Source: Crassaminicella thermophila (lineage in GTDB: Bacteria; Bacillota; Clostridia; Peptostreptococcales; Thermotaleaceae). From it: a DNA stretch of 64,000 nt. A model generated the notes under the pieces. That model saw only the letters and a program-made list of their open reading frames with translations. It made no database searches and was not told where the DNA came from. The translations under genes were made by a program, and so were the position numbers. Positions within the stretch are counted from its first letter, which is position 1, and every line of letters begins with the position of its first letter. The stretch covers positions 1,307,026-1,371,025 of the forward strand of contig NZ_CP042243.1 of assembly GCF_008152325.1 (NCBI RefSeq), written 5' to 3'. This document shows, piece after piece, positions 1 through 64,000 of the stretch.

Positions 1-1
1 T

Positions 2-208
2 AATGCTAAAAACAAGATACAAAATAAAAATTTAGATTTTATAGTAGCTAATGATCTGACAAAGGAAGGTGCTGGATTTAAGAGTGATACAAATATTGTG
101 ACTATAATAGATAAAAATGGCCAAACAAAGCACTATGAAAAGATGCCAAAAATAGATTTGGCTGAAATTATACTGGATAAAGTAAAAAGCTTATTAATAG
201 AGGAGTAG
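2..208 (+). CDS. coaBC: CoaBC (Dfp) bifunctional CoA-synthesis protein, C-terminal end only
   Basis: This is the last 68 codons of a gene that begins before the window. The reading frame contains VANDLTKEGAGFKSDTN followed by a short strand and a helix ending in EE. That is the usual end of the phosphopantothenoylcysteine synthetase (CoaB) half of CoaBC, which couples cysteine to phosphopantothenate with CTP. The N-terminal decarboxylase half cannot be seen. The gene sits just before priA, the common arrangement in Clostridia and Bacilli. The identification rests on a short piece but the ANDLT...GAGF signature is distinctive. Confidence 0.85.
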   Translation, partial: NAKNKIQNKNLDFIVANDLTKEGAGFKSDTNIVTIIDKNGQTKHYEKMPKIDLAEIILDKVKSLLIEE

Positions 209-258
209 GGGAACCTGCTCCTTTAATCTTAAATGAAATGAGCCATGGGGGAAATTCT

Positions 259-2742
259 ATGGAAAAAATAGAGTTTGTAAAAGTGATTGTTAATAATAAA
301 AGTAAAAAGACGGACATGGAATATACCTATAGAGTTCCTAAAGTATTGGAAGACAAAATAAATTTAGGATCTAGAGTTATTATTCCTTTTGGAAAAGGAA
401 ATAAGCTAATAGAAGGATTTGTAGTAGATATAGTGAACTTAGTGGATATTGATAATGATAAGATAAAATATATTAATGAAATTGTAGATGATACTATTTT
501 ATCTAAAGAATTGATAGGTTTATGCAGATGGATGAAAGAAAAATATATGTGTAGATTTATTGATGCTATTCAGTGTATAACGCCTACTGGAGCATCATTA
601 AAATCAAAAAGAACTATAACATTATGTAATAATGTTAAAGAACAATTTCTATATAACTACAAACTTTCAGATAAACAAAATGAATTAATAAAAATATTGT
701 TAGAGCGAAAAAGTGTAACAGAAGATTTTTTGAAAAGATATTTAGGTTATAAAGATATTAATAGACTTATTAAAAGTTTAGAAGAAAAAAATATTGTTAC
801 TGTACGGGATTCTCTAAAGAGTAATGTAAATAAAACATTTGAAAAAATTATTAAGCTTTCAGATAGAGAAGATTTATCATTTTTAATAAATAAATTAAGT
901 AAAAGAGCTAAAAAACAAAGAGAAATTTTAATGTATTTGAGTAAACATAATCAAGTAGAATGGAGTAAATTAAGGAAACAAATGGATGTAGCAACAAATA
1001 CAATCAATTCTCTTGCAAGTAAAGGATTGATTGAAATTATTATGGTGCAAAAAAGGCGTGAACCGTACGAATATATGAGAATTTCTTCTACAGAGCCATT
1101 AACACTTACAAAGGAACAATCTAATGCAATCGATCAGATTATTCCATATATTTATCAGAATACTTATAAACCTTTTTTAATTCATGGGGTTACAGGAAGT
1201 GGAAAAACAGAAGTATATATGCAATTAATTGATAAGATATTAAAGCAATCAAAAGAAGCGATCGTACTTGTTCCAGAAATAGCTTTAACATCACAGATGA
1301 TTGAACGATTTAAAGGAAGGTTTGGTGATGTTGTTGCTGTATTACATAGTAGACTATCATTAGGAGAAAGGTATGATGAATGGAATAGAATAAAAAAAGG
1401 AGAAGTAAAAATCGTTATTGGTGCTAGATCAGCTGTTTTTGCACCTTTTAGAAATTTGGGAATGATTATTATAGATGAAGAGCATGAGTATACATATAAA
1501 TCTGAGTACAGTCCAAAATATCATGCAATTGATGTGGCAAAATATAGATGCCAAATGAATAATGCAGTTCTACTTTTAGGTTCAGCTACTCCTTCTATTG
1601 AAAGTTATATGAAAGCAGAAAAAGGAGAATATTGTAAGATACAAATGATGAGTAGGTTTAATAATAATCCTTTACCAAAAATAGAAATTGTAGATATGAG
1701 AAATGAATTAAATAAAGGGAATAAGAGTATTTTTAGTGAAAGTTTATATAATGGGATTAAAGAAAATTTAAATAAAGAAGAGCAAATCATACTTTTTTTA
1801 AATAGAAGGGGTTATTCTACTTTCATATCATGTAGAAATTGCGGATATGTAGTAAAGTGTCCACACTGTGAGATATCTCTTACGTATCATGTGAATTCTA
1901 ATGATGTGTCATGCCATTATTGCGGATTTACAAGAAATCCACCAACAATATGTCCAGAATGTAGAAGTAAATATATAAAATATTTTGGAGTAGGTACTGA
2001 AAAGATTGAAAATTTAACAAAAAAATATTTTCCAAAAGCTAAAGTAGCAAGATTAGATTTAGATACTACATCTAAAAAAGGGGTAATGGATAGAACATTA
2101 GATGAGTTTAAAAAAGGAAAGATTGACATACTAATTGGTACTCAAATGATAGCTAAAGGATTAGATTTTCCAAATGTGACTTTAGTGGGGGTAATTGCAG
2201 CTGATACGAACTTAAACTTACCAGATTTTAGAGCAGGAGAGAAGACGTTTCAACTTATTACACAAGTTGCAGGAAGAGCAGGAAGAGGAAATAAAATAGG
2301 AAGAGTTATAGTACAGACTTATGAGCCAGAGCATTTTGCAATTAAAACTTCTAAAAATCATGACTATATTTCTTTTTATAAGCAGGAAATAATGCTGAGA
2401 GAGGAATTTATCTATCCGCCATATTCAAATTTGATAAATATAATATTTTCAGGGAAAAAAGAAAATGATGTGATTAAAGCAGCTAATTGTTTTGCAAACA
2501 TAATGAAAGAAAAACTAATGGAATATAAAATAAAATGTAATGAAACAATTTTAGGACCACATCCAGCACCTTTATCAAAAATAAAGCAAAAATATAGATG
2601 GCAAATGATTATTAAAAGCAAACCTGTTGACCAAAATAAGATTAAAGGTATAATAAATTATATAAGGTTTGAAAGCAATGAAAATTATTTTTTTAAAAAT
2701 ATTAATATAAGCGTAGATATAGATCCTTATAGTATGCTTTAA
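259..2742 (+). CDS. priA: Primosomal replication restart helicase PriA
   Basis: A 3'-5' superfamily 2 DNA helicase that reloads the replisome at stalled forks. The 827-residue length is normal. An N-terminal DNA-binding region is followed by Walker A GVTGSGKTE near residue 311, the DEEH box near 406 and a helicase C-terminal half with GTQMIAKGLDFPNV and VAGRAGRG. The zinc-binding insert is complete, with eight cysteines from CRNCGYVVKCPHC to CPECRSKY (about residues 525-570). An in-frame ATG lies 21 bases upstream, but only the start chosen here has a ribosome site (GGGGGA, about 7 bases away). It probably shares a transcript with coaBC and def. Confidence 0.96.
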   Translation: MEKIEFVKVIVNNKSKKTDMEYTYRVPKVLEDKINLGSRVIIPFGKGNKLIEGFVVDIVNLVDIDNDKIKYINEIVDDTILSKELIGLCRWMKEKYMCRFIDAIQCITPTGASLKSKRTITLCNNVKEQFLYNYKLSDKQNELIKILLERKSVTEDFLKRYLGYKDINRLIKSLEEKNIVTVRDSLKSNVNKTFEKIIKLSDREDLSFLINKLSKRAKKQREILMYLSKHNQVEWSKLRKQMDVATNTINSLASKGLIEIIMVQKRREPYEYMRISSTEPLTLTKEQSNAIDQIIPYIYQNTYKPFLIHGVTGSGKTEVYMQLIDKILKQSKEAIVLVPEIALTSQMIERFKGRFGDVVAVLHSRLSLGERYDEWNRIKKGEVKIVIGARSAVFAPFRNLGMIIIDEEHEYTYKSEYSPKYHAIDVAKYRCQMNNAVLLLGSATPSIESYMKAEKGEYCKIQMMSRFNNNPLPKIEIVDMRNELNKGNKSIFSESLYNGIKENLNKEEQIILFLNRRGYSTFISCRNCGYVVKCPHCEISLTYHVNSNDVSCHYCGFTRNPPTICPECRSKYIKYFGVGTEKIENLTKKYFPKAKVARLDLDTTSKKGVMDRTLDEFKKGKIDILIGTQMIAKGLDFPNVTLVGVIAADTNLNLPDFRAGEKTFQLITQVAGRAGRGNKIGRVIVQTYEPEHFAIKTSKNHDYISFYKQEIMLREEFIYPPYSNLINIIFSGKKENDVIKAANCFANIMKEKLMEYKIKCNETILGPHPAPLSKIKQKYRWQMIIKSKPVDQNKIKGIINYIRFESNENYFFKNINISVDIDPYSML

Positions 2743-2757
2743 AGAAGGAGGAAAAAA

Positions 2758-3198
2758 ATGGCTATTAGAAATATCGTAAGAGATGGAGATCCAGTATTAA
2801 GAAAAAAATCGAGAACAGTTGAAAAAGTTGATCAAAGAGTATTAACTTTATTAGATGATATGAAAGAAACAATGTATAATGCTGATGGGGTTGGACTTGC
2901 AGCACCACAGGTTGGAATTCTAAAAAGAATTATAATTATAGATGTTGGAGATGGACTAATAGAGCTTATTAATCCTGAAATTGTTGAAGTTAAGGGAGAA
3001 CAAATAGAAGCAGAAGGTTGTTTAAGTGTACCAGGTGTTACAGGAGATGTTAAAAGACCTAAGTGGGTGAGAGTAAGAGGAATAGATAGATATGGCAATA
3101 TGATAGAAATGGAAGGGAAAGATCTACTAGCAAGAGCATTTTGCCATGAGATAGATCATTTAGATGGTATATTATTTACAGATAAAGTAATAAAGTAG
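2758..3198 (+). CDS. def: Peptide deformylase
   Basis: Removes the N-formyl group from new proteins. The 146-residue protein has all three family motifs: [10 protein letters not shown] (motif 1), EGCLSVPG with the metal-binding Cys (motif 2), and HEIDHLDG with the two metal-binding His and the catalytic Glu (motif 3). The C-terminus is short, as in the compact clostridial type. A strong AAGGAGG lies just before the ATG. It stands directly before fmt, so the enzymes that add and remove the formyl group are co-transcribed, a very common pairing. Confidence 0.97.
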
Positions 3199-3207
3199 GT
3201 GATATTT

Positions 3208-4137
3208 ATGAAGATTGTATTTATGGGAACACCTGATTTTGCAGTACCTTGTCTGAATGAGATTGTTTCAAAAGGACATGATGTGTTAGCAGTTGTAACG
3301 CAACCTGATAGACCAAAGGGAAGAGGGAAAAAATTAACTCCTCCTCCAGTAAAAGAAAAGGCGCTTGAATATAACATACCTGTTTTACAGCCAGAAAATG
3401 TAAAGGAAGAGAGTGTCATTTTAGAAATTGAAAAATTAGCTCCTGATTGTATTGTGGTGGTTGCATTTGGACAGATACTACCTAAAAAAATATTAGATAT
3501 TCCACCTTATGGGTGTATTAATGTACATGCATCTCTTTTACCAAAATATAGGGGTGCGGCACCAATTAATTGGGCTATTATTAATGGAGAAAAAATATCT
3601 GGTGTAACTACTATGTATATGGATGAAGGTCTTGATACTGGGGACATGATATTAAAAAAAGAAATACCTATAGGAGATAAAACTGCTGGAGAGTTTCATG
3701 ACCAATTAGCTTTAGCAGGGGCAGAAATTTTAGGAGAAACTCTTAAGTTGATTGAAGAGGAGCAAGCTCCTAGAATAAAACAAGTAGATTATGAAAGTAG
3801 TTATGCTCCTATAATGGATAAAAACACAGGAAAAATAGATTGGAAAAATAGTGCTGAATCTATTTATAATTTAATTCGTGGTGTAAATCCATGGCCAACA
3901 GCCTTTACTTTCTATAAGGGAGAAAAGTTTAAGATTTGGAAAGCAAAGGTTTCAAAAGAATGTTGCAATGAAGAACCAGGAAAAATCATAAAGGTAGATA
4001 AAGATGGCTTGTTTGTATGCACAGCAAATGGAGTACTTATTATAGAAGAAATACAATTCCCAAATAGTAAACGTATGACTGTTGATGCTTATTTAAGAGG
4101 ACATAAGATAGAAAATAACATTATTCTAGGAGAATAA
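3208..4137 (+). CDS. fmt: Methionyl-tRNA formyltransferase
   Basis: Formylates Met-tRNAi with 10-formyltetrahydrofolate. Length 309 residues. It opens with KIVFMGTPDFAVPCL, followed by the catalytic loop HASLLPKYRGAAPINWAI and the DTGDM segment; the C-terminal tRNA-binding domain has GVNPWPTAFT. A GTG nine bases earlier, directly after the def stop codon, is in frame but forms part of the ribosome site (TAGGTGAT), so the ATG was chosen. The next gene starts one base after its stop codon, consistent with one operon. Confidence 0.96.
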   Translation: MKIVFMGTPDFAVPCLNEIVSKGHDVLAVVTQPDRPKGRGKKLTPPPVKEKALEYNIPVLQPENVKEESVILEIEKLAPDCIVVVAFGQILPKKILDIPPYGCINVHASLLPKYRGAAPINWAIINGEKISGVTTMYMDEGLDTGDMILKKEIPIGDKTAGEFHDQLALAGAEILGETLKLIEEEQAPRIKQVDYESSYAPIMDKNTGKIDWKNSAESIYNLIRGVNPWPTAFTFYKGEKFKIWKAKVSKECCNEEPGKIIKVDKDGLFVCTANGVLIIEEIQFPNSKRMTVDAYLRGHKIENNIILGE

Positions 4138-4138
4138 A

Positions 4139-4909
4139 ATGATTGTAAACTCTATTAAAAAGAACAATAATATATTTATAGCAATGCTTTTTTTACTAGT
4201 TTTATTGCTAGTTTCAATTGCTTTTTTGTCAGTGTATTTAGTTAAATCAAGCAACTTTGTATTATATAAGATGGTTTTGAATATAATACTAATAGTAGCC
4301 ACATTTGTAAGTATTTTGATTTTTATTAATATAATTATAATTATTAAACTATTAAATGGAAAAAACATTTCTTCTATTTCAAGGAAATGGGTACAATTTT
4401 CATTAAGATTTATATATCCGAATATTATTAATCTTTCTCGTTTATTTAGATTTGATAAAGATATAATAAGAAGTGTTTTTTCTGAATTAAATAATAGATT
4501 GATTATGTTATCAAGTATTCATGTAAGTCCTGAGGAAATTTTGATATTACTTCCTCATTGTCTTCAAAAATCAAGTTGTCCTCATAAAATAACAAATCAT
4601 ATAAAGAATTGTAAAAGATGTGGTTTTTGTGATATTGATAATTTAATTGCTCTAAAAGAAAAATATGGTACAAAACTATTTGTGGCTACAGGAGGAACAC
4701 TTGCAAGAAAGATAATTAAAGAAATAAAGCCAAAAGCAATTATTGCTGTAGCTTGTGAACGAGACTTAAGTAGTGGAATATTAGATGTAAGAGGGATACC
4801 TGTTATTGGTGTTTTAAATGAAAGACCAGAAGGTCCATGTGTAAATACCCATGTAAATGTACAAAAGATTGAAGAAATCATTCAATGTTTTATTGCAGAG
4901 GGGGAATAG
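4139..4909 (+). CDS. DUF116 family membrane protein
   Basis: A 256-residue protein of unknown function. The N-terminus has two hydrophobic segments (about residues 13-35 and 42-68). The soluble C-terminal part is the DUF116 domain, with clustered cysteines (CLQKSSCPH, then CKRCGFCD) that could bind a metal or an iron-sulfur cluster, followed by LFVATGGTLARKII and an AVACERDLSSGI motif. The gene is regularly found between fmt and a YugP-type peptidase in Clostridia. No reaction can be assigned. The cysteine pattern suggests redox or metal binding, but that is inference. Confidence 0.85.
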   Translation: MIVNSIKKNNNIFIAMLFLLVLLLVSIAFLSVYLVKSSNFVLYKMVLNIILIVATFVSILIFINIIIIIKLLNGKNISSISRKWVQFSLRFIYPNIINLSRLFRFDKDIIRSVFSELNNRLIMLSSIHVSPEEILILLPHCLQKSSCPHKITNHIKNCKRCGFCDIDNLIALKEKYGTKLFVATGGTLARKIIKEIKPKAIIAVACERDLSSGILDVRGIPVIGVLNERPEGPCVNTHVNVQKIEEIIQCFIAEGE

Positions 4910-4911
4910 GC

Positions 4912-5607
4912 ATGTTTTATTCACCTTATTATGGATTTGGTCCTGGAATGATATTTTTAATTCCTGCAATCATTCTAGCTATGTATGCACAAATGAAAGT
5001 TAAAACTACATTTAATAGATATTTAAATATAAGAAATATGAGGGGCTATACAGGGGCTCAGGTTGCTAGAATGATTTTGGACAGGAATGGTTTATATGAT
5101 GTTTCTGTAGAATATACAGGAGGATTTCTGTCAGACTATTATGATCCAAGAAGTAAAGTTGTAAGATTGTCTCCTCAAGTATACAATGGGAATTCTATAG
5201 CTTCAATTAGTGTAGCGGCTCATGAAGTGGGGCATGCTATACAGCATGGATATGGATATGTTCCATTAATTTTACGAAATACAATAGCACCTATAGCAAG
5301 TTTTGGTTCTCAAGCAGTATGGGTTTTAGTTTTTTTAGGATTTTTATTAGGAATAGGGTCGTTAATTGATATAGGAATATTATTCTATTTGGCAGCTGTG
5401 ATTTTTCAAATAATTACTCTACCAGTTGAATTTAATGCAAGTAGTAGAGCAATAATGCAATTAGAAATGAATGGTATTATAACAAGTGAAGAAATAATAT
5501 ATTCAAAGAAAGTATTAAATGCTGCTGCACTAACGTATGTAGCTGCTATGGCAGTTTCTATTGCTCAACTATTAAGATTGATTTTACTAAGAAATAGAAG
5601 AGATTAG
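4912..5607 (+). CDS. YugP-family neutral zinc metallopeptidase
   Basis: A 231-residue membrane-bound zinc peptidase. The metal site HEVGHAIQHG lies near residue 103 and is followed by two or three long hydrophobic segments (about 118-170 and near the C-terminus). A short N-terminal membrane segment (MIFLIPAIILAMYAQ) precedes the catalytic part. The start was chosen at the ATG seven bases after GAGGGGG; a start 27 bases upstream would overlap the preceding gene and has no ribosome site. The substrate is unknown. The family belongs to the M48-like clan, and this gene is the usual neighbour of DUF116 and rsmB. Confidence 0.88.
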   Translation: MFYSPYYGFGPGMIFLIPAIILAMYAQMKVKTTFNRYLNIRNMRGYTGAQVARMILDRNGLYDVSVEYTGGFLSDYYDPRSKVVRLSPQVYNGNSIASISVAAHEVGHAIQHGYGYVPLILRNTIAPIASFGSQAVWVLVFLGFLLGIGSLIDIGILFYLAAVIFQIITLPVEFNASSRAIMQLEMNGIITSEEIIYSKKVLNAAALTYVAAMAVSIAQLLRLILLRNRRD

Positions 5608-5630
5608 TAATGCACCCTCTGGGTGCATTA
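5608..5630 (+). terminator. Stem-loop between the metallopeptidase gene and rsmB
   Basis: A perfect 10-bp stem (TAATGCACCC / GGGTGCATTA) with a TCT loop lies immediately after the stop codon. No run of T follows, so it may only weaken or process the transcript that continues into rsmB. Confidence 0.5.
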
Positions 5631-5661
5631 ATTTATATGTGTAGGAGGAAAATTAATTAAT

Positions 5662-6993
5662 ATGAATGCAAGAAAATATGCTTTAAATATTTTGACTGAT
5701 ATAGAAGAAAATAATGCCTTTTCAAATATAGCAATAAATAAACATCTAAGGGGAGAAAAGTTGTCTCCTATAGATAGAAGATTGACTACGGAGATAGTAT
5801 ATGGTGTTTTGGAAAATAAAATATATTTAGATTTTATTATTAGTAAACTTTCTAAAGTGAAAATGAAAAGAATAAATATAAGAGTATTAAACATTCTCAG
5901 AATAGGTTTATATCAAATTATATATCTTGATAAAATACCTGAATTTGCTGCTGTTAATGAAAGCGTAAAGTTAGTAAAGAAGGTTGAGTATAAAGCTAGT
6001 GGCTTTGTTAATGGTATATTAAGAAGTTTCTTAAGAAATAAAAATAATATAAAGGTACCTTCATTAGAGGAGGATAAAGTTACACATCTTTCTATTACTT
6101 ATTCTCATCCTAAGTGGATGGTAAAAAAATGGTTAAAAGAGTTTGGACAAGATTTTACTATGAGATTGTTAAAAGCAAATAATGAAACGCCAAGACTTTC
6201 GATTCGAACGAATACATTAAAGATTTCGAAGAAACAATTAATAGGAAAATTATTAAATGATGGAATTGAAGTTTATGAGGATACTTATGTAGATGAAGCT
6301 TTATATATTCGGAATTTGACAAATATAGAAGAACTTGAATTGTATAAAAAAGGTTATTTTCAAATACAAGATGAAAGTTCTATGTTTGTTGCACATGTAC
6401 TTGATCCAAAGCCAGATGAATTTGTTATAGATGTCTGTGCAGCGCCTGGTGGAAAAACTACGCATATGGCACAATTAATGCAGAATAAAGGACAAATATT
6501 AGCAAGAGATATTTATAAACATAAGCTAAAATTAATAAAAAGTAATGCTTTAAGACTCGGCATTACAAATATTAAAACAGAAGTTTTTAATGCAAAAGAA
6601 ATTGATCCTAATCTTTTAGAAAAAGCAGATAAAGTATTGGTTGATGCACCTTGTTCTGGTCTTGGAATAATAAGGAGAAAACCAGAACTTAAATATAATA
6701 AAAGACCAGATGATACAAAAGAAATTACAAAATTACAATTAGAAATATTAATGAATGCTAGTAAATATGTAAAAAAAGATGGAATTTTAGTTTACAGTAC
6801 TTGTACCATAGAAAAAGAAGAAAATATAGGCATTATTGAACGTTTTATGAAGAATAACAGTAATTTTGAAATATTAGATATAAATGATTCGTTGCCATTG
6901 AAGCTAAGAAGAAAAGAAAAAACATTGCAATTATATCCTCATATACATGGAACGGATGGATTTTTTATTTGCAAACTAAAAAAGAAAGTATAA
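5662..6993 (+). CDS. rsmB: 16S rRNA cytosine-967 C5-methyltransferase RsmB
   Basis: Methylates C967 of 16S rRNA using S-adenosylmethionine. The protein has 443 residues. An N-terminal NusB-like RNA-binding domain (about 1-140, starting ARKYALNIL) is joined to a Rossmann methyltransferase. The latter shows DVCAAPGGKTTHMAQ (SAM binding), DAPCSGLGIIRRKPE and YSTCTIEKEEN, which carry the two catalytic cysteines of m5C RNA methyltransferases. In many relatives rlmN follows this gene and precedes prpC; here rlmN is absent and a promoter lies in the gap. Confidence 0.95.
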   Translation: MNARKYALNILTDIEENNAFSNIAINKHLRGEKLSPIDRRLTTEIVYGVLENKIYLDFIISKLSKVKMKRINIRVLNILRIGLYQIIYLDKIPEFAAVNESVKLVKKVEYKASGFVNGILRSFLRNKNNIKVPSLEEDKVTHLSITYSHPKWMVKKWLKEFGQDFTMRLLKANNETPRLSIRTNTLKISKKQLIGKLLNDGIEVYEDTYVDEALYIRNLTNIEELELYKKGYFQIQDESSMFVAHVLDPKPDEFVIDVCAAPGGKTTHMAQLMQNKGQILARDIYKHKLKLIKSNALRLGITNIKTEVFNAKEIDPNLLEKADKVLVDAPCSGLGIIRRKPELKYNKRPDDTKEITKLQLEILMNASKYVKKDGILVYSTCTIEKEENIGIIERFMKNNSNFEILDINDSLPLKLRRKEKTLQLYPHIHGTDGFFICKLKKKV

Positions 6994-7002
6994 GTAAGAA
7001 CT

Positions 7003-7031
7003 TCTACAATTTACTTTGAATGTGATATAAT
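7003..7031 (+). promoter_or_regulatory. Possible housekeeping promoter for prpC-prkC
   Basis: TATAAT at 7026-7031 is an exact -10 box. TCTACA at 7003-7008, 17 bases upstream, is a weak (4 of 6) -35 box. It lies in the only sizeable gap between rsmB and prpC, which suggests that the phosphatase/kinase group has its own start site. Confidence 0.5.
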
Positions 7032-7087
7032 AAGGTCTATATGAAAATAGTTTATAAATCAATTGTATTGATTTGTGGGGTGATTGA

Positions 7088-7837
7088 ATGGAAATCGGAG
7101 CTTATTCTCATAAGGGGAAAGTTAGGGAAATAAACGAAGATGCATATTATATATCAAAAGGAGATTTAAATTTATTTATAGTGGCTGACGGAATGGGTGG
7201 GCATAATGCTGGAGAAGTTGCAAGTAATATAGCGATTAATTCTATCAAAGAATTTATGGAAATTCATATAGATCAGTTTTTGGATAAAGATGAAGAAAAG
7301 GTTTGTGAATTTTTAAAGAAAGCAACGTTTGAAGCTAATAAAAATATTTTTAAAAAAGCTATAAGCGAAAAAGAATGTCAAGGAATGGGTACCACATTAA
7401 CAGTAGTACTTATTTTATCAAAAGTATATATAGCACATGTAGGGGATAGTAGAGCCTATCTGATACATAACAATAACATATCTCAAATTACACAAGATCA
7501 TTCCCTTGTGGCAGAACTTTTAAGAAATGGAAGTATTACTGAAAATGAGGCTAAGATTCATCCACAAAGAAATATGATAACACGTGCATTAGGGACTGAA
7601 GAAAATATAATAATAGATATCTATACTTTAGATTTTAATTCAGATGATATTATTTTTTTATGTACAGATGGTTTATCTAATTTAATAGAAACAGATGAAA
7701 TAAAGAGGACATTAATAGATTGTGATAATATGCAGCATGCATGTGTACATCTAGTAGAATTAGCGAATGAAAGAGGAGGATATGATAATATTACAGTTAT
7801 TGCGATTAAAAATAGATATAAGGAAGAATCGAGGTGA
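7088..7837 (+). CDS. prpC: PP2C-type serine/threonine protein phosphatase
   Basis: A metal-dependent phosphatase that reverses phosphorylation by the neighbouring PrkC kinase. All PP2C motifs are present in 249 residues: REINEDAYY, VADGMGGHNAGEVAS, HVGDSRAYLI, QDHSLV, LCTDGLSN and GGYDNITVI, giving the Asp residues that hold the two metals. There is no membrane segment, so it acts in the cytoplasm. Its stop codon overlaps the ribosome site of prkC, indicating tight translational linkage. Confidence 0.95.
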   Translation: MEIGAYSHKGKVREINEDAYYISKGDLNLFIVADGMGGHNAGEVASNIAINSIKEFMEIHIDQFLDKDEEKVCEFLKKATFEANKNIFKKAISEKECQGMGTTLTVVLILSKVYIAHVGDSRAYLIHNNNISQITQDHSLVAELLRNGSITENEAKIHPQRNMITRALGTEENIIIDIYTLDFNSDDIIFLCTDGLSNLIETDEIKRTLIDCDNMQHACVHLVELANERGGYDNITVIAIKNRYKEESR

Positions 7838-7842
7838 AAAAA

Positions 7843-9780
7843 ATGATAGGAAAAATTTTAGGTAATAGATATGAAATTATTGAAAAAATTGGCGGCGGAG
7901 GAATGGCTTTAGTATATAAAGCAAAATGTAAGCTTTTAAACAGATATGTAGCTGTAAAAATATTAAGGCCAGAATTTACAAGCGATGAAGAATTTATCCG
8001 TTCATTTAAAAAAGAATCTCAAGCTGCTGCAAGCTTATCACATCCTAATATTGTAAATATTTATGATGTTGGAAATGATGATGATATATATTATCTTGTA
8101 ATGGAATATGTAAAAGGAAAGACATTAAAACAGATTATCAAAGAAAAAGGACCTCTTCAACTTGAAGAAACAATAAATATAGGAAAGCAAATTGCACTAG
8201 CGTTGCAACATGCACATAATAACCATATTGTTCATAGAGATATTAAACCTCACAATATAATGATAACAGATGATGGGAGAGTTAAAGTTACAGATTTTGG
8301 AATTGCTAAAGCTGTAACTTCTTCGACTGTTACAAATACAGGAAATGTAATAGGTTCAGTTCACTATTTTTCACCTGAGCAAGCTAGAGGGGGATATATT
8401 GATGAAAAATCAGATTTATATTCTCTTGGAATTGTTCTTTATGAAATGGCAACAGGTAAAGTACCTTTTGAAGGAGAAAGTCCTATTTCAATTGCTCTAA
8501 AGCATATTCATGAAGATATAAAGCTTCCTTCAGAGATAAATAAAAATATACCAAAAGCATTAGAGGATATTATATTAAAGGCTACTCAAAAAGATCAAAC
8601 AAAACGATACAATAGTACAAAAGATATCTGTGAAGATTTAGAACAAGCTTTAAAACAGCCATCAGGCAGTTTTGTAAAAATTGAAGATGATGATGATAGT
8701 CCTACTCAAGTTATTCCTGCTATTAAAGATGAGGATATAAAATTGAAAAATTCTACTTATGAACGAAAAAACAGTCAAAAAAGTAATCGTACTATTATGT
8801 GGAGTGCAATTATAACAGCTTTTATATTAGCACTTATTTTTACAGGTGGGCTATTTTATCTAAAAAAATTGTTTATTGTTCCAGAGAAAGAAGTTCCAAG
8901 TTTAATAGGTATAGAATTAGAAGAGGCAAAGACAAATTTAGAAAATCTTGGATTTGGTGTAGAAGTGGCTGCTGAAAAAAATAGCGATCAATATAAAAAA
9001 GGGTATATTATTGATCAAGAACCGGCTGCAGGAAAAATATGTAAGGAAGGATATACAATTAAATTGACAGTTAGTAAGGGACCTAAACTGGTAGAGGTTC
9101 CAACGTTTATAAACAAGAATATTAACGAGATAGAATATCTTTTAGAAAATGCAGGGCTAAAAGAAGGAATTGTAAAATATGAGAATCACACATTGCCTAT
9201 TGGTGTAATTATTAGTCAAAGTCCACAGGCACGTAAAAAAGTACCGAAGGGTTCAGAAGTAAATTTTGTTGTTAGTCAAGGACCTCGGATACGATTTATT
9301 TTAATGCCTAGTTTGGTTGGTCAGGATATTAATAGTGCTAAAAGGACTATTGAAACATCAGGTTTGAAATTAGGAAATGTTGAATATAGATTTGATGAGA
9401 ATGTTCAAAAGGATATTGTTATTTCACAAAGTATTAAAGCAGGAACTGAGGTAGAAGAAAACAAAGCGATAAATTTAGTTGTTAGTAAAGGACCTGAAGA
9501 AGTGAGTCAACCTTCAGAAGAAGAAGAATTGCAAATGAAATCTGTTTCATTTCCATTATTTTATGATCAAGCAAAGCAAGAAGAATTTGTTCTAAAAATC
9601 GTAAAAATTCAAAATGGTATTTCAACAGATGTCTATAGTGCAATTCATCATAAATCAAAAAGTGGGAAAGAAAAAATAACAATCAAAGGCAGAGACAAAG
9701 CAACAATTGAAATTTATTTTGATAATGAGTTGATAACTACTAAGCAAATAGACTTTGAAACGGGGAAGATATATGATTGA
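7843..9780 (+). CDS. prkC: PASTA-domain Ser/Thr protein kinase PrkC
   Basis: A membrane kinase that senses muropeptides and controls cell-wall work, growth and, in Bacillus, spore germination. Of its 645 residues, about 7-270 form a kinase domain with glycine loop KIGGGGMALVYKA, lysine in VAVKIL, HRDIKPHN, DFGIA and SPEQARGG. A single membrane segment lies around 320-340. Outside are three PASTA repeats (VPSLIG, VPTFIN, MPSLVG; about 350-550) and an unassigned tail of about 90 residues. The start was taken at ATG behind GAGGTG; an in-frame GTG upstream is part of that ribosome site. It overlaps rsgA by 8 bases. Confidence 0.95.
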   Translation: MIGKILGNRYEIIEKIGGGGMALVYKAKCKLLNRYVAVKILRPEFTSDEEFIRSFKKESQAAASLSHPNIVNIYDVGNDDDIYYLVMEYVKGKTLKQIIKEKGPLQLEETINIGKQIALALQHAHNNHIVHRDIKPHNIMITDDGRVKVTDFGIAKAVTSSTVTNTGNVIGSVHYFSPEQARGGYIDEKSDLYSLGIVLYEMATGKVPFEGESPISIALKHIHEDIKLPSEINKNIPKALEDIILKATQKDQTKRYNSTKDICEDLEQALKQPSGSFVKIEDDDDSPTQVIPAIKDEDIKLKNSTYERKNSQKSNRTIMWSAIITAFILALIFTGGLFYLKKLFIVPEKEVPSLIGIELEEAKTNLENLGFGVEVAAEKNSDQYKKGYIIDQEPAAGKICKEGYTIKLTVSKGPKLVEVPTFINKNINEIEYLLENAGLKEGIVKYENHTLPIGVIISQSPQARKKVPKGSEVNFVVSQGPRIRFILMPSLVGQDINSAKRTIETSGLKLGNVEYRFDENVQKDIVISQSIKAGTEVEENKAINLVVSKGPEEVSQPSEEEELQMKSVSFPLFYDQAKQEEFVLKIVKIQNGISTDVYSAIHHKSKSGKEKITIKGRDKATIEIYFDNELITTKQIDFETGKIYD

Positions 9781-10645
9781 TGGTATTATTACAAAAGGAA
9801 TAGGAGGATTTTATTACGTTAAAACGGATGAGGTCATATATGAATGTAGAGCAAGAGGAAAGTTTAGAAAAGAACAAATAACGCCTTTGGTAGGGGATAA
9901 GGTAAAGATTACCATTGATTCTTCAACGAAACAAGGTGTTATTGAAGAAATAATTAAGAGAGATACAGAGTTTATTCGGCCTCCAGTTGCAAATGTAAAT
10001 CAAGCAATTATCGTTTTTGCAGTAAAAAAACCTGATCCAAATCTCGTATTGTTAGATAGATTTCTGGTTATGGCAGAAAATGAAGATGTAGATGTAGTTG
10101 TTTGCTTTAATAAAATAGATTTAGATGAAAAATATTTATTGGAGTTGAAAAAGATCTATACCTGTGCAGGATATCCTGTAGTTAGTACAAGTGTAAAAAA
10201 TAAAATAGGAATAGACACATTTAAAGATATATTAAGAGATAAGATAACAGTTTTTGCAGGACCATCTGGAGTAGGGAAATCTTCTCTTTTAAATGAAACA
10301 CAACCAAATCTTGCTCTAAAAACTGGAGAAATTAGTGAGAAAAATAAAAGAGGAAAACATACTACTAGACATGTTGAACTATTAGAATTAGATTTTGGAG
10401 GATGGGTGTTAGATACACCAGGTTTTAGTTCTTTAAATTTGGATTTTATTGAAGAAGATCAATTACAATTCTTATTTAGAGAATTTGTACCATATATAGG
10501 AAGTTGTAAATTTAGTGGATGTAAACATTTAAATGAACCTAAATGTGCAATAAAAGAAGCTGTATTACACAATACAATTAACAAATCAAGATATGAAAGC
10601 TATATTCAGTTACTAAAAGAAATAAATCAAAAGAGGAGGTACTAA
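9773..10645 (+). CDS. rsgA: Ribosome small-subunit GTPase RsgA
   Basis: A circularly permuted GTPase that helps release or check assembly factors on the 30S subunit. The 290-residue protein has an N-terminal OB fold, then the permuted order NKID (G4) before GPSGVGKSSLLN (G1) and DTPGF (G3). The C-terminal zinc finger is intact (CKFSGCKHLNEPKC, Cys-x4-Cys-x-His-x5-Cys). The start is the ATG that overlaps the end of prkC by 8 bases, with GGGGAAG upstream; an earlier ATG inside prkC lacks a ribosome site. The prkC-rsgA-rpe-thiN order is classic for Firmicutes. Confidence 0.95.
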   Translation: MIDGIITKGIGGFYYVKTDEVIYECRARGKFRKEQITPLVGDKVKITIDSSTKQGVIEEIIKRDTEFIRPPVANVNQAIIVFAVKKPDPNLVLLDRFLVMAENEDVDVVVCFNKIDLDEKYLLELKKIYTCAGYPVVSTSVKNKIGIDTFKDILRDKITVFAGPSGVGKSSLLNETQPNLALKTGEISEKNKRGKHTTRHVELLELDFGGWVLDTPGFSSLNLDFIEEDQLQFLFREFVPYIGSCKFSGCKHLNEPKCAIKEAVLHNTINKSRYESYIQLLKEINQKRRY

Positions 10646-10647
10646 CC

Positions 10648-11307
10648 GTGGTAAAACTTGCACCATCTATATTATCAGCAAATTTTTCAAATTTGTTAGA
10701 AGATATAAAAAAAGTAGAAGATGCTGGAGTAGACTTACTTCATATCGATGTAATGGATGGACATTTTGTACCTAATATTACAATCGGACCGTTAGTTTTA
10801 AATAGTATTAAAGGCAAAACAAAAATTCCTTTTGATGTACATTTAATGATAGAGAATCCAGATAAATATATAGCTGATTTTGTTAAAGGAGGAGCGGATA
10901 TTATAACAGTTCATATAGAGGCTTGTCCGCATATTCATAGAACTATACAAAATATTAAGTCTTATGGAGTGAAAGCAGCAGTTGCTTTAAATCCTGCTAC
11001 CCCAATAAATTCACTTGAATGTATATTTGAAGATTTAGATATGATTCTGTTGATGTCTGTTAATCCTGGATTTGGAGGACAAAAGTTTATTTCATTTGTA
11101 TTAGAAAAAATAAAGCAACTACGAAAAATTATTGATGAAAAGAACTTAAATATAGATATTCAAGTTGATGGTGGCATTAAGATTGATAATGCAGCTGAAG
11201 TTGTAAGGGCAGGAGCAAATATATTGGTTGCAGGATCAGCAATTTTTAATACAGATGATATAGAGGAAACAATAAGGTTATTCAGAGAAAAAACGAGCAG
11301 TATATAA
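10648..11307 (+). CDS. rpe: Ribulose-phosphate 3-epimerase
   Basis: Interconverts ribulose 5-phosphate and xylulose 5-phosphate in the pentose phosphate pathway. A TIM barrel of 219 residues begins VKLAPSILSANFSNL and carries LLHIDVMDGHFVPNIT with the metal-binding His/Asp, DVHLMIENP, LMSVNPGFGGQ and QVDGGI, where the catalytic Asp lies. It starts with GTG behind AGGAGG, two bases after the rsgA stop codon, so it is co-transcribed with rsgA. Confidence 0.96.
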   Translation: MVKLAPSILSANFSNLLEDIKKVEDAGVDLLHIDVMDGHFVPNITIGPLVLNSIKGKTKIPFDVHLMIENPDKYIADFVKGGADIITVHIEACPHIHRTIQNIKSYGVKAAVALNPATPINSLECIFEDLDMILLMSVNPGFGGQKFISFVLEKIKQLRKIIDEKNLNIDIQVDGGIKIDNAAEVVRAGANILVAGSAIFNTDDIEETIRLFREKTSSI

Positions 11308-11320
11308 ATGGAGGTTTTTC

Positions 11321-11956
11321 ATGAAATTTATTGTTGTATCTAATGGAAACATTTGTGATTTTAGTTTAATAAGAAAAGTAATAGATAAAGATGCTATTAT
11401 TATTTGTGCTGATGGAGGGGCAAGGTATTTATTTAAGATGAACATATTGCCTCATGTTATTATTGGGGATTTAGATTCACTTGATGAAGAATTAAAAGAT
11501 TTTTTTAAAAAGAAGAATGTAGATTTTTATAAATTCCCCCAAAAAAAAGATTATACAGATACTGAATTAGCTATAGAGTATGCTTTGAGTAAAGGTGCTA
11601 CAGAAATAATTTTTTTAGGAGCAATAGGGAGTAGAATGGATCATACTATTGCAAATATTACATTGTTATTACCTTTAGTGAAAAAAGGAATAAAAGCAAA
11701 AGTTATTGATGATTATAATGAAATTGTGATTGTCAATAAAGATTTGAAAATAAAAGGTGAGATTGGAGAAATATTATCTATTATTCCAATATCAGAGAAA
11801 GTTGAAGGGATTACTTTAAAAGGATTAGAATATCCGCTAAATGATGCTACTATATCAATGGGAGAAACTATTGGTATAAGTAATAGATTTATAGAAACAC
11901 AAGCTAAAATATCTATTAAAAAAGGTAATATTTTAGTGATAAAAGCAAGAGATTAA
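11321..11956 (+). CDS. thiN: Thiamine pyrophosphokinase
   Basis: Transfers pyrophosphate from ATP to thiamine to make the cofactor TPP. The 211-residue protein shows the family signatures ICADGGARYL near residue 30, IIGDLDSL near 48, KDYTDTELAIEYAL near 75 and GAIGSRMDHTIANI near 105. The C-terminal beta domain that forms part of the thiamine pocket is present. It is the last gene of the prpC-to-thiN run; a strong terminator overlaps its stop codon. Confidence 0.94.
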   Translation: MKFIVVSNGNICDFSLIRKVIDKDAIIICADGGARYLFKMNILPHVIIGDLDSLDEELKDFFKKKNVDFYKFPQKKDYTDTELAIEYALSKGATEIIFLGAIGSRMDHTIANITLLLPLVKKGIKAKVIDDYNEIVIVNKDLKIKGEIGEILSIIPISEKVEGITLKGLEYPLNDATISMGETIGISNRFIETQAKISIKKGNILVIKARD

Positions 11957-11979
11957 ACCCATATTAATGGGTTTTTTTT
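11955..11979 (+). terminator. Rho-independent terminator after thiN
   Basis: An 8-bp perfect stem (AAACCCAT / ATGGGTTT) with an ATTA loop runs into a tract of eight T. It closes the prpC-prkC-rsgA-rpe-thiN unit. Confidence 0.9.
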
Positions 11980-12051
11980 GTTCCATAAATTATTATAGAC
12001 GAATAGAATATAATAATAACTAAAATACATATTTATAAATGGGGTGGTGTT

Positions 12052-12207
12052 TTGGGAAAAAGGAGATTGATTAGAAAAATTTTAGGGATTTTACTTGCTT
12101 TAGGAGGAACAATCATTCTTATAGAATATATACCATTGTGGATTTGGTATTGTGTTTTAGGGGGATTATGTATAATTTTTTTGCTATTATTATTTAAAAT
12201 AATTTAA
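12052..12207 (+). CDS. Small two-helix membrane protein (51 residues)
   Basis: A tiny protein of unknown function with a TTG start behind GGGGTGGTG. A basic N-terminus (GKRRLIRK) is followed by two hydrophobic stretches, about residues 9-25 (LGILLALGGTIILI) and 28-50, with IPLWIWY between them. It stands directly before another small membrane protein that begins 8 bases after its stop, suggesting one short transcript. The pair occupies the thiN-rpmB gap where Bacillus keeps spoVM, but neither resembles SpoVM. Support is the reading frame, the ribosome site and the clean membrane pattern. Confidence 0.6.
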   Translation: MGKRRLIRKILGILLALGGTIILIEYIPLWIWYCVLGGLCIIFLLLLFKII

Positions 12208-12215
12208 GGAGAGAG

Positions 12216-12398
12216 ATGATTTTGAGAAGAAAGTATAACTATTTTTGGAGAAGAATTGAAAAAAAATTTATAGGATTGATGCTTCTAGCTATAGGTATAG
12301 CTATTATTGCAATTATAATTCTTCCACCTAGTGCATGGATAATTCTAGCAGCGTTAGCTTTGATTTTTATAGGATATAAACTGTTTTGTGGATATTAA
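12216..12398 (+). CDS. Small two-helix membrane protein (60 residues)
   Basis: A short protein of unknown function. The N-terminus is very basic (RRKYNYFWRRIEKKF), followed by two hydrophobic helices, about 19-36 and 40-57, separated by LPPSAW. That layout resembles the preceding 51-residue gene, so the two may be distant duplicates. AAGGAGAGAG stands just upstream. Either ATG at 12216 or TTG at 12222 could start translation; the TTG has the more usual distance. The inverted repeat at 12409-12434 follows it. Confidence 0.6.
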   Translation: MILRRKYNYFWRRIEKKFIGLMLLAIGIAIIAIIILPPSAWIILAALALIFIGYKLFCGY

Positions 12399-12408
12399 TA
12401 AAATAAAT

Positions 12409-12434
12409 AAAGCCTACCTAGATAGGCAGGCTTT
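12409..12434 (-). terminator. Terminator of rpmB, possibly bidirectional
   Basis: AAAGCCTACCTA pairs with TAGGCAGGCTTT. Read on the reverse strand the one imperfect position is a G-U pair, and an AT-rich, T-containing tail follows, so it fits rpmB best. It may also stop forward transcripts from the small membrane genes. Confidence 0.75.
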
Positions 12435-12440
12435 AAAAAG

Positions 12441-12632
12441 CTATATAGCTCTTTCAACCTTATTAGAACGAAGACATCTAGTGCAAACGTTGATTCTTTT
12501 TGGAGAACCGTCTACAATAGCTTTTACTTTCTTAATGTTTGCTCCCCAAGTTCTTCTTGAATGACGATTAGAGTGACTTACAGAATTACCTGATATTTTG
12601 CCTTTTCCACATACGTCGCATGTTCTTGACAT
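12441..12632 (-). CDS. rpmB: 50S ribosomal protein L28
   Basis: A 63-residue large-subunit protein. It reads SRTCDVCGKGKISGN, then HSNRHSRRTWGAN and a second CxxC (VCTRC), so this is the four-cysteine, zinc-binding form. The start is the ATG with GGAGGTG about 8 bases upstream; an earlier in-frame ATG on the reverse strand would lie in or before that ribosome site. It is transcribed opposite to its neighbours, divergently from the Asp23-family gene, as in Bacillus. Confidence 0.97.
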   Translation of the reverse strand: MSRTCDVCGKGKISGNSVSHSNRHSRRTWGANIKKVKAIVDGSPKRINVCTRCLRSNKVERAI

Positions 12633-12677
12633 ATATAACACCTCCTTCGAGTGAGTATGCAAATTGAAAACATTGTT

Positions 12678-12707
12678 ATTTTACCATATCTTTAGTGTAT
12701 TTTGCAA
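12678..12707 (-). promoter_or_regulatory. Probable promoter of rpmB
   Basis: On the reverse strand, TTGCAA (12702-12707) and TAAAAT (12678-12683) are separated by 18 bases, about 45 bases before the rpmB start. Confidence 0.55.
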
Positions 12708-12767
12708 CAATTATGCAAAAATAATCAATATAAATATATAAATTATTGTAAGAAATACTTACTTAAG

Positions 12768-12796
12768 TTGAATCGTTAAAAAAATTCATATAGAAT
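12768..12796 (+). promoter_or_regulatory. Probable promoter of the Asp23-family/fakA unit
   Basis: TTGAAT (12768-12773) and TAGAAT (12791-12796) are separated by exactly 17 bases, 41 bases before the ATG. The arrangement is divergent from the rpmB promoter. Confidence 0.6.
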
Positions 12797-12837
12797 ATAG
12801 TATATATTTTATTAAGTATATGAAAGGGAGGATAAAA

Positions 12838-13194
12838 ATGGTAGCTAGATTAGATAATAAACTAGGAAGTATTTTTATAGATAATGAGGTTTTAGGATCT
12901 ATTGCAGGTATATCAGCTATGGAATGTTATGGATTAGTTGATATGTCAAAAAAGTCAACAGCTAGTGGTTTAGCTGAGTTACTTAAACGTGAAAATGTAA
13001 GTAAAGGAGTAAAAATAAGAACAGAAAAAGATGAAATTATTATTGATTTATATGTAGTTGTTGAGTTTGGAACAAAAATATCTACTGTTGCAAAAAATAT
13101 CATAGATAAAGTAAAATATAATATTGAAACAATAACAGGGTTGAAAGTCAAACAAGTAAATATCAATGTACAAGGGGTTAGAGTGGGAAAGTAG
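12838..13194 (+). CDS. Asp23/Gls24 (YloU) family envelope-stress protein
   Basis: A 118-residue member of the Asp23/Gls24 family (B. subtilis YloU). Relatives are small, abundant, membrane-associated proteins linked to envelope stress; the exact function is unsettled. The protein shows the family pattern of a short N-terminal strand (LGSIFIDNEVLGSIAGISAMECYG), a variable middle and a C-terminal alpha/beta part ending VKQVNINVQGV. The start is the ATG after GGGAGG. It lies 17 bases before fakA, the conserved yloU-yloV pairing. Confidence 0.92.
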   Translation: MVARLDNKLGSIFIDNEVLGSIAGISAMECYGLVDMSKKSTASGLAELLKRENVSKGVKIRTEKDEIIIDLYVVVEFGTKISTVAKNIIDKVKYNIETITGLKVKQVNINVQGVRVGK

Positions 13195-13211
13195 TTTGAG
13201 GAGGTACTATT

Positions 13212-14822
13212 TTGAAAATTAAAGTTGTAGATGGATTATTACTAAAGAAGATGTTTATTAATGGAGCGTATTTTCTTGAAGAGAATAAGAGAGTAGTAGA
13301 TGAGTTAAATGTTTTTCCTGTTCCTGATGGAGATACAGGAACTAATATGTCTCTTACCATGAATGCTGCAGTAAAAGAAGTAGAAGCAGTATCTAATACT
13401 ATTGATGATGTGGTAGAGGCTGTAGCTAATGGATCTTTAATGGGAGCACGAGGTAACTCTGGAGTGATTTTATCACAATTATTTAGAGGTTTTGCTAAAA
13501 GTTGCAAAGGAAAAAACAAACTAACGACAGTTGATTTAGCACATGCTTTTATCAGTGCTTCAGATACTGCTTATAAAGCTGTAATGAAACCTATAGAAGG
13601 CACAATACTAACAATTGCTAGGGAAATAGGTGAAAAAGCAGTTGAAATAGCAAGAGAACAACAATATGTTGATACATTTTTGCAAACACTTATCATACAT
13701 GCAGAAAAGGCTTTAAATAAAACTCCGTCTATATTAAAAGTTTTAAAAGAAGCGGGTGTTGTCGATGCTGGAGGTAAAGGACTTATATTTATTTTAAAAG
13801 GTTTTTACAAAGCAATTACAGGTATTGATAAAAGTATTCAATTATCAGAGAATATTAATATTGAAGATAAAAATTTAGAAGATTTTACTGATATTACTTT
13901 TGGGTATTGTACAGAATTTATTATTAAGGGGAGCAATATTGATCTTGAAGAGATAAAGGAGAAAATAAAAGATTTTGGAGATTGCATGCTAGTAGTAGGT
14001 GATGAGAGATTAGCTAAAGTACATATTCATACAAACAATCCAGGTATTATTATTGAAAGTGGATTAAAATTTGGAGAACTTACCAATATAAAAATTGATA
14101 ATATGAGGCAACAACACCAAAATAAAGTTTTCGAAGTGATAGATGAAAAAATCAAAACTGAAATGAAAGAATATGGAATGATTGCAGTTGCAAAGGGAGA
14201 AGGATTAATTGATATTTTTAAAGACTTAAATGTTGATGAGATTATTTCTGGTGGACAAACTATGAATCCAAGTACACAAGATATAAAAAAAGCTATAGAT
14301 CTTGTTCAAGCTAAAAATATTTTTATTTTTCCTAATAATAGTAATATAATACTAGCAGCAAATCAAGCAAAGGAATTAAGTGATAAAAATATTATTGTTA
14401 TTCCATCTAAAACAATACCGCAGGGAATTTCATCTATTTTAGCTTATAATGAAGATTTAAGTATAGATGAGAATATAGAATTTATGATGGAAGCATTAAA
14501 AAATGTAAAAACAGGTCAAATTACTTATTCTGTAAGAGATACAAAAATGAACGATATGGATATAAAAGAAGGAGATATTTTAGGTATAATAGATGGAGAT
14601 ATAGAGGTGGTATGTAATGATGTAGAAGATGCAGCTTATAAACTTTTAGAAAGTATGATTGATGAAGGTGATGAAATTTTAACTATTTTTTATGGTAAGG
14701 AAAGTGATAAACAAAAGGCATCTAATCTTGCTAAGAGAATAGAGGTTCTTTATACGGATATAGACGTTGAAGTTTATTATGGGGGGCAACCACTTTATTA
14801 TTATATTTTCTCTGTAGAATAG
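13212..14822 (+). CDS. fakA: DAK/DegV-type fatty acid kinase subunit FakA (YloV)
   Basis: In Staphylococcus the orthologue FakA phosphorylates fatty acids carried by FakB. It has 536 residues and begins at a TTG behind GAGGAGGT. The N-terminal DhaL-like ATP domain shows NVFPVPDGDTGTNMSLT (metal-binding Asp residues, near 31-46) and GARGNSGVILSQLFRG; the middle and C-terminal parts are the FakB-binding and DegV-like regions. No FakB gene is in the window, so the fatty-acid role is by homology. A perfect hairpin overlaps its stop codon. Confidence 0.92.
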   Translation: MKIKVVDGLLLKKMFINGAYFLEENKRVVDELNVFPVPDGDTGTNMSLTMNAAVKEVEAVSNTIDDVVEAVANGSLMGARGNSGVILSQLFRGFAKSCKGKNKLTTVDLAHAFISASDTAYKAVMKPIEGTILTIAREIGEKAVEIAREQQYVDTFLQTLIIHAEKALNKTPSILKVLKEAGVVDAGGKGLIFILKGFYKAITGIDKSIQLSENINIEDKNLEDFTDITFGYCTEFIIKGSNIDLEEIKEKIKDFGDCMLVVGDERLAKVHIHTNNPGIIIESGLKFGELTNIKIDNMRQQHQNKVFEVIDEKIKTEMKEYGMIAVAKGEGLIDIFKDLNVDEIISGGQTMNPSTQDIKKAIDLVQAKNIFIFPNNSNIILAANQAKELSDKNIIVIPSKTIPQGISSILAYNEDLSIDENIEFMMEALKNVKTGQITYSVRDTKMNDMDIKEGDILGIIDGDIEVVCNDVEDAAYKLLESMIDEGDEILTIFYGKESDKQKASNLAKRIEVLYTDIDVEVYYGGQPLYYYIFSVE

Positions 14823-14849
14823 GAAATGACTGTAGTCATTTCCTATTCT
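14816..14849 (+). terminator. Long perfect stem-loop at the end of fakA
   Basis: A 15-bp uninterrupted stem (AGAATAGGAAATGAC and its complement) with a TGTA loop includes the fakA stop codon. There is no T tract after it and recG starts 41 bases later, so it could be a terminator, an attenuator or an mRNA-stability element. Confidence 0.6.
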
Positions 14850-14889
14850 ATTATGAGTGATAACTTCTACTCAATTGGAGGGAGAGTTT

Positions 14890-16953
14890 ATGAATGATTT
14901 AAAGCAATCTATTCAGTATATAAAAGGTGTTGGACCGAAAAGATTGAAACATTTAGAAAAAATGGGGATTTATAATATTGAGGATTTTATATATTCATTT
15001 CCAAGAGAATATGAAGATAGAAGTAATATAAAAAAAATTATAGATGTTAAAGATAATGAAAAAGTTACTTTAAATGTTACTGTATTTGGAAAAGTTCAGG
15101 AAAAATTATCTAAAAAAGGGTTAAAAATTTATAAACTTCCTGTTAGAGATAGTACTGGGATAGCTTATGCAATATTTTATAATGCACATTTTGTAAAAAG
15201 TATCTTTAAGGTTGGACAAATGATTAATCTATATGGAAAAACAAAGAGGAATTTTGGAGAAATACAAATATTGCATCCGAATTATGAGTTTGTAGAGAAT
15301 GATTTAACAAATACTCCTAGTAGTATTATTCCTATTTATACTCTTACTAATGGTTTGACACAAAAGGATATGCGAAACTTAGGAAAAAATATTTTGAACC
15401 TATATGGGAATTTGATTCAAGAATATATTCCTAATGATATTTGTAAAAGAAATAGACTTTGTGATATTCAATATGCTTTATGGAATATTCATTTTCCAAC
15501 ATCATTAAAAGCGTTGAAAATTGCAAAATTCAGATTAGTTTTTGAAGAATTATTTATTTTGCAATTAGGTTTATGGTTAATTAAGAATAAATTAAACAAT
15601 AATATAGATGGAATTACTTTTCATAAAAAAAAGGAGATTGATAAATTTATTAAGTCTTTGCCATTTCAATTAACAAAAGCACAAATAAGAGTATTAAGAG
15701 AAATAGAAAGAGATATGGAAAGTAATAAGGTGATGAATAGGCTTGTTCAAGGTGATGTTGGATCAGGAAAAACAATTATTGCTATAATAGCATTATACAA
15801 AACTATTTTAAACGGATATCAAGGTGTATTAATGGCACCAACTGAAATATTGGCAGAACAACATTTTGAATCATCTAAAGAATTATTATTACCTTTAGGA
15901 ATAAAAATAGAGTTATTATCTGGAAGTATTCCTAAAAAGAAAAAGGAAGATATATTAAAAAGACTAAAAGATGGAGATATAGATATTGTTATAGGAACTC
16001 ATGCATTAATTCAAGAAAATGTACATTTTAAAAAACTAGGACTTGTTATTACTGATGAACAGCATAGATTTGGAGTAAGGCAGAGGAGTTTATTATCAAA
16101 TAAAGGATTAAATCCTGACGTTTTAGTAATGACTGCGACACCTATACCCAGAACGCTTGCTTTAATTCTTTATGGAGATTTAGATATTTCTATAATAGAT
16201 GAATTGCCTCCTGGAAGAAAAAAGGTGAAGACGTATTGTATAGACGAAAAAAAAAGAAAGAAAGTATATGATTTTGTAAAAAAGGAAATAGAATCTGGTA
16301 GACAAGTATATGTTGTTGCTCCTTTAGTAGAGGAATCAGAAAATATAGATGCTAGATCTGCATTAGATATTTATATTGAATTAAAAGAAAATTACTTAAA
16401 TAACTATAAAATTGGATTATTGCATGGAAAAATGAAATCCTATGAAAAAGATCAAATAATGGAAGAATTTAAGACAGGAAAGATACAAGTTTTAGTAGCT
16501 ACTACTGTAATTGAAGTGGGAGTGAATGTGCCGAATGCATCCGTTATGATTATAGAAAATAGTGAGCGTTTTGGATTAGCACAACTACATCAATTGAGAG
16601 GAAGAGTGGGTAGAGGAAAGTATCAATCTTATTGTATTTTAATCAATTATGGTAAAAGTGCAATATCAAAAGAGAGAATGAAAATTATGGAAGAAAGTAG
16701 TAATGGCTTTGTTATTGCTGAGAAGGATTTAGAATTAAGAGGGCCAGGGGAATTTTTTGGAACAAAGCAGCATGGTTTGCCAGAACTTAAAATTGCCAAT
16801 CTATTTAAGCATGTACGTATACTACAGAAAGTACAGAAAGAAGCTGAGATACTCTTAAAGGAAGATAAAAATTTGTCATTAGAAAAGAATATATTTCTGA
16901 AAAAAAGGATTATAGATAAATTTGGTAGTAAAATTGAACAATTAAGTCTTTAA
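14890..16953 (+). CDS. recG: ATP-dependent DNA helicase RecG
   Basis: Branch-migrates Holliday junctions and reverses stalled forks. The 687-residue protein has an N-terminal wedge/OB domain opening with YIKGVGPKRLKHLEKMGI, then Walker A QGDVGSGKT near residue 291, the DEQH box (TDEQHRFGVRQR) near 395, MTATPIPRTLAL, and the C-terminal motifs VGVNVPNAS and QLRGRVGRG. The first ATG of the open frame lies 33 bases upstream without a ribosome site; the chosen ATG follows GGAGGGAG. Confidence 0.96.
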   Translation: MNDLKQSIQYIKGVGPKRLKHLEKMGIYNIEDFIYSFPREYEDRSNIKKIIDVKDNEKVTLNVTVFGKVQEKLSKKGLKIYKLPVRDSTGIAYAIFYNAHFVKSIFKVGQMINLYGKTKRNFGEIQILHPNYEFVENDLTNTPSSIIPIYTLTNGLTQKDMRNLGKNILNLYGNLIQEYIPNDICKRNRLCDIQYALWNIHFPTSLKALKIAKFRLVFEELFILQLGLWLIKNKLNNNIDGITFHKKKEIDKFIKSLPFQLTKAQIRVLREIERDMESNKVMNRLVQGDVGSGKTIIAIIALYKTILNGYQGVLMAPTEILAEQHFESSKELLLPLGIKIELLSGSIPKKKKEDILKRLKDGDIDIVIGTHALIQENVHFKKLGLVITDEQHRFGVRQRSLLSNKGLNPDVLVMTATPIPRTLALILYGDLDISIIDELPPGRKKVKTYCIDEKKRKKVYDFVKKEIESGRQVYVVAPLVEESENIDARSALDIYIELKENYLNNYKIGLLHGKMKSYEKDQIMEEFKTGKIQVLVATTVIEVGVNVPNASVMIIENSERFGLAQLHQLRGRVGRGKYQSYCILINYGKSAISKERMKIMEESSNGFVIAEKDLELRGPGEFFGTKQHGLPELKIANLFKHVRILQKVQKEAEILLKEDKNLSLEKNIFLKKRIIDKFGSKIEQLSL

Positions 16954-16991
16954 ATCTGTTATGATTACCATTCTGTTACACTTAAGCTAAA

Positions 16992-17020
16992 AAATACTAG
17001 ATATAATTTCCTTCATATTG
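16992..17020 (+). promoter_or_regulatory. Possible forespore (sigma-G type) promoter of the spore protein gene
   Basis: AAATA (16992-16996) and CATATTG (17014-17020) are 17 bases apart. This is one mismatch each from the sigma-G pattern GHATR / CATWMTA. It lies 40 bases before a gene expected to be sigma-G controlled. Confidence 0.4.
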
Positions 17021-17059
17021 GTTAAATTAATAGTACAACACAATAGGGAGGTGAAATAG

Positions 17060-17263
17060 ATGCCAAATACAAATAGTAAAGTTGTTCCTGAAGCAAAAGC
17101 TGCATTAAATCAAATGAAATTTGAAATTGCAAATGAATTAGGATTAAGTAATTATCAAACAATTGATAAAGGAAATTTAACTGCTAGACAAAATGGTTAT
17201 GTAGGAGGATACATGACTAAGAGATTAGTTGAAATGGCTGAAAGACAAATGTCTGGTAAATAA
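17060..17263 (+). CDS. Small acid-soluble spore protein, alpha/beta type
   Basis: A 67-residue DNA-coating protein of the spore core that protects DNA from UV and heat. It contains the germination-protease site KFEIANELGL near residues 21-30 (cleavage after Glu) and the DNA-binding motif ARQNGYVGGYMTKRLVEMAE near the C-terminus. Both segments match the family almost exactly. It has a strong site, GGGAGGTG, before the ATG, its own probable forespore promoter and its own terminator, so it is a single-gene unit. Its presence indicates a spore former. Confidence 0.97.
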   Translation: MPNTNSKVVPEAKAALNQMKFEIANELGLSNYQTIDKGNLTARQNGYVGGYMTKRLVEMAERQMSGK

Positions 17264-17269
17264 TATATA

Positions 17270-17312
17270 AATAATAAAGAAGAGATAGTTTTATCTCTTC
17301 TTTATTATTTAT
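17270..17312 (+). terminator. Terminator of the spore protein gene
   Basis: An 18-bp perfect stem (AATAATAAAGAAGAGATA and its complement) with a GTTT loop, T-rich on its 3' arm. Confidence 0.85.
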
Positions 17313-17334
17313 ATATGGCGAAATTTAAATTCAT

Positions 17335-17364
17335 AAAAAAATACTGGTGATTAATCACCAGTAT
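17335..17364 (-). terminator. Intrinsic terminator of the csfG-like RNA
   Basis: A 10-bp perfect stem (ATACTGGTGA / TCACCAGTAT) with a TTAA loop at 17341-17364, followed on the reverse strand by at least six T. The orientation is decisive: on the forward strand no T run follows. Confidence 0.8.
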
Positions 17365-17419
17365 CGGGAGAGGAGAAATGAAGGAAGAGCTCTAAGGGGA
17401 ATTGTATTTTATGTGTTTA
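17335..17419 (-). ncRNA. csfG: Probable csfG sporulation small RNA
   Basis: No protein is supported here, but the reverse strand holds a complete small-RNA unit: a forespore-type promoter at 17426-17455, a pyrimidine-rich stretch, and a 10-bp hairpin with a T run. The expected transcript is about 85 bases. In B. subtilis the forespore RNA csfG lies in the gap before ylbH, which is rsmD; this unit is also directly upstream of rsmD. Its unpaired stretch contains CTTCCTTC and TTTCTCCTCTCCC, complementary to a Shine-Dalgarno plus AUG. Identity with csfG is inferred from position, promoter and architecture; I could not align it to the known family. Confidence 0.6.
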
Positions 17420-17425
17420 TATATT

Positions 17426-17455
17426 TAATATGCCTAAAAGTTGTAGTTATTATAC
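17426..17455 (-). promoter_or_regulatory. Sigma-F/sigma-G type promoter of the csfG-like RNA
   Basis: Reading the reverse strand, GTATA (17451-17455) matches the GHATR -35 pattern exactly. CATATTA (17426-17432) lies 18 bases further on and matches CATWMTA at six of seven positions. A GG precedes the -10 box, a feature favoured by sigma-F. Confidence 0.65.
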
Positions 17456-17541
17456 ATATGATTCGTAAAATATTTTAATATTATTTTGTTTAAAATTTGC
17501 TTATATGCTAAAATATATTTATTGAAAGGAGAGAATTATGT

Positions 17542-18096
17542 GTGAGAGTAATTGCAGGTTCATCAAAAGGTATGAGATTAAAAGCACCAAAAGGATTAGA
17601 TACGAGACCAACTACAGATAGAGTAAAAGAAGCTATTTTTAGCATGATAAATCCATATATTATGGATAGTATTATATTAGATCTTTTTGCAGGAACTGGT
17701 AGTTTAGGTATTGAAGCTTTGAGTAGAGGAGCAGAGAAAGCCTATTTTGTAGATAATAATAAAAATAGTATAAAAATAATAAAAGAAAATGTTGAGCATA
17801 CAGGGGTTAAAGAAAAAAGCACAATATTATTTGGTGATGTACAAAAGCTAATCAAGGAATTGGCTTCAAATAGAATTAGGTTTGACATTATATTTATGGA
17901 TCCACCTTACTTGAAGGGACTAATTATACCGTCTATTGATATTATCGATGCTGAAAATGTATTGAATAAGGAAGGGATAATTGTAGTAGAACATGATTTT
18001 AAAGATATATTACCTAAATGTGTAGGGAGATTTATAAAATTAAAAGAAAAAAAATATGGAAAGACATTAATATCTATTTATTCAGAGGAGGAATAA
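17542..18096 (+). CDS. rsmD: 16S rRNA guanine-966 N2-methyltransferase RsmD
   Basis: Methylates G966 of 16S rRNA; the B. subtilis name is ylbH. The 184-residue protein opens [17 protein letters not shown], followed by [15 protein letters not shown], the SAM-binding [19 protein letters not shown] and the catalytic FMDPPY near residue 118. The start is GTG behind AAAGGAGAG; an overlapping ATG four bases earlier is in another frame. It lies 2 bases before coaD, the conserved ylbH-coaD pair. Confidence 0.95.
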
Positions 18097-18098
18097 CA

Positions 18099-18575
18099 AT
18101 GAAAACAGCAGTATGTCCCGGAAGTTTTGACCCAGTTACAAATGGACATTTAGATATAATAAAGAGAACTTCAAAAATGGTGGATAAGGTTATTGTAGCA
18201 GTTCTTTATAATCCAAGTAAAAATCCTCTTTTTAGTGTTGAAGAAAGGATAGAATTGCTAAGAGAAGTTACAAAAGATATACAGAATATTGAAATTGATT
18301 GTTTTTCAGGATTGTTAGTTGATTATGTAAATCAAAAAAATATAGATGTAATTGTTAAGGGATTAAGAGCAGTTTCTGATTTTGAATATGAATTTCAAAT
18401 GGCACTGATGAACAAAAAATTAAATTCTGAAGTTGAAACAATTTTTATGATGACAAGTAGTGAGTATTCATATCTTAGTTCAAGTATAATAAAGGAGACA
18501 TGTAAATTTAAAGGATGTATTGATGGATTGGTTCCTGATCCGGTAAAAAAGGCTTTGTTGAAAAAGTATAAATAG
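18099..18575 (+). CDS. coaD: Phosphopantetheine adenylyltransferase
   Basis: Makes dephospho-CoA from phosphopantetheine and ATP, the penultimate step of CoA synthesis. The 158-residue protein has the nucleotidyltransferase signature [16 protein letters not shown] at the N-terminus, [16 protein letters not shown] in the middle and the [14 protein letters not shown] segment that replaces ISSTxxR. The ATG was chosen because GAGGAGG lies 6 bases upstream and the family starts there. The window also carries the end of coaBC, so two steps of CoA synthesis are encoded. Confidence 0.96.
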
Positions 18576-18594
18576 CGAAAAGGAGGGGTATAAA

Positions 18595-19044
18595 TTGAAT
18601 GCATTGCGTCTGTTAGATGAATTAGAAGATATTATTGAAAGTAGTTCTTCTATTCCATTAGCTGGTAAAACCCTTGTAGATAAAGAAGAAATCCTTGATA
18701 TTATTAAAGAAATAAGAATTCAACTACCAGATGAAGTTAAGCAAGCACAATGGATCAAAGAAGAAAGACAAAGAATATTAATAGAGGCTCAAAAAGAAGC
18801 TGATTCAATTATGGAAAATGCAAAAGTACATATTGAAGAAATGGTTGAAAAAGATGAAATTACAAAAATGGCGCAGAAGCGAGCAGAAGAGATTATTTCT
18901 CAGGCGCAAATAAATGCAAAAGAGATTCGTCTAGGAGCAAGGCAGTATACGGATGAACTGCTAGCAGGTGTACAAAAAAACTTTGAAGATTTATTAAATA
19001 CAATAAAAGAAAATAGAAATGAATTAAAGGGAATGAAGGGGTAA
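18595..19044 (+). CDS. Coiled-coil protein of unknown function
   Basis: A 149-residue, highly charged protein, predicted to be almost entirely helical. Residues about 55-125 show coiled-coil spacing with repeated Ala/Glu/Lys/Gln (EERQRILIEAQKEADSIM, AQKRAEEIISQAQINAKEI), similar in style to ATP synthase subunit b stalks, but no membrane anchor precedes it. It starts with TTG after AGGAGGGG, right behind coaD. Genes of this kind are seen in the same place in other Clostridia. The function is unknown; similarity to ATPase stalks may only reflect coiled-coil composition. Confidence 0.8.
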   Translation: MNALRLLDELEDIIESSSSIPLAGKTLVDKEEILDIIKEIRIQLPDEVKQAQWIKEERQRILIEAQKEADSIMENAKVHIEEMVEKDEITKMAQKRAEEIISQAQINAKEIRLGARQYTDELLAGVQKNFEDLLNTIKENRNELKGMKG

Positions 19045-19059
19045 AACCCTTCATTTTTT
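19032..19059 (+). terminator. Terminator after the coiled-coil gene
   Basis: A 9-bp stem (AATGAAGGG / CCCTTCATT) whose loop contains the stop codon, followed by six T. It overlaps the end of the convergent ylbJ gene. Confidence 0.85.
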
Positions 19060-20343
19060 GTTAATTTTTGAAAGGGTATGTGCCAATAAAAACATTATTT
19101 GCAATACTATGGATATTACAATAATAGATATGGTCATAATCATGAATAATTTTGATGAAAATAATATTTTTGAAGTCCAAGTAGGAGTAGTTTTTATTGA
19201 ATATTGAAAGAAAACAGGTGTATTTATATGACTAAAAATAGAATGCGTTATTGGAACTATAAGGAACACAAAAAAGCCGGATAGTATAGCATGTAAAAAT
19301 TTTGAGAAAATATAGATTCCAGTACTTATATCTGTTTTACTAAGTAAACTAGAAGCTTGTGCATGGATAGAAAAGCCACTCCAAGAAATAATCATTGTAG
19401 CTAAAACGGCTTGCTGTATAAAAGAAATGTTAGAGATTTCAGAAAGAAGTTTGCATCCCATTGTTATTTCAAATATACCACTTACAATTGCCCTACATAT
19501 TGATGCATCAAGGTGAAATATGTACAAATATTTTTGAATATAATTAGAAAATATATCAATAAGGCCTATTATTGTTAAAAGCTGGATAATAACTGAAAAA
19601 AGAATAATAAAGCCTCCAATAATAAAGAGAGTTTCCATAGAATTTTTTACAGATGTTCCTAATAAAGCACCAAAAGTACTTTCTTTGTTTTGGACTACTT
19701 TAAACATTTCGCAAAAGGCTCTTTTGATATATCCTTTTTGTTTTTTAGTAGAATTTTTTCTTTTATGCTTAAACTTGTAAAACCTAAAGAGAATTCCTGT
19801 TGTAATTGCTCCTAAATAATGAGAAAGAGCTATAGTTGTTCCCAATTGTAGGTTATGAAACATGCCAATAGAAACAGCACCAATCATAAAAAGAGGACCT
19901 GAAGTGCTACAAAAAGATATGAGTCTTTGAGTTTCAATTCTACTAAATATTCCTTTGTTTCTAAGTTGAGTAGCTAATTTAACTCCTATAGGATATCCAG
20001 ATGTTATACTCATTGCTAAAACAAAAGAACCTTCACCAGGAACGTTAAAAATTGGTCTTATAATAGGCTCTAAAAGTATCCCAATAAAATTTACTACACC
20101 TAAACCAATAAGTAGCTCAGCACCAATAAAAAAGGGTAATAATGCGGGAAAGACAACATTAAACCAAGTGTTGATGCCAAGTTTTGCAGCTTCAAAAGCT
20201 TGTTGAGGGTATTTTATTATACTAAGGACTAAGAAACTAACAATACAAACTAAGCAGATATGTTTTATTTTATACAATAAAGGTGTGTTTTTTAATATAT
20301 AATAAATACAAGTAAGTACTATTATAAGAATAAGTAAAATCAT
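19051..20343 (-). CDS. ylbJ: Sporulation integral membrane protein YlbJ
   Basis: A multi-pass membrane protein of the nucleoside-transporter-gate family, needed in B. subtilis for spore cortex or heat-resistant spores (mother-cell sigma-E regulon). The 430-residue protein has about eight hydrophobic helices; conserved stretches include WFNVVFPALLPFFIGAELL, GEGSFVLAMSITSGYPIGVK and FCSTSGPLFMIGAV, all typical of YlbJ. The start is the inner ATG (AGGAGGAATAAT before it), ten codons inside the open frame. It is convergent with the coiled-coil gene. I could not find a convincing sigma-E promoter in the 40 bases available. Confidence 0.92.
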   Translation of the reverse strand: MILLILIIVLTCIYYILKNTPLLYKIKHICLVCIVSFLVLSIIKYPQQAFEAAKLGINTWFNVVFPALLPFFIGAELLIGLGVVNFIGILLEPIIRPIFNVPGEGSFVLAMSITSGYPIGVKLATQLRNKGIFSRIETQRLISFCSTSGPLFMIGAVSIGMFHNLQLGTTIALSHYLGAITTGILFRFYKFKHKRKNSTKKQKGYIKRAFCEMFKVVQNKESTFGALLGTSVKNSMETLFIIGGFIILFSVIIQLLTIIGLIDIFSNYIQKYLYIFHLDASICRAIVSGIFEITMGCKLLSEISNISFIQQAVLATMIISWSGFSIHAQASSLLSKTDISTGIYIFSKFLHAILSGFFVFLIVPITHSIFSHINTPVFFQYSIKTTPTWTSKILFSSKLFMIMTISIIVISIVLQIMFLLAHTLSKINKK

Positions 20344-20384
20344 ATTATTCCTCCTAAAAATAAATCTATTCATATATATTTAAA

Positions 20385-20426
20385 AAATAAAAAAAATAGT
20401 ACTTAATTCGATCTAATTAAGTACTA
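20385..20426 (-). terminator. Terminator of tmcAL
   Basis: A 12-bp stem (TAGTACTTAATT and complement, 20397-20426) beginning in the tmcAL stop codon; on the reverse strand it is followed by a long T-rich run. ylbJ downstream therefore probably needs its own promoter. Confidence 0.85.
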
Positions 20427-21668
20427 AATTAATTCGAAAAAATAAGGTTTTTTATAATAATCATTTCCTCCAATTCTATTATTAATATTAGGGTATCCTA
20501 AACTATAAACATTAGTAGCTAAAATATCAAAAAATAGCATTTGTTGTGCAATATTATTTGATAGATTTTGTTTGTTGATATTTGTTAAAATAGGTATGTT
20601 AGAGGACTTCTTTAATTTTTTTAATAATTTTGTTCCTTTTGATGAAAAAGCCAATATACGAGCATATTGTGAGCCTCCATATTGATTAAACTTATAAATA
20701 TGATCTTTTGTGATGCCTAATAAAGCATGAATAAAAATTCTTTGTAATCTTGTACGTGTATATCTTTTTGTTTTCGATAAATCAAGTAAATTTTGCAAAT
20801 TTATAGCTTTTACAGAAGCTTCTTTTATTCTATTTTCAAGACCTTCATTTACATCCATAATTTTCATAAGTGTAGATTTTGATATTGTTCGGAGGTTATA
20901 CAAAATAAGTTTATCAAAATCATTATAAAATACAGGAGAAAAACCTTCTTTCAAGCTATTTTTAAGGGTTTGAAAACTATTTAAAGGCATTACCTTTGTT
21001 AAATTGTTTATATGGTAATTTTCTTGTGAAAGATAAGTTCTTATGGCAGTAGCACTACAGATATTATTTTTAATATCAGCTGAATGGTAATCAGCTTTAA
21101 TTCTTTTAATAGTGTAAGGTTTAATTGAACTATTTAATTTTATTAAAGATTTGATATACTCAATTCCTAAAATATTATTAGGAGATTTTAGGATTGAATC
21201 TAAGTTCGTATCAGAAAAATACTTACTTAATGCTTTTTCACGAGCACGTGGAAAAGAAATTCCTTCAGATAAAAATTCTTTTAAATAGTTTTTGTATGAA
21301 CTCGGTTCAGTCGCTAGAACTTTTGAAATTAACTTTAATTCTTCTATCTTACCTACTTCACTTCCAAAACAAATATAATCAACTATATTTAGGCTATTTA
21401 ACAAGGATATGCTTCCATATGCAAAAAGCTCAGCACTATTACAAGCATAAACGACAGGAAGCTCAATGACTAAGTCAATTCCTTCTTTTACGGCCATTTC
21501 TGCTCGTATCCATTTATCCGTTAATGCAGGCTCACCACGTTGCAAAAAATTACCACTCATCACTACGATTGTATGTGTAGCATTAGTTTGTTTAACGGAT
21601 TTTAATAGGTGATATTTATGACCATTGTGAAAAGGATTATATTCTGTTATTAAGCCAAGAACTTTCAT
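20424..21668 (-). CDS. tmcAL: tRNA(Met) cytidine acetate ligase TmcAL (YlbM)
   Basis: Uses acetate and ATP to put an acetyl group on the wobble C34 of elongator tRNA-Met. The 414-residue protein begins KVLGLITEYNPFHNGHKYHL, the HxGH nucleotidyltransferase signature. VVMSGNFLQRGEPALTDKW follows, then ELPVVYACNSAELFAYG, all hallmarks of this family. The ATG after GGAGGGATGCCA was chosen over upstream starts without a ribosome site. It is divergent from ackA, an interesting neighbour because acetate kinase and TmcAL both handle acetate. Confidence 0.94.
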   Translation of the reverse strand: MKVLGLITEYNPFHNGHKYHLLKSVKQTNATHTIVVMSGNFLQRGEPALTDKWIRAEMAVKEGIDLVIELPVVYACNSAELFAYGSISLLNSLNIVDYICFGSEVGKIEELKLISKVLATEPSSYKNYLKEFLSEGISFPRAREKALSKYFSDTNLDSILKSPNNILGIEYIKSLIKLNSSIKPYTIKRIKADYHSADIKNNICSATAIRTYLSQENYHINNLTKVMPLNSFQTLKNSLKEGFSPVFYNDFDKLILYNLRTISKSTLMKIMDVNEGLENRIKEASVKAINLQNLLDLSKTKRYTRTRLQRIFIHALLGITKDHIYKFNQYGGSQYARILAFSSKGTKLLKKLKKSSNIPILTNINKQNLSNNIAQQMLFFDILATNVYSLGYPNINNRIGGNDYYKKPYFFELI

Positions 21669-21759
21669 TGGCATCCCTCCAAAAATTAATAAGATAAATA
21701 TAATATTACTAAATTTAGCTAATAATATCAAAAAATAAGATAAATATCTATTTTTCTAC

Positions 21760-21787
21760 TTGAAAAAATTTTATAGTACTTTATAAT
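21760..21787 (+). promoter_or_regulatory. Probable promoter of ackA
   Basis: TTGAAA (21760-21765) and TATAAT (21782-21787), spacer 16 bases, 76 bases before the ackA start. Confidence 0.6.
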
Positions 21788-21863
21788 TAAAGTGATAAAA
21801 GGGAAATTGTATAAATATTATAACAAATCCTTGTGTTAAAAATATATTAAGGAGGACATTTCA

Positions 21864-23054
21864 ATGAATGTATTAGTTATTAATTGTGGTAGTTCATCAC
21901 TAAAATATCAATTAATTAATATGAGTGATGAAAGTGTATTAGCAAAAGGTTTAGTAGAAAGAATAGGCATAGAAGGTTCTGTGCTTAAACATGAGGTTCC
22001 AGGAATGGAAAAGGTTATCATTGAAAAAGATATGCCTGATCACAAAGTAGCTTTAAGTCTTGTGATTGATACACTTGTAGATGAAAAACATGGTGCAATT
22101 AAAGACATGAAAGAGATTTCTGCAGTAGGTCATAGAATTGTTCATGGAGGTGAAAAATTTAGTGCTTCTGTAGTTATTGATGATGAGGTAATAAAAGCAA
22201 TAGAAGATTGTATTGAATTAGCACCACTTCATAATCCTGCAAACCTTATGGGAATAAATGCTTGTAAAGAATTAATGCCAGGTACTCCAATGGTTGGTGT
22301 ATTTGATACTGCATTCCATCAAACAATGCCTAAGTCATCATACATATATCCACTACCATATGAGCTTTATGAAAAATATGGAATTAGAAAATATGGATTC
22401 CATGGAACAAGTCATAGATATGTATCTCAAAAAGCAGCAGATTTTCTTGGTAAAAAGTTAGAAGACTTAAAAATTATAACTTGTCACCTAGGAAATGGAG
22501 CAAGTCTTGCTGCTATTGATGGAGGAAAATCTATTGATACAAGTATGGGATTCACACCACTAGAAGGTTTGGTAATGGGAACTAGATGTGGAGATATTGA
22601 CCCTGCTATTGTTACTTTTATCATGGAAAAAGAGAATTTAGATATAGCAGGTGTAAACAATTTATTAAACAAAAAATCTGGTGTATTGGGAATCTCTGGA
22701 GTAAGCAGTGACTTTAGAGACATAGAAAATGCTGCTGAAGGAAATGAGAGAGCTCAACTTGCACTTGATGTATTTAATAAACGTGTAAAAAAATATATTG
22801 GTGCTTATGCTGCTGAGATGGGCGGTGTAGATGTTATTGTATTTACAGCAGGACTTGGTGAAAATTCTGCTTCAAATAGAGAAGAGATCTGTAAAGGATT
22901 AGAATTTATGGGAGTAAAAGTGGACCCTGAAAAAAATAATATAAGAGGAAAAGATGCTATTGTAAGTACAGATGATTCAAAAGTTAAAGTGCTTGTTATT
23001 CCTACAAATGAAGAATTAATGATTGCAAAAGATACACAAGAATTATTAAAATAA
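21864..23054 (+). CDS. ackA: Acetate kinase
   Basis: Makes ATP from acetyl phosphate and ADP, releasing acetate. The 396-residue protein carries [16 protein letters not shown] at the start (phosphate-1 motif), [50 protein letters not shown] and [16 protein letters not shown]. The active-site His, Arg and Asp are in place. AAGGAGG precedes the ATG. No phosphotransacetylase gene is adjacent. It has its own promoter and terminator, so it appears monocistronic. Confidence 0.97.
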
Positions 23055-23056
23055 TA

Positions 23057-23083
23057 AAAGGTAGGATATTTCCTACCTTTTTT
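23057..23083 (+). terminator. Terminator of ackA
   Basis: A perfect 10-bp stem (AAAGGTAGGA / TCCTACCTTT) with a TATT loop running into six T. Confidence 0.92.
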
Positions 23084-23124
23084 ATCTTCAAATGATAAAT
23101 TAAATAACTATCAAGTATTTTAGC

Positions 23125-23153
23125 TTGACAAATATGTGCTCCATTTGTATAAT
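23125..23153 (+). promoter_or_regulatory. Consensus housekeeping promoter for the DUF177-rpmF unit
   Basis: TTGACA (23125-23130) and TATAAT (23148-23153) are both exact, with the optimal 17-base spacer, as suits a ribosomal protein operon. Confidence 0.88.
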
Positions 23154-23183
23154 TAATTCTGTTAATGTGATGAGGTGAAATTA

Positions 23184-23684
23184 ATGAGAGTCAATTTAAC
23201 CGAATTAGTAGAGGGTCAAAAAAAAGAATTAGATCTTGAAGTAGAAGCTAAAATTGAAAATATAGGTTATTTTGGTGATGAAATACCCTTAGTTGCTCCT
23301 GTTGTTTTTAAAGGAAAAATATATAATGCAAATGGAGAAATATATATAGAAGGTATAGTTGAAAGTACAGGAGAATTTAGCTGTTATAGATGTTTAGAAA
23401 AGTTTCAGAAAAAAATCATTGGTGAAATTCATGAAAAATTAATTTATGAGAGTTCTCCTCAAGCTGAAATAGAGGAATATTTCATAATAAAAAATAATAT
23501 GATTAATATTTCAGAAATAATGGAGAATGTTTTAATTTCAGCTCTTCCTATGAAAATAGTTTGTGATGAGCAATGTAGAGGATTATGCTTAGTCTGTGGT
23601 GAGAATCTTAATAAACATCAATGTAATTGTGAAAAAGATGAGATTGATCCAAGACTTGCTAAATTAAAAGATTTGTTACAATAA
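23184..23684 (+). CDS. YceD family protein (DUF177)
   Basis: A 166-residue member of the YceD/DUF177 family, regularly encoded just before rpmF and linked to 23S rRNA accumulation in bacteria and plants. Two cysteine pairs are visible: CYRCLEKF in the middle and [21 protein letters not shown] near the C-terminus. The latter looks like a small zinc site. The ATG after GAGGTG was chosen; an in-frame GTG inside that site is unlikely. It precedes rpmF by 19 bases and is co-transcribed with it. Confidence 0.92.
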
Positions 23685-23703
23685 TATTAAGGAGGTGGAA
23701 ATA

Positions 23704-23883
23704 ATGGCAGTACCTAAGAGAAAAACATCTAAAGCAAGAAGAGATAAAAGAAGAGCAGCAAATATTAAAATGACTAGTCCAAATATTGTTGAATGTCCAC
23801 AATGTCATGAACCAAAATTACAACATAGAGTATGTAAAAAATGTGGTTTTTATCATGGAAAAGAGGTAATGGAAGTTAAGTAA
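23704..23883 (+). CDS. rpmF: 50S ribosomal protein L32
   Basis: A 59-residue large-subunit protein. It starts [17 protein letters not shown] and carries a zinc ribbon, CPQCHEP...CKKCG, so this is the zinc-dependent form. The start codon is the second in-frame ATG, which has AAGGAGGTGG at the proper distance; the first lies inside that site. It follows the DUF177 gene and ends at a strong terminator. Confidence 0.97.
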
Positions 23884-23923
23884 TAAAAAATAGTAATGAT
23901 GATATCATCATTACTATTTTTTA
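23884..23923 (+). terminator. Terminator after rpmF
   Basis: A nearly perfect long inverted repeat centred at 23903/23904 (TAGTAATGATGAT / ATCATCATTACTA), its 3' arm ending in a run of T. Confidence 0.85.
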
Positions 23924-23993
23924 TTTATTTAACAATTTTTTATAGTCTGCTTCAGATATACAAAGAATAAAATAAAAAGTACAAGTAGGGTAG

Positions 23994-24022
23994 TTGATTT
24001 ATTAGATAAAATAATATATACT
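23994..24022 (+). promoter_or_regulatory. Promoter of the fapR fatty acid operon
   Basis: TTGATT (23994-23999) and TATACT (24017-24022) with a 17-base spacer, immediately before the FapR operator, so the repressor would cover the start site. Confidence 0.7.
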
Positions 24023-24027
24023 AAATA

Positions 24028-24044
24028 TTAGTATCAGGTACTAA
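24028..24044 (+). promoter_or_regulatory. FapR operator
   Basis: The 17-base palindrome TTAGTATCAGGTACTAA is the classical FapR site (TTAGTA, five bases, TACTAA); it is the reverse complement of the site I know from Bacillus. It lies a few bases after the -10 box and about 28 bases before fapR, giving autorepression that malonyl-CoA would relieve. Extra TACTAA half sites occur at 24019-24024 and 24052-24057. Confidence 0.92.
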
Positions 24045-24071
24045 ACTCAAGTACTAAAAGAGGTGGAGTGG

Positions 24072-24638
24072 ATGCCTAGGAAAAGAAAGCCTAAAAAAGT
24101 AAGGCAATCAGAATTATTAAAAAAAATTGAAAATCAGCCTTTTGTTACAGATGAAGAACTGAGTGAACATTTTCAAGTTAGTATACAAACAATACGTTTA
24201 GATAGATTGGAATTAGGAATTCCTGAATTAAGAGAGAGAATTAAAAAAGTCGCAGAGAAAAATTATTCTAAGGTTATAAGTTTAGGAGAATCAGAAATCG
24301 TTGGTGAATTGATTGATATAAACCTTAATGAAAATGGTATTTCTATGCTTCAAACAACGGAAGATATGGCATTTAAAAAAACGAAAGTGGTAAGAGGCCA
24401 CCATATTTTTTCAATGGCTGAATCTTTAGCAATGGCTGTGATTAATGCACAAGTAGCATTAACAGGTGTTGCAAATATGAAATACAGAATACCAGTTTTA
24501 GCAGGAGAAAAATTAGTTGCAAAAGCAGAAATAGTAAAAAAAAGGGGAAATAAGTATTTCGTTCATGTTAAAATATACGTCAAACAAGAGCAAGTTTTTA
24601 GAGGGAAATTTATTCTTGTATCCATAGAGGAAGAGTAA
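24072..24638 (+). CDS. fapR: Fatty acid and phospholipid biosynthesis repressor FapR
   Basis: A malonyl-CoA-responsive repressor of lipid genes. The 188-residue protein has an N-terminal DeoR-like helix-turn-helix ([21 protein letters not shown], residues about 24-44). A linker helix and a hot-dog fold effector domain follow, with [19 protein letters not shown], the part that binds malonyl-CoA. An upstream in-frame GTG overlaps the ribosome site, so the ATG after GAGGTGG was taken. It heads an eight-gene lipid operon and its own promoter carries the operator. Confidence 0.95.
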
Positions 24639-24650
24639 GAGGTGGTTATT

Positions 24651-25658
24651 ATGATAATTGCAGTTGATGGGATGGGCGGAGATCATGCACCAAAGGAGAT
24701 AGTCAAAGGATGTATTCAAGCAATAAATGAGTTAGACGTTGAAATAGCTTTAATAGGAAAAAAAGATCTTTTGGAGAAAGAGTTATCAAAGCAAAAGTTT
24801 AACCGTAGTAGGTTACATATAATGAATGCAACAGAAATAATATTAAATGAAGATAAACCAGTACAGGCAATAAGAAAGAAAAAAGATTCATCTATGGTTG
24901 TAGGTTTAAATTTACTAAAGGAAAAGAAAGTAGATGCTTTTATTTCTGCAGGAAATACTGGGGCACTACTTGCAGGAAGTTTGTTTATATTAGGGAGAAT
25001 TAAAGGGATAGATAGACCAGCTATATCTGCTGTATTTCCTACATCAAAAGGAATGTCTTTATTAGTAGATGCTGGAGCAAATGCTGAGTGTAAACCAAGA
25101 AATCTTCTAGAATTTGGATTGATGGGTTCTGTCTATTCTGAAAAGGTACTAGAAAAGAAAAATCCCTCTGTAGGATTAGTGAATATTGGGGCAGAACAAG
25201 GAAAAGGGACCCCGTTAATAAAAGAGTCTTTTGAATTATTTTCAAAAACAGATTTGAATTTTTATGGAAATGCGGAAGCGAGAGAGATTCCAAGAGGAAT
25301 TGTCGATGTTATTGTATGTGATGGTTTTGTAGGAAATGTGATTTTAAAACTCACTGAAGGTGTAGCGATGACAATTATGTCTATGCTTAAGAAACAATTT
25401 ACAAAAAATATTATAAATAAATTAGGGGCTATGTTACTTATGCCTTCTTTAAAAGAATTCAAAAAAAATCTTGATTATACTGAATATGGAGGAGCACCAT
25501 TATTAGGAGTAAAAGGTGCTGTTATCAAAGCTCATGGAAGTTCTAATGCAAAAGCTATAAAAAATGCAATTAAGCAGGCAAAGGTTTTTGCAGAAAAAGA
25601 AGTTGTTCAAGTAATAAATAATGAAATAAGTAGAATAGGAGATGAAGAGAATGCATAA
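24651..25658 (+). CDS. plsX: Phosphate acyltransferase PlsX
   Basis: Turns acyl-ACP into acyl phosphate, the first committed step toward phosphatidic acid in Gram-positives. The 335-residue protein opens IIAVDGMGGDHAPKEIVKG, followed by SAGNTGALLAGS and VDAGANAECKP, and later YGGAPLLGVKGAVIKAHGSS, all PlsX signatures. It begins 12 bases after fapR with GAGGTGG upstream, and overlaps the start of fabH by 8 bases. The in-frame GTG in the ribosome site was not used. Confidence 0.95.
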   Translation: MIIAVDGMGGDHAPKEIVKGCIQAINELDVEIALIGKKDLLEKELSKQKFNRSRLHIMNATEIILNEDKPVQAIRKKKDSSMVVGLNLLKEKKVDAFISAGNTGALLAGSLFILGRIKGIDRPAISAVFPTSKGMSLLVDAGANAECKPRNLLEFGLMGSVYSEKVLEKKNPSVGLVNIGAEQGKGTPLIKESFELFSKTDLNFYGNAEAREIPRGIVDVIVCDGFVGNVILKLTEGVAMTIMSMLKKQFTKNIINKLGAMLLMPSLKEFKKNLDYTEYGGAPLLGVKGAVIKAHGSSNAKAIKNAIKQAKVFAEKEVVQVINNEISRIGDEENA

Positions 25659-26649
25659 TAAATTTAGATCGGTAGGAATATTAGGAACTGGAAGTTATTT
25701 ACCAGAAAAAGTGCTTACAAATCATGATCTTGAAAAAATTGTTGATACCTCTGATGAATGGATTGTTAAGAGAACTGGAATCAAAGAAAGACGCATTGCA
25801 GATGAAAATACTGCTACTTCTGATTTAGCTACAAAAGCAGCGTTAAAGGCATTAGAAAATGCAGGAGTTTCAGCAAAAGAAATTGACTTAATTATTGTAG
25901 GTACAGTTACACCAGATATGGTTTTTCCTTCAACAGCATGTATTGTTCAAAAAAATATTGGGGCAGAAGGAGCAGCTGCTTTTGATTTAGAAGCAGGGTG
26001 CTCAGGCTTTTTATATAGTTTAACTGTTGCACAGCAATTTATTGCAACTGGTATGTATGAAAAGGTATTAGTAATTGGAGCTGAAACATTATCAAAAATT
26101 ATCGATTGGACTGATCGAGGAACTTGCATATTATTTGGAGATGGAGCTGGAGCAGTAGTGTTAGGTCCTACAGAGGATGGAATGGGAATTCTATCAGCTT
26201 CTATGGGTGCTGATGGAGAAGGTGGAAAATTCCTAAAAGTGCCAGCCGGTGGATCAAGAATGCCAGCATCTATAAAGACAGTTGAAGAAAGACTTCATTC
26301 AATAAGGATGGATGGTAGTGAAGTATTTAAATTTGCAGTTAGAGCTATGAATAAAGCATCTTTAGGAGCATTAGAGCTTAGTGGATATGGAATTGAAGAT
26401 ATAGATTATCTTGTACCACATCAAGCAAATACAAGAATTATTAATTCAGCAGCAAAAAAATTAAAATTAGATAATGAAAAGGTACATATAAATTTAGATA
26501 AAGTTGGGAATATGTCAGCTGCATCTATACCAGTAGCTCTAGATGAAGCTGTAAGATTAGGCAAAATTAAAAAAGGAGATTTAGTAGTGATGGTAGGTTT
26601 TGGTGCAGGTCTTACATGGGGAGCTAGTGTAATTAAATGGAATAAGTAG
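25651..26649 (+). CDS. fabH: Beta-ketoacyl-ACP synthase III
   Basis: Starts fatty acid synthesis by condensing acyl-CoA with malonyl-ACP. The 332-residue protein has DEWIVKRTGIKERRIA near the N-terminus. The Cys-His-Asn triad is intact: Cys in DLEAGCSGFLYSL near 114, His in VPHQANTRI near 255 and Asn in the DKVGNMSAASIP segment near 285. The ATG at 25651 has AGGAG nine bases away; an earlier in-frame ATG touches that site and was rejected. It overlaps plsX by 8 bases, so their translation is coupled. Confidence 0.96.
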   Translation: MHNKFRSVGILGTGSYLPEKVLTNHDLEKIVDTSDEWIVKRTGIKERRIADENTATSDLATKAALKALENAGVSAKEIDLIIVGTVTPDMVFPSTACIVQKNIGAEGAAAFDLEAGCSGFLYSLTVAQQFIATGMYEKVLVIGAETLSKIIDWTDRGTCILFGDGAGAVVLGPTEDGMGILSASMGADGEGGKFLKVPAGGSRMPASIKTVEERLHSIRMDGSEVFKFAVRAMNKASLGALELSGYGIEDIDYLVPHQANTRIINSAAKKLKLDNEKVHINLDKVGNMSAASIPVALDEAVRLGKIKKGDLVVMVGFGAGLTWGASVIKWNK

Positions 26650-26669
26650 TATAATAAGGGGGTGTGTAT

Positions 26670-27614
26670 ATGTTAGACTCAAAGATATGTAAATTATTGA
26701 ATATCAAATATCCAATTATTCAAGGAGCTATGGCATGGATATCTACAGCAGAACTTGCTGCTGCAGTTTCTAATGCTGGAGGGTTAGGGATTATTGCAGC
26801 AGGTAATGCTCCTGCAGATATTATAAAAAAAGAAATAGAAAAAATAAAGGAATTAACAAATAAACCTTATGGGATTAATGTAATGCTTTTATCTCCATAT
26901 GTTGATGAGATAATGGATTTAGTCGTTGCAGAAAAAGTTCCTGTGATTACTACTGGGGCAGGTAATCCTGGGAAATATATGGCTGCTTTAAAAAAGGCTA
27001 ATACAAAAGTCATACCGGTAGTTCCTTCAGTAGCTCTTGCTAAAAGAGTTGAAAAAGCTGGGGCTGATGCAATAATTGTTGAAGGAACTGAAGCTGGAGG
27101 ACACATAGGTGAGTTAACAACAATGGTATTAGTACCACAAGTAGTAGATGCTGTAAATATTCCAGTTATTGCTGCTGGAGGGATAGCAGATGGAAGAGGA
27201 ATGGTGGCTGCTTTTGCTTTAGGAGCAGAAGGGGTACAAGTAGGAACTAGATTTGTATGTTCAAAAGAATGTACAGTTCATGAAAAATATAAAGAGAAAA
27301 TTTTAAAGGCAAAAGATAGAGATACAGTAGTAACAGGAAGAAGCACAGGTCATCCAGTAAGAATTTTAAGGAATAAATTATCAAAGGAATTTGAAAAGTT
27401 AGAAAAGGCAGGCGCTTCTACAGAGGAGTTAGAAAGCCTAGGAGCAGGGAAGTTAAGAAGTGCTGTGATTGAAGGAGATGTTGAAAATGGTTCTGTTATG
27501 TCAGGACAAATTGCAGGACTTGTAAAAGATATAAAGCCTTGTAAAGAAATTATTGATGAAATGATGAAGCATCTTACAAAAACTTATCAATCAATTGGTC
27601 GTTTATGCAAATAA
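26670..27614 (+). CDS. fabK: Enoyl-ACP reductase II FabK
   Basis: An FMN-dependent enoyl-ACP reductase that performs the last step of each elongation cycle, replacing FabI. The 314-residue TIM-barrel protein shows [51 protein letters not shown] and [29 protein letters not shown], the flavin-binding pattern of the nitronate-monooxygenase-like family. GGGGGTG lies before the chosen ATG. Bacteria relying on FabK are naturally insensitive to triclosan-type FabI inhibitors. No fabI is visible in the window. Confidence 0.95.
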
Positions 27615-27629
27615 TAAGGGGTGAAGAAA

Positions 27630-28580
27630 ATGTCAAAAATAGCTTTTGTTTTTCCTGGCCAAGGAGCCCAATATGTTGGAATGGGAAAAGATATAGTGGA
27701 AAATTTTGAAGTAGCAAACAACGTTTTTGAACTAGCTAGTGAAGCAATTGGTTACGATATGAAAAAAATGTGTTTTGAGGGACCAGAAGAAGAATTAAAG
27801 AAAACTGAAAATACGCAGCCTGCAATACTTACTACATGTATAGCAATTGCAAAAGTTCTTGAAGAAAAAGGGATAGTGCCAGATATAACTGCAGGATTAA
27901 GTCTAGGAGAATATGCATCTCTTGTTATTTCTAAAGCAATGGATTTTAAAGATGCAGTTTCACTAGTAAAGAAAAGAGGAAAATATATGCAAGAAGCTGT
28001 TCCATTAGGAATAGGAACAATGGCAGCAATTTTAGGTATGCAACGAGAAGATTTAGAAAAAGCTCTTGAGAGAGCAGAAGAATTTGGAATTGTTGAAGCT
28101 GCGAATTTTAACAGTCCTGGACAGATTGTTATTTCAGGAGAAGTTAAAGCGGTTGAGAAAGCATGTGAATTTGCAAAAGAATTAGGAGCTAAAAAAGCTG
28201 TAATGTTACCAGTAAGTGCGCCTTTCCATTGTTCAATGCTTATACCAGCAGGAGAGAAATTAGAATTAGAATTAAAAAATATTGATATTAAAGATTTGCA
28301 AATACCAGTTATTGCAAATGTTCATGCTGATTATTATAAAGATAAAAAAGAAGTAATAGATTTATTAGTAAAACAAGTTAGTAATTCTGTTTTATGGGAA
28401 GACAGTGTCATAAGAATGATGGAAGATGGTGTAGATACGTTTATTGAGATTGGACCGGGTAAATCTTTAAGCCAATTCATCAAAAAAATAAGTAAAAAAG
28501 TAAAGAAACAAGTAATTACTTATAATATAGAAAACAGTGAAACTTTAGATAAAGTTTTAGATAACTTGGCAAATAAATAG
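27630..28580 (+). CDS. fabD: Malonyl-CoA:ACP transacylase
   Basis: Loads malonyl groups onto ACP. The 316-residue protein has FVFPGQGAQYVGMGKD at the N-terminus, the nucleophile elbow AGLSLGEYASLV with Ser near residue 89 and VSAPFHCSML with the catalytic His near 198. The later GPGKSLSQFIKK motif is also present. The ATG was chosen because the in-frame GTG nine bases earlier is part of the AGGGGTG ribosome site. It lies between fabK and fabG in the FapR-controlled operon. Confidence 0.96.
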   Translation: MSKIAFVFPGQGAQYVGMGKDIVENFEVANNVFELASEAIGYDMKKMCFEGPEEELKKTENTQPAILTTCIAIAKVLEEKGIVPDITAGLSLGEYASLVISKAMDFKDAVSLVKKRGKYMQEAVPLGIGTMAAILGMQREDLEKALERAEEFGIVEAANFNSPGQIVISGEVKAVEKACEFAKELGAKKAVMLPVSAPFHCSMLIPAGEKLELELKNIDIKDLQIPVIANVHADYYKDKKEVIDLLVKQVSNSVLWEDSVIRMMEDGVDTFIEIGPGKSLSQFIKKISKKVKKQVITYNIENSETLDKVLDNLANK

Positions 28581-28593
28581 GAGGTTGAAAGAA

Positions 28594-29337
28594 GTGAATT
28601 TAATTGGAAAAACTGCCGTTGTAACAGGTGGTTCAAGAGGAATTGGTAAGGCAATTGCCTTAAAATTAGCAGAATTAGGAGCAAATGTTGTTGTAAACTA
28701 TACAAGGAGTTCTGATAAGGCAGATGAAGTTGTAAAGATTATAAAAGATATGGGGAGAGATGCAATTGCTTTAAAAGCAGATGTTTCAAATACTGAGGAA
28801 GTGAAAAACTTTTTTAAAGAAATTGAGAAAAAGTTTGATACAATTGATATATTAGTAAATAATGCAGGTATTACAAAAGATACTCTTCTTATGAAAATGA
28901 AGGATGAAGACTGGGATAAAGTAATTAATATAAACCTTAAAGGTACATATAACTGTACAAAGGCAGTAACAAGAAAAATGATGAAACAAAGAAGTGGAAA
29001 GATTATAAATGTAGCATCTGTTGTAGGCGTAATGGGGAATGCTGGTCAAGCAAATTATGCAGCATCAAAGGCTGGAATTATAGGTTTTACAAAATCTGTT
29101 GCTAAAGAATTAGGATCAAGAGGAATTAACGTAAATGCTGTAGCCCCTGGTTTTATACAAACAGAAATGACAGATAAATTATCCGAAGAGGTAATAGAAA
29201 ATTATTCTAAAAATATTCCTTTAGGTAAGTTAGGAACGCCTGAAGATGTAGCAAATGTTATCGCGTTTTTATGTTCAGATGGGGCGAGATATATTACAGG
29301 GCAAGTTATAAATATAGACGGTGGAATGGTTATGTAA
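28594..29337 (+). CDS. fabG: 3-oxoacyl-ACP reductase FabG
   Basis: NADPH-dependent reductase of the fatty acid cycle, a short-chain dehydrogenase of 247 residues. It has the cofactor motif TGGSRGIGKAIA near the N-terminus, LVNNAGITKD, and the Ser-Tyr-Lys catalytic set (INVASVVGVMGN and YAASKAGIIGFTK). The C-terminus ends with ARYITGQVINIDGGMVM, typical of FabG. GTG is taken as the start because AGGAGG is nine bases away; the TTG upstream directly abuts the ribosome site. Confidence 0.95.
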   Translation: MNLIGKTAVVTGGSRGIGKAIALKLAELGANVVVNYTRSSDKADEVVKIIKDMGRDAIALKADVSNTEEVKNFFKEIEKKFDTIDILVNNAGITKDTLLMKMKDEDWDKVININLKGTYNCTKAVTRKMMKQRSGKIINVASVVGVMGNAGQANYAASKAGIIGFTKSVAKELGSRGINVNAVAPGFIQTEMTDKLSEEVIENYSKNIPLGKLGTPEDVANVIAFLCSDGARYITGQVINIDGGMVM

Positions 29338-29366
29338 TATTTTAGATGAGAGGAGGTGAGATACCT

Positions 29367-29597
29367 ATGGTATTTGATAAAGTTGTTGAGATAATTGTAG
29401 ACCAGTTAGGATTAGATAGTACTGATGATATTACTCCTAATACTTCATTAATGAAAGATCTAGAGGCAGATTCATTAGATGCTGTTGAGATTATTATGGC
29501 ATTAGAAGATGAATTTGATATAGAAATTCCTGATGAAGATGCTGAAAATTTTAAAAATATTGGAGATATTGCGAAATATATTGAAGAGAACAAATAG
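29367..29597 (+). CDS. acpP: Acyl carrier protein
   Basis: A 76-residue acidic carrier that holds growing acyl chains on phosphopantetheine. The attachment Ser lies in [18 protein letters not shown] near residue 36, and the helix pattern is normal. AGGAGGTGAG precedes the ATG by about 7 bases; an open frame extends 21 bases further upstream but has no ribosome site. It sits between fabG and fabF, and a strong stem-loop follows it. Confidence 0.97.
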
Positions 29598-29602
29598 ATG
29601 AA

Positions 29603-29629
29603 TTTAGTCCCGAATCATTCGGGACTAAA
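29603..29629 (+). terminator. Stem-loop between acpP and fabF
   Basis: A perfect 12-bp stem (TTTAGTCCCGAA / TTCGGGACTAAA) with a TCA loop starts 6 bases after acpP. There is no T run, so it may be a partial terminator or a stabilising 3' end that allows more ACP than FabF. Confidence 0.6.
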
Positions 29630-29660
29630 CCAATAATGAATAATTAGGGAGGTTTTTAAC

Positions 29661-30899
29661 TTGAAGAGACGAGTTGTTGTTACTGGAATTGGAGCTATTA
29701 CTCCCATAGGAATAGGAAAAGAAAATTATTGGAATGCATTAAAAGCAGGAAAAAGTGGGATCGGTAAAATAACAAGATTTGATGCAACAAACTTTACAGC
29801 TCAGATAGCTGCTGAAGTAAAAGACTTTCAACCTACAGACTATCTTGATAAAAAAGAAGCAAAAAGAATGGACAGATTTATACAGTATGCAGTTGTTGCT
29901 AGTAAAATGGCAGTAGAGGATTCAGGACTTGATTTAGAAAATATAGACAAAAATCGATTTGGGGTAATTTTGGGATCTGGAATCGGTGGAATTGAAACAT
30001 TTGAAAAAGAATATGATAAGCTTTTAAATAAAGGACCTGGTAGAGTAAGCCCATTTTTTATTCCTATGATGATTTCAAATATGGGTGCAGGTCAAATATC
30101 TATGACACTTGGAGCAAAGGGACCAAATGCTACGGTAGTAACTGCATGTGCATCTTCAACAAATGCTGTTGGTGATGCTTTTAAAATTATTCAAAGAGGA
30201 GATGCTGATATAATGGTTACAGGTGGTACAGAAGCTTCAATAACTCCTCTTGCAATAGCTGGATTTTGTACTATGAAAGCATTGTCTACAAGAAATGATG
30301 ATCCAATGAAAGCTAGTAGACCTTTTGATAAAGACAGAGATGGATTTGTAATGGGAGAAGGTTCTGGAATTCTTATATTAGAAGAATTAGAACATGCCTT
30401 AAATCGTGGAGCACACATTTATGCAGAAGTAGTAGGGTATGGAATGAGTGCAGATGCACATCATATTACTGCACCAGCTCCTGAAGGTGAAGGAGCTGCG
30501 AGAGCTATGAAAAATGCAATTAAAGATGCAAATATATTGCCAGAGGATATAGATTATATTAATGCTCATGGAACATCTACGCCTCTAAATGATAAGTTTG
30601 AGACGATGGCAATAAAATCTGTATTTGGAAAGCATGCATATGAGTTAGCTGTAAGTTCAACAAAATCGATGACAGGGCATCTTCTTGGAGCTGCAGGAGG
30701 AATAGAAGCTATAGCTTGTGCATTGGCAATACAAGAGGATTTTATACCACCAACAGTTAACTATACAACTTCTGATCCAGAATGTGATTTAGATTATGTT
30801 CCAAATGAAGGAAGAAAAAGAATTGTAAGATATGCTTTATCAAATTCACTAGGGTTTGGTGGACACAATGCAACCATTATATTAAAAAAGTATGAATAA
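29661..30899 (+). CDS. fabF: Beta-ketoacyl-ACP synthase II
   Basis: Elongates acyl-ACP with malonyl-ACP. The 412-residue protein starts with TTG behind GGAGG and has [14 protein letters not shown], the active-site Cys in [15 protein letters not shown] near 163, [14 protein letters not shown], His in [15 protein letters not shown] near 304 and His in [15 protein letters not shown] near 341. It is the last gene of the FapR-controlled run, which contains neither fabZ nor acetyl-CoA carboxylase genes. Confidence 0.96.
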
Positions 30900-30903
30900 T
30901 GAT

Positions 30904-30938
30904 GGGAAGTCTACATAAGGCTTCCCTTTACTTTTTCT
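30904..30938 (+). terminator. Terminator of the fatty acid operon
   Basis: GGGAAGTC pairs with GGCTTCCC (one G-U) around a TACATAA loop, followed by a T-rich stretch. Confidence 0.8.
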
Positions 30939-31024
30939 AAATGAATAGAAACTTTTAAAATCATATAAAAAAGTGTACAATAAGTATTGATACAAAATTA
31001 AGGTTTACGCAAAGGAGGACGTAC

Positions 31025-31726
31025 ATGCATAGTAATAGAAAGTTAGTTTTAAATGAATTTATGAATCTGTTAGGATATACATTTAATAATATTAACTTAT
31101 TAAATGAAGCGTTAACTCATAGTTCGTATGCAAATGAAAACAAAAAAAGAAATTTAAAATATAATGAGCGACTAGAATTCTTAGGAGATTCTGTATTAAG
31201 TATTGTAATAAGTGATTATTTATATAATTCTTTGCCAAATTTACAGGAAGGAGAGCTTACAAAAATTCGGGCGAGCATTGTATGTGAACCATCTCTTGCG
31301 GAGTGTTCTATAAATATGGATATAGGTAAATACCTTTTATTAGGAAAAGGAGAAGAGGTAACAGGAGGAAGACAGAGAGTTTCTGTGTTGGCGGATACAT
31401 TTGAAGCAATTATTGGAGCTATGTATTTAGATGGAGGGCTTACAAATGTTAAACAATTTATATTAAGAAGTTTAAAAAAGACAATAGAAGATGCAATAGA
31501 AGGTAAGATTTTTAAGGATTATAAAACACACTTGCAAGAAATTGTTCAAAGTGTAAATACTGAAAAAATTATGTATGAAGTAGTAAATGAGGAAGGGCCA
31601 GATCATAACAAAGTTTTTTATGTTCATGTAAAAATAGGTGAAAAAGTTTTAGGAAAAGGTTCTGGAAAAAGCAAAAAGGAAGCAGAGCAAAATGCAGCCA
31701 AAGAAGCATTAAAGAAGGTGATCTAA
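31025..31726 (+). CDS. rnc: Ribonuclease III
   Basis: Cuts double-stranded RNA during rRNA maturation and mRNA turnover. The 233-residue protein has the signature ERLEFLGDSVLS near residue 46 with the catalytic acidic residues, and DTFEAIIGAMYLDGG near 122. The C-terminal double-stranded RNA-binding domain (about 160-231) shows EQNAAKEALKKV. AAAGGAGG precedes the ATG. It stands before smc with a radical SAM gene in between; in Bacillus rnc and smc are direct neighbours. Confidence 0.96.
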   Translation: MHSNRKLVLNEFMNLLGYTFNNINLLNEALTHSSYANENKKRNLKYNERLEFLGDSVLSIVISDYLYNSLPNLQEGELTKIRASIVCEPSLAECSINMDIGKYLLLGKGEEVTGGRQRVSVLADTFEAIIGAMYLDGGLTNVKQFILRSLKKTIEDAIEGKIFKDYKTHLQEIVQSVNTEKIMYEVVNEEGPDHNKVFYVHVKIGEKVLGKGSGKSKKEAEQNAAKEALKKVI

Positions 31727-31727
31727 T

Positions 31728-32804
31728 ATGGGAAAAAAACACTACATTATACCTATATTTGTACCACATAAGGGTTGTCCGTTTGATTGTATTTTTTGCA
31801 ACCAGAAAAAAATTACTGGAAATATAAAAGATATATTACCTGAAGAAGTTGATTTACAAATAAAGGAATATGTCAATACAATTAAGGATGTCGAAAATAA
31901 ACATGTAGAAATTGCTTTCTTTGGAGGGAGCTTTACAGGGATTGAAAAGTATAAACAAGAAGAGCTTTTAAAAATTGCTTTAAAATGGAAAAAAAGAGGA
32001 GTTATAAAAGATATAAGAATATCAACAAGACCTGATTATATAAATAAATTTATTATGGAGTTTTTACAAAAATTTGGTGTATCTATTATTGAACTGGGAG
32101 TTCAATCAATGGATCAAAATGTGTTGTTAAAAAGCGGAAGAGGACATACAAAGGAGGATGTAATAAATGCAGTAAAAGTGATGAGGCAATTTGATGTAAA
32201 GATAGGATTACAGATGATGATTGGTTTACCTGATGATAATCCTCAAAAAATTAATAAAACAGTAGAAGAAATTATTAGATTACATCCTGATTTTGTAAGG
32301 ATATATCCTACGTTAGTTGTGAAAGATACTTATTTGGAAAAAATGTATTTAGAAGGGCAATATGAACCGTTAACGTTGGAAGAAGCAGTTGAAATTTCTA
32401 AAAATCTATTATTAAAGTTTTTGCAATGTGAAATACCAGTAATAAGAATAGGTCTACAGCCAACAGAGAATATTCTACTTGGAAGAGAAGTTATTGCAGG
32501 TCCATTTCATTCTTCTTTTAGACAGTTGGTAGAGTCAGAGATTTTCAAAGAAATGTTGGATAATTTGTTTTTAAAATTTAATATAAAAGATATGCCTATT
32601 GAGCTACAAGTAAATGATCGTTATGTTTCTAGTTTGGTAGGACATAAAAAAGAGAATATAGATTTTGTTAAAAATAAATATGAAATAAAAAAAATAAGAA
32701 TTATTAGAAATAACAGATTAGATGATGGTGAGATAAAAATATTTATGAAATGTGGTAAGTCAATAAGCTACAATATGAAACAATATGCTGATAATGCAAT
32801 TTAA
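31728..32804 (+). CDS. Radical SAM protein, Elp3-like without acetyltransferase domain
   Basis: A 358-residue radical SAM enzyme whose substrate is not known. The cluster-binding motif is CPFDCIFCNQ (CxxxCxxC) near residue 17, followed by FFGGSFTGI near 65 (the GGxF/GE region) and ISTRPDYIN, then ELGVQSMDQNVLLKSGRGH, typical of the Elp3/YhcC group. The C-terminal GNAT domain that acts on tRNA in true Elp3 is missing, so tRNA modification should not be assumed. It follows rnc by one base and is likely co-transcribed with it. Clostridial genomes commonly carry this gene before smc. Confidence 0.9.
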   Translation: MGKKHYIIPIFVPHKGCPFDCIFCNQKKITGNIKDILPEEVDLQIKEYVNTIKDVENKHVEIAFFGGSFTGIEKYKQEELLKIALKWKKRGVIKDIRISTRPDYINKFIMEFLQKFGVSIIELGVQSMDQNVLLKSGRGHTKEDVINAVKVMRQFDVKIGLQMMIGLPDDNPQKINKTVEEIIRLHPDFVRIYPTLVVKDTYLEKMYLEGQYEPLTLEEAVEISKNLLLKFLQCEIPVIRIGLQPTENILLGREVIAGPFHSSFRQLVESEIFKEMLDNLFLKFNIKDMPIELQVNDRYVSSLVGHKKENIDFVKNKYEIKKIRIIRNNRLDDGEIKIFMKCGKSISYNMKQYADNAI

Positions 32805-32842
32805 AACTTATCTAATGAAAGAGATAAGCTTTAAATTGCATT
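32793..32842 (+). terminator. Long imperfect inverted repeat after the radical SAM gene
   Basis: AATGCAATTTAAA-ACTTATCT pairs with AGATAAG-CTTTAAATTGCATT: 20 pairs, one mismatch, 8-base loop. It includes the stop codon and touches the smc -35 box. It lacks a clean T tract. Confidence 0.6.
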
Positions 32843-32869
32843 GTAATTATGTCTATATTCAAATATAAT
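32841..32869 (+). promoter_or_regulatory. Probable promoter of smc
   Basis: TTGTAA (32841-32846) and TATAAT (32864-32869), spacer 17 bases, 54 bases before the smc start. Confidence 0.65.
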
Positions 32870-32922
32870 GGCATATGTGATAAAATAATTAGAAGTGACT
32901 AATAAAAAAGAGGTGTTTGAGT

Positions 32923-35900
32923 TTGTATCTAAAAAAGATTGAGATACATGGTTTCAAATCTTTTGCTGATAAAACAGAAATTGAATTTGAAAAAGGAGTT
33001 ACAGGGATTGTAGGACCTAATGGTAGTGGTAAAAGTAATATTTCAGATGCAGTAAGATGGGTTTTAGGAGAACAGAGTGCAAAAACTCTAAGAGGAAGTA
33101 GAATGGAAGATATAATATTTGCAGGTACTACTCAAAGAAAACCCCTTGGGATGGCAGAAGTTTCTTTAACTTTAGATAATGAGTCAAACAAGTTAGGTGT
33201 TGATTTTTCTGAAGTTACTGTAACAAGAAGAGTTTATCGATCAGGAGAGAGTGAATACTACATTAATAAATCATTATGTAGATTAAAGGATATAAAAGAA
33301 ATTTTTATGGATACAGGTGTAGGGGTTGATGGTTATTCTATTATTGGACAAGGTAAAATTGATGATATATTAAACAATAAATCTGGAAATAGAAGGATAT
33401 TATTTGAGGAAGCTGCTGGAATTGTAAAGTATAGAAACAGGAAAGAAGAATCAGAAAAAAAATTAGAAAATACAAATCAAAATTTAATAAGATTAGATGA
33501 TATTATCAGTGAGCTTAAATTAAGAATAGAGCCATTAAAAGCACAAAGTAAAAAAGCAAAAACTTATTTGGAACTACAAGGAGAATTAAAGGATTTAGAA
33601 GTAAACTTATTTATACATGAAATTGAAACATTAAAATATGATATTGAAGCTTTAAAGGAACAGAAACAGATTATTTTAGAACAATTGAATCGTTTTTTAG
33701 ATGATAAAAAGGAAGTAGAAAAAAAATACCAGCACTATAAAAGAGAAATCGAATCATTAGATGAGTCAATCAATCAACTACAGAATAATATATTCGAAAC
33801 AATCCATCTTATAGAGAAAAAAGAGGGAGAGTATTGTCTTTGCAATGAAAAAGTTCTTAATATAACAGAAAATACTGTAAGACTTAATAATGAAATTAGA
33901 GAAATAGAAGAAAATAAAAGAAAGTTATTAATACAAGTAGATGAAATAAAGAAAGAAATTGAAAACGAGAATGATATATTAAATGAGAATAAAAAGACTT
34001 TGCAGAATAAAGTACAAAAATTAAATAAGATAAGTAGTGTATTGCAGGAAAAAGAAGAAGATATGGAGAGATCCAAAGGCAATGTCATTGAGATATTAAA
34101 TACAGTGGCTACAAAAAAGAGCGAGATTAATAGTCTTAATGCTTTACAGAATAATATAATAAAACGGCAAAACAAAATAAAAGAAGAAAAAAGCAATATA
34201 CAAGAAAAGAAAAATTTAATTGAAAAAGAAAAAACGAATATAATAAAGGAAATAAAGAATATTTCAGATGAGTTTGAAAGCTTAAAAAATGAAAGAGATT
34301 TTGTAGAGTCAGAGATTCGAAATCTAGAGAATATAAACAAACAAGCAAAAGAGAAAGAAGAAAGCTTAAAACAAAGAATTCAAGAAAAGCAGACGAGAAA
34401 AAAATTATTAGAAGAAATGGAAAAGGAATATGAAGGTTTTAATAAAAGTGTTAAAAATACTCTTATTCATACGAAAAAAAACAAAAATTTAGGGAAGGGA
34501 ATATTAGGAGTTGTAGCAGAGATTATAGATGTTCCAAAGGGTTTTGAAATTTCTATTGAGGTTGCATTAGGAAGTGCAATGCAAAATATTGTATGTGAAA
34601 CAACAAATGATGCCAATAGGGTAATTAATTATTTAAAGAAGAATAAGCTTGGAAGAGTAACTTTTTTACCTATGGATAGATTTGAAAATAAAATTTTTCA
34701 TCATAAAGACAATTTTAAAGATATACAAGGTTTTTTAGGCTTTGCTAAAGATATAATAAGTTTTTCTAATGATTATGAAAAAATATTAAACTATTTATTA
34801 GGTAGAGTGGTATTGGTTGATAAGATAGAAAATGGAATAATTCTTTCTAAAAAAGTAGGAAACAAATATAAAATAGTTTCTTTAGATGGGGATATTATAA
34901 ATCCAGGTGGTGCTATAACAGGGGGAAGCTATCACTCAAAAACTTTAAATATTTTAAGCAGGAAAAGGGAAATCGAAGAAATAGAGAGTAATCTTAATGA
35001 TTTAAATATACAATATAAAAGACAGATAAGATATATTTTGGAAAATGAAAAGAAAATAGACGAGTTAAAATTAAAATTGAGCAATAAAGAGAGTTTATTA
35101 AAAGAAAAGGAAATTGCATTAATAAACAATGAGAATACAAAAAATCAATTAGAGAAAGATCTGAAGAATTATTTAGAAAATATACGGCGCATTGATTTAG
35201 AGCTGGAACAATTAGATATTGACAAAAATGAAATAGATAAAAAACTTGAAATTAGGAAGAAAGAAATAGAAGTATTAGAAGCAAATGAAAAAGAAATACA
35301 AAACAAAGTATCTTATAGTAAAAGCATTTATGAAGTAGAGAAGGAACAGAAAGAAGAAATCAACAAAGAAGTGATAAATTTAAAGATAAAGATAGCTTCT
35401 CTAGAGCAAAAAAATGAGAATATGCGTCAAAATTTAGATTCTATAATTTCAAAATTAAAAGAACTGGAAAACTCAAAGAATAATAAACAAAAAGAAATAG
35501 ATGCATTTCTAAAGAATAAAGATTTTTTTCTTAAACAACTAAATAAGCTTAAAATTGAAATAAAGGATGCAGATATCTTAAAAAAACAGTGTGAATTTAA
35601 TTTAACTCAAGAGAAATCAAAAAAGGAACGTGTGTATAAAAATTATGAAGATATAGAGATTAAGCTAAAAAGAATAAATGGAACTATAGCTGAATTACAA
35701 GATAGTCAACATAAAATTGAAGTAAGACTTACTAGATTAGAAATGCAACAGGAGTCTTATTGTAACAAGCTATGGGAAACTTATGAAATAAGCTATACAG
35801 AAGCAATAAAATATAAAAAGGAAAATATGAACTTAACAGAAATATCAAAACGTATTAAAATATTAAAAAAGAAAATAAAAGATCTTGGAAGTGTTAATAC

Positions 35901-36489
35901 AAATGCTATAGAAGAATATAAAGAAGTAATGGAAAGATATGAGTTTTTGACAACTCAAAAAGAGGATTTGATAGCTGCTATAGACACGCTTAAAAAAGTA
36001 ATAAAAGAAATGGAAAGTATAATGAAGACAAAATTCATAGATTGTTTTCAACAAATAAAAGAAAATTTTAATGAAGTATTTAAAAAATTATTCGGTGGTG
36101 GGAAAGCAGAAATTAAGTTAGAGGATGAAGAGAACATATTGTTGTCATCAATAGAAATTATTGCACAGCCACCAGGTAAAAAATTACAAAACCTTTCTCT
36201 GTTGTCAGGAGGAGAAAGAGCATTAACAGCAATTGCATTACTATTTGCTATATTAAAGGTAAAACCTACGCCATTTTGTATATTAGATGAGATTGAGGCG
36301 GCATTAGATGAAGCAAATGTTTATAGATATGCTGATTTTTTAAAAGAGTTTTCAAAAGAAACGCAATTTATTGTAGTGACTCACAGAAAAGGAACAATGG
36401 AATCAGCTGATGCTTTATATGGTGTAACGATGCAAGAACATGGAGTGTCAAAATTAGTATCTGTAAAACTTACTGAAAAAGCTAGCTAA
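32923..36489 (+). CDS. smc: Chromosome segregation ATPase SMC
   Basis: The core of the bacterial condensin, loading on and compacting the chromosome with ScpA and ScpB. The 1188-residue protein has an N-terminal Walker A GPNGSGKSNISDAVRWVLG near 32, then a long coiled coil. A hinge follows at about 510-660 (GILGVVAEIIDVPKGFEI, VSLDGDIINPGGAITGGS), then the return coiled coil and the C-terminal signature LSGGERALTAIALLFAIL with Walker B CILDEIEAALDEAN. The start TTG at 32923 is 7 bases after GAGGTG; a TTG two codons earlier is too close to it. scpAB are not in the window. Confidence 0.96.
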   Translation: MYLKKIEIHGFKSFADKTEIEFEKGVTGIVGPNGSGKSNISDAVRWVLGEQSAKTLRGSRMEDIIFAGTTQRKPLGMAEVSLTLDNESNKLGVDFSEVTVTRRVYRSGESEYYINKSLCRLKDIKEIFMDTGVGVDGYSIIGQGKIDDILNNKSGNRRILFEEAAGIVKYRNRKEESEKKLENTNQNLIRLDDIISELKLRIEPLKAQSKKAKTYLELQGELKDLEVNLFIHEIETLKYDIEALKEQKQIILEQLNRFLDDKKEVEKKYQHYKREIESLDESINQLQNNIFETIHLIEKKEGEYCLCNEKVLNITENTVRLNNEIREIEENKRKLLIQVDEIKKEIENENDILNENKKTLQNKVQKLNKISSVLQEKEEDMERSKGNVIEILNTVATKKSEINSLNALQNNIIKRQNKIKEEKSNIQEKKNLIEKEKTNIIKEIKNISDEFESLKNERDFVESEIRNLENINKQAKEKEESLKQRIQEKQTRKKLLEEMEKEYEGFNKSVKNTLIHTKKNKNLGKGILGVVAEIIDVPKGFEISIEVALGSAMQNIVCETTNDANRVINYLKKNKLGRVTFLPMDRFENKIFHHKDNFKDIQGFLGFAKDIISFSNDYEKILNYLLGRVVLVDKIENGIILSKKVGNKYKIVSLDGDIINPGGAITGGSYHSKTLNILSRKREIEEIESNLNDLNIQYKRQIRYILENEKKIDELKLKLSNKESLLKEKEIALINNENTKNQLEKDLKNYLENIRRIDLELEQLDIDKNEIDKKLEIRKKEIEVLEANEKEIQNKVSYSKSIYEVEKEQKEEINKEVINLKIKIASLEQKNENMRQNLDSIISKLKELENSKNNKQKEIDAFLKNKDFFLKQLNKLKIEIKDADILKKQCEFNLTQEKSKKERVYKNYEDIEIKLKRINGTIAELQDSQHKIEVRLTRLEMQQESYCNKLWETYEISYTEAIKYKKENMNLTEISKRIKILKKKIKDLGSVNTNAIEEYKEVMERYEFLTTQKEDLIAAIDTLKKVIKEMESIMKTKFIDCFQQIKENFNEVFKKLFGGGKAEIKLEDEENILLSSIEIIAQPPGKKLQNLSLLSGGERALTAIALLFAILKVKPTPFCILDEIEAALDEANVYRYADFLKEFSKETQFIVVTHRKGTMESADALYGVTMQEHGVSKLVSVKLTEKAS

Positions 36490-36502
36490 TGGAGGGGTTA
36501 AG

Positions 36503-37636
36503 GTGTTAAAAAAATTTTTATCTAAATTTAAAAAAGAGAAAGAAGAAAAGGTAAATATACAGCAAGAAAGTACAAGTATAGACAAAAGCAAAGACATAGA
36601 AGGAGATATTATAAAAGAAAAAGATCATTTTGATAATTCATTACTAGATAATGTCCAAGAAGAGAAAAAAATAGAGATTAAAGAAGATGGAGAAATAGAA
36701 ACTACCGAAGAAAAAATTAGTTTTTTTGCTAAGTTAAAAAAAGGTTTAACAAAGACAAGACAAGGTATAGCAGGAAAGGTAGATCAAGTTTTAAGAGCTT
36801 ATAAAAAAGTAGATGAAGAATTATTTGAGGAACTTGAAGAAATACTTATTACATCAGATGTTGGTGTTCAAACTACTATGGAAATAATTGATAGATTAAG
36901 AAATATGGCAAAGGAAAGAAAAGTTACAGAGGCAGAAGACTTAAAGGGATTATTAAAGGAAATTCTAACTGAAATATTAGATATGGAAAAATCACATGAT
37001 TTAAATGTAGAACCATCTCCAGCAATTATTCTTATGGTAGGGGTTAATGGTGTAGGGAAAACTACTTCAATTGGTAAGATTGCCCATAAATTCAAATCTC
37101 AAGGAAAAAAAGTATTATTAGCAGCTGGAGACACATTTAGAGCGGCAGCTATTGACCAATTAGAAATTTGGGGAAATAGAGTAGGGGTGGATGTTATTAA
37201 GCATCAGGAAGGTGCTGATACAGCAGCTGTTATATATGATGCTATTCAATCTGCAAAAGCAAGAAAGATAGATGTGTTAATTTGTGATACTGCAGGGAGA
37301 CTACACAATAAAAAAAATCTTATGAATGAATTAGGGAAGGTTTCAAAAATTGTGGATCGTGAATTTCCAAATGCTTCAAAAGAAATACTTTTAGTTTTAG
37401 ATGCTACTACTGGACAGAATGCAATTCAGCAGGCTAAAATATTTAAAGAAGTTACGGATATTACTGGTGTTGTATTGACAAAATTAGATGGAACAGCTAA
37501 AGGTGGCGTTGTTCTTGCTATTAGTTCTGAATTGGAAATTCCTGTTAAGCTTATTGGGGTAGGGGAAGGCATGGAAGATCTTCAAAAATTTGTTCCACAA
37601 GATTTTGTAAATGCTTTATTTGGTGAAGAAAATTAA
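36503..37636 (+). CDS. ftsY: Signal recognition particle receptor FtsY
   Basis: The membrane receptor that docks ribosome-SRP complexes. The 377-residue protein has a charged N-terminal A domain (about 1-75), then the NG domain. Its GTPase motifs are GVNGVGKTTSIGKIAH near 176, DTFRAAAIDQL, DTAGRLHNKKNLM, TKLDGTAKGG and GVGEGMEDLQKF. It starts with GTG behind GGAGGGG, 13 bases after smc. ffh follows within 500 bases, so both sides of the targeting pathway are adjacent. Confidence 0.96.
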   Translation: MLKKFLSKFKKEKEEKVNIQQESTSIDKSKDIEGDIIKEKDHFDNSLLDNVQEEKKIEIKEDGEIETTEEKISFFAKLKKGLTKTRQGIAGKVDQVLRAYKKVDEELFEELEEILITSDVGVQTTMEIIDRLRNMAKERKVTEAEDLKGLLKEILTEILDMEKSHDLNVEPSPAIILMVGVNGVGKTTSIGKIAHKFKSQGKKVLLAAGDTFRAAAIDQLEIWGNRVGVDVIKHQEGADTAAVIYDAIQSAKARKIDVLICDTAGRLHNKKNLMNELGKVSKIVDREFPNASKEILLVLDATTGQNAIQQAKIFKEVTDITGVVLTKLDGTAKGGVVLAISSELEIPVKLIGVGEGMEDLQKFVPQDFVNALFGEEN

Positions 37637-37644
37637 AAAAAAGG

Positions 37645-37673
37645 TTGACAAGAAAACAAATGTAGTATAAAAT
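37645..37673 (+). promoter_or_regulatory. Probable promoter of ylxM-ffh
   Basis: Exact TTGACA (37645-37650) and TAAAAT (37668-37673), spacer 17 bases, between ftsY and ylxM. Confidence 0.75.
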
Positions 37674-37720
37674 ACATCTGTAAAGTAAAAAGCCTTTACA
37701 CTTATATAGGACGTGTTATT

Positions 37721-38089
37721 ATGTTTGACAAAATCCTTCAAATGAATCTTTTATATGATTTTTATGGACAATTATTGACAAAAAAGCAACAAGAAGTATT
37801 GCAGCTATATTACACTCATGATCTTTCTTTAGGAGAGATATCAGAGCAATTAGGTGTTAGCAGACAGGCTGTGTATGATACGGTAAAAAGGACAGAAAAG
37901 TTACTATTTGAATATGAAAAAAAGTTAGGTTTAGTTCATAAGTTTATTACTACTAAAAAACAGATACAAGAAATATTAAATATTGTTGAAAAAATAGAGA
38001 ATAATAAACAATTATGTGAGGTAATTGATTCAATACAGGAAGAAATAAAAAAGATTAAAAGACTTTCTTATGATATATTAGAAAAATAG
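37721..38089 (+). CDS. ylxM: YlxM family helix-turn-helix protein (UPF0122)
   Basis: A 122-residue DNA-binding-like protein, encoded before ffh in most Firmicutes and thought to assist the signal recognition particle. The N-terminal half is a sigma-factor-region-4-like helix-turn-helix: LTKKQQEVLQLYYTHDLSLG and ISEQLGVSRQAVYDTVKRTE (about residues 22-62). The C-terminus is a predicted coiled coil. It has its own promoter, and ffh starts 20 bases after it. The role in SRP function is family knowledge, not visible here. Confidence 0.93.
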   Translation: MFDKILQMNLLYDFYGQLLTKKQQEVLQLYYTHDLSLGEISEQLGVSRQAVYDTVKRTEKLLFEYEKKLGLVHKFITTKKQIQEILNIVEKIENNKQLCEVIDSIQEEIKKIKRLSYDILEK

Positions 38090-38108
38090 CCCCCAAGGAG
38101 GTGGGAAA

Positions 38109-39455
38109 ATGGTTTTCGAAGGATTAGCAGATAAACTTCAAGGTGCGTTAAAAAAATTAAAAAGCAAAGGGAAGCTTACTGAAAAAGATGTAAAAGAAGC
38201 TATGAGAGAAGTAAAATTAGCACTTCTTGAAGCAGATGTTAACTTTAAAGTTGTAAAAGATTTTATTAATAAAGTAAAGGAAAGAGCTGTTGGGGCTGAA
38301 GTTATGGAAAGCCTAACACCAGGGCAACATGTAATAAAAATAGTTAATGAAGAATTGACTGCACTAATGGGGACAACCCAGAGTAAATTAACTTTTTCTT
38401 CTAAACCTCCTACTGTTTATATGTTAGTAGGTTTACAAGGGGCCGGTAAGACTACTACAGGGGGTAAATTAGGTGGATATTTAAAAAAAATGGGTAAAAG
38501 ACCTTTGCTTGTTGCAGGAGATATTTACAGACCTGCTGCAATAAAGCAATTGCAAGTTGTAGGTCAACAGCTAGATATTCCAGTTTTTTCAATGGGGGAT
38601 AAGGTTAACCCTGTAAACATTGCAAAAGCAGGTATTGAACATGCAAAGCAGCATGGTAATGATGTGGTTATTATAGATACAGCAGGTAGATTGCATATAG
38701 ATGAAAATCTAATGGATGAGTTAGAGAATATAAAAGCAGAAGTAAATCCACAAGAAATATTATTAGTAGTAGATGCAATGACTGGGCAAGATGCTGTAAA
38801 CGTTGCAGAAAGCTTTAATGATAAATTGGGCATTGATGGTGTTATACTAACGAAGTTAGATGGTGATACTAGGGGTGGTGCAGCTTTATCTGTAAGGGCT
38901 GTAACAAAAAAGCCTATAAAATTTGCTGGAATGGGTGAAAAATTAAGTGATTTAGAGCCTTTTCATCCTGATAGGATGGCTTCGAGAATATTAGGAATGG
39001 GAGATGTTTTAAGTCTAATAGAAAAAGCTCAAGCAAATTTTGATGCAAAAAAAGCGATGGAGTTAGAAAAGAAAATTAGAAGTCAAGAATTTTCTTTTGA
39101 AGACTTTTTGGATCAATTACAGCAGATGAAGAGCATGGGGCCTATGAGTCAATTGCTTGAGATGATCCCAGGTGTAAATAGTAAACAATTAAAAAATTTA
39201 GAAATTGATGATAAAGAACTTATTCATATTGAAGCAATGATTCAATCTATGACAAAAGAGGAAAGAAAAAATCCTTCTATTATTAATGGAAGTAGAAGAA
39301 AAAGAATTGCTAAGGGAAGTGGAATGCCTGTACACAAGGTTAATAGTTTATTAAAGCAATTCGCTCAAACAAAAAAAATGATGAAGCAATTTTCTGACAT
39401 GGAAAAAAGTATGAAAAAGGGTGGAAAAATAAGATTTCCATTCTTTGGAAAATAA
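38109..39455 (+). CDS. ffh: Signal recognition particle protein Ffh
   Basis: The GTPase that binds 4.5S RNA and signal peptides. In 448 residues: N domain, G domain with GLQGAGKTTTGGKL near 107, DIYRPAAIKQL, DTAGRLHIDENLMDEL, TKLDGDTRGGAALS and GMGEKLSDLEPFHPDR. The methionine-rich M domain at the end shows MIPGVNSKQLKN, RIAKGSGMPVHKVNSLLKQF and MMKQFSDMEKSMKKG. AAGGAGGTGGG precedes the ATG. It is followed closely by rpsP, a standard order. Confidence 0.97.
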   Translation: MVFEGLADKLQGALKKLKSKGKLTEKDVKEAMREVKLALLEADVNFKVVKDFINKVKERAVGAEVMESLTPGQHVIKIVNEELTALMGTTQSKLTFSSKPPTVYMLVGLQGAGKTTTGGKLGGYLKKMGKRPLLVAGDIYRPAAIKQLQVVGQQLDIPVFSMGDKVNPVNIAKAGIEHAKQHGNDVVIIDTAGRLHIDENLMDELENIKAEVNPQEILLVVDAMTGQDAVNVAESFNDKLGIDGVILTKLDGDTRGGAALSVRAVTKKPIKFAGMGEKLSDLEPFHPDRMASRILGMGDVLSLIEKAQANFDAKKAMELEKKIRSQEFSFEDFLDQLQQMKSMGPMSQLLEMIPGVNSKQLKNLEIDDKELIHIEAMIQSMTKEERKNPSIINGSRRKRIAKGSGMPVHKVNSLLKQFAQTKKMMKQFSDMEKSMKKGGKIRFPFFGK

Positions 39456-39487
39456 ATATATTATAGATTTTGAAGGAGGTGAATAAA

Positions 39488-39757
39488 GTGGCAGTAAAAA
39501 TCAGATTAAAAAGAATGGGAGCTAAAAAGAAGCCTTTCTATAGACTTGTAGTTGCAGATTCTCGTTCACCTAGAGATGGAAGATTTATTGAAGAATTAGG
39601 ATATTATAATCCTGTTGTAGACCCAGTAGAGGTGAAAATTGACGACGAAAAGGCTATTAAGTGGTTAAAAAATGGTGCTCAGCCTACTGATACTGTAAGA
39701 GATTTGTTTAAAAAATATGGTGTTATAGAAAAGTTTGAGCAGTCAAAGAAAGCATAG
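39488..39757 (+). CDS. rpsP: 30S ribosomal protein S16
   Basis: An 89-residue small-subunit protein: [37 protein letters not shown] and YYNPVV are all diagnostic. It begins with GTG six bases after AAGGAGGTG; upstream in-frame starts overlap that ribosome site. It lies 32 bases after ffh and 25 bases before khpA, so ffh-rpsP-khpA probably form one unit. Confidence 0.97.
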
Positions 39758-39782
39758 TTTCGCTTTCAGGGGGTGTATAAAA

Positions 39783-40013
39783 ATGGGTGAATTAGTAAAA
39801 ACAATTGCTAAAGCTTTGGTGGATAACCCAGATGAAGTTTTTGTTACTGAAATAGAAGGTAGACAATCACTAATTGTAGAGTTAAAAGTTGCCCCAGAGG
39901 ATATGGGTAAAGTTATTGGTAAGCAAGGCAGAATAGCAAAGGCTATTAGAACTGTTGCTAAGGCTGCTGCTACGAAAGAAAATAAAAGAGTAGTTGTAGA
40001 GATTATTCAATAA
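39783..40013 (+). CDS. khpA: KH-domain RNA-binding protein KhpA (YlqC)
   Basis: A single-KH-domain RNA-binding protein of 76 residues that, in streptococci, works with KhpB in cell-division and sRNA control. The GxxG RNA-binding loop is present in DMGKVIGKQGRIAKAIRTV near residue 42. The ATG following AGGGGGTG was chosen; the longer open frame upstream overlaps rpsP and has no ribosome site. It ends the ffh-rpsP-khpA group at a strong hairpin. Confidence 0.95.
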   Translation: MGELVKTIAKALVDNPDEVFVTEIEGRQSLIVELKVAPEDMGKVIGKQGRIAKAIRTVAKAAATKENKRVVVEIIQ

Positions 40014-40029
40014 GATTAAATAGTAGTTA

Positions 40030-40057
40030 AAAAGGATTAGGGGTACCTAATCCTTTT
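40030..40057 (+). terminator. Stem-loop after khpA
   Basis: A perfect 12-bp stem (AAAAGGATTAGG / CCTAATCCTTTT) with a GGTA loop, followed by only a short T/A stretch. Confidence 0.75.
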
Positions 40058-40137
40058 ATAATATATAATTTTATGTATACTGAAAGAAAATGTTGTAAAA
40101 AATTATATAAGAACCTTTGCAAAGGTAGGTGGTAATG

Positions 40138-40650
40138 ATGCCAAAGCTGTTAAAGGTAGGACAAATCGTAAATGCACAAGGAATCCGTGGGGAAGTAAAA
40201 GTATATCCATTAACAGATTATAAAGAACGATTTGAAGAATTAGACTGGGTTTATATGGGAGATAACATAGAAGAAAAATTTTATATTGAAAAAGTTAAAT
40301 ATAAAAATGAATTAGTCATATTGAAACTAAAGGGAATTGATGATAGAAATATGGCAGAAAGATGTAAAACTAAATATTTAATGATAGATAAAAAAGATGC
40401 AAGAGAACTCCCTGAAGATACGTATTTTATTGTTGACTTAATAGGATTAAAAGTTTATACAAATGATAAAATATTAATTGGAACTATAAAAAATGTTATT
40501 CAAAATACAGGTCAGGATTTATATGAAATTGAAGACCATAAAAATCCTAAAAAAACTATACTTATTCCAGCAGTTGAAGCGTTTATAAAAGAGGTAAATA
40601 TCGAAAAAGGGTATATTATTGTAACACCTATTGAAGGACTGATAGAATGA
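40138..40650 (+). CDS. rimM: Ribosome maturation factor RimM
   Basis: Binds S19 and helps 30S head assembly. The 170-residue protein shows [21 protein letters not shown] in the N-terminal RimM domain, and the C-terminal PRC-barrel contains DLIGLKVYT and [11 protein letters not shown]. Two ATG codons are adjacent (40135 and 40138); the second lies at a better distance from AGGTGG. It overlaps trmD by four bases (ATGA), meaning translational coupling. A 14-base palindrome (ACCTTTGCAAAGGT, 40113-40126) stands just before its ribosome site. Confidence 0.95.
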
Positions 40651-41381
40651 GAATAGATGTTTTAACATTATTTCCTAAAATGTTTGAAGATCCGTTAGGA
40701 GAAAGTATTATTGGAAGGGCTAGGGAGAAAGATATATTAGATATAAATATAATTAATATTAGAGATTTTAGTAATGATAAACACAAAAAAGTAGATGATT
40801 ACCCTTATGGTGGTGGAGCTGGAATGGTTATGCAGGCACAGCCAATTTTTAGTGCATTGGAAGCTATAAATGCTAGAGACTGTAAAGTAATATATATGTC
40901 TCCAAAGGGCAAAACTTTTAATCAACATATAGCTAAGGAGCTTGCGAAAGAAAATAAATTAATTTTTATATGTGGACATTATGAAGGAATAGACCAAAGA
41001 GTTATAGATTATTGGGTTACAGATGAAATTTCTATTGGTGATTATGTATTGACTGGAGGAGAACTGCCTGCAATGGTAGTAATTGATGCAGTTGCTAGAC
41101 TTATTCCCGGAGTATTAGGACAAGAGGAATCTTATATAGATGAGTCTTTCTACTCTGGATTATTAGAATATCCCCAATATACTCGACCAAGTGAATTTAG
41201 AAATTTAAAAGTGCCAGATATTTTGCTATCAGGAAATCATAAAAAAATTGATGAGTGGAGAAAACTTCAAGCATTAAATATTACTAAGAAAAATAGACCA
41301 GATATGTTTAAAAAATATATAAATAGAAAAGACTTAAGTAATGAGGAAAAAAGACTAATAAAGTTATTAATTGAAGAATAA
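40647..41381 (+). CDS. trmD: tRNA guanine-37 N1-methyltransferase TrmD
   Basis: Methylates G37 of tRNAs to prevent frameshifting, using a SPOUT knot fold. The 244-residue protein starts [20 protein letters not shown] and carries [41 protein letters not shown], the SAM-pocket segment [18 protein letters not shown] and [15 protein letters not shown]. In most Firmicutes rplS (L19) follows; here the next gene is rplU after a leader, and rplS is absent from the window. Confidence 0.97.
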
Positions 41382-41384
41382 TGG

Positions 41385-41413
41385 TTGACTTTTCATAGCT
41401 TATATGATATCAT
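41385..41413 (+). promoter_or_regulatory. Probable promoter of rplU-prp-rpmA
   Basis: TTGACT (41385-41390) and TATCAT (41408-41413) with a 17-base spacer, directly before the L21 leader. Confidence 0.6.
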
Positions 41414-41419
41414 ATGTAT

Positions 41420-41490
41420 CTGTAGGTAGCCGCACAAATCGGGTTAGAAAACTCTTGTTACCTAGTATTTGGCGAGTCTGGTTAGAGGAG
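41420..41490 (+). promoter_or_regulatory. L21 leader RNA (ribosomal protein autoregulation)
   Basis: The 5' untranslated region of rplU can form a stem from GTAGGTA and TACCTA around CCGCACAAATCGGGTT. It is followed by TTTGGCGAGTCTGGTTAGAGG, which runs into the ribosome site. This layout and the GGCGAGTCTG block match the L21 leader of Firmicutes as I remember it; binding by L21 is the presumed control. Confidence 0.75.
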
Positions 41491-41498
41491 GTGTAAAA

Positions 41499-41810
41499 AT
41501 GTACGCAATTATCGAAACAGGTGGAAAGCAGTATAGGGTTCAAGAAGGAGATACTTTATTTGTTGAAAAAATAGAAGCAAATGAAGGTGAAACTGTAGAA
41601 TTTGATAAAGTATTAGCTTTATCAAAAGAAGGTAAGCTTTCTGTAGGAGCACCAGTTGTAGATGGTGCGAAAGTTTCTGCAACTGTATTAGAAAATGGTA
41701 AAGCGCCAAAAATAATTGTATTCAAATACAAAGCAAAAAAAGACTACAGAAAGAAACAAGGACATCGTCAACCTTATACAAAGATAAAAATTGAAAAAAT
41801 CAATGGATAA
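41499..41810 (+). CDS. rplU: 50S ribosomal protein L21
   Basis: A 103-residue large-subunit protein: [18 protein letters not shown] at the N-terminus and [20 protein letters not shown] at the C-terminus, both diagnostic. The start is the ATG with GAGGAGGTG 7-8 bases upstream, not the longer open frame running back into the leader. It begins the rplU-prp-rpmA group found in nearly all Firmicutes. Confidence 0.97.
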
Positions 41811-41823
41811 GGTAAATTGATAT

Positions 41824-42156
41824 ATGATCAAAATTCATATTTATCGAGATCAAGAAAAAAACATAATGCAATATTCGGTGGAAGGACATGCTAATGCAGC
41901 TGAATATGGTAGTGATATTGTGTGTGCAAGTATTTCAATACTTACTCAAACTACTATGTTGGCTCTTTATGAGTTGCTTTCTATAGATATTGCATATGAA
42001 ATAGAAGACGGTTGGTTATATTGTAAGTTACCGGATAATTTATCCAATGATATTAGAGAAAAAGCGAATCTAATTTTAGATACAATGATCATTGGAATTA
42101 AAGGAACGCAAGGAATGTATCAAGAGTATATTGAGTTTTATGACGAGGAGGTGTAA
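41824..42156 (+). CDS. prp: Ribosomal-processing cysteine protease Prp
   Basis: Cleaves the N-terminal extension of ribosomal protein L27. The 110-residue protein has the catalytic His in VEGHANAAEYGSDIVCASIS and the Cys in the same stretch, spaced as in Staphylococcus Prp. It lies between rplU and rpmA, and rpmA here does encode the extension that Prp removes, so enzyme and substrate fit. It is always associated with that extended L27 form. Confidence 0.94.
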   Translation: MIKIHIYRDQEKNIMQYSVEGHANAAEYGSDIVCASISILTQTTMLALYELLSIDIAYEIEDGWLYCKLPDNLSNDIREKANLILDTMIIGIKGTQGMYQEYIEFYDEEV

Positions 42157-42159
42157 ATG

Positions 42160-42459
42160 ATGTTATTTAATATTAACCTTCAATTATTTGCAAGTAAAAA
42201 AGGAGTAGGTAGTTCTAAGAACGGTAGAGATAGTGAAGCGAAAAGATTAGGTGTTAAAAGAGCAGATGGGCAATTTGTTAGCAGTGGAAGTATTCTTGTA
42301 CGTCAAAGAGGAACGAAAATCCATCCAGGGAATAATGTAGGAAAAGGTGGAGATGACACTCTTTTCGCAAAAATTGATGGAGTTGTGAAGTTTGAAAGAA
42401 AAGGAAAAGATAAAAAGCAAGTTAGTGTATATCCAAGAGAAGTTGCTGCAGCAAAATAA
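42160..42459 (+). CDS. rpmA: 50S ribosomal protein L27 with cleavable N-terminal extension
   Basis: L27 lies close to the peptidyl-transferase centre. The 99-residue protein begins with [11 protein letters not shown] before the mature [20 protein letters not shown]; the LQLFA-S boundary corresponds to the site cut by Prp in Firmicutes. The rest ([22 protein letters not shown]) is standard. Two adjacent ATG codons (42157 and 42160) are possible; the second is better spaced from GAGGAGGTG. It is followed by a strong terminator. Confidence 0.96.
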
Positions 42460-42464
42460 TTATA

Positions 42465-42492
42465 AAAACCCATGCTTTATTGCATGGGTTTT
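42465..42492 (+). terminator. Terminator of rplU-prp-rpmA
   Basis: An 11-bp perfect stem (AAAACCCATGC / GCATGGGTTTT) with a TTTATT loop. Confidence 0.85.
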
Positions 42493-42548
42493 ATGTTACA
42501 TAAATAATAAAAGTTTGGAAATAATATATTAACTGAATTGGCTTTTAA

Positions 42549-43847
<1,299 letters not shown>

Positions 43848-43866
43848 ATGGAAAATGGAGGTTTCA

Positions 43867-44175
43867 ATGAAAAGAATTGATTTATTAACAGGAAAACAAA
43901 GAAGTTACTTAAAAGGTTTAGCAAATGGGATTAAACCAATAGCACAAATAGGAAAAAGTGGAATAACAGAAAACTTTATTAAACAAATGAATGATGCACT
44001 TGAAGCAAGAGAATTAGTAAAGGTTCATGTACTTGAAAATAGCCTTCTTGATACAAAAGAGACAGCTAATGAAGTAGCAAAGCTAACAAGGGCTGAATTT
44101 ATTCAGGCTATTGGGAATAAATTTGTGATTTATAGACCTTCTAAGAAAAATCCCAAAATACAAATACCAAAATAA
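43867..44175 (+). CDS. yhbY: YhbY family ribosome-associated RNA-binding protein
   Basis: A 102-residue CRM-domain protein that joins pre-50S particles. It shows LTGKQRSYLKGLANGIKPIAQIGKSGITENF, with the IGKSG segment matching the GxxG-type RNA-binding loop, and the LLDTKETANEVAKLT stretch. The chosen ATG has GGAGG upstream; a longer frame upstream overlaps obgE. B. subtilis calls it yqeI. It precedes nadD and yqeK, as in Bacillus. Confidence 0.93.
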   Translation: MKRIDLLTGKQRSYLKGLANGIKPIAQIGKSGITENFIKQMNDALEARELVKVHVLENSLLDTKETANEVAKLTRAEFIQAIGNKFVIYRPSKKNPKIQIPK

Positions 44176-44198
44176 AATCGAGCATGTGCTCGATTTTT
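44174..44198 (+). terminator. Terminator after yhbY
   Basis: An 11-bp stem (AAAATCGAGCA / TGCTCGATTTT) with a very tight loop, followed by T. It overlaps the stop codon. Confidence 0.8.
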
Positions 44199-44234
44199 GT
44201 GTAGGTAAAAATATATAAAATTAATTGATTGTTA

Positions 44235-44262
44235 TTGTTAAAATTTGATAATCATATATAAT
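44235..44262 (+). promoter_or_regulatory. Probable promoter of nadD-yqeK
   Basis: TTGTTA (44235-44240) and TATAAT (44257-44262), spacer 16 bases, 59 bases before the nadD start. Confidence 0.55.
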
Positions 44263-44321
44263 ATAGTTACGAAAATAATTATATATTATAATTTTATGTG
44301 ATATTTTGGAGGAATACAAAT

Positions 44322-44975
44322 ATGTCGTCTATTCGTTCGCTAGATATAATGAATAAATCAAGTGAAAAATATTCAAAAATAGGGATTATGGGGGGAACAT
44401 TTGATCCAATTCATTATGGACATTTGGTGATTGCAGAGCAAATTCGATGTGAATATAATCTTGAAAAAGTAATTTTTATACCTGCAGGAATTCCACCTCA
44501 TAAGTCAAATTTATGTGTAACAGATAGTAAACATAGATATTTAATGACCCTTTTGGCTACTATTACAAATCCACATTTTGAAGTATCAAAGATTGAATTG
44601 GAGAGTAATAAAATTTCTTATACAATACATACGATTGAAAAATTAAAAAAAATTTATCATGAAGATACAGAACTATATTTTATTACAGGTGCAGATGCAA
44701 TCTGCGAATTAGATACATGGAAAGATGTAAAAAGACTTACTCAACTATGTCAATTTATTGCTGCAACAAGACCTGGACTTAAATTGTCTCATGTTGATGC
44801 AAAAATAAAAGAATTTCAAAACAAATATAATGCGTTAATTCGAAAGATTAATTTGCCAGCTTTAGCTATATCCTCAACTGATATAAGAAATAGAGTGAAG
44901 GAAGGTCAATCTATAAAGTATTTATTACCAGAATCTGTAGAGTATTATATATATAAAAATAAGTTATATGAATAG
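44322..44975 (+). CDS. nadD: Nicotinate-nucleotide adenylyltransferase
   Basis: Makes deamido-NAD from nicotinate mononucleotide and ATP. The core begins IGIMGGTFDPIHYGHLVIAE (H-x-G-H motif), followed by KVIFIPAGIPPHK, FITGADAICELDTWKD and SSTDIRNRVKEGQSI, all standard. What is unusual is the N-terminus: the only start with a ribosome site (GGAGG) gives about 26 residues, MSSIRSLDIMNKSSEKYSK and onward, before the conserved core; most relatives have only a few. The next in-frame ATG (44349) has no ribosome site. The total is 217 residues. Confidence 0.94.
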   Translation: MSSIRSLDIMNKSSEKYSKIGIMGGTFDPIHYGHLVIAEQIRCEYNLEKVIFIPAGIPPHKSNLCVTDSKHRYLMTLLATITNPHFEVSKIELESNKISYTIHTIEKLKKIYHEDTELYFITGADAICELDTWKDVKRLTQLCQFIAATRPGLKLSHVDAKIKEFQNKYNALIRKINLPALAISSTDIRNRVKEGQSIKYLLPESVEYYIYKNKLYE

Positions 44976-44989
44976 AGGAGTGTAAAGAA

Positions 44990-45565
44990 GTGTTAGATAT
45001 TGAGAAAATAAAAGAAGTTTTGCAGAAGAGATTAACAAAAAAAAGATATTTACATTCTTTAGGTGTTCAACAAGTAGCTATAAAATTGGCAAAAGTATAT
45101 AATGTTTGCGATAAAAAGGCAAGTATAGCAGGATTAGTTCATGATTGTGCAAAAGATTTTGATGATGAGATGTTATTGAATTATGCTATGCAGTTTGGTA
45201 TACTAATAGATAGTGTGTCGAATCATCAGATTCAATTGTTACATGGTTTTGTTGGAGCCGAACTTGCTAAAAGAGAATTTGGTATTAAAGACGCTGAAAT
45301 TCTTAGTGCAATTCGATTTCATACAACAGGAAAAGAAAATATGACTACTCTTGAAAAAATAATATATTTAGCAGATTATATTGAGCCAAGTAGAAATTTT
45401 AGGGGAATAGAAAATATAAGAAAAGTAGCTTTATCTAATTTAGATAAGGCTACTTTAATGGCTTTTGACAATACGATAAATTATGTGATTTTAAAAGGAG
45501 AACTTCTACATCCAAACACAATTTTTGCTAGAAATTTTCTCCTATTACAGAAGGAAGTATTTTGA
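44990..45565 (+). CDS. yqeK: YqeK, HD-domain diadenosine tetraphosphatase
   Basis: A symmetrical bis(5'-nucleosyl)-tetraphosphatase of the HD family. The 191-residue protein has RYLHSLGVQQVAIKLA with the first His, the HD pair in AGLVHDCAKDFDDEM near residue 45, and SAIRFHTTG with later metal ligands. It starts with GTG behind GAGGAGTG, 15 bases after nadD. The nadD-yqeK pair is conserved in Firmicutes. Confidence 0.93.
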   Translation: MLDIEKIKEVLQKRLTKKRYLHSLGVQQVAIKLAKVYNVCDKKASIAGLVHDCAKDFDDEMLLNYAMQFGILIDSVSNHQIQLLHGFVGAELAKREFGIKDAEILSAIRFHTTGKENMTTLEKIIYLADYIEPSRNFRGIENIRKVALSNLDKATLMAFDNTINYVILKGELLHPNTIFARNFLLLQKEVF

Positions 45566-45578
45566 TAGGAGTGAGATA

Positions 45579-46808
45579 ATGAAAAAATTTTTAAAAGTAT
45601 TAATTATAGCATTTATATGTTTTGTAGTTGTAATGACATCAGGAACATATATTTTTTTAAATAGTATTAGCAAAGGAGATAGTTATTCTCATGAGAAACC
45701 TGTTAGTGAAGATGCCTTACCTAAGAAAAAGGAGAGAGTAAATGTATTAATTGTAGGTGTAGATGCAAAAGATTCTAAGAGTAGTAAGTATGCACGAACA
45801 GATACAATTATGTTAGCTACATTTAATCCTGATACTAAAAAAATAGATCTTATTTCAATTCCAAGGGATACAAGAACTGTTATTAGAGGGCGTACAAAGA
45901 AAGATAAAATTAATCATGCTCATGTATATGGTGGGATAAATCTTTCTATGAAAGCAGTAAAAGATTTATTAGGTGTACCAGTTCATTATTATGTAAAAAT
46001 TAATTATACAGGTTTAGCAAAAATTGTAGATGATGTAGGGGGCGTAGAAGTTGATGTGCCAATGGATATGCACTATTATGATCCAAAAGCAGATCCGCCA
46101 TTAAAAATCAATTTAAAAAAAGGAAGGCAAGTGCTAGACAGTAATAAAGCAATGCAGTTTTTAAGGTTTAGAAAGGGATATATAAATCAAGATTTAGGAA
46201 GAATTGATGCACAACACACTTTTTTAACAGCATTAGCAGATAAACTATTAAAACCACAAATAATTACTAAATTACCTAAACTTGTAAAGACTTTTAATAC
46301 TTATGTTGATACGAATATGCCTATAACTACTATGACTTCATATGCACTTCAAGCTAAGGATATAAAATTAGAGGATATAAATATGATTACGATTCCTGGA
46401 GAATCAAAATTAATAAATGGTTTATGGTATTATATTCCTGATATGAATAAGCTTCAAATAATTATTGATGAAATATTTAATGAGACATATGATAGAACAA
46501 AAAATGTAAATACAAAAAAGGATACTGATTTAAAAAAAACTACTATTGAAGTTTTAAATGGATCCAATATAAGTGGATTAGCAACAAAAATAGCTAATAA
46601 GTTGAGAAAAGAGGGCTATAATGTAATAAATATAAGTAATGTAAAAGGAATTAAATACGGTCAGACGCATATATACGATAGAAAAAACAAATTAGATGAT
46701 ACAAAAAAAATTGCAGATTTATTAGGAGTAAAAGAAATAGAAATAGATATAAATATGGAAGCAAAAGCTGATATTACGATAATTGTTGGAAGTGATCTAG
46801 AAAGATAG
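45579..46808 (+). CDS. LytR-CpsA-Psr family cell-wall glycopolymer ligase
   Basis: Members attach teichoic acids or capsule to peptidoglycan outside the membrane. The 409-residue protein has an N-terminal membrane segment (FLKVLIIAFICFVVVMTSG). The LCP domain (about 55-240) contains VNVLIVGVDAKDS, ARTDTIMLATFNPDTKKIDLISIPRDTR and FLRFRKGYINQDLGRIDAQ. A LytR C-terminal domain (about 325-405, IEVLNGSNISGLATKIAN) follows. The ATG after TAGGAGTGAG was chosen rather than a frame overlapping yqeK. Specific polymer not predictable. Confidence 0.93.
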   Translation: MKKFLKVLIIAFICFVVVMTSGTYIFLNSISKGDSYSHEKPVSEDALPKKKERVNVLIVGVDAKDSKSSKYARTDTIMLATFNPDTKKIDLISIPRDTRTVIRGRTKKDKINHAHVYGGINLSMKAVKDLLGVPVHYYVKINYTGLAKIVDDVGGVEVDVPMDMHYYDPKADPPLKINLKKGRQVLDSNKAMQFLRFRKGYINQDLGRIDAQHTFLTALADKLLKPQIITKLPKLVKTFNTYVDTNMPITTMTSYALQAKDIKLEDINMITIPGESKLINGLWYYIPDMNKLQIIIDEIFNETYDRTKNVNTKKDTDLKKTTIEVLNGSNISGLATKIANKLRKEGYNVINISNVKGIKYGQTHIYDRKNKLDDTKKIADLLGVKEIEIDINMEAKADITIIVGSDLER

Positions 46809-46840
46809 CTACGGTAAAAAAGTACTGTGGCTATTTTTTA
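46805..46840 (+). terminator. Terminator after the LCP gene
   Basis: A 12-pair stem with two G-U pairs (ATAGCTACGGTA / TACTGTGGCTAT), followed by six T. Confidence 0.85.
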
Positions 46841-46911
46841 TTATTTTATCGTGTAATATCCTATAAAAATATATTGTATATATAGTAATAAAATATATTT
46901 GGGAGGATATT

Positions 46912-47913
46912 ATGGAAAACTTATTCGTATATGTGATGTTTTTTGTAGGATTGATAATAATAATTAAAGGAGGGAATTGGTTTGTAGATGCTGCAGTATG
47001 GATAGCTATTACAACAGGAGTTCCGAATATTTTAGTAGGTGCTACTATTGTCAGTTTAGCTACAACATTACCAGAGTTTTTTGTATCTACTATAGCTGTA
47101 GTAGAAGGCTATTCAGAGATGGCTATCGGGAATGCAATAGGGTCAACAATATGTAATATTGGTTTAGTATTAGGATTGTGTGCTTTTATTTCTCCTATTC
47201 AAGTACGAAGAAAATTTTTTAGTATTAAAGGTTTTATGATGATTTTTTCTTTATTATGTTTTTATTATTTTGCTAATGATAAAGTGTTAACTAAAATTGA
47301 AGGTTTTATGTTGATATTATTTTTAATAATTTATATAATAATAAATGTCTTTGAATTTAACAATGCTGATACATCAAATTCATTTAAGAAACATCACAAT
47401 ATAGGATGTTATAATATCTTTATTAATATTGCTAAATTTGTTGTAGGAGCTTTTGCTGTTATTATAGGTGCTAAATTGTTAGTAGATAATGGCGTGCGAA
47501 TTGCAAATATTCTCCACATCCCTAAGCAAGTTGTAAGTTTAACATTAATTGCTCTTGGAACTTCATTACCTGAACTTGTTACGTCAATCACTGCAACCAT
47601 AAAAGGGCATCAAGGAATATCTGTAGGAAATATTATAGGAGCAAATGTATTAAATATTACTATGGTTTTAGGTGCATCTTCAATTATATCTAATAAAGGA
47701 TTAATGATTTCAATAAGGAATATTGAAATTTTTAATAAAACATTAGTAAATGTACCACAAACATTGATTTTAGATATTCCAATGTCATTTCTTTTGATGT
47801 GTATATTGGTTTTATGTGGTACTTTTAGAAGAAAGGTTGATAGGAAGCATGGATTATTAATTTTTGTATTGTATATTGCTTATATTGCTATATTAGGACT
47901 TATATCTTTTTAA
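46912..47913 (+). CDS. Calcium/sodium antiporter family (CaCA, YrbG-like) protein
   Basis: A cation-exchange membrane protein of 333 residues with about ten hydrophobic helices in two homologous halves. The two alpha repeats are clear: GATIVSLATTLPEFFVSTIA with GNAIGSTICNIGLVLG in the first, and TLIALGTSLPELVTSITA with GNIIGANVLNITMVLG in the second. A cytoplasmic loop lies between them near residue 150. It presumably exchanges calcium for sodium or protons; the ion is not determined by sequence. It interrupts the usual LCP-to-rsfS adjacency. Confidence 0.9.
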   Translation: MENLFVYVMFFVGLIIIIKGGNWFVDAAVWIAITTGVPNILVGATIVSLATTLPEFFVSTIAVVEGYSEMAIGNAIGSTICNIGLVLGLCAFISPIQVRRKFFSIKGFMMIFSLLCFYYFANDKVLTKIEGFMLILFLIIYIIINVFEFNNADTSNSFKKHHNIGCYNIFINIAKFVVGAFAVIIGAKLLVDNGVRIANILHIPKQVVSLTLIALGTSLPELVTSITATIKGHQGISVGNIIGANVLNITMVLGASSIISNKGLMISIRNIEIFNKTLVNVPQTLILDIPMSFLLMCILVLCGTFRRKVDRKHGLLIFVLYIAYIAILGLISF

Positions 47914-47955
47914 TAAAAAACAGATAATATATACAGAAGAATTAGGAGGTTATAT

Positions 47956-48309
47956 ATGATTGAAACTTCTAGAGAAATTGCTTTTGAAATTGCAAAGGGG
48001 ATAGATGAAAAAAAAGGACATGATATTAATATATTAGATATTAGAAATATTTCAAGCTTTGCAGATTATTTTGTTATTGCTCATGGGACGTCTACTCGAC
48101 AGGTAAAAGCAATGGCAGATGAAATACAAAAAAGAATGGAAGAAAAAGGAATACAACTAGATCATAAAGAAGGTTATGATAATGGTAGATGGATATTATT
48201 AGATTATATAAATGTAGTTGTACATCTTTTTATAGAAGAAGAAAGAAATTTTTATGGTATAGAAAGAGTTTGGAAGGATGCGTTATGTGTAAATGTTGAC
48301 AATTTATAA
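47956..48309 (+). CDS. rsfS: Ribosome silencing factor RsfS
   Basis: Binds L14 and blocks subunit joining when nutrients are scarce. The 117-residue protein shows DINILDIRNISSFADYFVI, GTSTRQVKAMADEIQ, GYDNGRWILLDYINVVVHLF and FYGIERVWKDA. The start has TAGGAGG. The -35 box of the leuS promoter overlaps its final codons. In Bacillus the orthologue is yqeL, also downstream of yqeK. Confidence 0.95.
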   Translation: MIETSREIAFEIAKGIDEKKGHDINILDIRNISSFADYFVIAHGTSTRQVKAMADEIQKRMEEKGIQLDHKEGYDNGRWILLDYINVVVHLFIEEERNFYGIERVWKDALCVNVDNL

Positions 48310-48324
48310 GAAAGCATTTATAAT
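48296..48324 (+). promoter_or_regulatory. Consensus promoter of leuS
   Basis: TTGACA (48296-48301) and TATAAT (48319-48324), both exact, with a 17-base spacer. The -35 box lies inside the end of rsfS. Confidence 0.88.
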
Positions 48325-48370
48325 AGTTATAAAATTCTAAGAAATATTACAAAAAATAAATATGAAATTT

Positions 48371-48559
48371 GAGGAGTAGTAGATAGTGAGTCTTTTTAAG
48401 AGAGTCGGTGGGTGGTGTGAATCGACAAAGATAACTTTTGAACTTGCCTCACATTGCATAGGTTAGTTACCTTTAAAAACTACTAAAGAGGACATAACAA
48501 TGTCAATTAGGGTGGTACCGCGGGGAATTCCTCGTCCCTATTTGGGACTAGAATTTTTC
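48371..48559 (+). promoter_or_regulatory. T-box riboswitch sensing uncharged tRNA-Leu
   Basis: The leader of leuS has the T-box core AGGGTGGTACCGCGG (48509-48523), the AGTAG and GAGAGTCGGTGGGTGGTGTG elements of stem I, and a competing terminator (AATTC-CTC-GTCCC pairing with GGGAC-TA-GAATT, then T; 48526-48559). The probable specifier is CTT at 48443-48445 in TGAACTTGCCTC, a Leu codon, fitting leuS. TGGT in the core would pair with an ACCA tRNA end. Confidence 0.92.
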
Positions 48560-48616
48560 AAGGTACTTTTTTTAATTTGCTATTTCAAAATTTTAAATAT
48601 ATAGGAGGATATACAT

Positions 48617-51082
48617 ATGTCAAAGTACGATTTTAAAACAATTGAGAAAAATTGGCAAGAACAGTGGGAAAAAGAAAAAATGTTTAAGACAGATGAAAAT
48701 GAAAAAGAAAAATACTACGTATTGGAAATGTTTCCATACCCATCTGGAAAACTTCATATGGGGCATGTAAGAAACTATTCTATAGGAGATGTTATTGCTA
48801 GATTTAAGAAAATGAAGGGATATAATGTGCTTCATCCTATGGGGTGGGATGCTTTTGGACTACCTGCTGAAAATGCAGCAATAAAGCATGGAATTCATCC
48901 AAATAAATGGACATTAGAAAATATTGAAGAAATGAGAGAGCAATTAAAGCAGCTAGGAATTAGTTATGATTGGGATAGAGAGGTTGCTACCTGTTGTCCT
49001 GATTATTATAAATGGACACAGTGGATTTTCTTGCAATTTTATAAAAACGGACTTGCTTATAAGAAACAGTATGCAGTAAACTGGTGTCCTTCTTGTGAAA
49101 CAGTTTTAGCTAATGAGCAAGTAGTTGGTGGAAGATGTGAACGTTGTGATAGTTTGGTAGGGAAAAAAGAATTAGATCAATGGTATTTTAAAATTACAGA
49201 TTATGCAGAAAAACTACTAGAAGATATAGAAAAATTAGAAGGATGGCCAGAAAAAGTTAAAACTATGCAAAAAAATTGGATTGGAAAAAGTGTGGGAGCA
49301 GAAGTTGAGTTTAAAATTGATGGTTCTGATAAGATACTAAATGTTTTTACTACTAGACCAGATACACTTTATGGTGTGACTTATATGGTGTTAGCTCCTG
49401 AACACCCTTATGTAAAGGATTTAACAGTGGGTACAGAATACGAACAGAAAGTAGTAGATTTTAGAAATAAATTACAACACTTATCGGAGATTGAAAGAAC
49501 AGCTACAAATGTAGAAAAAGAAGGAATGTTTATAGGGAAATATGCAATTAATCCTTTAACAGGAAAGAAAGTACCAATTTATATAGCAAATTATGTTTTA
49601 ATGGATTATGGTACTGGAGCTATTATGGCAGTACCTGCTCATGATGAAAGAGACTTTGAATTTGCTAAAAAGTATGATATTGAAATTATTCCTGTAATTA
49701 AGCCAAAAGATGATAGCATAGATGTAAGTAATTTAGAAAAAGCGTATACTCATGAAGGAATAATGATCAATTCTGGAAAATTTGATGGATTAGATAGTAA
49801 AGAAGCCCTTGTTGAGATATCTAACTATCTTGAAAAAGAAAATTTAGGAAAGAAAACAGTTAATTTTAGATTAAGAGACTGGTTAATTTCAAGACAGAGA
49901 TATTGGGGAACGCCAATACCGATAGTTTATTGTGATACATGCGGTATTGTACCAGTAAATGAGAGTGACTTACCTGTAAAGCTACCAACAGATGTTGTAT
50001 TTACAGGAAAAGGAGAATCACCTTTAACAACTAGTAAGGAATTTATGAATACTACATGTCCAAAATGTGGTCAAGCTGCAAGAAGAGAAACAGACACAAT
50101 GGATACTTTCATAGATTCTTCATGGTATTTTTTAAGATATACAGATCCTTCAAATAATGAAAAAGTATTTGGATACGATAAAGCAAAATATTGGATGGAT
50201 GTAGATCAATATATTGGTGGTGTAGAACATGCGATATTACATTTGCTTTATGCTAGATTTTTTACAAAAGTATTGTATGATTTAGGATATTCTCCTGTTT
50301 CAGAACCATTTAAGAACCTTCTTACTCAAGGAATGGTACTAAAAGATGGTGCAAAGATGTCAAAATCAAAAGGAAATGTAGTAAGTCCTAAGGAAATTAT
50401 AGATAAATATGGTGCAGATACAGCTAGATTATTCATTCTTTTTGCAGCACCACCTGATAGAGACCTTGAGTGGAGTGATGCAGGAGTAGAGGGTTGCTAT
50501 AGATTTTTAAACAGAGTATGGAGAGTTATTGATGAATTAAAAGATTTTGTAGGAGATGCTAAAGGTGAAGTAGTAAAAACAAAGGAAGATAAACAATTAA
50601 GATATATGATTCATACGACGATCAAAAGGGTAACAGAAGATATTGAAGAAAGATTTAACTTTAATACTGCTATTAGTGGAATTATGGAGCTTGTAAATGA
50701 AGTTTATAAGTATAAGGAATTAGGAGAAGCATGTAATAAGACTTTATTAAAAGAAGCTTTAGAAACTATCATTATATTATTAGCACCTTTTGCACCGCAT
50801 ATTACTGAAGAATTGTGGCACAACATAGGATATAATTCAAGTGTTCATACAATTGAATGGCCTATATATGAAAAAACTGCTATTGTAAAAGATGAAGTCG
50901 AAATTGTAATACAAATTAATGGAAAAGTTAGAGAAAAAATTGAAGTTTCATCATCAGCTACAAAAGAAGAGTTAGAGAAAGAAGCTCTTTCAAATTCTAA
51001 AATTAAAGCAATGATAGATGGTAAACAAATTATTAAGGTTATTGTAGTACCTAAAAAATTGGTAAACATAGTAATAAAATAA
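48617..51082 (+). CDS. leuS: Leucyl-tRNA synthetase
   Basis: Charges tRNA-Leu. The 821-residue class I synthetase has HIGH-type [16 protein letters not shown] near residue 40, the zinc region [13 protein letters not shown] with CERCDSL, the editing domain ([34 protein letters not shown]), WYFLRYTDP, and [12 protein letters not shown] near 580. The C-terminus is an anticodon-binding domain and the appended [13 protein letters not shown] domain. AGGAGG precedes the ATG. Expression is set by the T-box in front. Confidence 0.97.
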
Positions 51083-51096
51083 TGAAGGAGGGCTAC

Positions 51097-51741
51097 ATGG
51101 AAAAGAAAATACATCCAATATTAAAAGCTATGATTCCTATAGTAGAAGGAATAGCGAAAACTTTTGGGAAAAATTGTGAAGTTGTATTACATGATTATTA
51201 TGGTTCTAAAAGTTCAATTATTGCTATAGAAAATGGACATGTGACAGGAAGAAGCATAGGTAGCCCAATAACTGAAGAAGCTTTAAAAGCTATTCAAAAG
51301 GGAGATATAGATGAGAATATTATTAATTATACTGGAAAAACAACAGATGGAAGAGTATTAAAGTCAAGTACTATGTTTATTAAGGATGAAAATGCAAGTA
51401 TAATTGGTTTATTGTGTATAAACTTTGATATGTCTACATTAATTGTTGCACAAAATGCTATTAGTGAAATTATACAAACAGAAGATGAGGAAGAGATAAA
51501 AGATAATATAACGAATAGTGTTAATGATGTATTAAGCAATATTGTATCTAATACGCTAAGTAAATTAGGAAAACCTGTAGCATATATGAACAAGGAAGAA
51601 AAAGTTAATGTGGTTAAAAAATTAGATAAACAAGGGGCATTTTTGATTAAGGGTGCAATAGATTATGTTGCAAAAGTTTTATGTGTGTCTAGATATACAA
51701 TATATAATTACCTTGATGAAATTAGAGTTTGTGATAAATAA
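51097..51741 (+). CDS. YheO-family PAS/helix-turn-helix regulator
   Basis: A probable DNA-binding regulator of 214 residues. The N-terminal YheO-type PAS domain shows EVVLHDYYGSKSSIIAIENG near residue 30 and GLLCINFDMS near 105; the C-terminal part (about 155-213) contains KLDKQGAFLIKGAIDYVAK and the recognition helix VSRYTIYNYLDEIR. This pattern fits the DauR/YheO group, whose members respond to amino acids or other metabolites; the ligand is unknown here. The chosen ATG follows GAAGGAGG; the ATG overlapping the leuS stop codon lacks one. Confidence 0.88.
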   Translation: MEKKIHPILKAMIPIVEGIAKTFGKNCEVVLHDYYGSKSSIIAIENGHVTGRSIGSPITEEALKAIQKGDIDENIINYTGKTTDGRVLKSSTMFIKDENASIIGLLCINFDMSTLIVAQNAISEIIQTEDEEEIKDNITNSVNDVLSNIVSNTLSKLGKPVAYMNKEEKVNVVKKLDKQGAFLIKGAIDYVAKVLCVSRYTIYNYLDEIRVCDK

Positions 51742-51774
51742 ATATCCACCAGCTTAGCTGGTGGATATTTATTT
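51736..51774 (+). terminator. Bidirectional terminator between the regulator and the aminotransferase
   Basis: An 18-bp stem (AAATAAATATCCACCAGC and complement) with a TTA loop and T-rich ends in both directions, between two convergent genes. Confidence 0.92.
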
Positions 51775-51781
51775 TAGATGT

Positions 51782-52852
51782 TTATATGTTTAAAATTTTA
51801 TCTATTAGTGACAATAATTCTTTTATCTGATCTAATGTTGTATCTGCCATGTGAGCAATTCTAAATGTCTTTTCTTTTAGATCTCCATATCCATTAGAAA
51901 TCATGTAGCCATGTTTAGCTAATTTATTATTTAGATCAGAAACAGAAATATTTCTTATGTTCTTTACTGTTGTTAAAGTGTTAGATGCATATTTTTCATC
52001 TGCAAATAATTCAAATTTTTCTTTAGCCCATGATCGAACATATTTTGCCATTTCAAGATGGCGTTTAAATCGATTTTCTAATCCTTCTTCTAAAATTTTG
52101 TCTAGTTTATAATCAAGAGCAAACATATGAGATAGAGAAGGTGTAGATGGATACTGATGATCTTTATTTTGTATGTATTTATACATTTCTAATAAATCAA
52201 AATAAAAGCCTCTATTTTCTACTTTTTTAGCTGATTTTATAGCTTTTTCAGAGATTGAGCAAATTGCCATTCCAGGAGGCAAACCTAGGCATTTTTGAGT
52301 AGAAGTAATACAAATATCAACACCTAGTTTATCTACTTCAATTTTTGTTCCACCCATTGAACTAACAGTATCTAAACAGAAGATAACTTCTGGATATTTT
52401 TTAATAACTTCTGAGATTTCTTCGATTGGATTCATAACACCTGTAGATGTTTCATTATGTGTAATTGTAATTAAGTCATATTTTCCTGTAGATAGAACTT
52501 CATCTACCATATTAGGTGTAGTTGGTTTACCCCACCCTGAAGAAAATTTATCCGCAGGTACATTGTTAGAAATCGCCATTTTATACCATCTATCTCCGAA
52601 AGCACCTATAGAGAAAATTGCTGCTTTTTTTCTAGTACATGAACGTACTGCTCCTTCCATTAGGCCGCTACCAGAAGAAGTAGATAGCATGATTTGTTTT
52701 TTCGTATACATAAGTTGCATCATTTTTTCAGAAATATTTTTCTGTAAAATAGATGCAGCTTTTGTTCGATGACCGATCATAGGGGTCGCCATTTTTTGTA
52801 GTACATCTTCTGAAACGTTGACAGGTCCAGGAATAAATAATTTTTTGTGCAT
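51782..52852 (-). CDS. Class V PLP-dependent aminotransferase (serine-pyruvate type)
   Basis: A 356-residue pyridoxal-phosphate enzyme of the alanine-glyoxylate/serine-pyruvate group. It opens LFIPGPVNVSEDVLQKMATP, has STSSGSGLMEGAVRS, the FCLDTVSSMGG segment, and the PLP lysine in CITSTQKCLGLPPGM near residue 190. The likely roles are serine or glyoxylate metabolism, or phosphonate (2-aminoethylphosphonate) type transamination; the sequence alone does not choose. It starts at an ATG behind AAGGAGG and is not linked to a serA gene. It is convergent with the YheO-type regulator. Confidence 0.9.
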   Translation of the reverse strand: MHKKLFIPGPVNVSEDVLQKMATPMIGHRTKAASILQKNISEKMMQLMYTKKQIMLSTSSGSGLMEGAVRSCTRKKAAIFSIGAFGDRWYKMAISNNVPADKFSSGWGKPTTPNMVDEVLSTGKYDLITITHNETSTGVMNPIEEISEVIKKYPEVIFCLDTVSSMGGTKIEVDKLGVDICITSTQKCLGLPPGMAICSISEKAIKSAKKVENRGFYFDLLEMYKYIQNKDHQYPSTPSLSHMFALDYKLDKILEEGLENRFKRHLEMAKYVRSWAKEKFELFADEKYASNTLTTVKNIRNISVSDLNNKLAKHGYMISNGYGDLKEKTFRIAHMADTTLDQIKELLSLIDKILNI

Positions 52853-52900
52853 AGCATAACCTCCTTGAGATTGTAAATAGATTAAAAAATTAAAGATCTA

Positions 52901-54229
52901 TTAATAAAAATATTTTTTATTTTTTCTAGCCAATCTTCTTTTTCTAAGAAGTTTATTTTTTCTCTTTCTTAAGCGAATGATTGTTACGATAGTTCTCCAT
53001 ATAATATAAATGAGAAAGATAATAAGGAAATAATGAAGTAATGATCTTTTTTTATCATCAAAATAAAAAATAGACGTGATGCCTTTTTTTTGTTCAATAG
53101 ACTTAGCAGCAATTAAGTTAACTTCTCCCAAATTCTTTTCATTAGATTTAAAAATAACTTTCCCAAGGAGTTGTCCTTTTTGTATAGGTGCTGATATATT
53201 TTTATTTATCTTAACAATTTTATCTATAGAATTTAAGTTTTCATTTTTAGGAATAGTTTTATATAGATTATTTTGTGTAATCAAATCTATAGTTTTCTCT
53301 GTACCATTTTTGATGGGAATAGATTTGACTTTTTTTCCTGCATCAGTTATTTTAATAAATTTAAAATTTTCAAAACCATAATCTATAAGTGTTCTTGAAT
53401 CTAAATAAATATTTTTTCCTTTAGCTTTTAATATGACACTTATTAATCTATGACCATCTTTTTTTGCTGATGTGACAAGACATTGTTGTGCTAAAACAGT
53501 ATATCCAGTTTTTATGCCGTCAATGATATTATATTTTATATCAACTGATTTTCCATTATATAAGATTTTATTTCTAGGTCCGACACCCCAAAGGAATCTA
53601 TTGGAATTTTTTAAGTAACGTGTTTCAGTTTGTTTATTTGTAGGTGGAATTTGATATCTTACGGTTTTAACAATTTCTCTAAATTTTGGTATAGTCATAG
53701 CATGCCTAGCAATTATTGCTAAATCATAGGCTGTTGTAACATGTTTATCATTTGGCAATCCATTAGGATTTACAAAGTGAGTATTCTTTGCTCCAATTTC
53801 TTTTGCTCTTTTATTCATTAATTTAGCAAACTCTTCTATACTACCAGAAATATGCTTAGCTAATGCTACAGCAGCATCATTAGCCGAATCAATTAATAAT
53901 GCATAAAGGAGCTGTTCTACAGTGAATTCTTCTCCTTCTATGACATATATTCTACTACCATCAGTAAAAGGTGTATCTTTATCGATTATAACTTTATCTT
54001 GTAAATTTGCATTTTCTAATGTAAGAATTGCTGTCATAATCTTTGTTGTACTAGCTGGATACATTTGCATATGAGCATTTTTTTCAAACAAAACATCACC
54101 AGTATCAGCATCAATTAAAATTCCACTTGGAGCTGTAATTGTAGGATACAATGTTATAGCAAATGCGGGGTATAACGCAGAGTTTATTAGTAAGAATATG
54201 ATTGTAAGAATTAATACAAATTTTTTCAT
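52901..54229 (-). CDS. D-alanyl-D-alanine carboxypeptidase (DacF/PBP5 type)
   Basis: A low-molecular-weight penicillin-binding protein that trims the last D-Ala of peptidoglycan. It has 442 residues: a signal peptide (KKFVLILTIIFLLINSALYP), the S-x-x-K box PASTTKIMTAIL near 60, S-x-N in LIDSANDAAVAL near 115, and K-T-G in DGIKTGYTVLAQQC near 235. A C-terminal membrane helix (about 410-428, HYFLIIFLIYIIWRTIV) with a basic tail follows. GAGGTG precedes the ATG. A sporulation role (as DacF) is possible but not shown. Confidence 0.93.
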   Translation of the reverse strand: MKKFVLILTIIFLLINSALYPAFAITLYPTITAPSGILIDADTGDVLFEKNAHMQMYPASTTKIMTAILTLENANLQDKVIIDKDTPFTDGSRIYVIEGEEFTVEQLLYALLIDSANDAAVALAKHISGSIEEFAKLMNKRAKEIGAKNTHFVNPNGLPNDKHVTTAYDLAIIARHAMTIPKFREIVKTVRYQIPPTNKQTETRYLKNSNRFLWGVGPRNKILYNGKSVDIKYNIIDGIKTGYTVLAQQCLVTSAKKDGHRLISVILKAKGKNIYLDSRTLIDYGFENFKFIKITDAGKKVKSIPIKNGTEKTIDLITQNNLYKTIPKNENLNSIDKIVKINKNISAPIQKGQLLGKVIFKSNEKNLGEVNLIAAKSIEQKKGITSIFYFDDKKRSLLHYFLIIFLIYIIWRTIVTIIRLRKRKNKLLRKRRLARKNKKYFY

Positions 54230-54396
54230 AATTCACCTCATTAATAAAAAGTTACTTTATTAGTATAACAAAAAAACAAAAAAAATTTAAGGAAAATGAG
54301 GGGAAAAATATTACTATATGTGAATAACAAATAAACTAAATGACAAATATACCAATAACAATTATGAAAGTTAAGAAATGATATTGAGGTGATTTT

Positions 54397-55020
54397 ATGA
54401 ATAAGCTTACGAAACGTGAATTTGTTATAATTTCTACATTTGTTATTATTATGTTATTTATAATAGTAGGTAAATACTATTATAATGAATCAAAGGAAAT
54501 TGTTTTTGAGCATGAAATGGAAGAAACTAAAGAAATAGATGAAGATATTAAAAAGACAGATATAACTATTTCTAAAAAAGAAAAATTGATTATTGTAGAT
54601 GTTTGTGGAGAAGTTAGAAGACCTGGAATTGTAAAAATAAAAGAAGGAGATAGAGTAGTTGATGCAGTGACATTGGCAGGTGGACTGTTAAATACTGCAG
54701 ATAGAAAACAAGTAAATATGGCAAGAATTTTAATAGATGGTGAGCAGATATATGTACCGAAAATAGGAGAGAATCTTACATCAATAAATATTTCAGGAAG
54801 TGTAGCTAAAGCATCAATAAAATCAGATAAGATTAATATAAACACAGCTTCAAAAGCTGAACTTGAGAGCTTAGATGGGATAGGTGAAAGCCTTGCTAAA
54901 AGAATTATCGAATATAGACAAAATAATGGTATATTTCAAGATATAAGGGATATTAAGAAGGTATCAGGAATAGGAGATAAAAAATTTAGTGCGATTAAGG
55001 AACATATTTGTTTAAATTGA
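54397..55020 (+). CDS. comEA: ComEA-like DNA-binding protein
   Basis: A 207-residue protein like the DNA receptor of natural competence. It has an N-terminal membrane anchor (EFVIISTFVIIMLFIIVG), then an SLBB domain (VDVCGEVRRPGIVKIKEGDR, about 66-125). Two helix-hairpin-helix motifs follow at the C-terminus: INTASKAELESLDGIGESLA and IRDIKKVSGIGDKKFSAIKEH. In Firmicutes this receptor works with ComEC and ComEB, neither of which is nearby. Similar proteins also occur in Clostridia with no known competence, so a transformation role is inferred only from the family. Confidence 0.88.
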   Translation: MNKLTKREFVIISTFVIIMLFIIVGKYYYNESKEIVFEHEMEETKEIDEDIKKTDITISKKEKLIIVDVCGEVRRPGIVKIKEGDRVVDAVTLAGGLLNTADRKQVNMARILIDGEQIYVPKIGENLTSINISGSVAKASIKSDKININTASKAELESLDGIGESLAKRIIEYRQNNGIFQDIRDIKKVSGIGDKKFSAIKEHICLN

Positions 55021-55080
55021 TAGGATATTTAAAATATGGTAACATAAACTATATGATGACAGAAGATGGGGGTGATAACC

Positions 55081-56118
55081 ATGGCTTTAACAAGATTAAC
55101 AGAAATGAGCAGAACTTCTGGGTGAGCAGCCAAAATAGGTCCTGAGACCTTGGCACAAGTTTTGTGTCATTTGCCTAAAATTGATGACAAGAATCTACTG
55201 ATTGGGCTAGAAACTTCTGATGATGCAGCAGTATATAAGCTAAATGATAATACAGCTATTATACAAACACTAGACTTTTTTACACCAATTGTAGATGACC
55301 CGTACATGTTTGGTCAAATTGCAGCAGCAAATGCTTTAAGTGATGTATATGCAATGGGTGGAGAGCCAATATTAGCAATGAATATTGTGTGTTTTCCTAC
55401 TTGTCTGTCAATGAATATTCTTACAGAAATATTAAAAGGAGGTGCAGATAAAGTAAAAGAAGCAGGAGCATTGTTAGTAGGAGGACACAGTGTAGATGAT
55501 AATGAACCAAAATATGGATTATCTGTTACGGGTATTGTATCTCCTGATAAAGTAATAAGTAATAATTTATCAATGCCTGGAGATATGCTTATTCTAACAA
55601 AACCATTAGGTACAGGGATTTTAAACACAGCTATAAAAGCAGGAATGCTTTCAGAAGACTTGATACAAAAGGTTATGTTTGTTATGTCAAGTTTAAATAA
55701 TATTGGTGCAGCAGGAATGAAAATTGCAAGTGTAAACTCTTGTACTGATATTACAGGATTTGGATTTTTAGGACATGCATATGAAATGGCAAAAGCTAGT
55801 AATGTTACATTAATTATAAATTCTAATAATATACCAATTATTGAAGGTGCTATAGATTATGCAAATATGGGACTTGTTCCAGCAGGAACTTATAGTAATG
55901 AAGCTTATTTAGAAGGTCATGTATTCTTTGATGAGAGTATTTCAACTTATATGAAGGATATTTTATTTGATCCTCAAACGTCAGGAGGATTGCTAATATC
56001 CGTTCCTAAAGATAGTCTAAAAGACTTGCTTGACTTTTACGAAAGAAAGCTTATTACAGATTTTGCTGTAGTTGGAGAAGTTGTTAAAAAAGAAGATGTT
56101 TATATAAAAGTAAGATAA
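55081..56118 (+). CDS. selD: Selenide, water dikinase SelD, itself a selenoprotein (Sec at codon 15)
   Basis: Makes selenophosphate for selenocysteine and selenouridine. The gene starts at ATG 55081 with GGGGGTG upstream and reads through an in-frame TGA at 55123-55125. The context, TSG-Sec-AAKIGPETLAQVL, places Sec where other SelD proteins have the catalytic Cys of their GC/U-x-K motif. Read-through gives 345 residues; a conventional reading would start late, at 55150, and lose the active site. Later motifs DDAAVYKLND, GEPILAMNIVCFPTC, GGHSVDDNEPKYGLSVTG and TDITGFGFLGH are typical. A SECIS-like hairpin follows the TGA. selA and selB lie downstream. Confidence 0.95.
55123..55154 (+). promoter_or_regulatory. 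Bacterial SECIS element of selD
   Basis: Directly after the TGA, GCCAA (55129-55133) pairs with TTGGC (55150-55154). GGTC (55138-55141) pairs with GACC (55146-55149) around a CTGA loop, with an AATA bulge on the 5' side only. This is the stem-bulge-stem layout expected for SelB recognition close to the UGA. Folding was done by eye. Confidence 0.8.
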
Positions 56119-56144
56119 AGCATCCATTTGGATGCTTTATCTTA
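56111..56144 (+). terminator. Bidirectional terminator between selD and the symporter
   Basis: A 15-bp perfect stem (TAAGATAAAGCATCC and complement) with an ATTT loop overlaps the selD stop codon, between two convergent genes. Confidence 0.88.
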
Positions 56145-56145
56145 C

Positions 56146-57522
56146 TTAACTAAGTTCTTTTTGATTCTTTTCATATTCTTGAGCCATCTTAAAGATTACA
56201 GGGCTAAGTGCTAGTAGTGCAATTAAGTTTGGTATTGCCATAAGGCCGTTAAATGCATCTGATAAGTTCCAAACAATATTTAATTTTGCAGTTGCTCCTA
56301 CAAAACATAGTATAGCCCAAATCCATTTGTAAATTTCAACAGCTTTTACTCCAGCAATATATTCTAAACATTTAGAACCATAATAATACCATCCAAGTAT
56401 TGTCGAGAATGCAAAGAAAATTAATCCAAAGGAAACGATGAATGCACCAAAACTAGGGAGTGATTCACTAAATGCAGTAGTTGTTAAAGCTGCACCAGTA
56501 AGATTGTCTCTAACAGTCATAAGGCCATCACTACCGATAGTAACAATACCAGATACTAGAATAACTAAAGCAGTCATAGTACATACAACTAATGTATCTA
56601 AGAAAGAACCAAGTGAACCGATGATACCTTGTTTTACTGGATCATTGTTCTTAGAAGCTGCGTGGGCAATTGGTGCGCTACCAAGACCTGCTTCGTTTGA
56701 GAATACACCACGAGCAACTCCCATACGTACCACAGTTCCGATAAAGCCCCCACCAACAGCATTTGCATTAAATGCATTTGAGAATATCATGCTAAAAGCA
56801 GTAGGAATCATAGATGTTTTACTAAATAGGATTATTAATGAACCAATAACATAGATTACAGCCATAGCTGGAACAATTTTATCTGTAACCTTTGCTATAC
56901 TCTTAATACCACCTACAACAACTAATCCTGTAGCAATAGCGATGATGATACCAGATATGATAGGAGAAAGGCCTATAGAAGTATAAAGGGAAGCAGCAAC
57001 AGAGTTTGCTTGAACCATATTTCCAATACCAAAAGAAGCAATGAATCCAAATAAAGCAAAAGACCATCCTAGCCATTTCCAATTTCCACCATATCGTTCT
57101 TCCATACCTTTACTAGCATAGTACATAGGTCCGCCAGATTTTTCACCTTTTTCATTTGTAATTCTATATTTAATTGCAAGTAATGCTTCACCAAATTTTG
57201 TTGCGCCACCAACAGCAGCTGTTATCCACATCCAAAAAACTGCACCGGGTCCACCAACAGCGATAGCTGTTGCAACACCTGCAATATTACCAGTACCAAT
57301 TGTTGCAGCAAGAGAAGTCATAAGTGCTTGGAAAGGAGTAATATCACCATCATTAGCATGTTCTTTTGAGAAAAGCAATTTAAAAGCATACCCTAGTTTT
57401 CTAAATTGAATAACCTTTGTGCCAAGTGTAAGAACAAAACCAGTACCTACCAAAAACACAATCATGATAGGTCCCCATGCAAAACTACCTATCGCACCAA
57501 TTAAGCTAGATAAACCCTCCAT
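56146..57522 (-). CDS. Alanine/glycine:cation symporter family protein (AGCS, AlsT-like)
   Basis: A sodium- or proton-coupled amino acid importer. It has 458 residues and about eleven hydrophobic helices. Family signatures are FQALMTSLAATIGTGNIAGVATAIAVGGPGA (around residue 65), MWITAAVGGATKFGEALLAIKY, GGPMYYASKGM, and MGVARGVFSNEAGLGSAPIAHAA near 280. AGGAGG precedes the ATG. It lies in the opposite direction between selD and selA and so splits the selenium cluster. The preferred substrate (alanine, glycine or another amino acid) is not predictable. Confidence 0.92.
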   Translation of the reverse strand: MEGLSSLIGAIGSFAWGPIMIVFLVGTGFVLTLGTKVIQFRKLGYAFKLLFSKEHANDGDITPFQALMTSLAATIGTGNIAGVATAIAVGGPGAVFWMWITAAVGGATKFGEALLAIKYRITNEKGEKSGGPMYYASKGMEERYGGNWKWLGWSFALFGFIASFGIGNMVQANSVAASLYTSIGLSPIISGIIIAIATGLVVVGGIKSIAKVTDKIVPAMAVIYVIGSLIILFSKTSMIPTAFSMIFSNAFNANAVGGGFIGTVVRMGVARGVFSNEAGLGSAPIAHAASKNNDPVKQGIIGSLGSFLDTLVVCTMTALVILVSGIVTIGSDGLMTVRDNLTGAALTTTAFSESLPSFGAFIVSFGLIFFAFSTILGWYYYGSKCLEYIAGVKAVEIYKWIWAILCFVGATAKLNIVWNLSDAFNGLMAIPNLIALLALSPVIFKMAQEYEKNQKELS

Positions 57523-57838
57523 AAAAAACCTCCTTTTTCATTTAGATTTAAATACAATAAACTACATTTTTAATATTGACAACTCAGCACCTCCTTATAC
57601 TAAAATATTCAACTTAAGAATAGAAAATGAGTGTAAAAAAATAATTTGACTTATATTAATTATAAAATATTGTTATATTCCAATCAATATATAATCAGAA
57701 AAATCTAAAAATTATAAAAAATGAAATATATCTTGTATATTTTTTCGTATAAACCATACTAAATTATATGGTATAATTTTAAGTGATTGTAGAGAATAAT
57801 GGATGTAATGGCAAAAATTAATAATCGGAGTGATAATT
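57523..57838. other. Intergenic region between the symporter and selA
   Basis: No gene of normal size is supported. Forward features near selA are TATAAT at 57772-57777 with no good -35 box, overlapped by an inverted repeat ACCATA / TATGGT (57753-57772). On the reverse strand TTGTCA and TATTGT, 17 bases apart (about 57558-57586), could be a symporter promoter. A strong AAGGAGGTG (57590-57598, reverse) is followed by a six-codon frame only. Confidence 0.45.
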
Positions 57839-59254
57839 ATGTCTAAAAAAAGAGATTTATTCGCCCAAATTCCAAAGGTAGATGATTTACTAAATAAAGA
57901 GCAAATTAAAAGTTTAGGAGAAAAGGTATCTAGAACTATAATAGTAGAATCTGTAAGAGAAAATATTGACCGAATTAGAAAAAAAATTATAAAGTTAAAA
58001 GATTGTGATGTTGATACCTTTAAAATAGATTATGATGAACTTCTTGAAAATATTGTTAATAGCATAAATAATAAAAATATGATAAATTTGAGAAAAGTTA
58101 TTAATGCAACAGGCGTTGTATTACATACAAATCTAGGACGAGCCTTATTATGTGAATCAATAAAGAAAGATGTGTGGGATGTAGCTAGTAGCTATTCTAC
58201 ATTAGAATTTGATATAAAATCTGGTAAAAGAGGATCTAGATATGCTCATGTTGAAGGTATTCTATCTAAATTGACAGGTGCTGAATCTGCTATGGTTGTT
58301 AATAATAATGCAGCTGCGGTGTTACTTGTGCTTGGAACTTTAGCAAAAAATAAAGAAGTAATTGTTTCGAGAGGGCAACTAGTAGAAATTGGAGGGGCAT
58401 TTAGAGTTCCTGATGTTATGTTGCAAAGCGGTGCAAAGCTTGTTGAAGTAGGAACAACAAATAAAACCCATCTTTTAGATTATGAAGATGCAATAAACGA
58501 AGAGACTGCTGCATTATTGAAAGTACATACGAGCAATTATAAGATAATTGGATTTACTCAAGAGGTTGATTTAAAGGATTTGATAGTTTTAGGTAAAAAA
58601 TACAATATACCGATTATTGAAGATATTGGAAGTGGTACTTTTGTAGATTTTTCACGATTTGGGCTTTGCAAAGAACCGACAGTTCAAGAAAGCATTACAA
58701 TGGGAGTAGATATTGTAACATTTAGCGGGGATAAATTGCTTGGTGGTCCTCAAGCAGGAATTATTGTTGGTAAAAAGAAGTATATTGATCAGATGAAAAA
58801 AAATCCAATTACGAGAGCATTTAGAGTTGACAAACTGACATTGGCAGCTTTAGAAGGAACATTGAGATTATATTTAAATGAAAAAGAAGCTTTAAGAAAA
58901 ATACCAACTCTTCGTATGTTAACAATAAGTTTAGAAGAAATTAAGCAAAAAGCAGATCTTTTATATAAGCGATTGAATGAAAATATAAAAAATTGTTTCA
59001 TTGAAAAAATTAATGGTTTTTCTCAAGTCGGAGGAGGTTCAATGCCTTTAGAAAAACTGCCAACGATTTTGATAAGCATTAAGCCAAAATTTCTATCGAT
59101 TAATAAATTTGAGGAGATGTTAAGAAACAATAAAACACCTATAATAACAAGGATAAGTGAAGATAGAGTATTAATGGATGTTAGAACTATAGATGAAAAT
59201 GAATTTAATATGATTGTAGAGGGGATAGTTAATATATTAAGCAACTGGGGGTGA
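57839..59254 (+). CDS. selA: L-seryl-tRNA(Sec) selenium transferase
   Basis: Converts Ser-tRNA(Sec) to Sec-tRNA(Sec) with selenophosphate; PLP-dependent. The 471-residue protein shows VINATGVVLHTNLGRALL, SYSTLEFDIKSGKRGSRY, NNNAAAVLLVLGTLA, EIGGAFRVPDVMLQSG and the PLP lysine in TFSGDKLLGGPQAGI near residue 297. The N-terminal tRNA-binding region is present. The start is the ATG behind CGGAGTGA, an in-frame GTG nearby being part of it. It overlaps no gene and selB follows 5 bases later. Confidence 0.96.
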   Translation: MSKKRDLFAQIPKVDDLLNKEQIKSLGEKVSRTIIVESVRENIDRIRKKIIKLKDCDVDTFKIDYDELLENIVNSINNKNMINLRKVINATGVVLHTNLGRALLCESIKKDVWDVASSYSTLEFDIKSGKRGSRYAHVEGILSKLTGAESAMVVNNNAAAVLLVLGTLAKNKEVIVSRGQLVEIGGAFRVPDVMLQSGAKLVEVGTTNKTHLLDYEDAINEETAALLKVHTSNYKIIGFTQEVDLKDLIVLGKKYNIPIIEDIGSGTFVDFSRFGLCKEPTVQESITMGVDIVTFSGDKLLGGPQAGIIVGKKKYIDQMKKNPITRAFRVDKLTLAALEGTLRLYLNEKEALRKIPTLRMLTISLEEIKQKADLLYKRLNENIKNCFIEKINGFSQVGGGSMPLEKLPTILISIKPKFLSINKFEEMLRNNKTPIITRISEDRVLMDVRTIDENEFNMIVEGIVNILSNWG

Positions 59255-59259
59255 ATAAT

Positions 59260-61155
59260 TTGAAGCATGTTATTATTGGTACAGCAGGTCATATTGATCA
59301 TGGAAAAACGACATTGATTAAAGCATTAACTGGAATAGATGCAGATAGATTAATTGAGGAAAAGAAAAGAGGCATCACGATAGAGTTAGGATTTGCCCAT
59401 TTTGACTTACCAAGTGGAAGAAGAGCGGGTATTGTTGATGTACCAGGCCATGAAAGGTTTATTAAGAATATGCTTGCAGGAGTTGGAGGAATAGATATTG
59501 TATTATTGGTTATTGCTGCTGATGAAGGATTTATGCCTCAAACCCAAGAACATTTGGATATCCTATCTATTTTAGAAGTTAAAAAAGGTATTATAGTATT
59601 AACAAAAACAGATTTGGTAGATGCTGAGTGGATAACACTTGTAAAAGAAGAAATTAATGAAAAAATAAAAGGTACTTTTCTCGAAAAAGCACCTATCGTT
59701 TCTGTATCAGCTATAAATGGAGAAGGATTAGAAGAACTAACAAGATTAATTGATAGTATGACAGAAGAGACAGAAACAAAGGATGTAAATCTTCCTTTTA
59801 GAGTACCAATAGACAGGGTTTTTTCAATAGCAGGGTTTGGTACTGTTATTACAGGAACACAGATCGAAGGAACAATAATGGAAGGGGATTTTTTAACTAT
59901 TTATCCATTAGGAATACAAACAAGAGTTAGAAGCTTACAAGTGCATGGTTATAATGTAAAAAAAACTTATGCAGGACAGAGGGTTGCAATTAATTTAGCA
60001 AATATAAAAAAAGATGAAATAAAGAGAGGAGATGTATTGGCTCCGTGCAATTCGATGAAACCAACTATGATGTTGGATGTAAAAGTTAACTTATTAAAAA
60101 GTGCAAAAAGAATTTTGGAAAATAGGAGCAGACTAAGGTTATATCATGGTACGAGTGAAATTTTGTGTAGAATTGTGTTATTAGATCGAGAAGAACTAAA
60201 ACCAGGAGAAAGTTGTTATGCACAACTAAGACTAGAAGAAAAAATTGTTTCAAAAAGAGGGGATCATTTTGTAATAAGGTTTTATTCACCAATGGAGACT
60301 ATTGGAGGAGGTATTATTTTAGATCCAAATCCTATGAAGCATAAAAGATTTAGAAATGAAATCTTAGGACAGTTAAAGCTTAAAGAAGAAGGAAGACCGG
60401 AGCAAATTATTGAGCAATATATAAAACGATTCAGTGATAAATTTGAGACGAGTCGTTTCTTTGCAATGAAGACAGGACTTAGAGAAGAAGTAGTTAATAA
60501 AATTATAGATTCTCTTGTGCATGAAAAAGTATTGATAAAATTTTTAGGAAATATTATTGTACACAGATTCTATTTAGAGGAAGTAGAAGAAAAAATAATA
60601 AATACTTTAAATAATTATCACAAAAAGAATCCATTAAAATTTGGTATGAGTAAAGAAGAACTTAGAACCAAAGTAACACCTAATATAAAGACAAAATTAT
60701 ATGATGAAATAATTGATTACTTTATTCAGGATAAAACCATAAAGCAGTCTAAAAATGATATTGCACTTTATCATTTTCAGATTGAATATACACCAGAACA
60801 AAGAAAAATAAAAAATCAAATAGAGAAGATATATTTAGATAGTGGTTTTAATACTCCATCAATAAAAGAATTTCTGAAAAATGTCAAAAAAGAAAAGGAA
60901 TATAGTCAAGTTTTACATGCACTTATAGAACGAAATTGTTTAATAAAGCTTAATGAAGATATTCTTATACATGTTCAAAATTATCATAAAGCACTAGAAA
61001 TAATCAAAAAATTTATTAAGGAGAATGGAGCTATAACCCTTTCACAATTTAGAGATATTTTAGGAACTTCAAGAAAATATGCATTACCATTATTAGAATA
61101 TTTTGATCAAAACAAAATTACTAAAAGAGTTGGTGAAAAAAGAGTTTTACAATAG
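59260..61155 (+). CDS. selB: Selenocysteine-specific elongation factor SelB
   Basis: Carries Sec-tRNA to the ribosome at UGA codons that have a SECIS. The 631-residue protein has a GTPase domain (GTAGHIDHGKTTLIKALTG at the N-terminus, DVPGHERFIKNML, LTKTDLVDAEWI) and EF-Tu-like barrels. Four winged-helix repeats at the C-terminus (about 370-631) bind the SECIS. TTG is the start because GGGGGTG is nine bases away; an in-frame GTG is part of that site. It directly follows selA. No selC tRNA gene was found in the window. Confidence 0.96.
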   Translation: MKHVIIGTAGHIDHGKTTLIKALTGIDADRLIEEKKRGITIELGFAHFDLPSGRRAGIVDVPGHERFIKNMLAGVGGIDIVLLVIAADEGFMPQTQEHLDILSILEVKKGIIVLTKTDLVDAEWITLVKEEINEKIKGTFLEKAPIVSVSAINGEGLEELTRLIDSMTEETETKDVNLPFRVPIDRVFSIAGFGTVITGTQIEGTIMEGDFLTIYPLGIQTRVRSLQVHGYNVKKTYAGQRVAINLANIKKDEIKRGDVLAPCNSMKPTMMLDVKVNLLKSAKRILENRSRLRLYHGTSEILCRIVLLDREELKPGESCYAQLRLEEKIVSKRGDHFVIRFYSPMETIGGGIILDPNPMKHKRFRNEILGQLKLKEEGRPEQIIEQYIKRFSDKFETSRFFAMKTGLREEVVNKIIDSLVHEKVLIKFLGNIIVHRFYLEEVEEKIINTLNNYHKKNPLKFGMSKEELRTKVTPNIKTKLYDEIIDYFIQDKTIKQSKNDIALYHFQIEYTPEQRKIKNQIEKIYLDSGFNTPSIKEFLKNVKKEKEYSQVLHALIERNCLIKLNEDILIHVQNYHKALEIIKKFIKENGAITLSQFRDILGTSRKYALPLLEYFDQNKITKRVGEKRVLQ

Positions 61156-61180
61156 CTACCAAAGTGAGGTAGCTTTTTTT
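61154..61180 (+). terminator. Terminator of selAB
   Basis: A 7-bp stem (AGCTACC / GGTAGCT) with an AAAGTGA loop followed by seven T. Confidence 0.85.
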
Positions 61181-61279
61181 AGGAGATACATACTTTTTAT
61201 AAGGAATAGGAAATTATATTCATAAGAACATATTTTAAAAACGGATATGAATTTATAATAAATTTGAAGAGGTGATTTT

Positions 61280-61982
61280 ATGACGCAGAAATTACTGATT
61301 GTAGATGATGAACCTGTTCTTATCAAAGGATTAAAATATAGCTTAGAACAAGAAAAATATATTATAGATACGGCAATAGATGGAGCTGAAGCATTAAACA
61401 AGGCATTAGAAAATAAATACGATTTAATTGTTCTAGATTTAATGTTGCCCAAAAATAGACGGTTTAGAAGTATGCAAAAAAATAAGAGAAAAATCAATGG
61501 TGCCTATTATTATGCTAACTGCAAAGGGAGATGATTCAAGTAAAATTTTAGGATTAGAATATGGTGCAGATGATTATCTAACCAAGCCATTTAACATATT
61601 AGAACTTAAAGCTAGGATAAAAGCAATTTTAAGAAGAGTTGGATTGAGGGAATTAGCTTCTTCTACAAATTTAATAAAAATTGATGATTTTACAATCAAT
61701 ACATTAGGGAGGAAAGTAACGTTAAAGAATCAAGAAATAAACTTAACAGCAAAGGAATTTGACTTATTGTTGCTATTGGCAATGAATCCAAATAAAGTTT
61801 ACAGTAGAGAAGAACTGTTAGAAACTATTTGGGGATACGAGTACTTTGGAGATTTACGGACTGTTGATGTACATATAAGGAGGTTAAGAGAAAAAATAGA
61901 AAAAAATTCTAGTCAGCCAGAGTATATACGAACGAAGTGGGGAGTGGGTTATTATTTTAGATCAAAGAACAAAGTTTATTAG
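61280..61982 (+). pseudogene. OmpR-family response regulator, frameshifted by one base
   Basis: As read, the gene is broken. The first part (from ATG with GAGGTGA upstream) contains the receiver domain up to IVLDLMLP, with phospho-accepting Asp 53; the second frame carries SMVPIIMLTAKGDDSS and the winged-helix DNA-binding domain (TAKEFDLLLLLA, RTVDVHIRRLREKIE, WGVGYYF). The change occurs in the A run at 61451-61455. Removing one A joins the frames into LMLPKIDGLEVCKKIREK, a normal 233-residue regulator. This may be a sequencing error or a true mutation. It stands with a histidine kinase and a GerMN gene, like WalR/WalK loci. Confidence 0.85.
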
Positions 61983-63384
61983 TATTAGGTGGAAATTAGT
62001 TTCCACCTATTTACTATTAATTATGCTTACATTATTTTTGATTAGTTTATTTATAAATGAAGTTATTTATAAAAATTATATTGATGAGAAAAAGAGTAGT
62101 CTTTTATTACAAGGGAATATTATTGCAGATAGAGTTATTGCTTATCATATAGACATAAATAGAAGTAGGAACGGTATCGATCATATTATAAAAAAATATA
62201 GCAAAGAAATAAAATCAAGAGTTATGATTATAAACAAAAAAGGAATAGTGGTGCATGATGCTTATGAAGCATTAAAAGATAGAAAATTAGGACATTGGGA
62301 AATAAAGGAAGCTTTAAAAGGTAAAAGTATTGCAAATGAATATAATTTAAAAGAATATGGAAGAACCATGTATGTTACTGTTCCAATAGTATTAAATGAT
62401 CAAGTGCATGGTGTGGTTTTTATTTCGTCTTCTCTTGAAGATATATATAGAAAAATTCAAAATATTATGAAGAGCTATATGATATTGTCTGTATTATGTG
62501 TAGGTATTACTGGATTTATTAGCTTTGTATTTGCTCATGTTATTGCTAATCCAATAGAAAAACTTACAGATAGCATAAAAAAAATGTATAATGGTAATTT
62601 AGAACAAAAGGTAGAGATTATAGGAAATGATGAATTAACAAATCTCGCAGGTGCATTTAATATGATGAGTACCAAATTATCTCAAGTAGATAAACAAAGA
62701 AAAGAATTTGTTGCTAATGTATCTCATGAATTAAGAACACCTTTGAGTGCAATGAAATTGTTGTCAGAGTCATTATTACATCAAGAAAAGGTAGATCCTA
62801 AAACTTATAGAGAATTTTTTAGTGATATCGCTTCGGAAGTAGATAGATTAGACAGGATTATAGAAAGCTTACTAGCATTAGTAGATATAGATAAAGGAAA
62901 ATTAGAACTAGATTATCAAGTTACATATGTTAATTATTTACTAGAAAAATTAATACGTCCACTAAAACCTTTAGCAGATAAGAAACAAATTGATATAGAT
63001 TTTGTTAATTTAGAAAAAGTACAAATTCAACTAGATCGAATTAAAATTCAACAAGCTCTAACAAATATTATCAATAATGCTATAAAATATACTCCTGAAG
63101 GTGGAAAAATCAAAATATCCCTATATACAGAACATGATGAAGTAATTATAAAGATTCAAGATAATGGCATTGGTATACCTGAGGAGAGTCTACCTTATAT
63201 ATTTGAAAGATTTTATAGAGTTGATAAAGCAAGAGCAAGAAAAACTGGAGGTACCGGATTAGGACTAGCAATAACAAAGCAAATTATAGAACTTCATCAA
63301 GGGAAAATAGAAGTAATAAGTCAATTAAATAAAGGAACAACATTTTATATATATTTACCCCAAAATATTGGTTTGAATGGTTAA
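61951..63384 (+). CDS. Sensor histidine kinase with HAMP domain, non-canonical start likely
   Basis: Partner of the preceding regulator. A first membrane helix, an extracytoplasmic sensor part, a second helix (MILSVLCVGITGFISFVFAH), HAMP, HisKA with the phosphorylated His in NVSHELRTPLSAM, and HATPase with NIINNAIKYTPEGG, DNGIGIPEE and GTGLGLAI are in order. The first ATG (62023) would cut into the first helix; upstream in the same frame are RTKFISIRWKLVSTYLLL, normal for such kinases, but with no ATG, GTG or TTG. ATT at 61951, six bases after GGGGAG, is a candidate start. The WalK/PhoR type is likely. Confidence 0.8.
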   Translation: MILDQRTKFISIRWKLVSTYLLLIMLTLFLISLFINEVIYKNYIDEKKSSLLLQGNIIADRVIAYHIDINRSRNGIDHIIKKYSKEIKSRVMIINKKGIVVHDAYEALKDRKLGHWEIKEALKGKSIANEYNLKEYGRTMYVTVPIVLNDQVHGVVFISSSLEDIYRKIQNIMKSYMILSVLCVGITGFISFVFAHVIANPIEKLTDSIKKMYNGNLEQKVEIIGNDELTNLAGAFNMMSTKLSQVDKQRKEFVANVSHELRTPLSAMKLLSESLLHQEKVDPKTYREFFSDIASEVDRLDRIIESLLALVDIDKGKLELDYQVTYVNYLLEKLIRPLKPLADKKQIDIDFVNLEKVQIQLDRIKIQQALTNIINNAIKYTPEGGKIKISLYTEHDEVIIKIQDNGIGIPEESLPYIFERFYRVDKARARKTGGTGLGLAITKQIIELHQGKIEVISQLNKGTTFYIYLPQNIGLNG

Positions 63385-63405
63385 CATTTTATAGGAGGTA
63401 GTAAT

Positions 63406-64000
63406 TTGAGAATTCTTTATAAAGTATTAATTTTGTTATTATTAGTTATTGCATTGACATATGCTTTAACAAACATAAGGCATAATGATGATTTTAACAA
63501 AAATCAAATACCTATTGCACCAGTACCTGACAAGAGAAGATATGAATTAAAATTATACTTTGGTAATCCTCAAAATGATGCCTTAACTGTCGAAAGACGT
63601 GTTATTGTTTCTTCTGAGCAAAGAGAAGAGAAACTAATTGTTGAGGAATTGATAAAAGGTCCTAGAAATAAAATTTTAAATACCTTTATACCTAAGCAAA
63701 CAAGAATTATTTCAATCAATACAATAGAAGGAATTTGTTATGTAAACTTTTCAAAAGAAATACTAAATAATCCATGGAGAAAAATAAATGAGGATATGAT
63801 GATCTGGTCTGTTGTAAATTCACTTACAGAGGTTGAATATATTCATGCAGTGCAAATATTAGTCGAAGGCAATAAAGATGTGTTCGAAAAAATTTACTCA
63901 TTAAAAGAACCTCTCTATAGAAATGAAAAAGTGTTGATGGATAAGGTTATTACACCTATTGATACTTTTACACGATTTATAGAATATTTAAAAACAGATA
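63406..64000 (+). CDS. GerMN-domain protein, 5' part (runs past the window end)
   Basis: Starts with TTG behind AGGAGG and runs off the window after 198 codons. The N-terminus is a signal anchor (RILYKVLILLLLVIALTYAL). The GerMN domain follows (KLYFGNPQNDALTVERRVI and ELIKGPRNKILNTFIPKQTR, then CYVNFSKEILNN), a module first known from the spore-germination lipoprotein GerM. It follows a two-component pair and is probably co-transcribed. The function of such proteins near WalRK-type loci is not established. Confidence 0.85.
   Translation, partial: MRILYKVLILLLLVIALTYALTNIRHNDDFNKNQIPIAPVPDKRRYELKLYFGNPQNDALTVERRVIVSSEQREEKLIVEELIKGPRNKILNTFIPKQTRIISINTIEGICYVNFSKEILNNPWRKINEDMMIWSVVNSLTEVEYIHAVQILVEGNKDVFEKIYSLKEPLYRNEKVLMDKVITPIDTFTRFIEYLKTD

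Follow-up and report, generated by a model that had tools for sequence, protein, structure and literature searches.

A predicted minimal form of the sporulation RNA csfG upstream of rsmD in Crassaminicella thermophila: conserved pyrimidine blocks and a family-specific linker

We analysed a 64-kb stretch of the Crassaminicella thermophila genome (64,000 nucleotides, hereafter the window), in which a small intergenic element lies between a spore protein gene and rsmD. The features of the locus are as follows.

17060–17263, plus strand: gene for an alpha/beta-type small acid-soluble spore protein (SASP; PF00269, 93 bits), convergent with csfG
17335–17365, minus strand: intrinsic terminator hairpin GAUACUGGUGAUUAAUCACCAGUAUU and U-run
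17336–17420, minus strand: predicted CsfG sRNA of ~85 nt without a 5′ hairpin, its start placed from the -10 box and its end from the terminator
17366–17378, minus strand: pyrimidine block B, UUUCUCCUCUCCC, adjoining the terminator and largely unpaired in every architecture
17379–17381, minus strand: linker UCA, host-family-specific (phylum consensus CCGG)
17382–17389, minus strand: pyrimidine block A, CUCUUCCU, conserved at ~90% or more per position in loci outside the host family
17396–17399, minus strand: CCCC block (C-rich region 1), conserved in alignments A1/A2
17426–17455, minus strand: sigma-F/sigma-G promoter, with -35 GTATA (17455–17451), an 18-nt spacer and -10 CATATTA (17432–17426)
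17542–18096, plus strand: rsmD, for the 16S rRNA m2G966 methyltransferase (TIGR00095, 172.6 bits, over the cut-off), divergent neighbour

The SASP gene ends in a 20-bp hairpin (17266–17313) that faces csfG, and a convergent SASP gene was found no more than 0.9 kb from csfG at 54 of 198 related loci. Farther along the window, a T-box leader was matched at 48363–48542 on the plus strand (RF00230, 107 bits).

The first-pass annotation had placed a probable csfG RNA at 17335–17455 on the minus strand, with a near-consensus sigma-F/G promoter, an intrinsic terminator and no protein. The minus strand indeed carries no open reading frame of note, and the promoter, GTATA-N18-CATATTA, matches the consensus at 11/11 positions; when both strands of the window were scanned, it was the sole promoter match with the canonical 18-nt spacer. 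Perfect 11/11 promoters were found at 72 of 194 related loci (37%) versus 0.15% of upstream regions after shuffling; 139 of 194 loci scored at least 10/11, versus 4.5% of the shuffled regions. Transcription is predicted to start ~6 nt downstream of the -10 box and to yield AUAAACACAUAAAAUACAAUUCCCCUUAGAGCUCUUCCUUCAUUUCUCCUCUCCC, followed by the terminator, an 11-bp hairpin and T7 at 17365–17335 on the minus strand, which directly follows the pyrimidine core. Because the predicted RNA itself covers only ~17420–17336, the originally assigned coordinates span the promoter plus the RNA. The predicted fold (-14.9 kcal/mol, z = -4.4; 0/200 shuffles equally stable) consists almost entirely of the terminator and leaves the pyrimidine stretch unpaired.

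Northern blots in Bacillus subtilis detected a transcript only on the strand opposite the ylbH leader; that RNA is CsfG, and it co-purifies with Hfq (PMC3574147). B. subtilis CsfG is controlled by sigma-F/G and restricted to the forespore, has no known target (PMC9147052, PMC8216469), and is classed together with RoxS and FsrA, two C-rich RNAs (PMC8216469, PMC4409812). With CsfG of B. subtilis as described in PMC3574147, PMC8216469 and PMC9147052, the window element shares the locus divergent from rsmD/ylbH, the sigma-F/G promoter, a C/U-rich single-stranded core and an intrinsic terminator. The window copy differs in its length of ~85 nt, in having no 5′ hairpin, in its linker, TCA instead of CCGG, and in reading CCCCTTAG where B. 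subtilis CsfG has CCCCATAAG.

The locus itself is conserved: the element is intergenic and divergently oriented beside rsmD (ylbH) in the window, and a divergent rsmD lies upstream of csfG in 191 of 217 homologous loci, several of the other 26 being contig ends or loci with coaD alone. The core, the promoter and terminator, the divergent rsmD next to it and its occurrence together with sigG lead us to infer that the minus-strand element at 17335–17455 is an ortholog of csfG, a known sporulation RNA, in minimal form. In the covariance-model search proposed as a check, RF00516 ("ylbH leader") was the sole credible Rfam match; it covered the same DNA element at 17333–17416 with 32.2 bits, below its gathering score of 50 and on the plus strand, and Rfam 15 yielded no csfG family match on the correct strand. 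In RF00516 the element is modelled as a leader that acts in cis and lies on the opposite strand, and the window copy lacks the 5′ hairpin. Clostridial csfG copies score below the RF00516 gathering score.

Other small RNAs of the Bacillota resemble csfG in part. RoxS/RsaE and FsrA likewise have C-rich stretches that are unpaired and can base-pair with Shine-Dalgarno (SD) sequences, but their promoters and regulons are not those of csfG. Bvs196 of B. velezensis, encoded between hinT and ecsA, is a forespore sRNA under sigma-F/G like csfG; it differs in its length of 294 nt and in its locus, and by position is no csfG homolog (PMC9147052).

By nucleotide search among relatives of the host, 14 genomes of the host family, the host included, proved to carry the element. 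RF00516 at a lax threshold gave matches in 110 of 199 sampled Bacillota genomes, from which 7 weaker matches without the core at the fetched place were discarded, and a model built on sequence alone from 40 cores matched 98 genomes at E < 1e-4. By presence of the forespore sigma gene, csfG was found in 98 of 173 sigG-positive genomes, leaving 75 without a match, and in 0 of 26 sigG-negative genomes (Fisher p = 5e-9, an optimistic value because the genomes are interrelated, but csfG is clearly missing from all the sigG-negative ones). csfG is restricted to endospore formers in this sample, and the host genome carries sigG. A pattern scan of named genomes added Alicyclobacillus, Brevibacillus, Halobacillus, Thermoactinomycetaceae and others, as well as Thermotalea metallivorans, a culturable relative whose csfG has the form seen in the window. 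Two assemblies carried two core matches each (G107, contigs C4 and C18; G166, contigs C122 and C147), either a duplication or an assembly artefact.

Within the order of the host, the model search confined csfG to the host family. The other families have rsmD and show no csfG core upstream of it (loci L346–L368); csfG was either lost there or kept by the host family alone. Four weak model matches elsewhere in the order (L252–L255) were unlike csfG and were discarded. One genome, G294, has as its only weak model match (E 0.003) a start region, GAGGAGAAACCGAAGGAGG (L252, ~1500–1520), that comes near the phylum mirror of the csfG core and is not a csfG gene. Outside the Bacillota, a match in a Bacteroidetes MAG (L182) was dismissed as a low-complexity chance match, and two loci in Acetobacteraceae and Desulfovibrio MAGs (L140, L141), which have rsmD and coaD beside csfG, look like misbinned Bacillota contigs. 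Searching IMG/VR with the exact core pattern gave no phage-borne csfG.

The pyrimidine stretch of the window copy, TCTTCCTTCATTTCTCCTCTCCC, lies at 17388–17366 on the minus strand, and its reverse complement contains GGGAGAGGAGAAATGAAGG, as the first-pass annotation quoted. Comparison across relatives, which that annotation had proposed as a check, found the block nearly invariant, contrary to the outcome that it had named as a refutation. The core consensus, CCcataaGCUCUUCCUCCgGUUUCUCCUCUCCC, has ~25 positions that are at least 90% identical across 177 loci outside the host family, a figure inflated by the fact that part of this set was fetched by an exact core pattern; loci derived from RF00516, with no such selection, gave the same core. 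Blocks A and B of the window copy align with the phylum set, and the linker between them differs. It reads TCA in 14/14 host-family copies, 1 nt shorter than CCGG; elsewhere it is CCGG (149 loci), CCAG (13), TCAA (7) or one of several rarer forms. The linker accommodates substitutions and the loss of 1 nt, and the pyrimidine blocks on either side of it barely change. TCAA, found in families f61 and f80, looks like an intermediate, which one further deletion would turn into TCA. Two architectures of csfG are predicted, a long one with a 5′ hairpin that pairs block A and a short one without it. Judged by folding prediction, host-family csfG is an extreme short form, made of unpaired blocks and a terminator with a changed linker; both blocks have unpaired probabilities above 0.7 throughout.

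Our preferred account of csfG, in which we place roughly even confidence, takes it as a forespore RNA of sigma-F/G that would repress selected mRNAs in the manner of RoxS and FsrA, its C-rich antisense sequence forming short pairings with SD regions. It starts from a promoter, a nearly invariant C/U-rich core predicted to be unpaired, a terminator, a constant genomic position and an occurrence limited to sporulators, all of them established at the level of sequence. RNA polymerase carrying forespore sigma-F and sigma-G would make csfG, and the transcript would end at the intrinsic terminator. The RNA would then act in trans: short seeds in block B (UUUCUCCUCUCCC), aided by block A and the CCCC block, may pair with the purine-rich SD regions of selected forespore mRNAs, and such pairing would block ribosome loading.

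Pairing was computed on 864 kb (28%) of the host genome, with starts taken from a simple ORF caller and not from curated annotation. The core gave a mean duplex energy of -15.3 kcal/mol at 766 start regions versus -10.3 kcal/mol in gene interiors. In this target prediction, which the first-pass annotation had proposed as a check, the start bias does not exceed what pyrimidine-rich cores give after shuffling, 13 of 40 such cores being as start-biased over the same 28% of the genome, and it singles out no specific target. The longest exact complements at starts were 12 nt (one gene), 11 nt and 9–10 nt, and gene interiors also held one 12-nt match. Exact 9–10-nt complements of block B, GAGGAGAAA(T), occur in three start regions of host contig C1 (~343183, 357541 and 359678; L299–L318), which we take, by their N-termini, to be the two copies of tuf and fusA. 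For longer complementarity, the 22-nt mirror of the core was searched in 14 host-family genomes and its 23-nt counterpart in 40 other csfG-bearing genomes, allowing up to 3 mismatches. No second site that agreed with the 22-nt mirror at 19 or more positions, or with the 23-nt mirror at 20 or more, recurred in these 54 genomes. A single conserved target of this kind was accordingly rejected, the one site found, in G060, being unrelated and having 3 mismatches.

An unlikely but serious rival is that CsfG mainly binds protein, its invariant C/U-rich strand docking or titrating a forespore KH-domain, cold-shock or Hfq-like protein, with base-pairing secondary. Near-invariance of an unpaired 25 nt across a phylum would be unusual for an RNA whose mRNA partners change; the linker varies between constant blocks A and B, as expected of two binding sites; and the 54 genomes held no long complementary partner. 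The co-purification with Hfq in B. subtilis (PMC3574147) points the same way. Against it, the presence of hfq does not track csfG: among sporulators, hfq was found in 83 of 98 genomes with csfG versus 61 of 75 without it (p = 0.68), and 15 csfG-bearing genomes have no hfq match. Hfq is therefore at least not an obligate partner, and dependence on Hfq was rejected for want of a phyletic association. Protein binding stays a serious rival because the conservation is extreme in a stretch that, energetically, any pyrimidine-rich sequence could replace.

It is less probable, and in our view rather improbable, that CsfG is a general decoy or mask for SD sequences, whose mass pairing would lower translation of most forespore mRNAs near dormancy. 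Block B does resemble the 16S anti-SD, hardly any start region fails to pair with the core, and expression in B. subtilis is reported to be high and forespore-restricted (PMC9147052, PMC8216469). However, the equal performance of 13 of 40 shuffled cores leaves the base-by-base conservation of 25 positions unexplained, disruption of csfG reportedly causes no obvious sporulation defect (PMC9147052), and 75 genomes with sigG have no csfG match. We are slightly more doubtful of the broader proposition that CsfG is a phylum-wide, forespore-restricted anti-SD mimic that globally masks SD sequences, with the hairpin-free form of the host family as its minimal functional version.

The idea behind the first-pass annotation, that the unpaired stretch mirrors SD and AUG as one unit and that csfG would hence cover both at its targets, now appears very unlikely. 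The mirror is less than the "ideal Shine-Dalgarno" with start codon that had been claimed: its AGGAG is separated from the ATG by 2 nt, and a spacing of 7 nt is reached only by the weaker GGGAG. The linker yields an ATG on the plus strand at 17378–17380, and an ATG opposite the linker is present in 14/14 host-family copies versus 0/178 loci elsewhere. Other families carry an ATG opposite CCCCAU in 145 of 178 loci, with GGAGG mirrored 8 nt upstream. Both observations could be read in favour of such a unit, but the two ATG positions differ, and the linker ATG is missing from all 178 loci of other families. Swapping the linker to TCAA or CCGG, the forms found across the phylum, shifts the mean start-region energy by no more than 0.5 kcal/mol, and no gene start in the genomes searched matches the whole mirror. 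With the AUG complement at the linker confined to the host family, the linker variable, no recurring mirror site and generic pairing, the SD-plus-AUG mirror is not the feature that selection keeps, and SD-directed action is still plausible. On these alignments the pyrimidine blocks are kept and the AUG complements shift or disappear; the mirror is an accident of the host family. Of the translation-block mechanism first put forward, the part that stands is SD-directed action, made plausible by conserved pyrimidine blocks that resemble an anti-SD, and the part that falls is the AUG complement, found in the host family only.

Hardly tenable is the reading of the conserved DNA as a plus-strand cis leader of rsmD, as in the Rfam ylbH leader, perhaps encoding a leader peptide whose start would be the mirrored ATG: RF00516 does score on the plus strand, where most families have an SD-like GGAGG and an ATG, but the promoter and terminator of the window copy read the minus strand, as does the U-run, and the B. 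subtilis northern blots detected the csfG strand only (PMC3574147). For B. subtilis the leader reading thus counts as refuted. The plus-strand reading frames from the ATG opposite CCCCAU have a median of 15 aa and are not conserved, and therefore encode no leader peptide; on these grounds together both leader and leader peptide were rejected. Equally remote is pairing of CsfG with 16S rRNA and direct action on ribosomes, for which AAACCGGAGGAAG, the exact complement of CUUCCUCCGGUUU, gives a 13-nt exact match in genomes such as G197: it is rejected because changes in 16S and csfG do not compensate, the host family (16S AACTCGG, csfG UCA) and f80 (16S AACACGG, csfG UCAA) having changed both without restoring pairing, G095 and G169 having an altered 16S but retaining CCGG, and G208 and G182 retaining the 16S with an altered csfG. 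The best match in the host 16S is 10 nt, which 9% of shuffles reach.

Rfam 15 keeps csfG on the wrong strand, as the cis-regulatory "ylbH leader" RF00516, and genome annotations that label the element as an rsmD leader inherit this error. The minimal 85-nt form separates what csfG can dispense with, namely the 5′ hairpin, the linker sequence and the CAU complements, from what is kept, blocks A and B and the terminator, so that mutational tests can be narrowed to ~20 bases. A partner of CsfG, if found, would reveal the means by which the forespore controls translation or RNA turnover.
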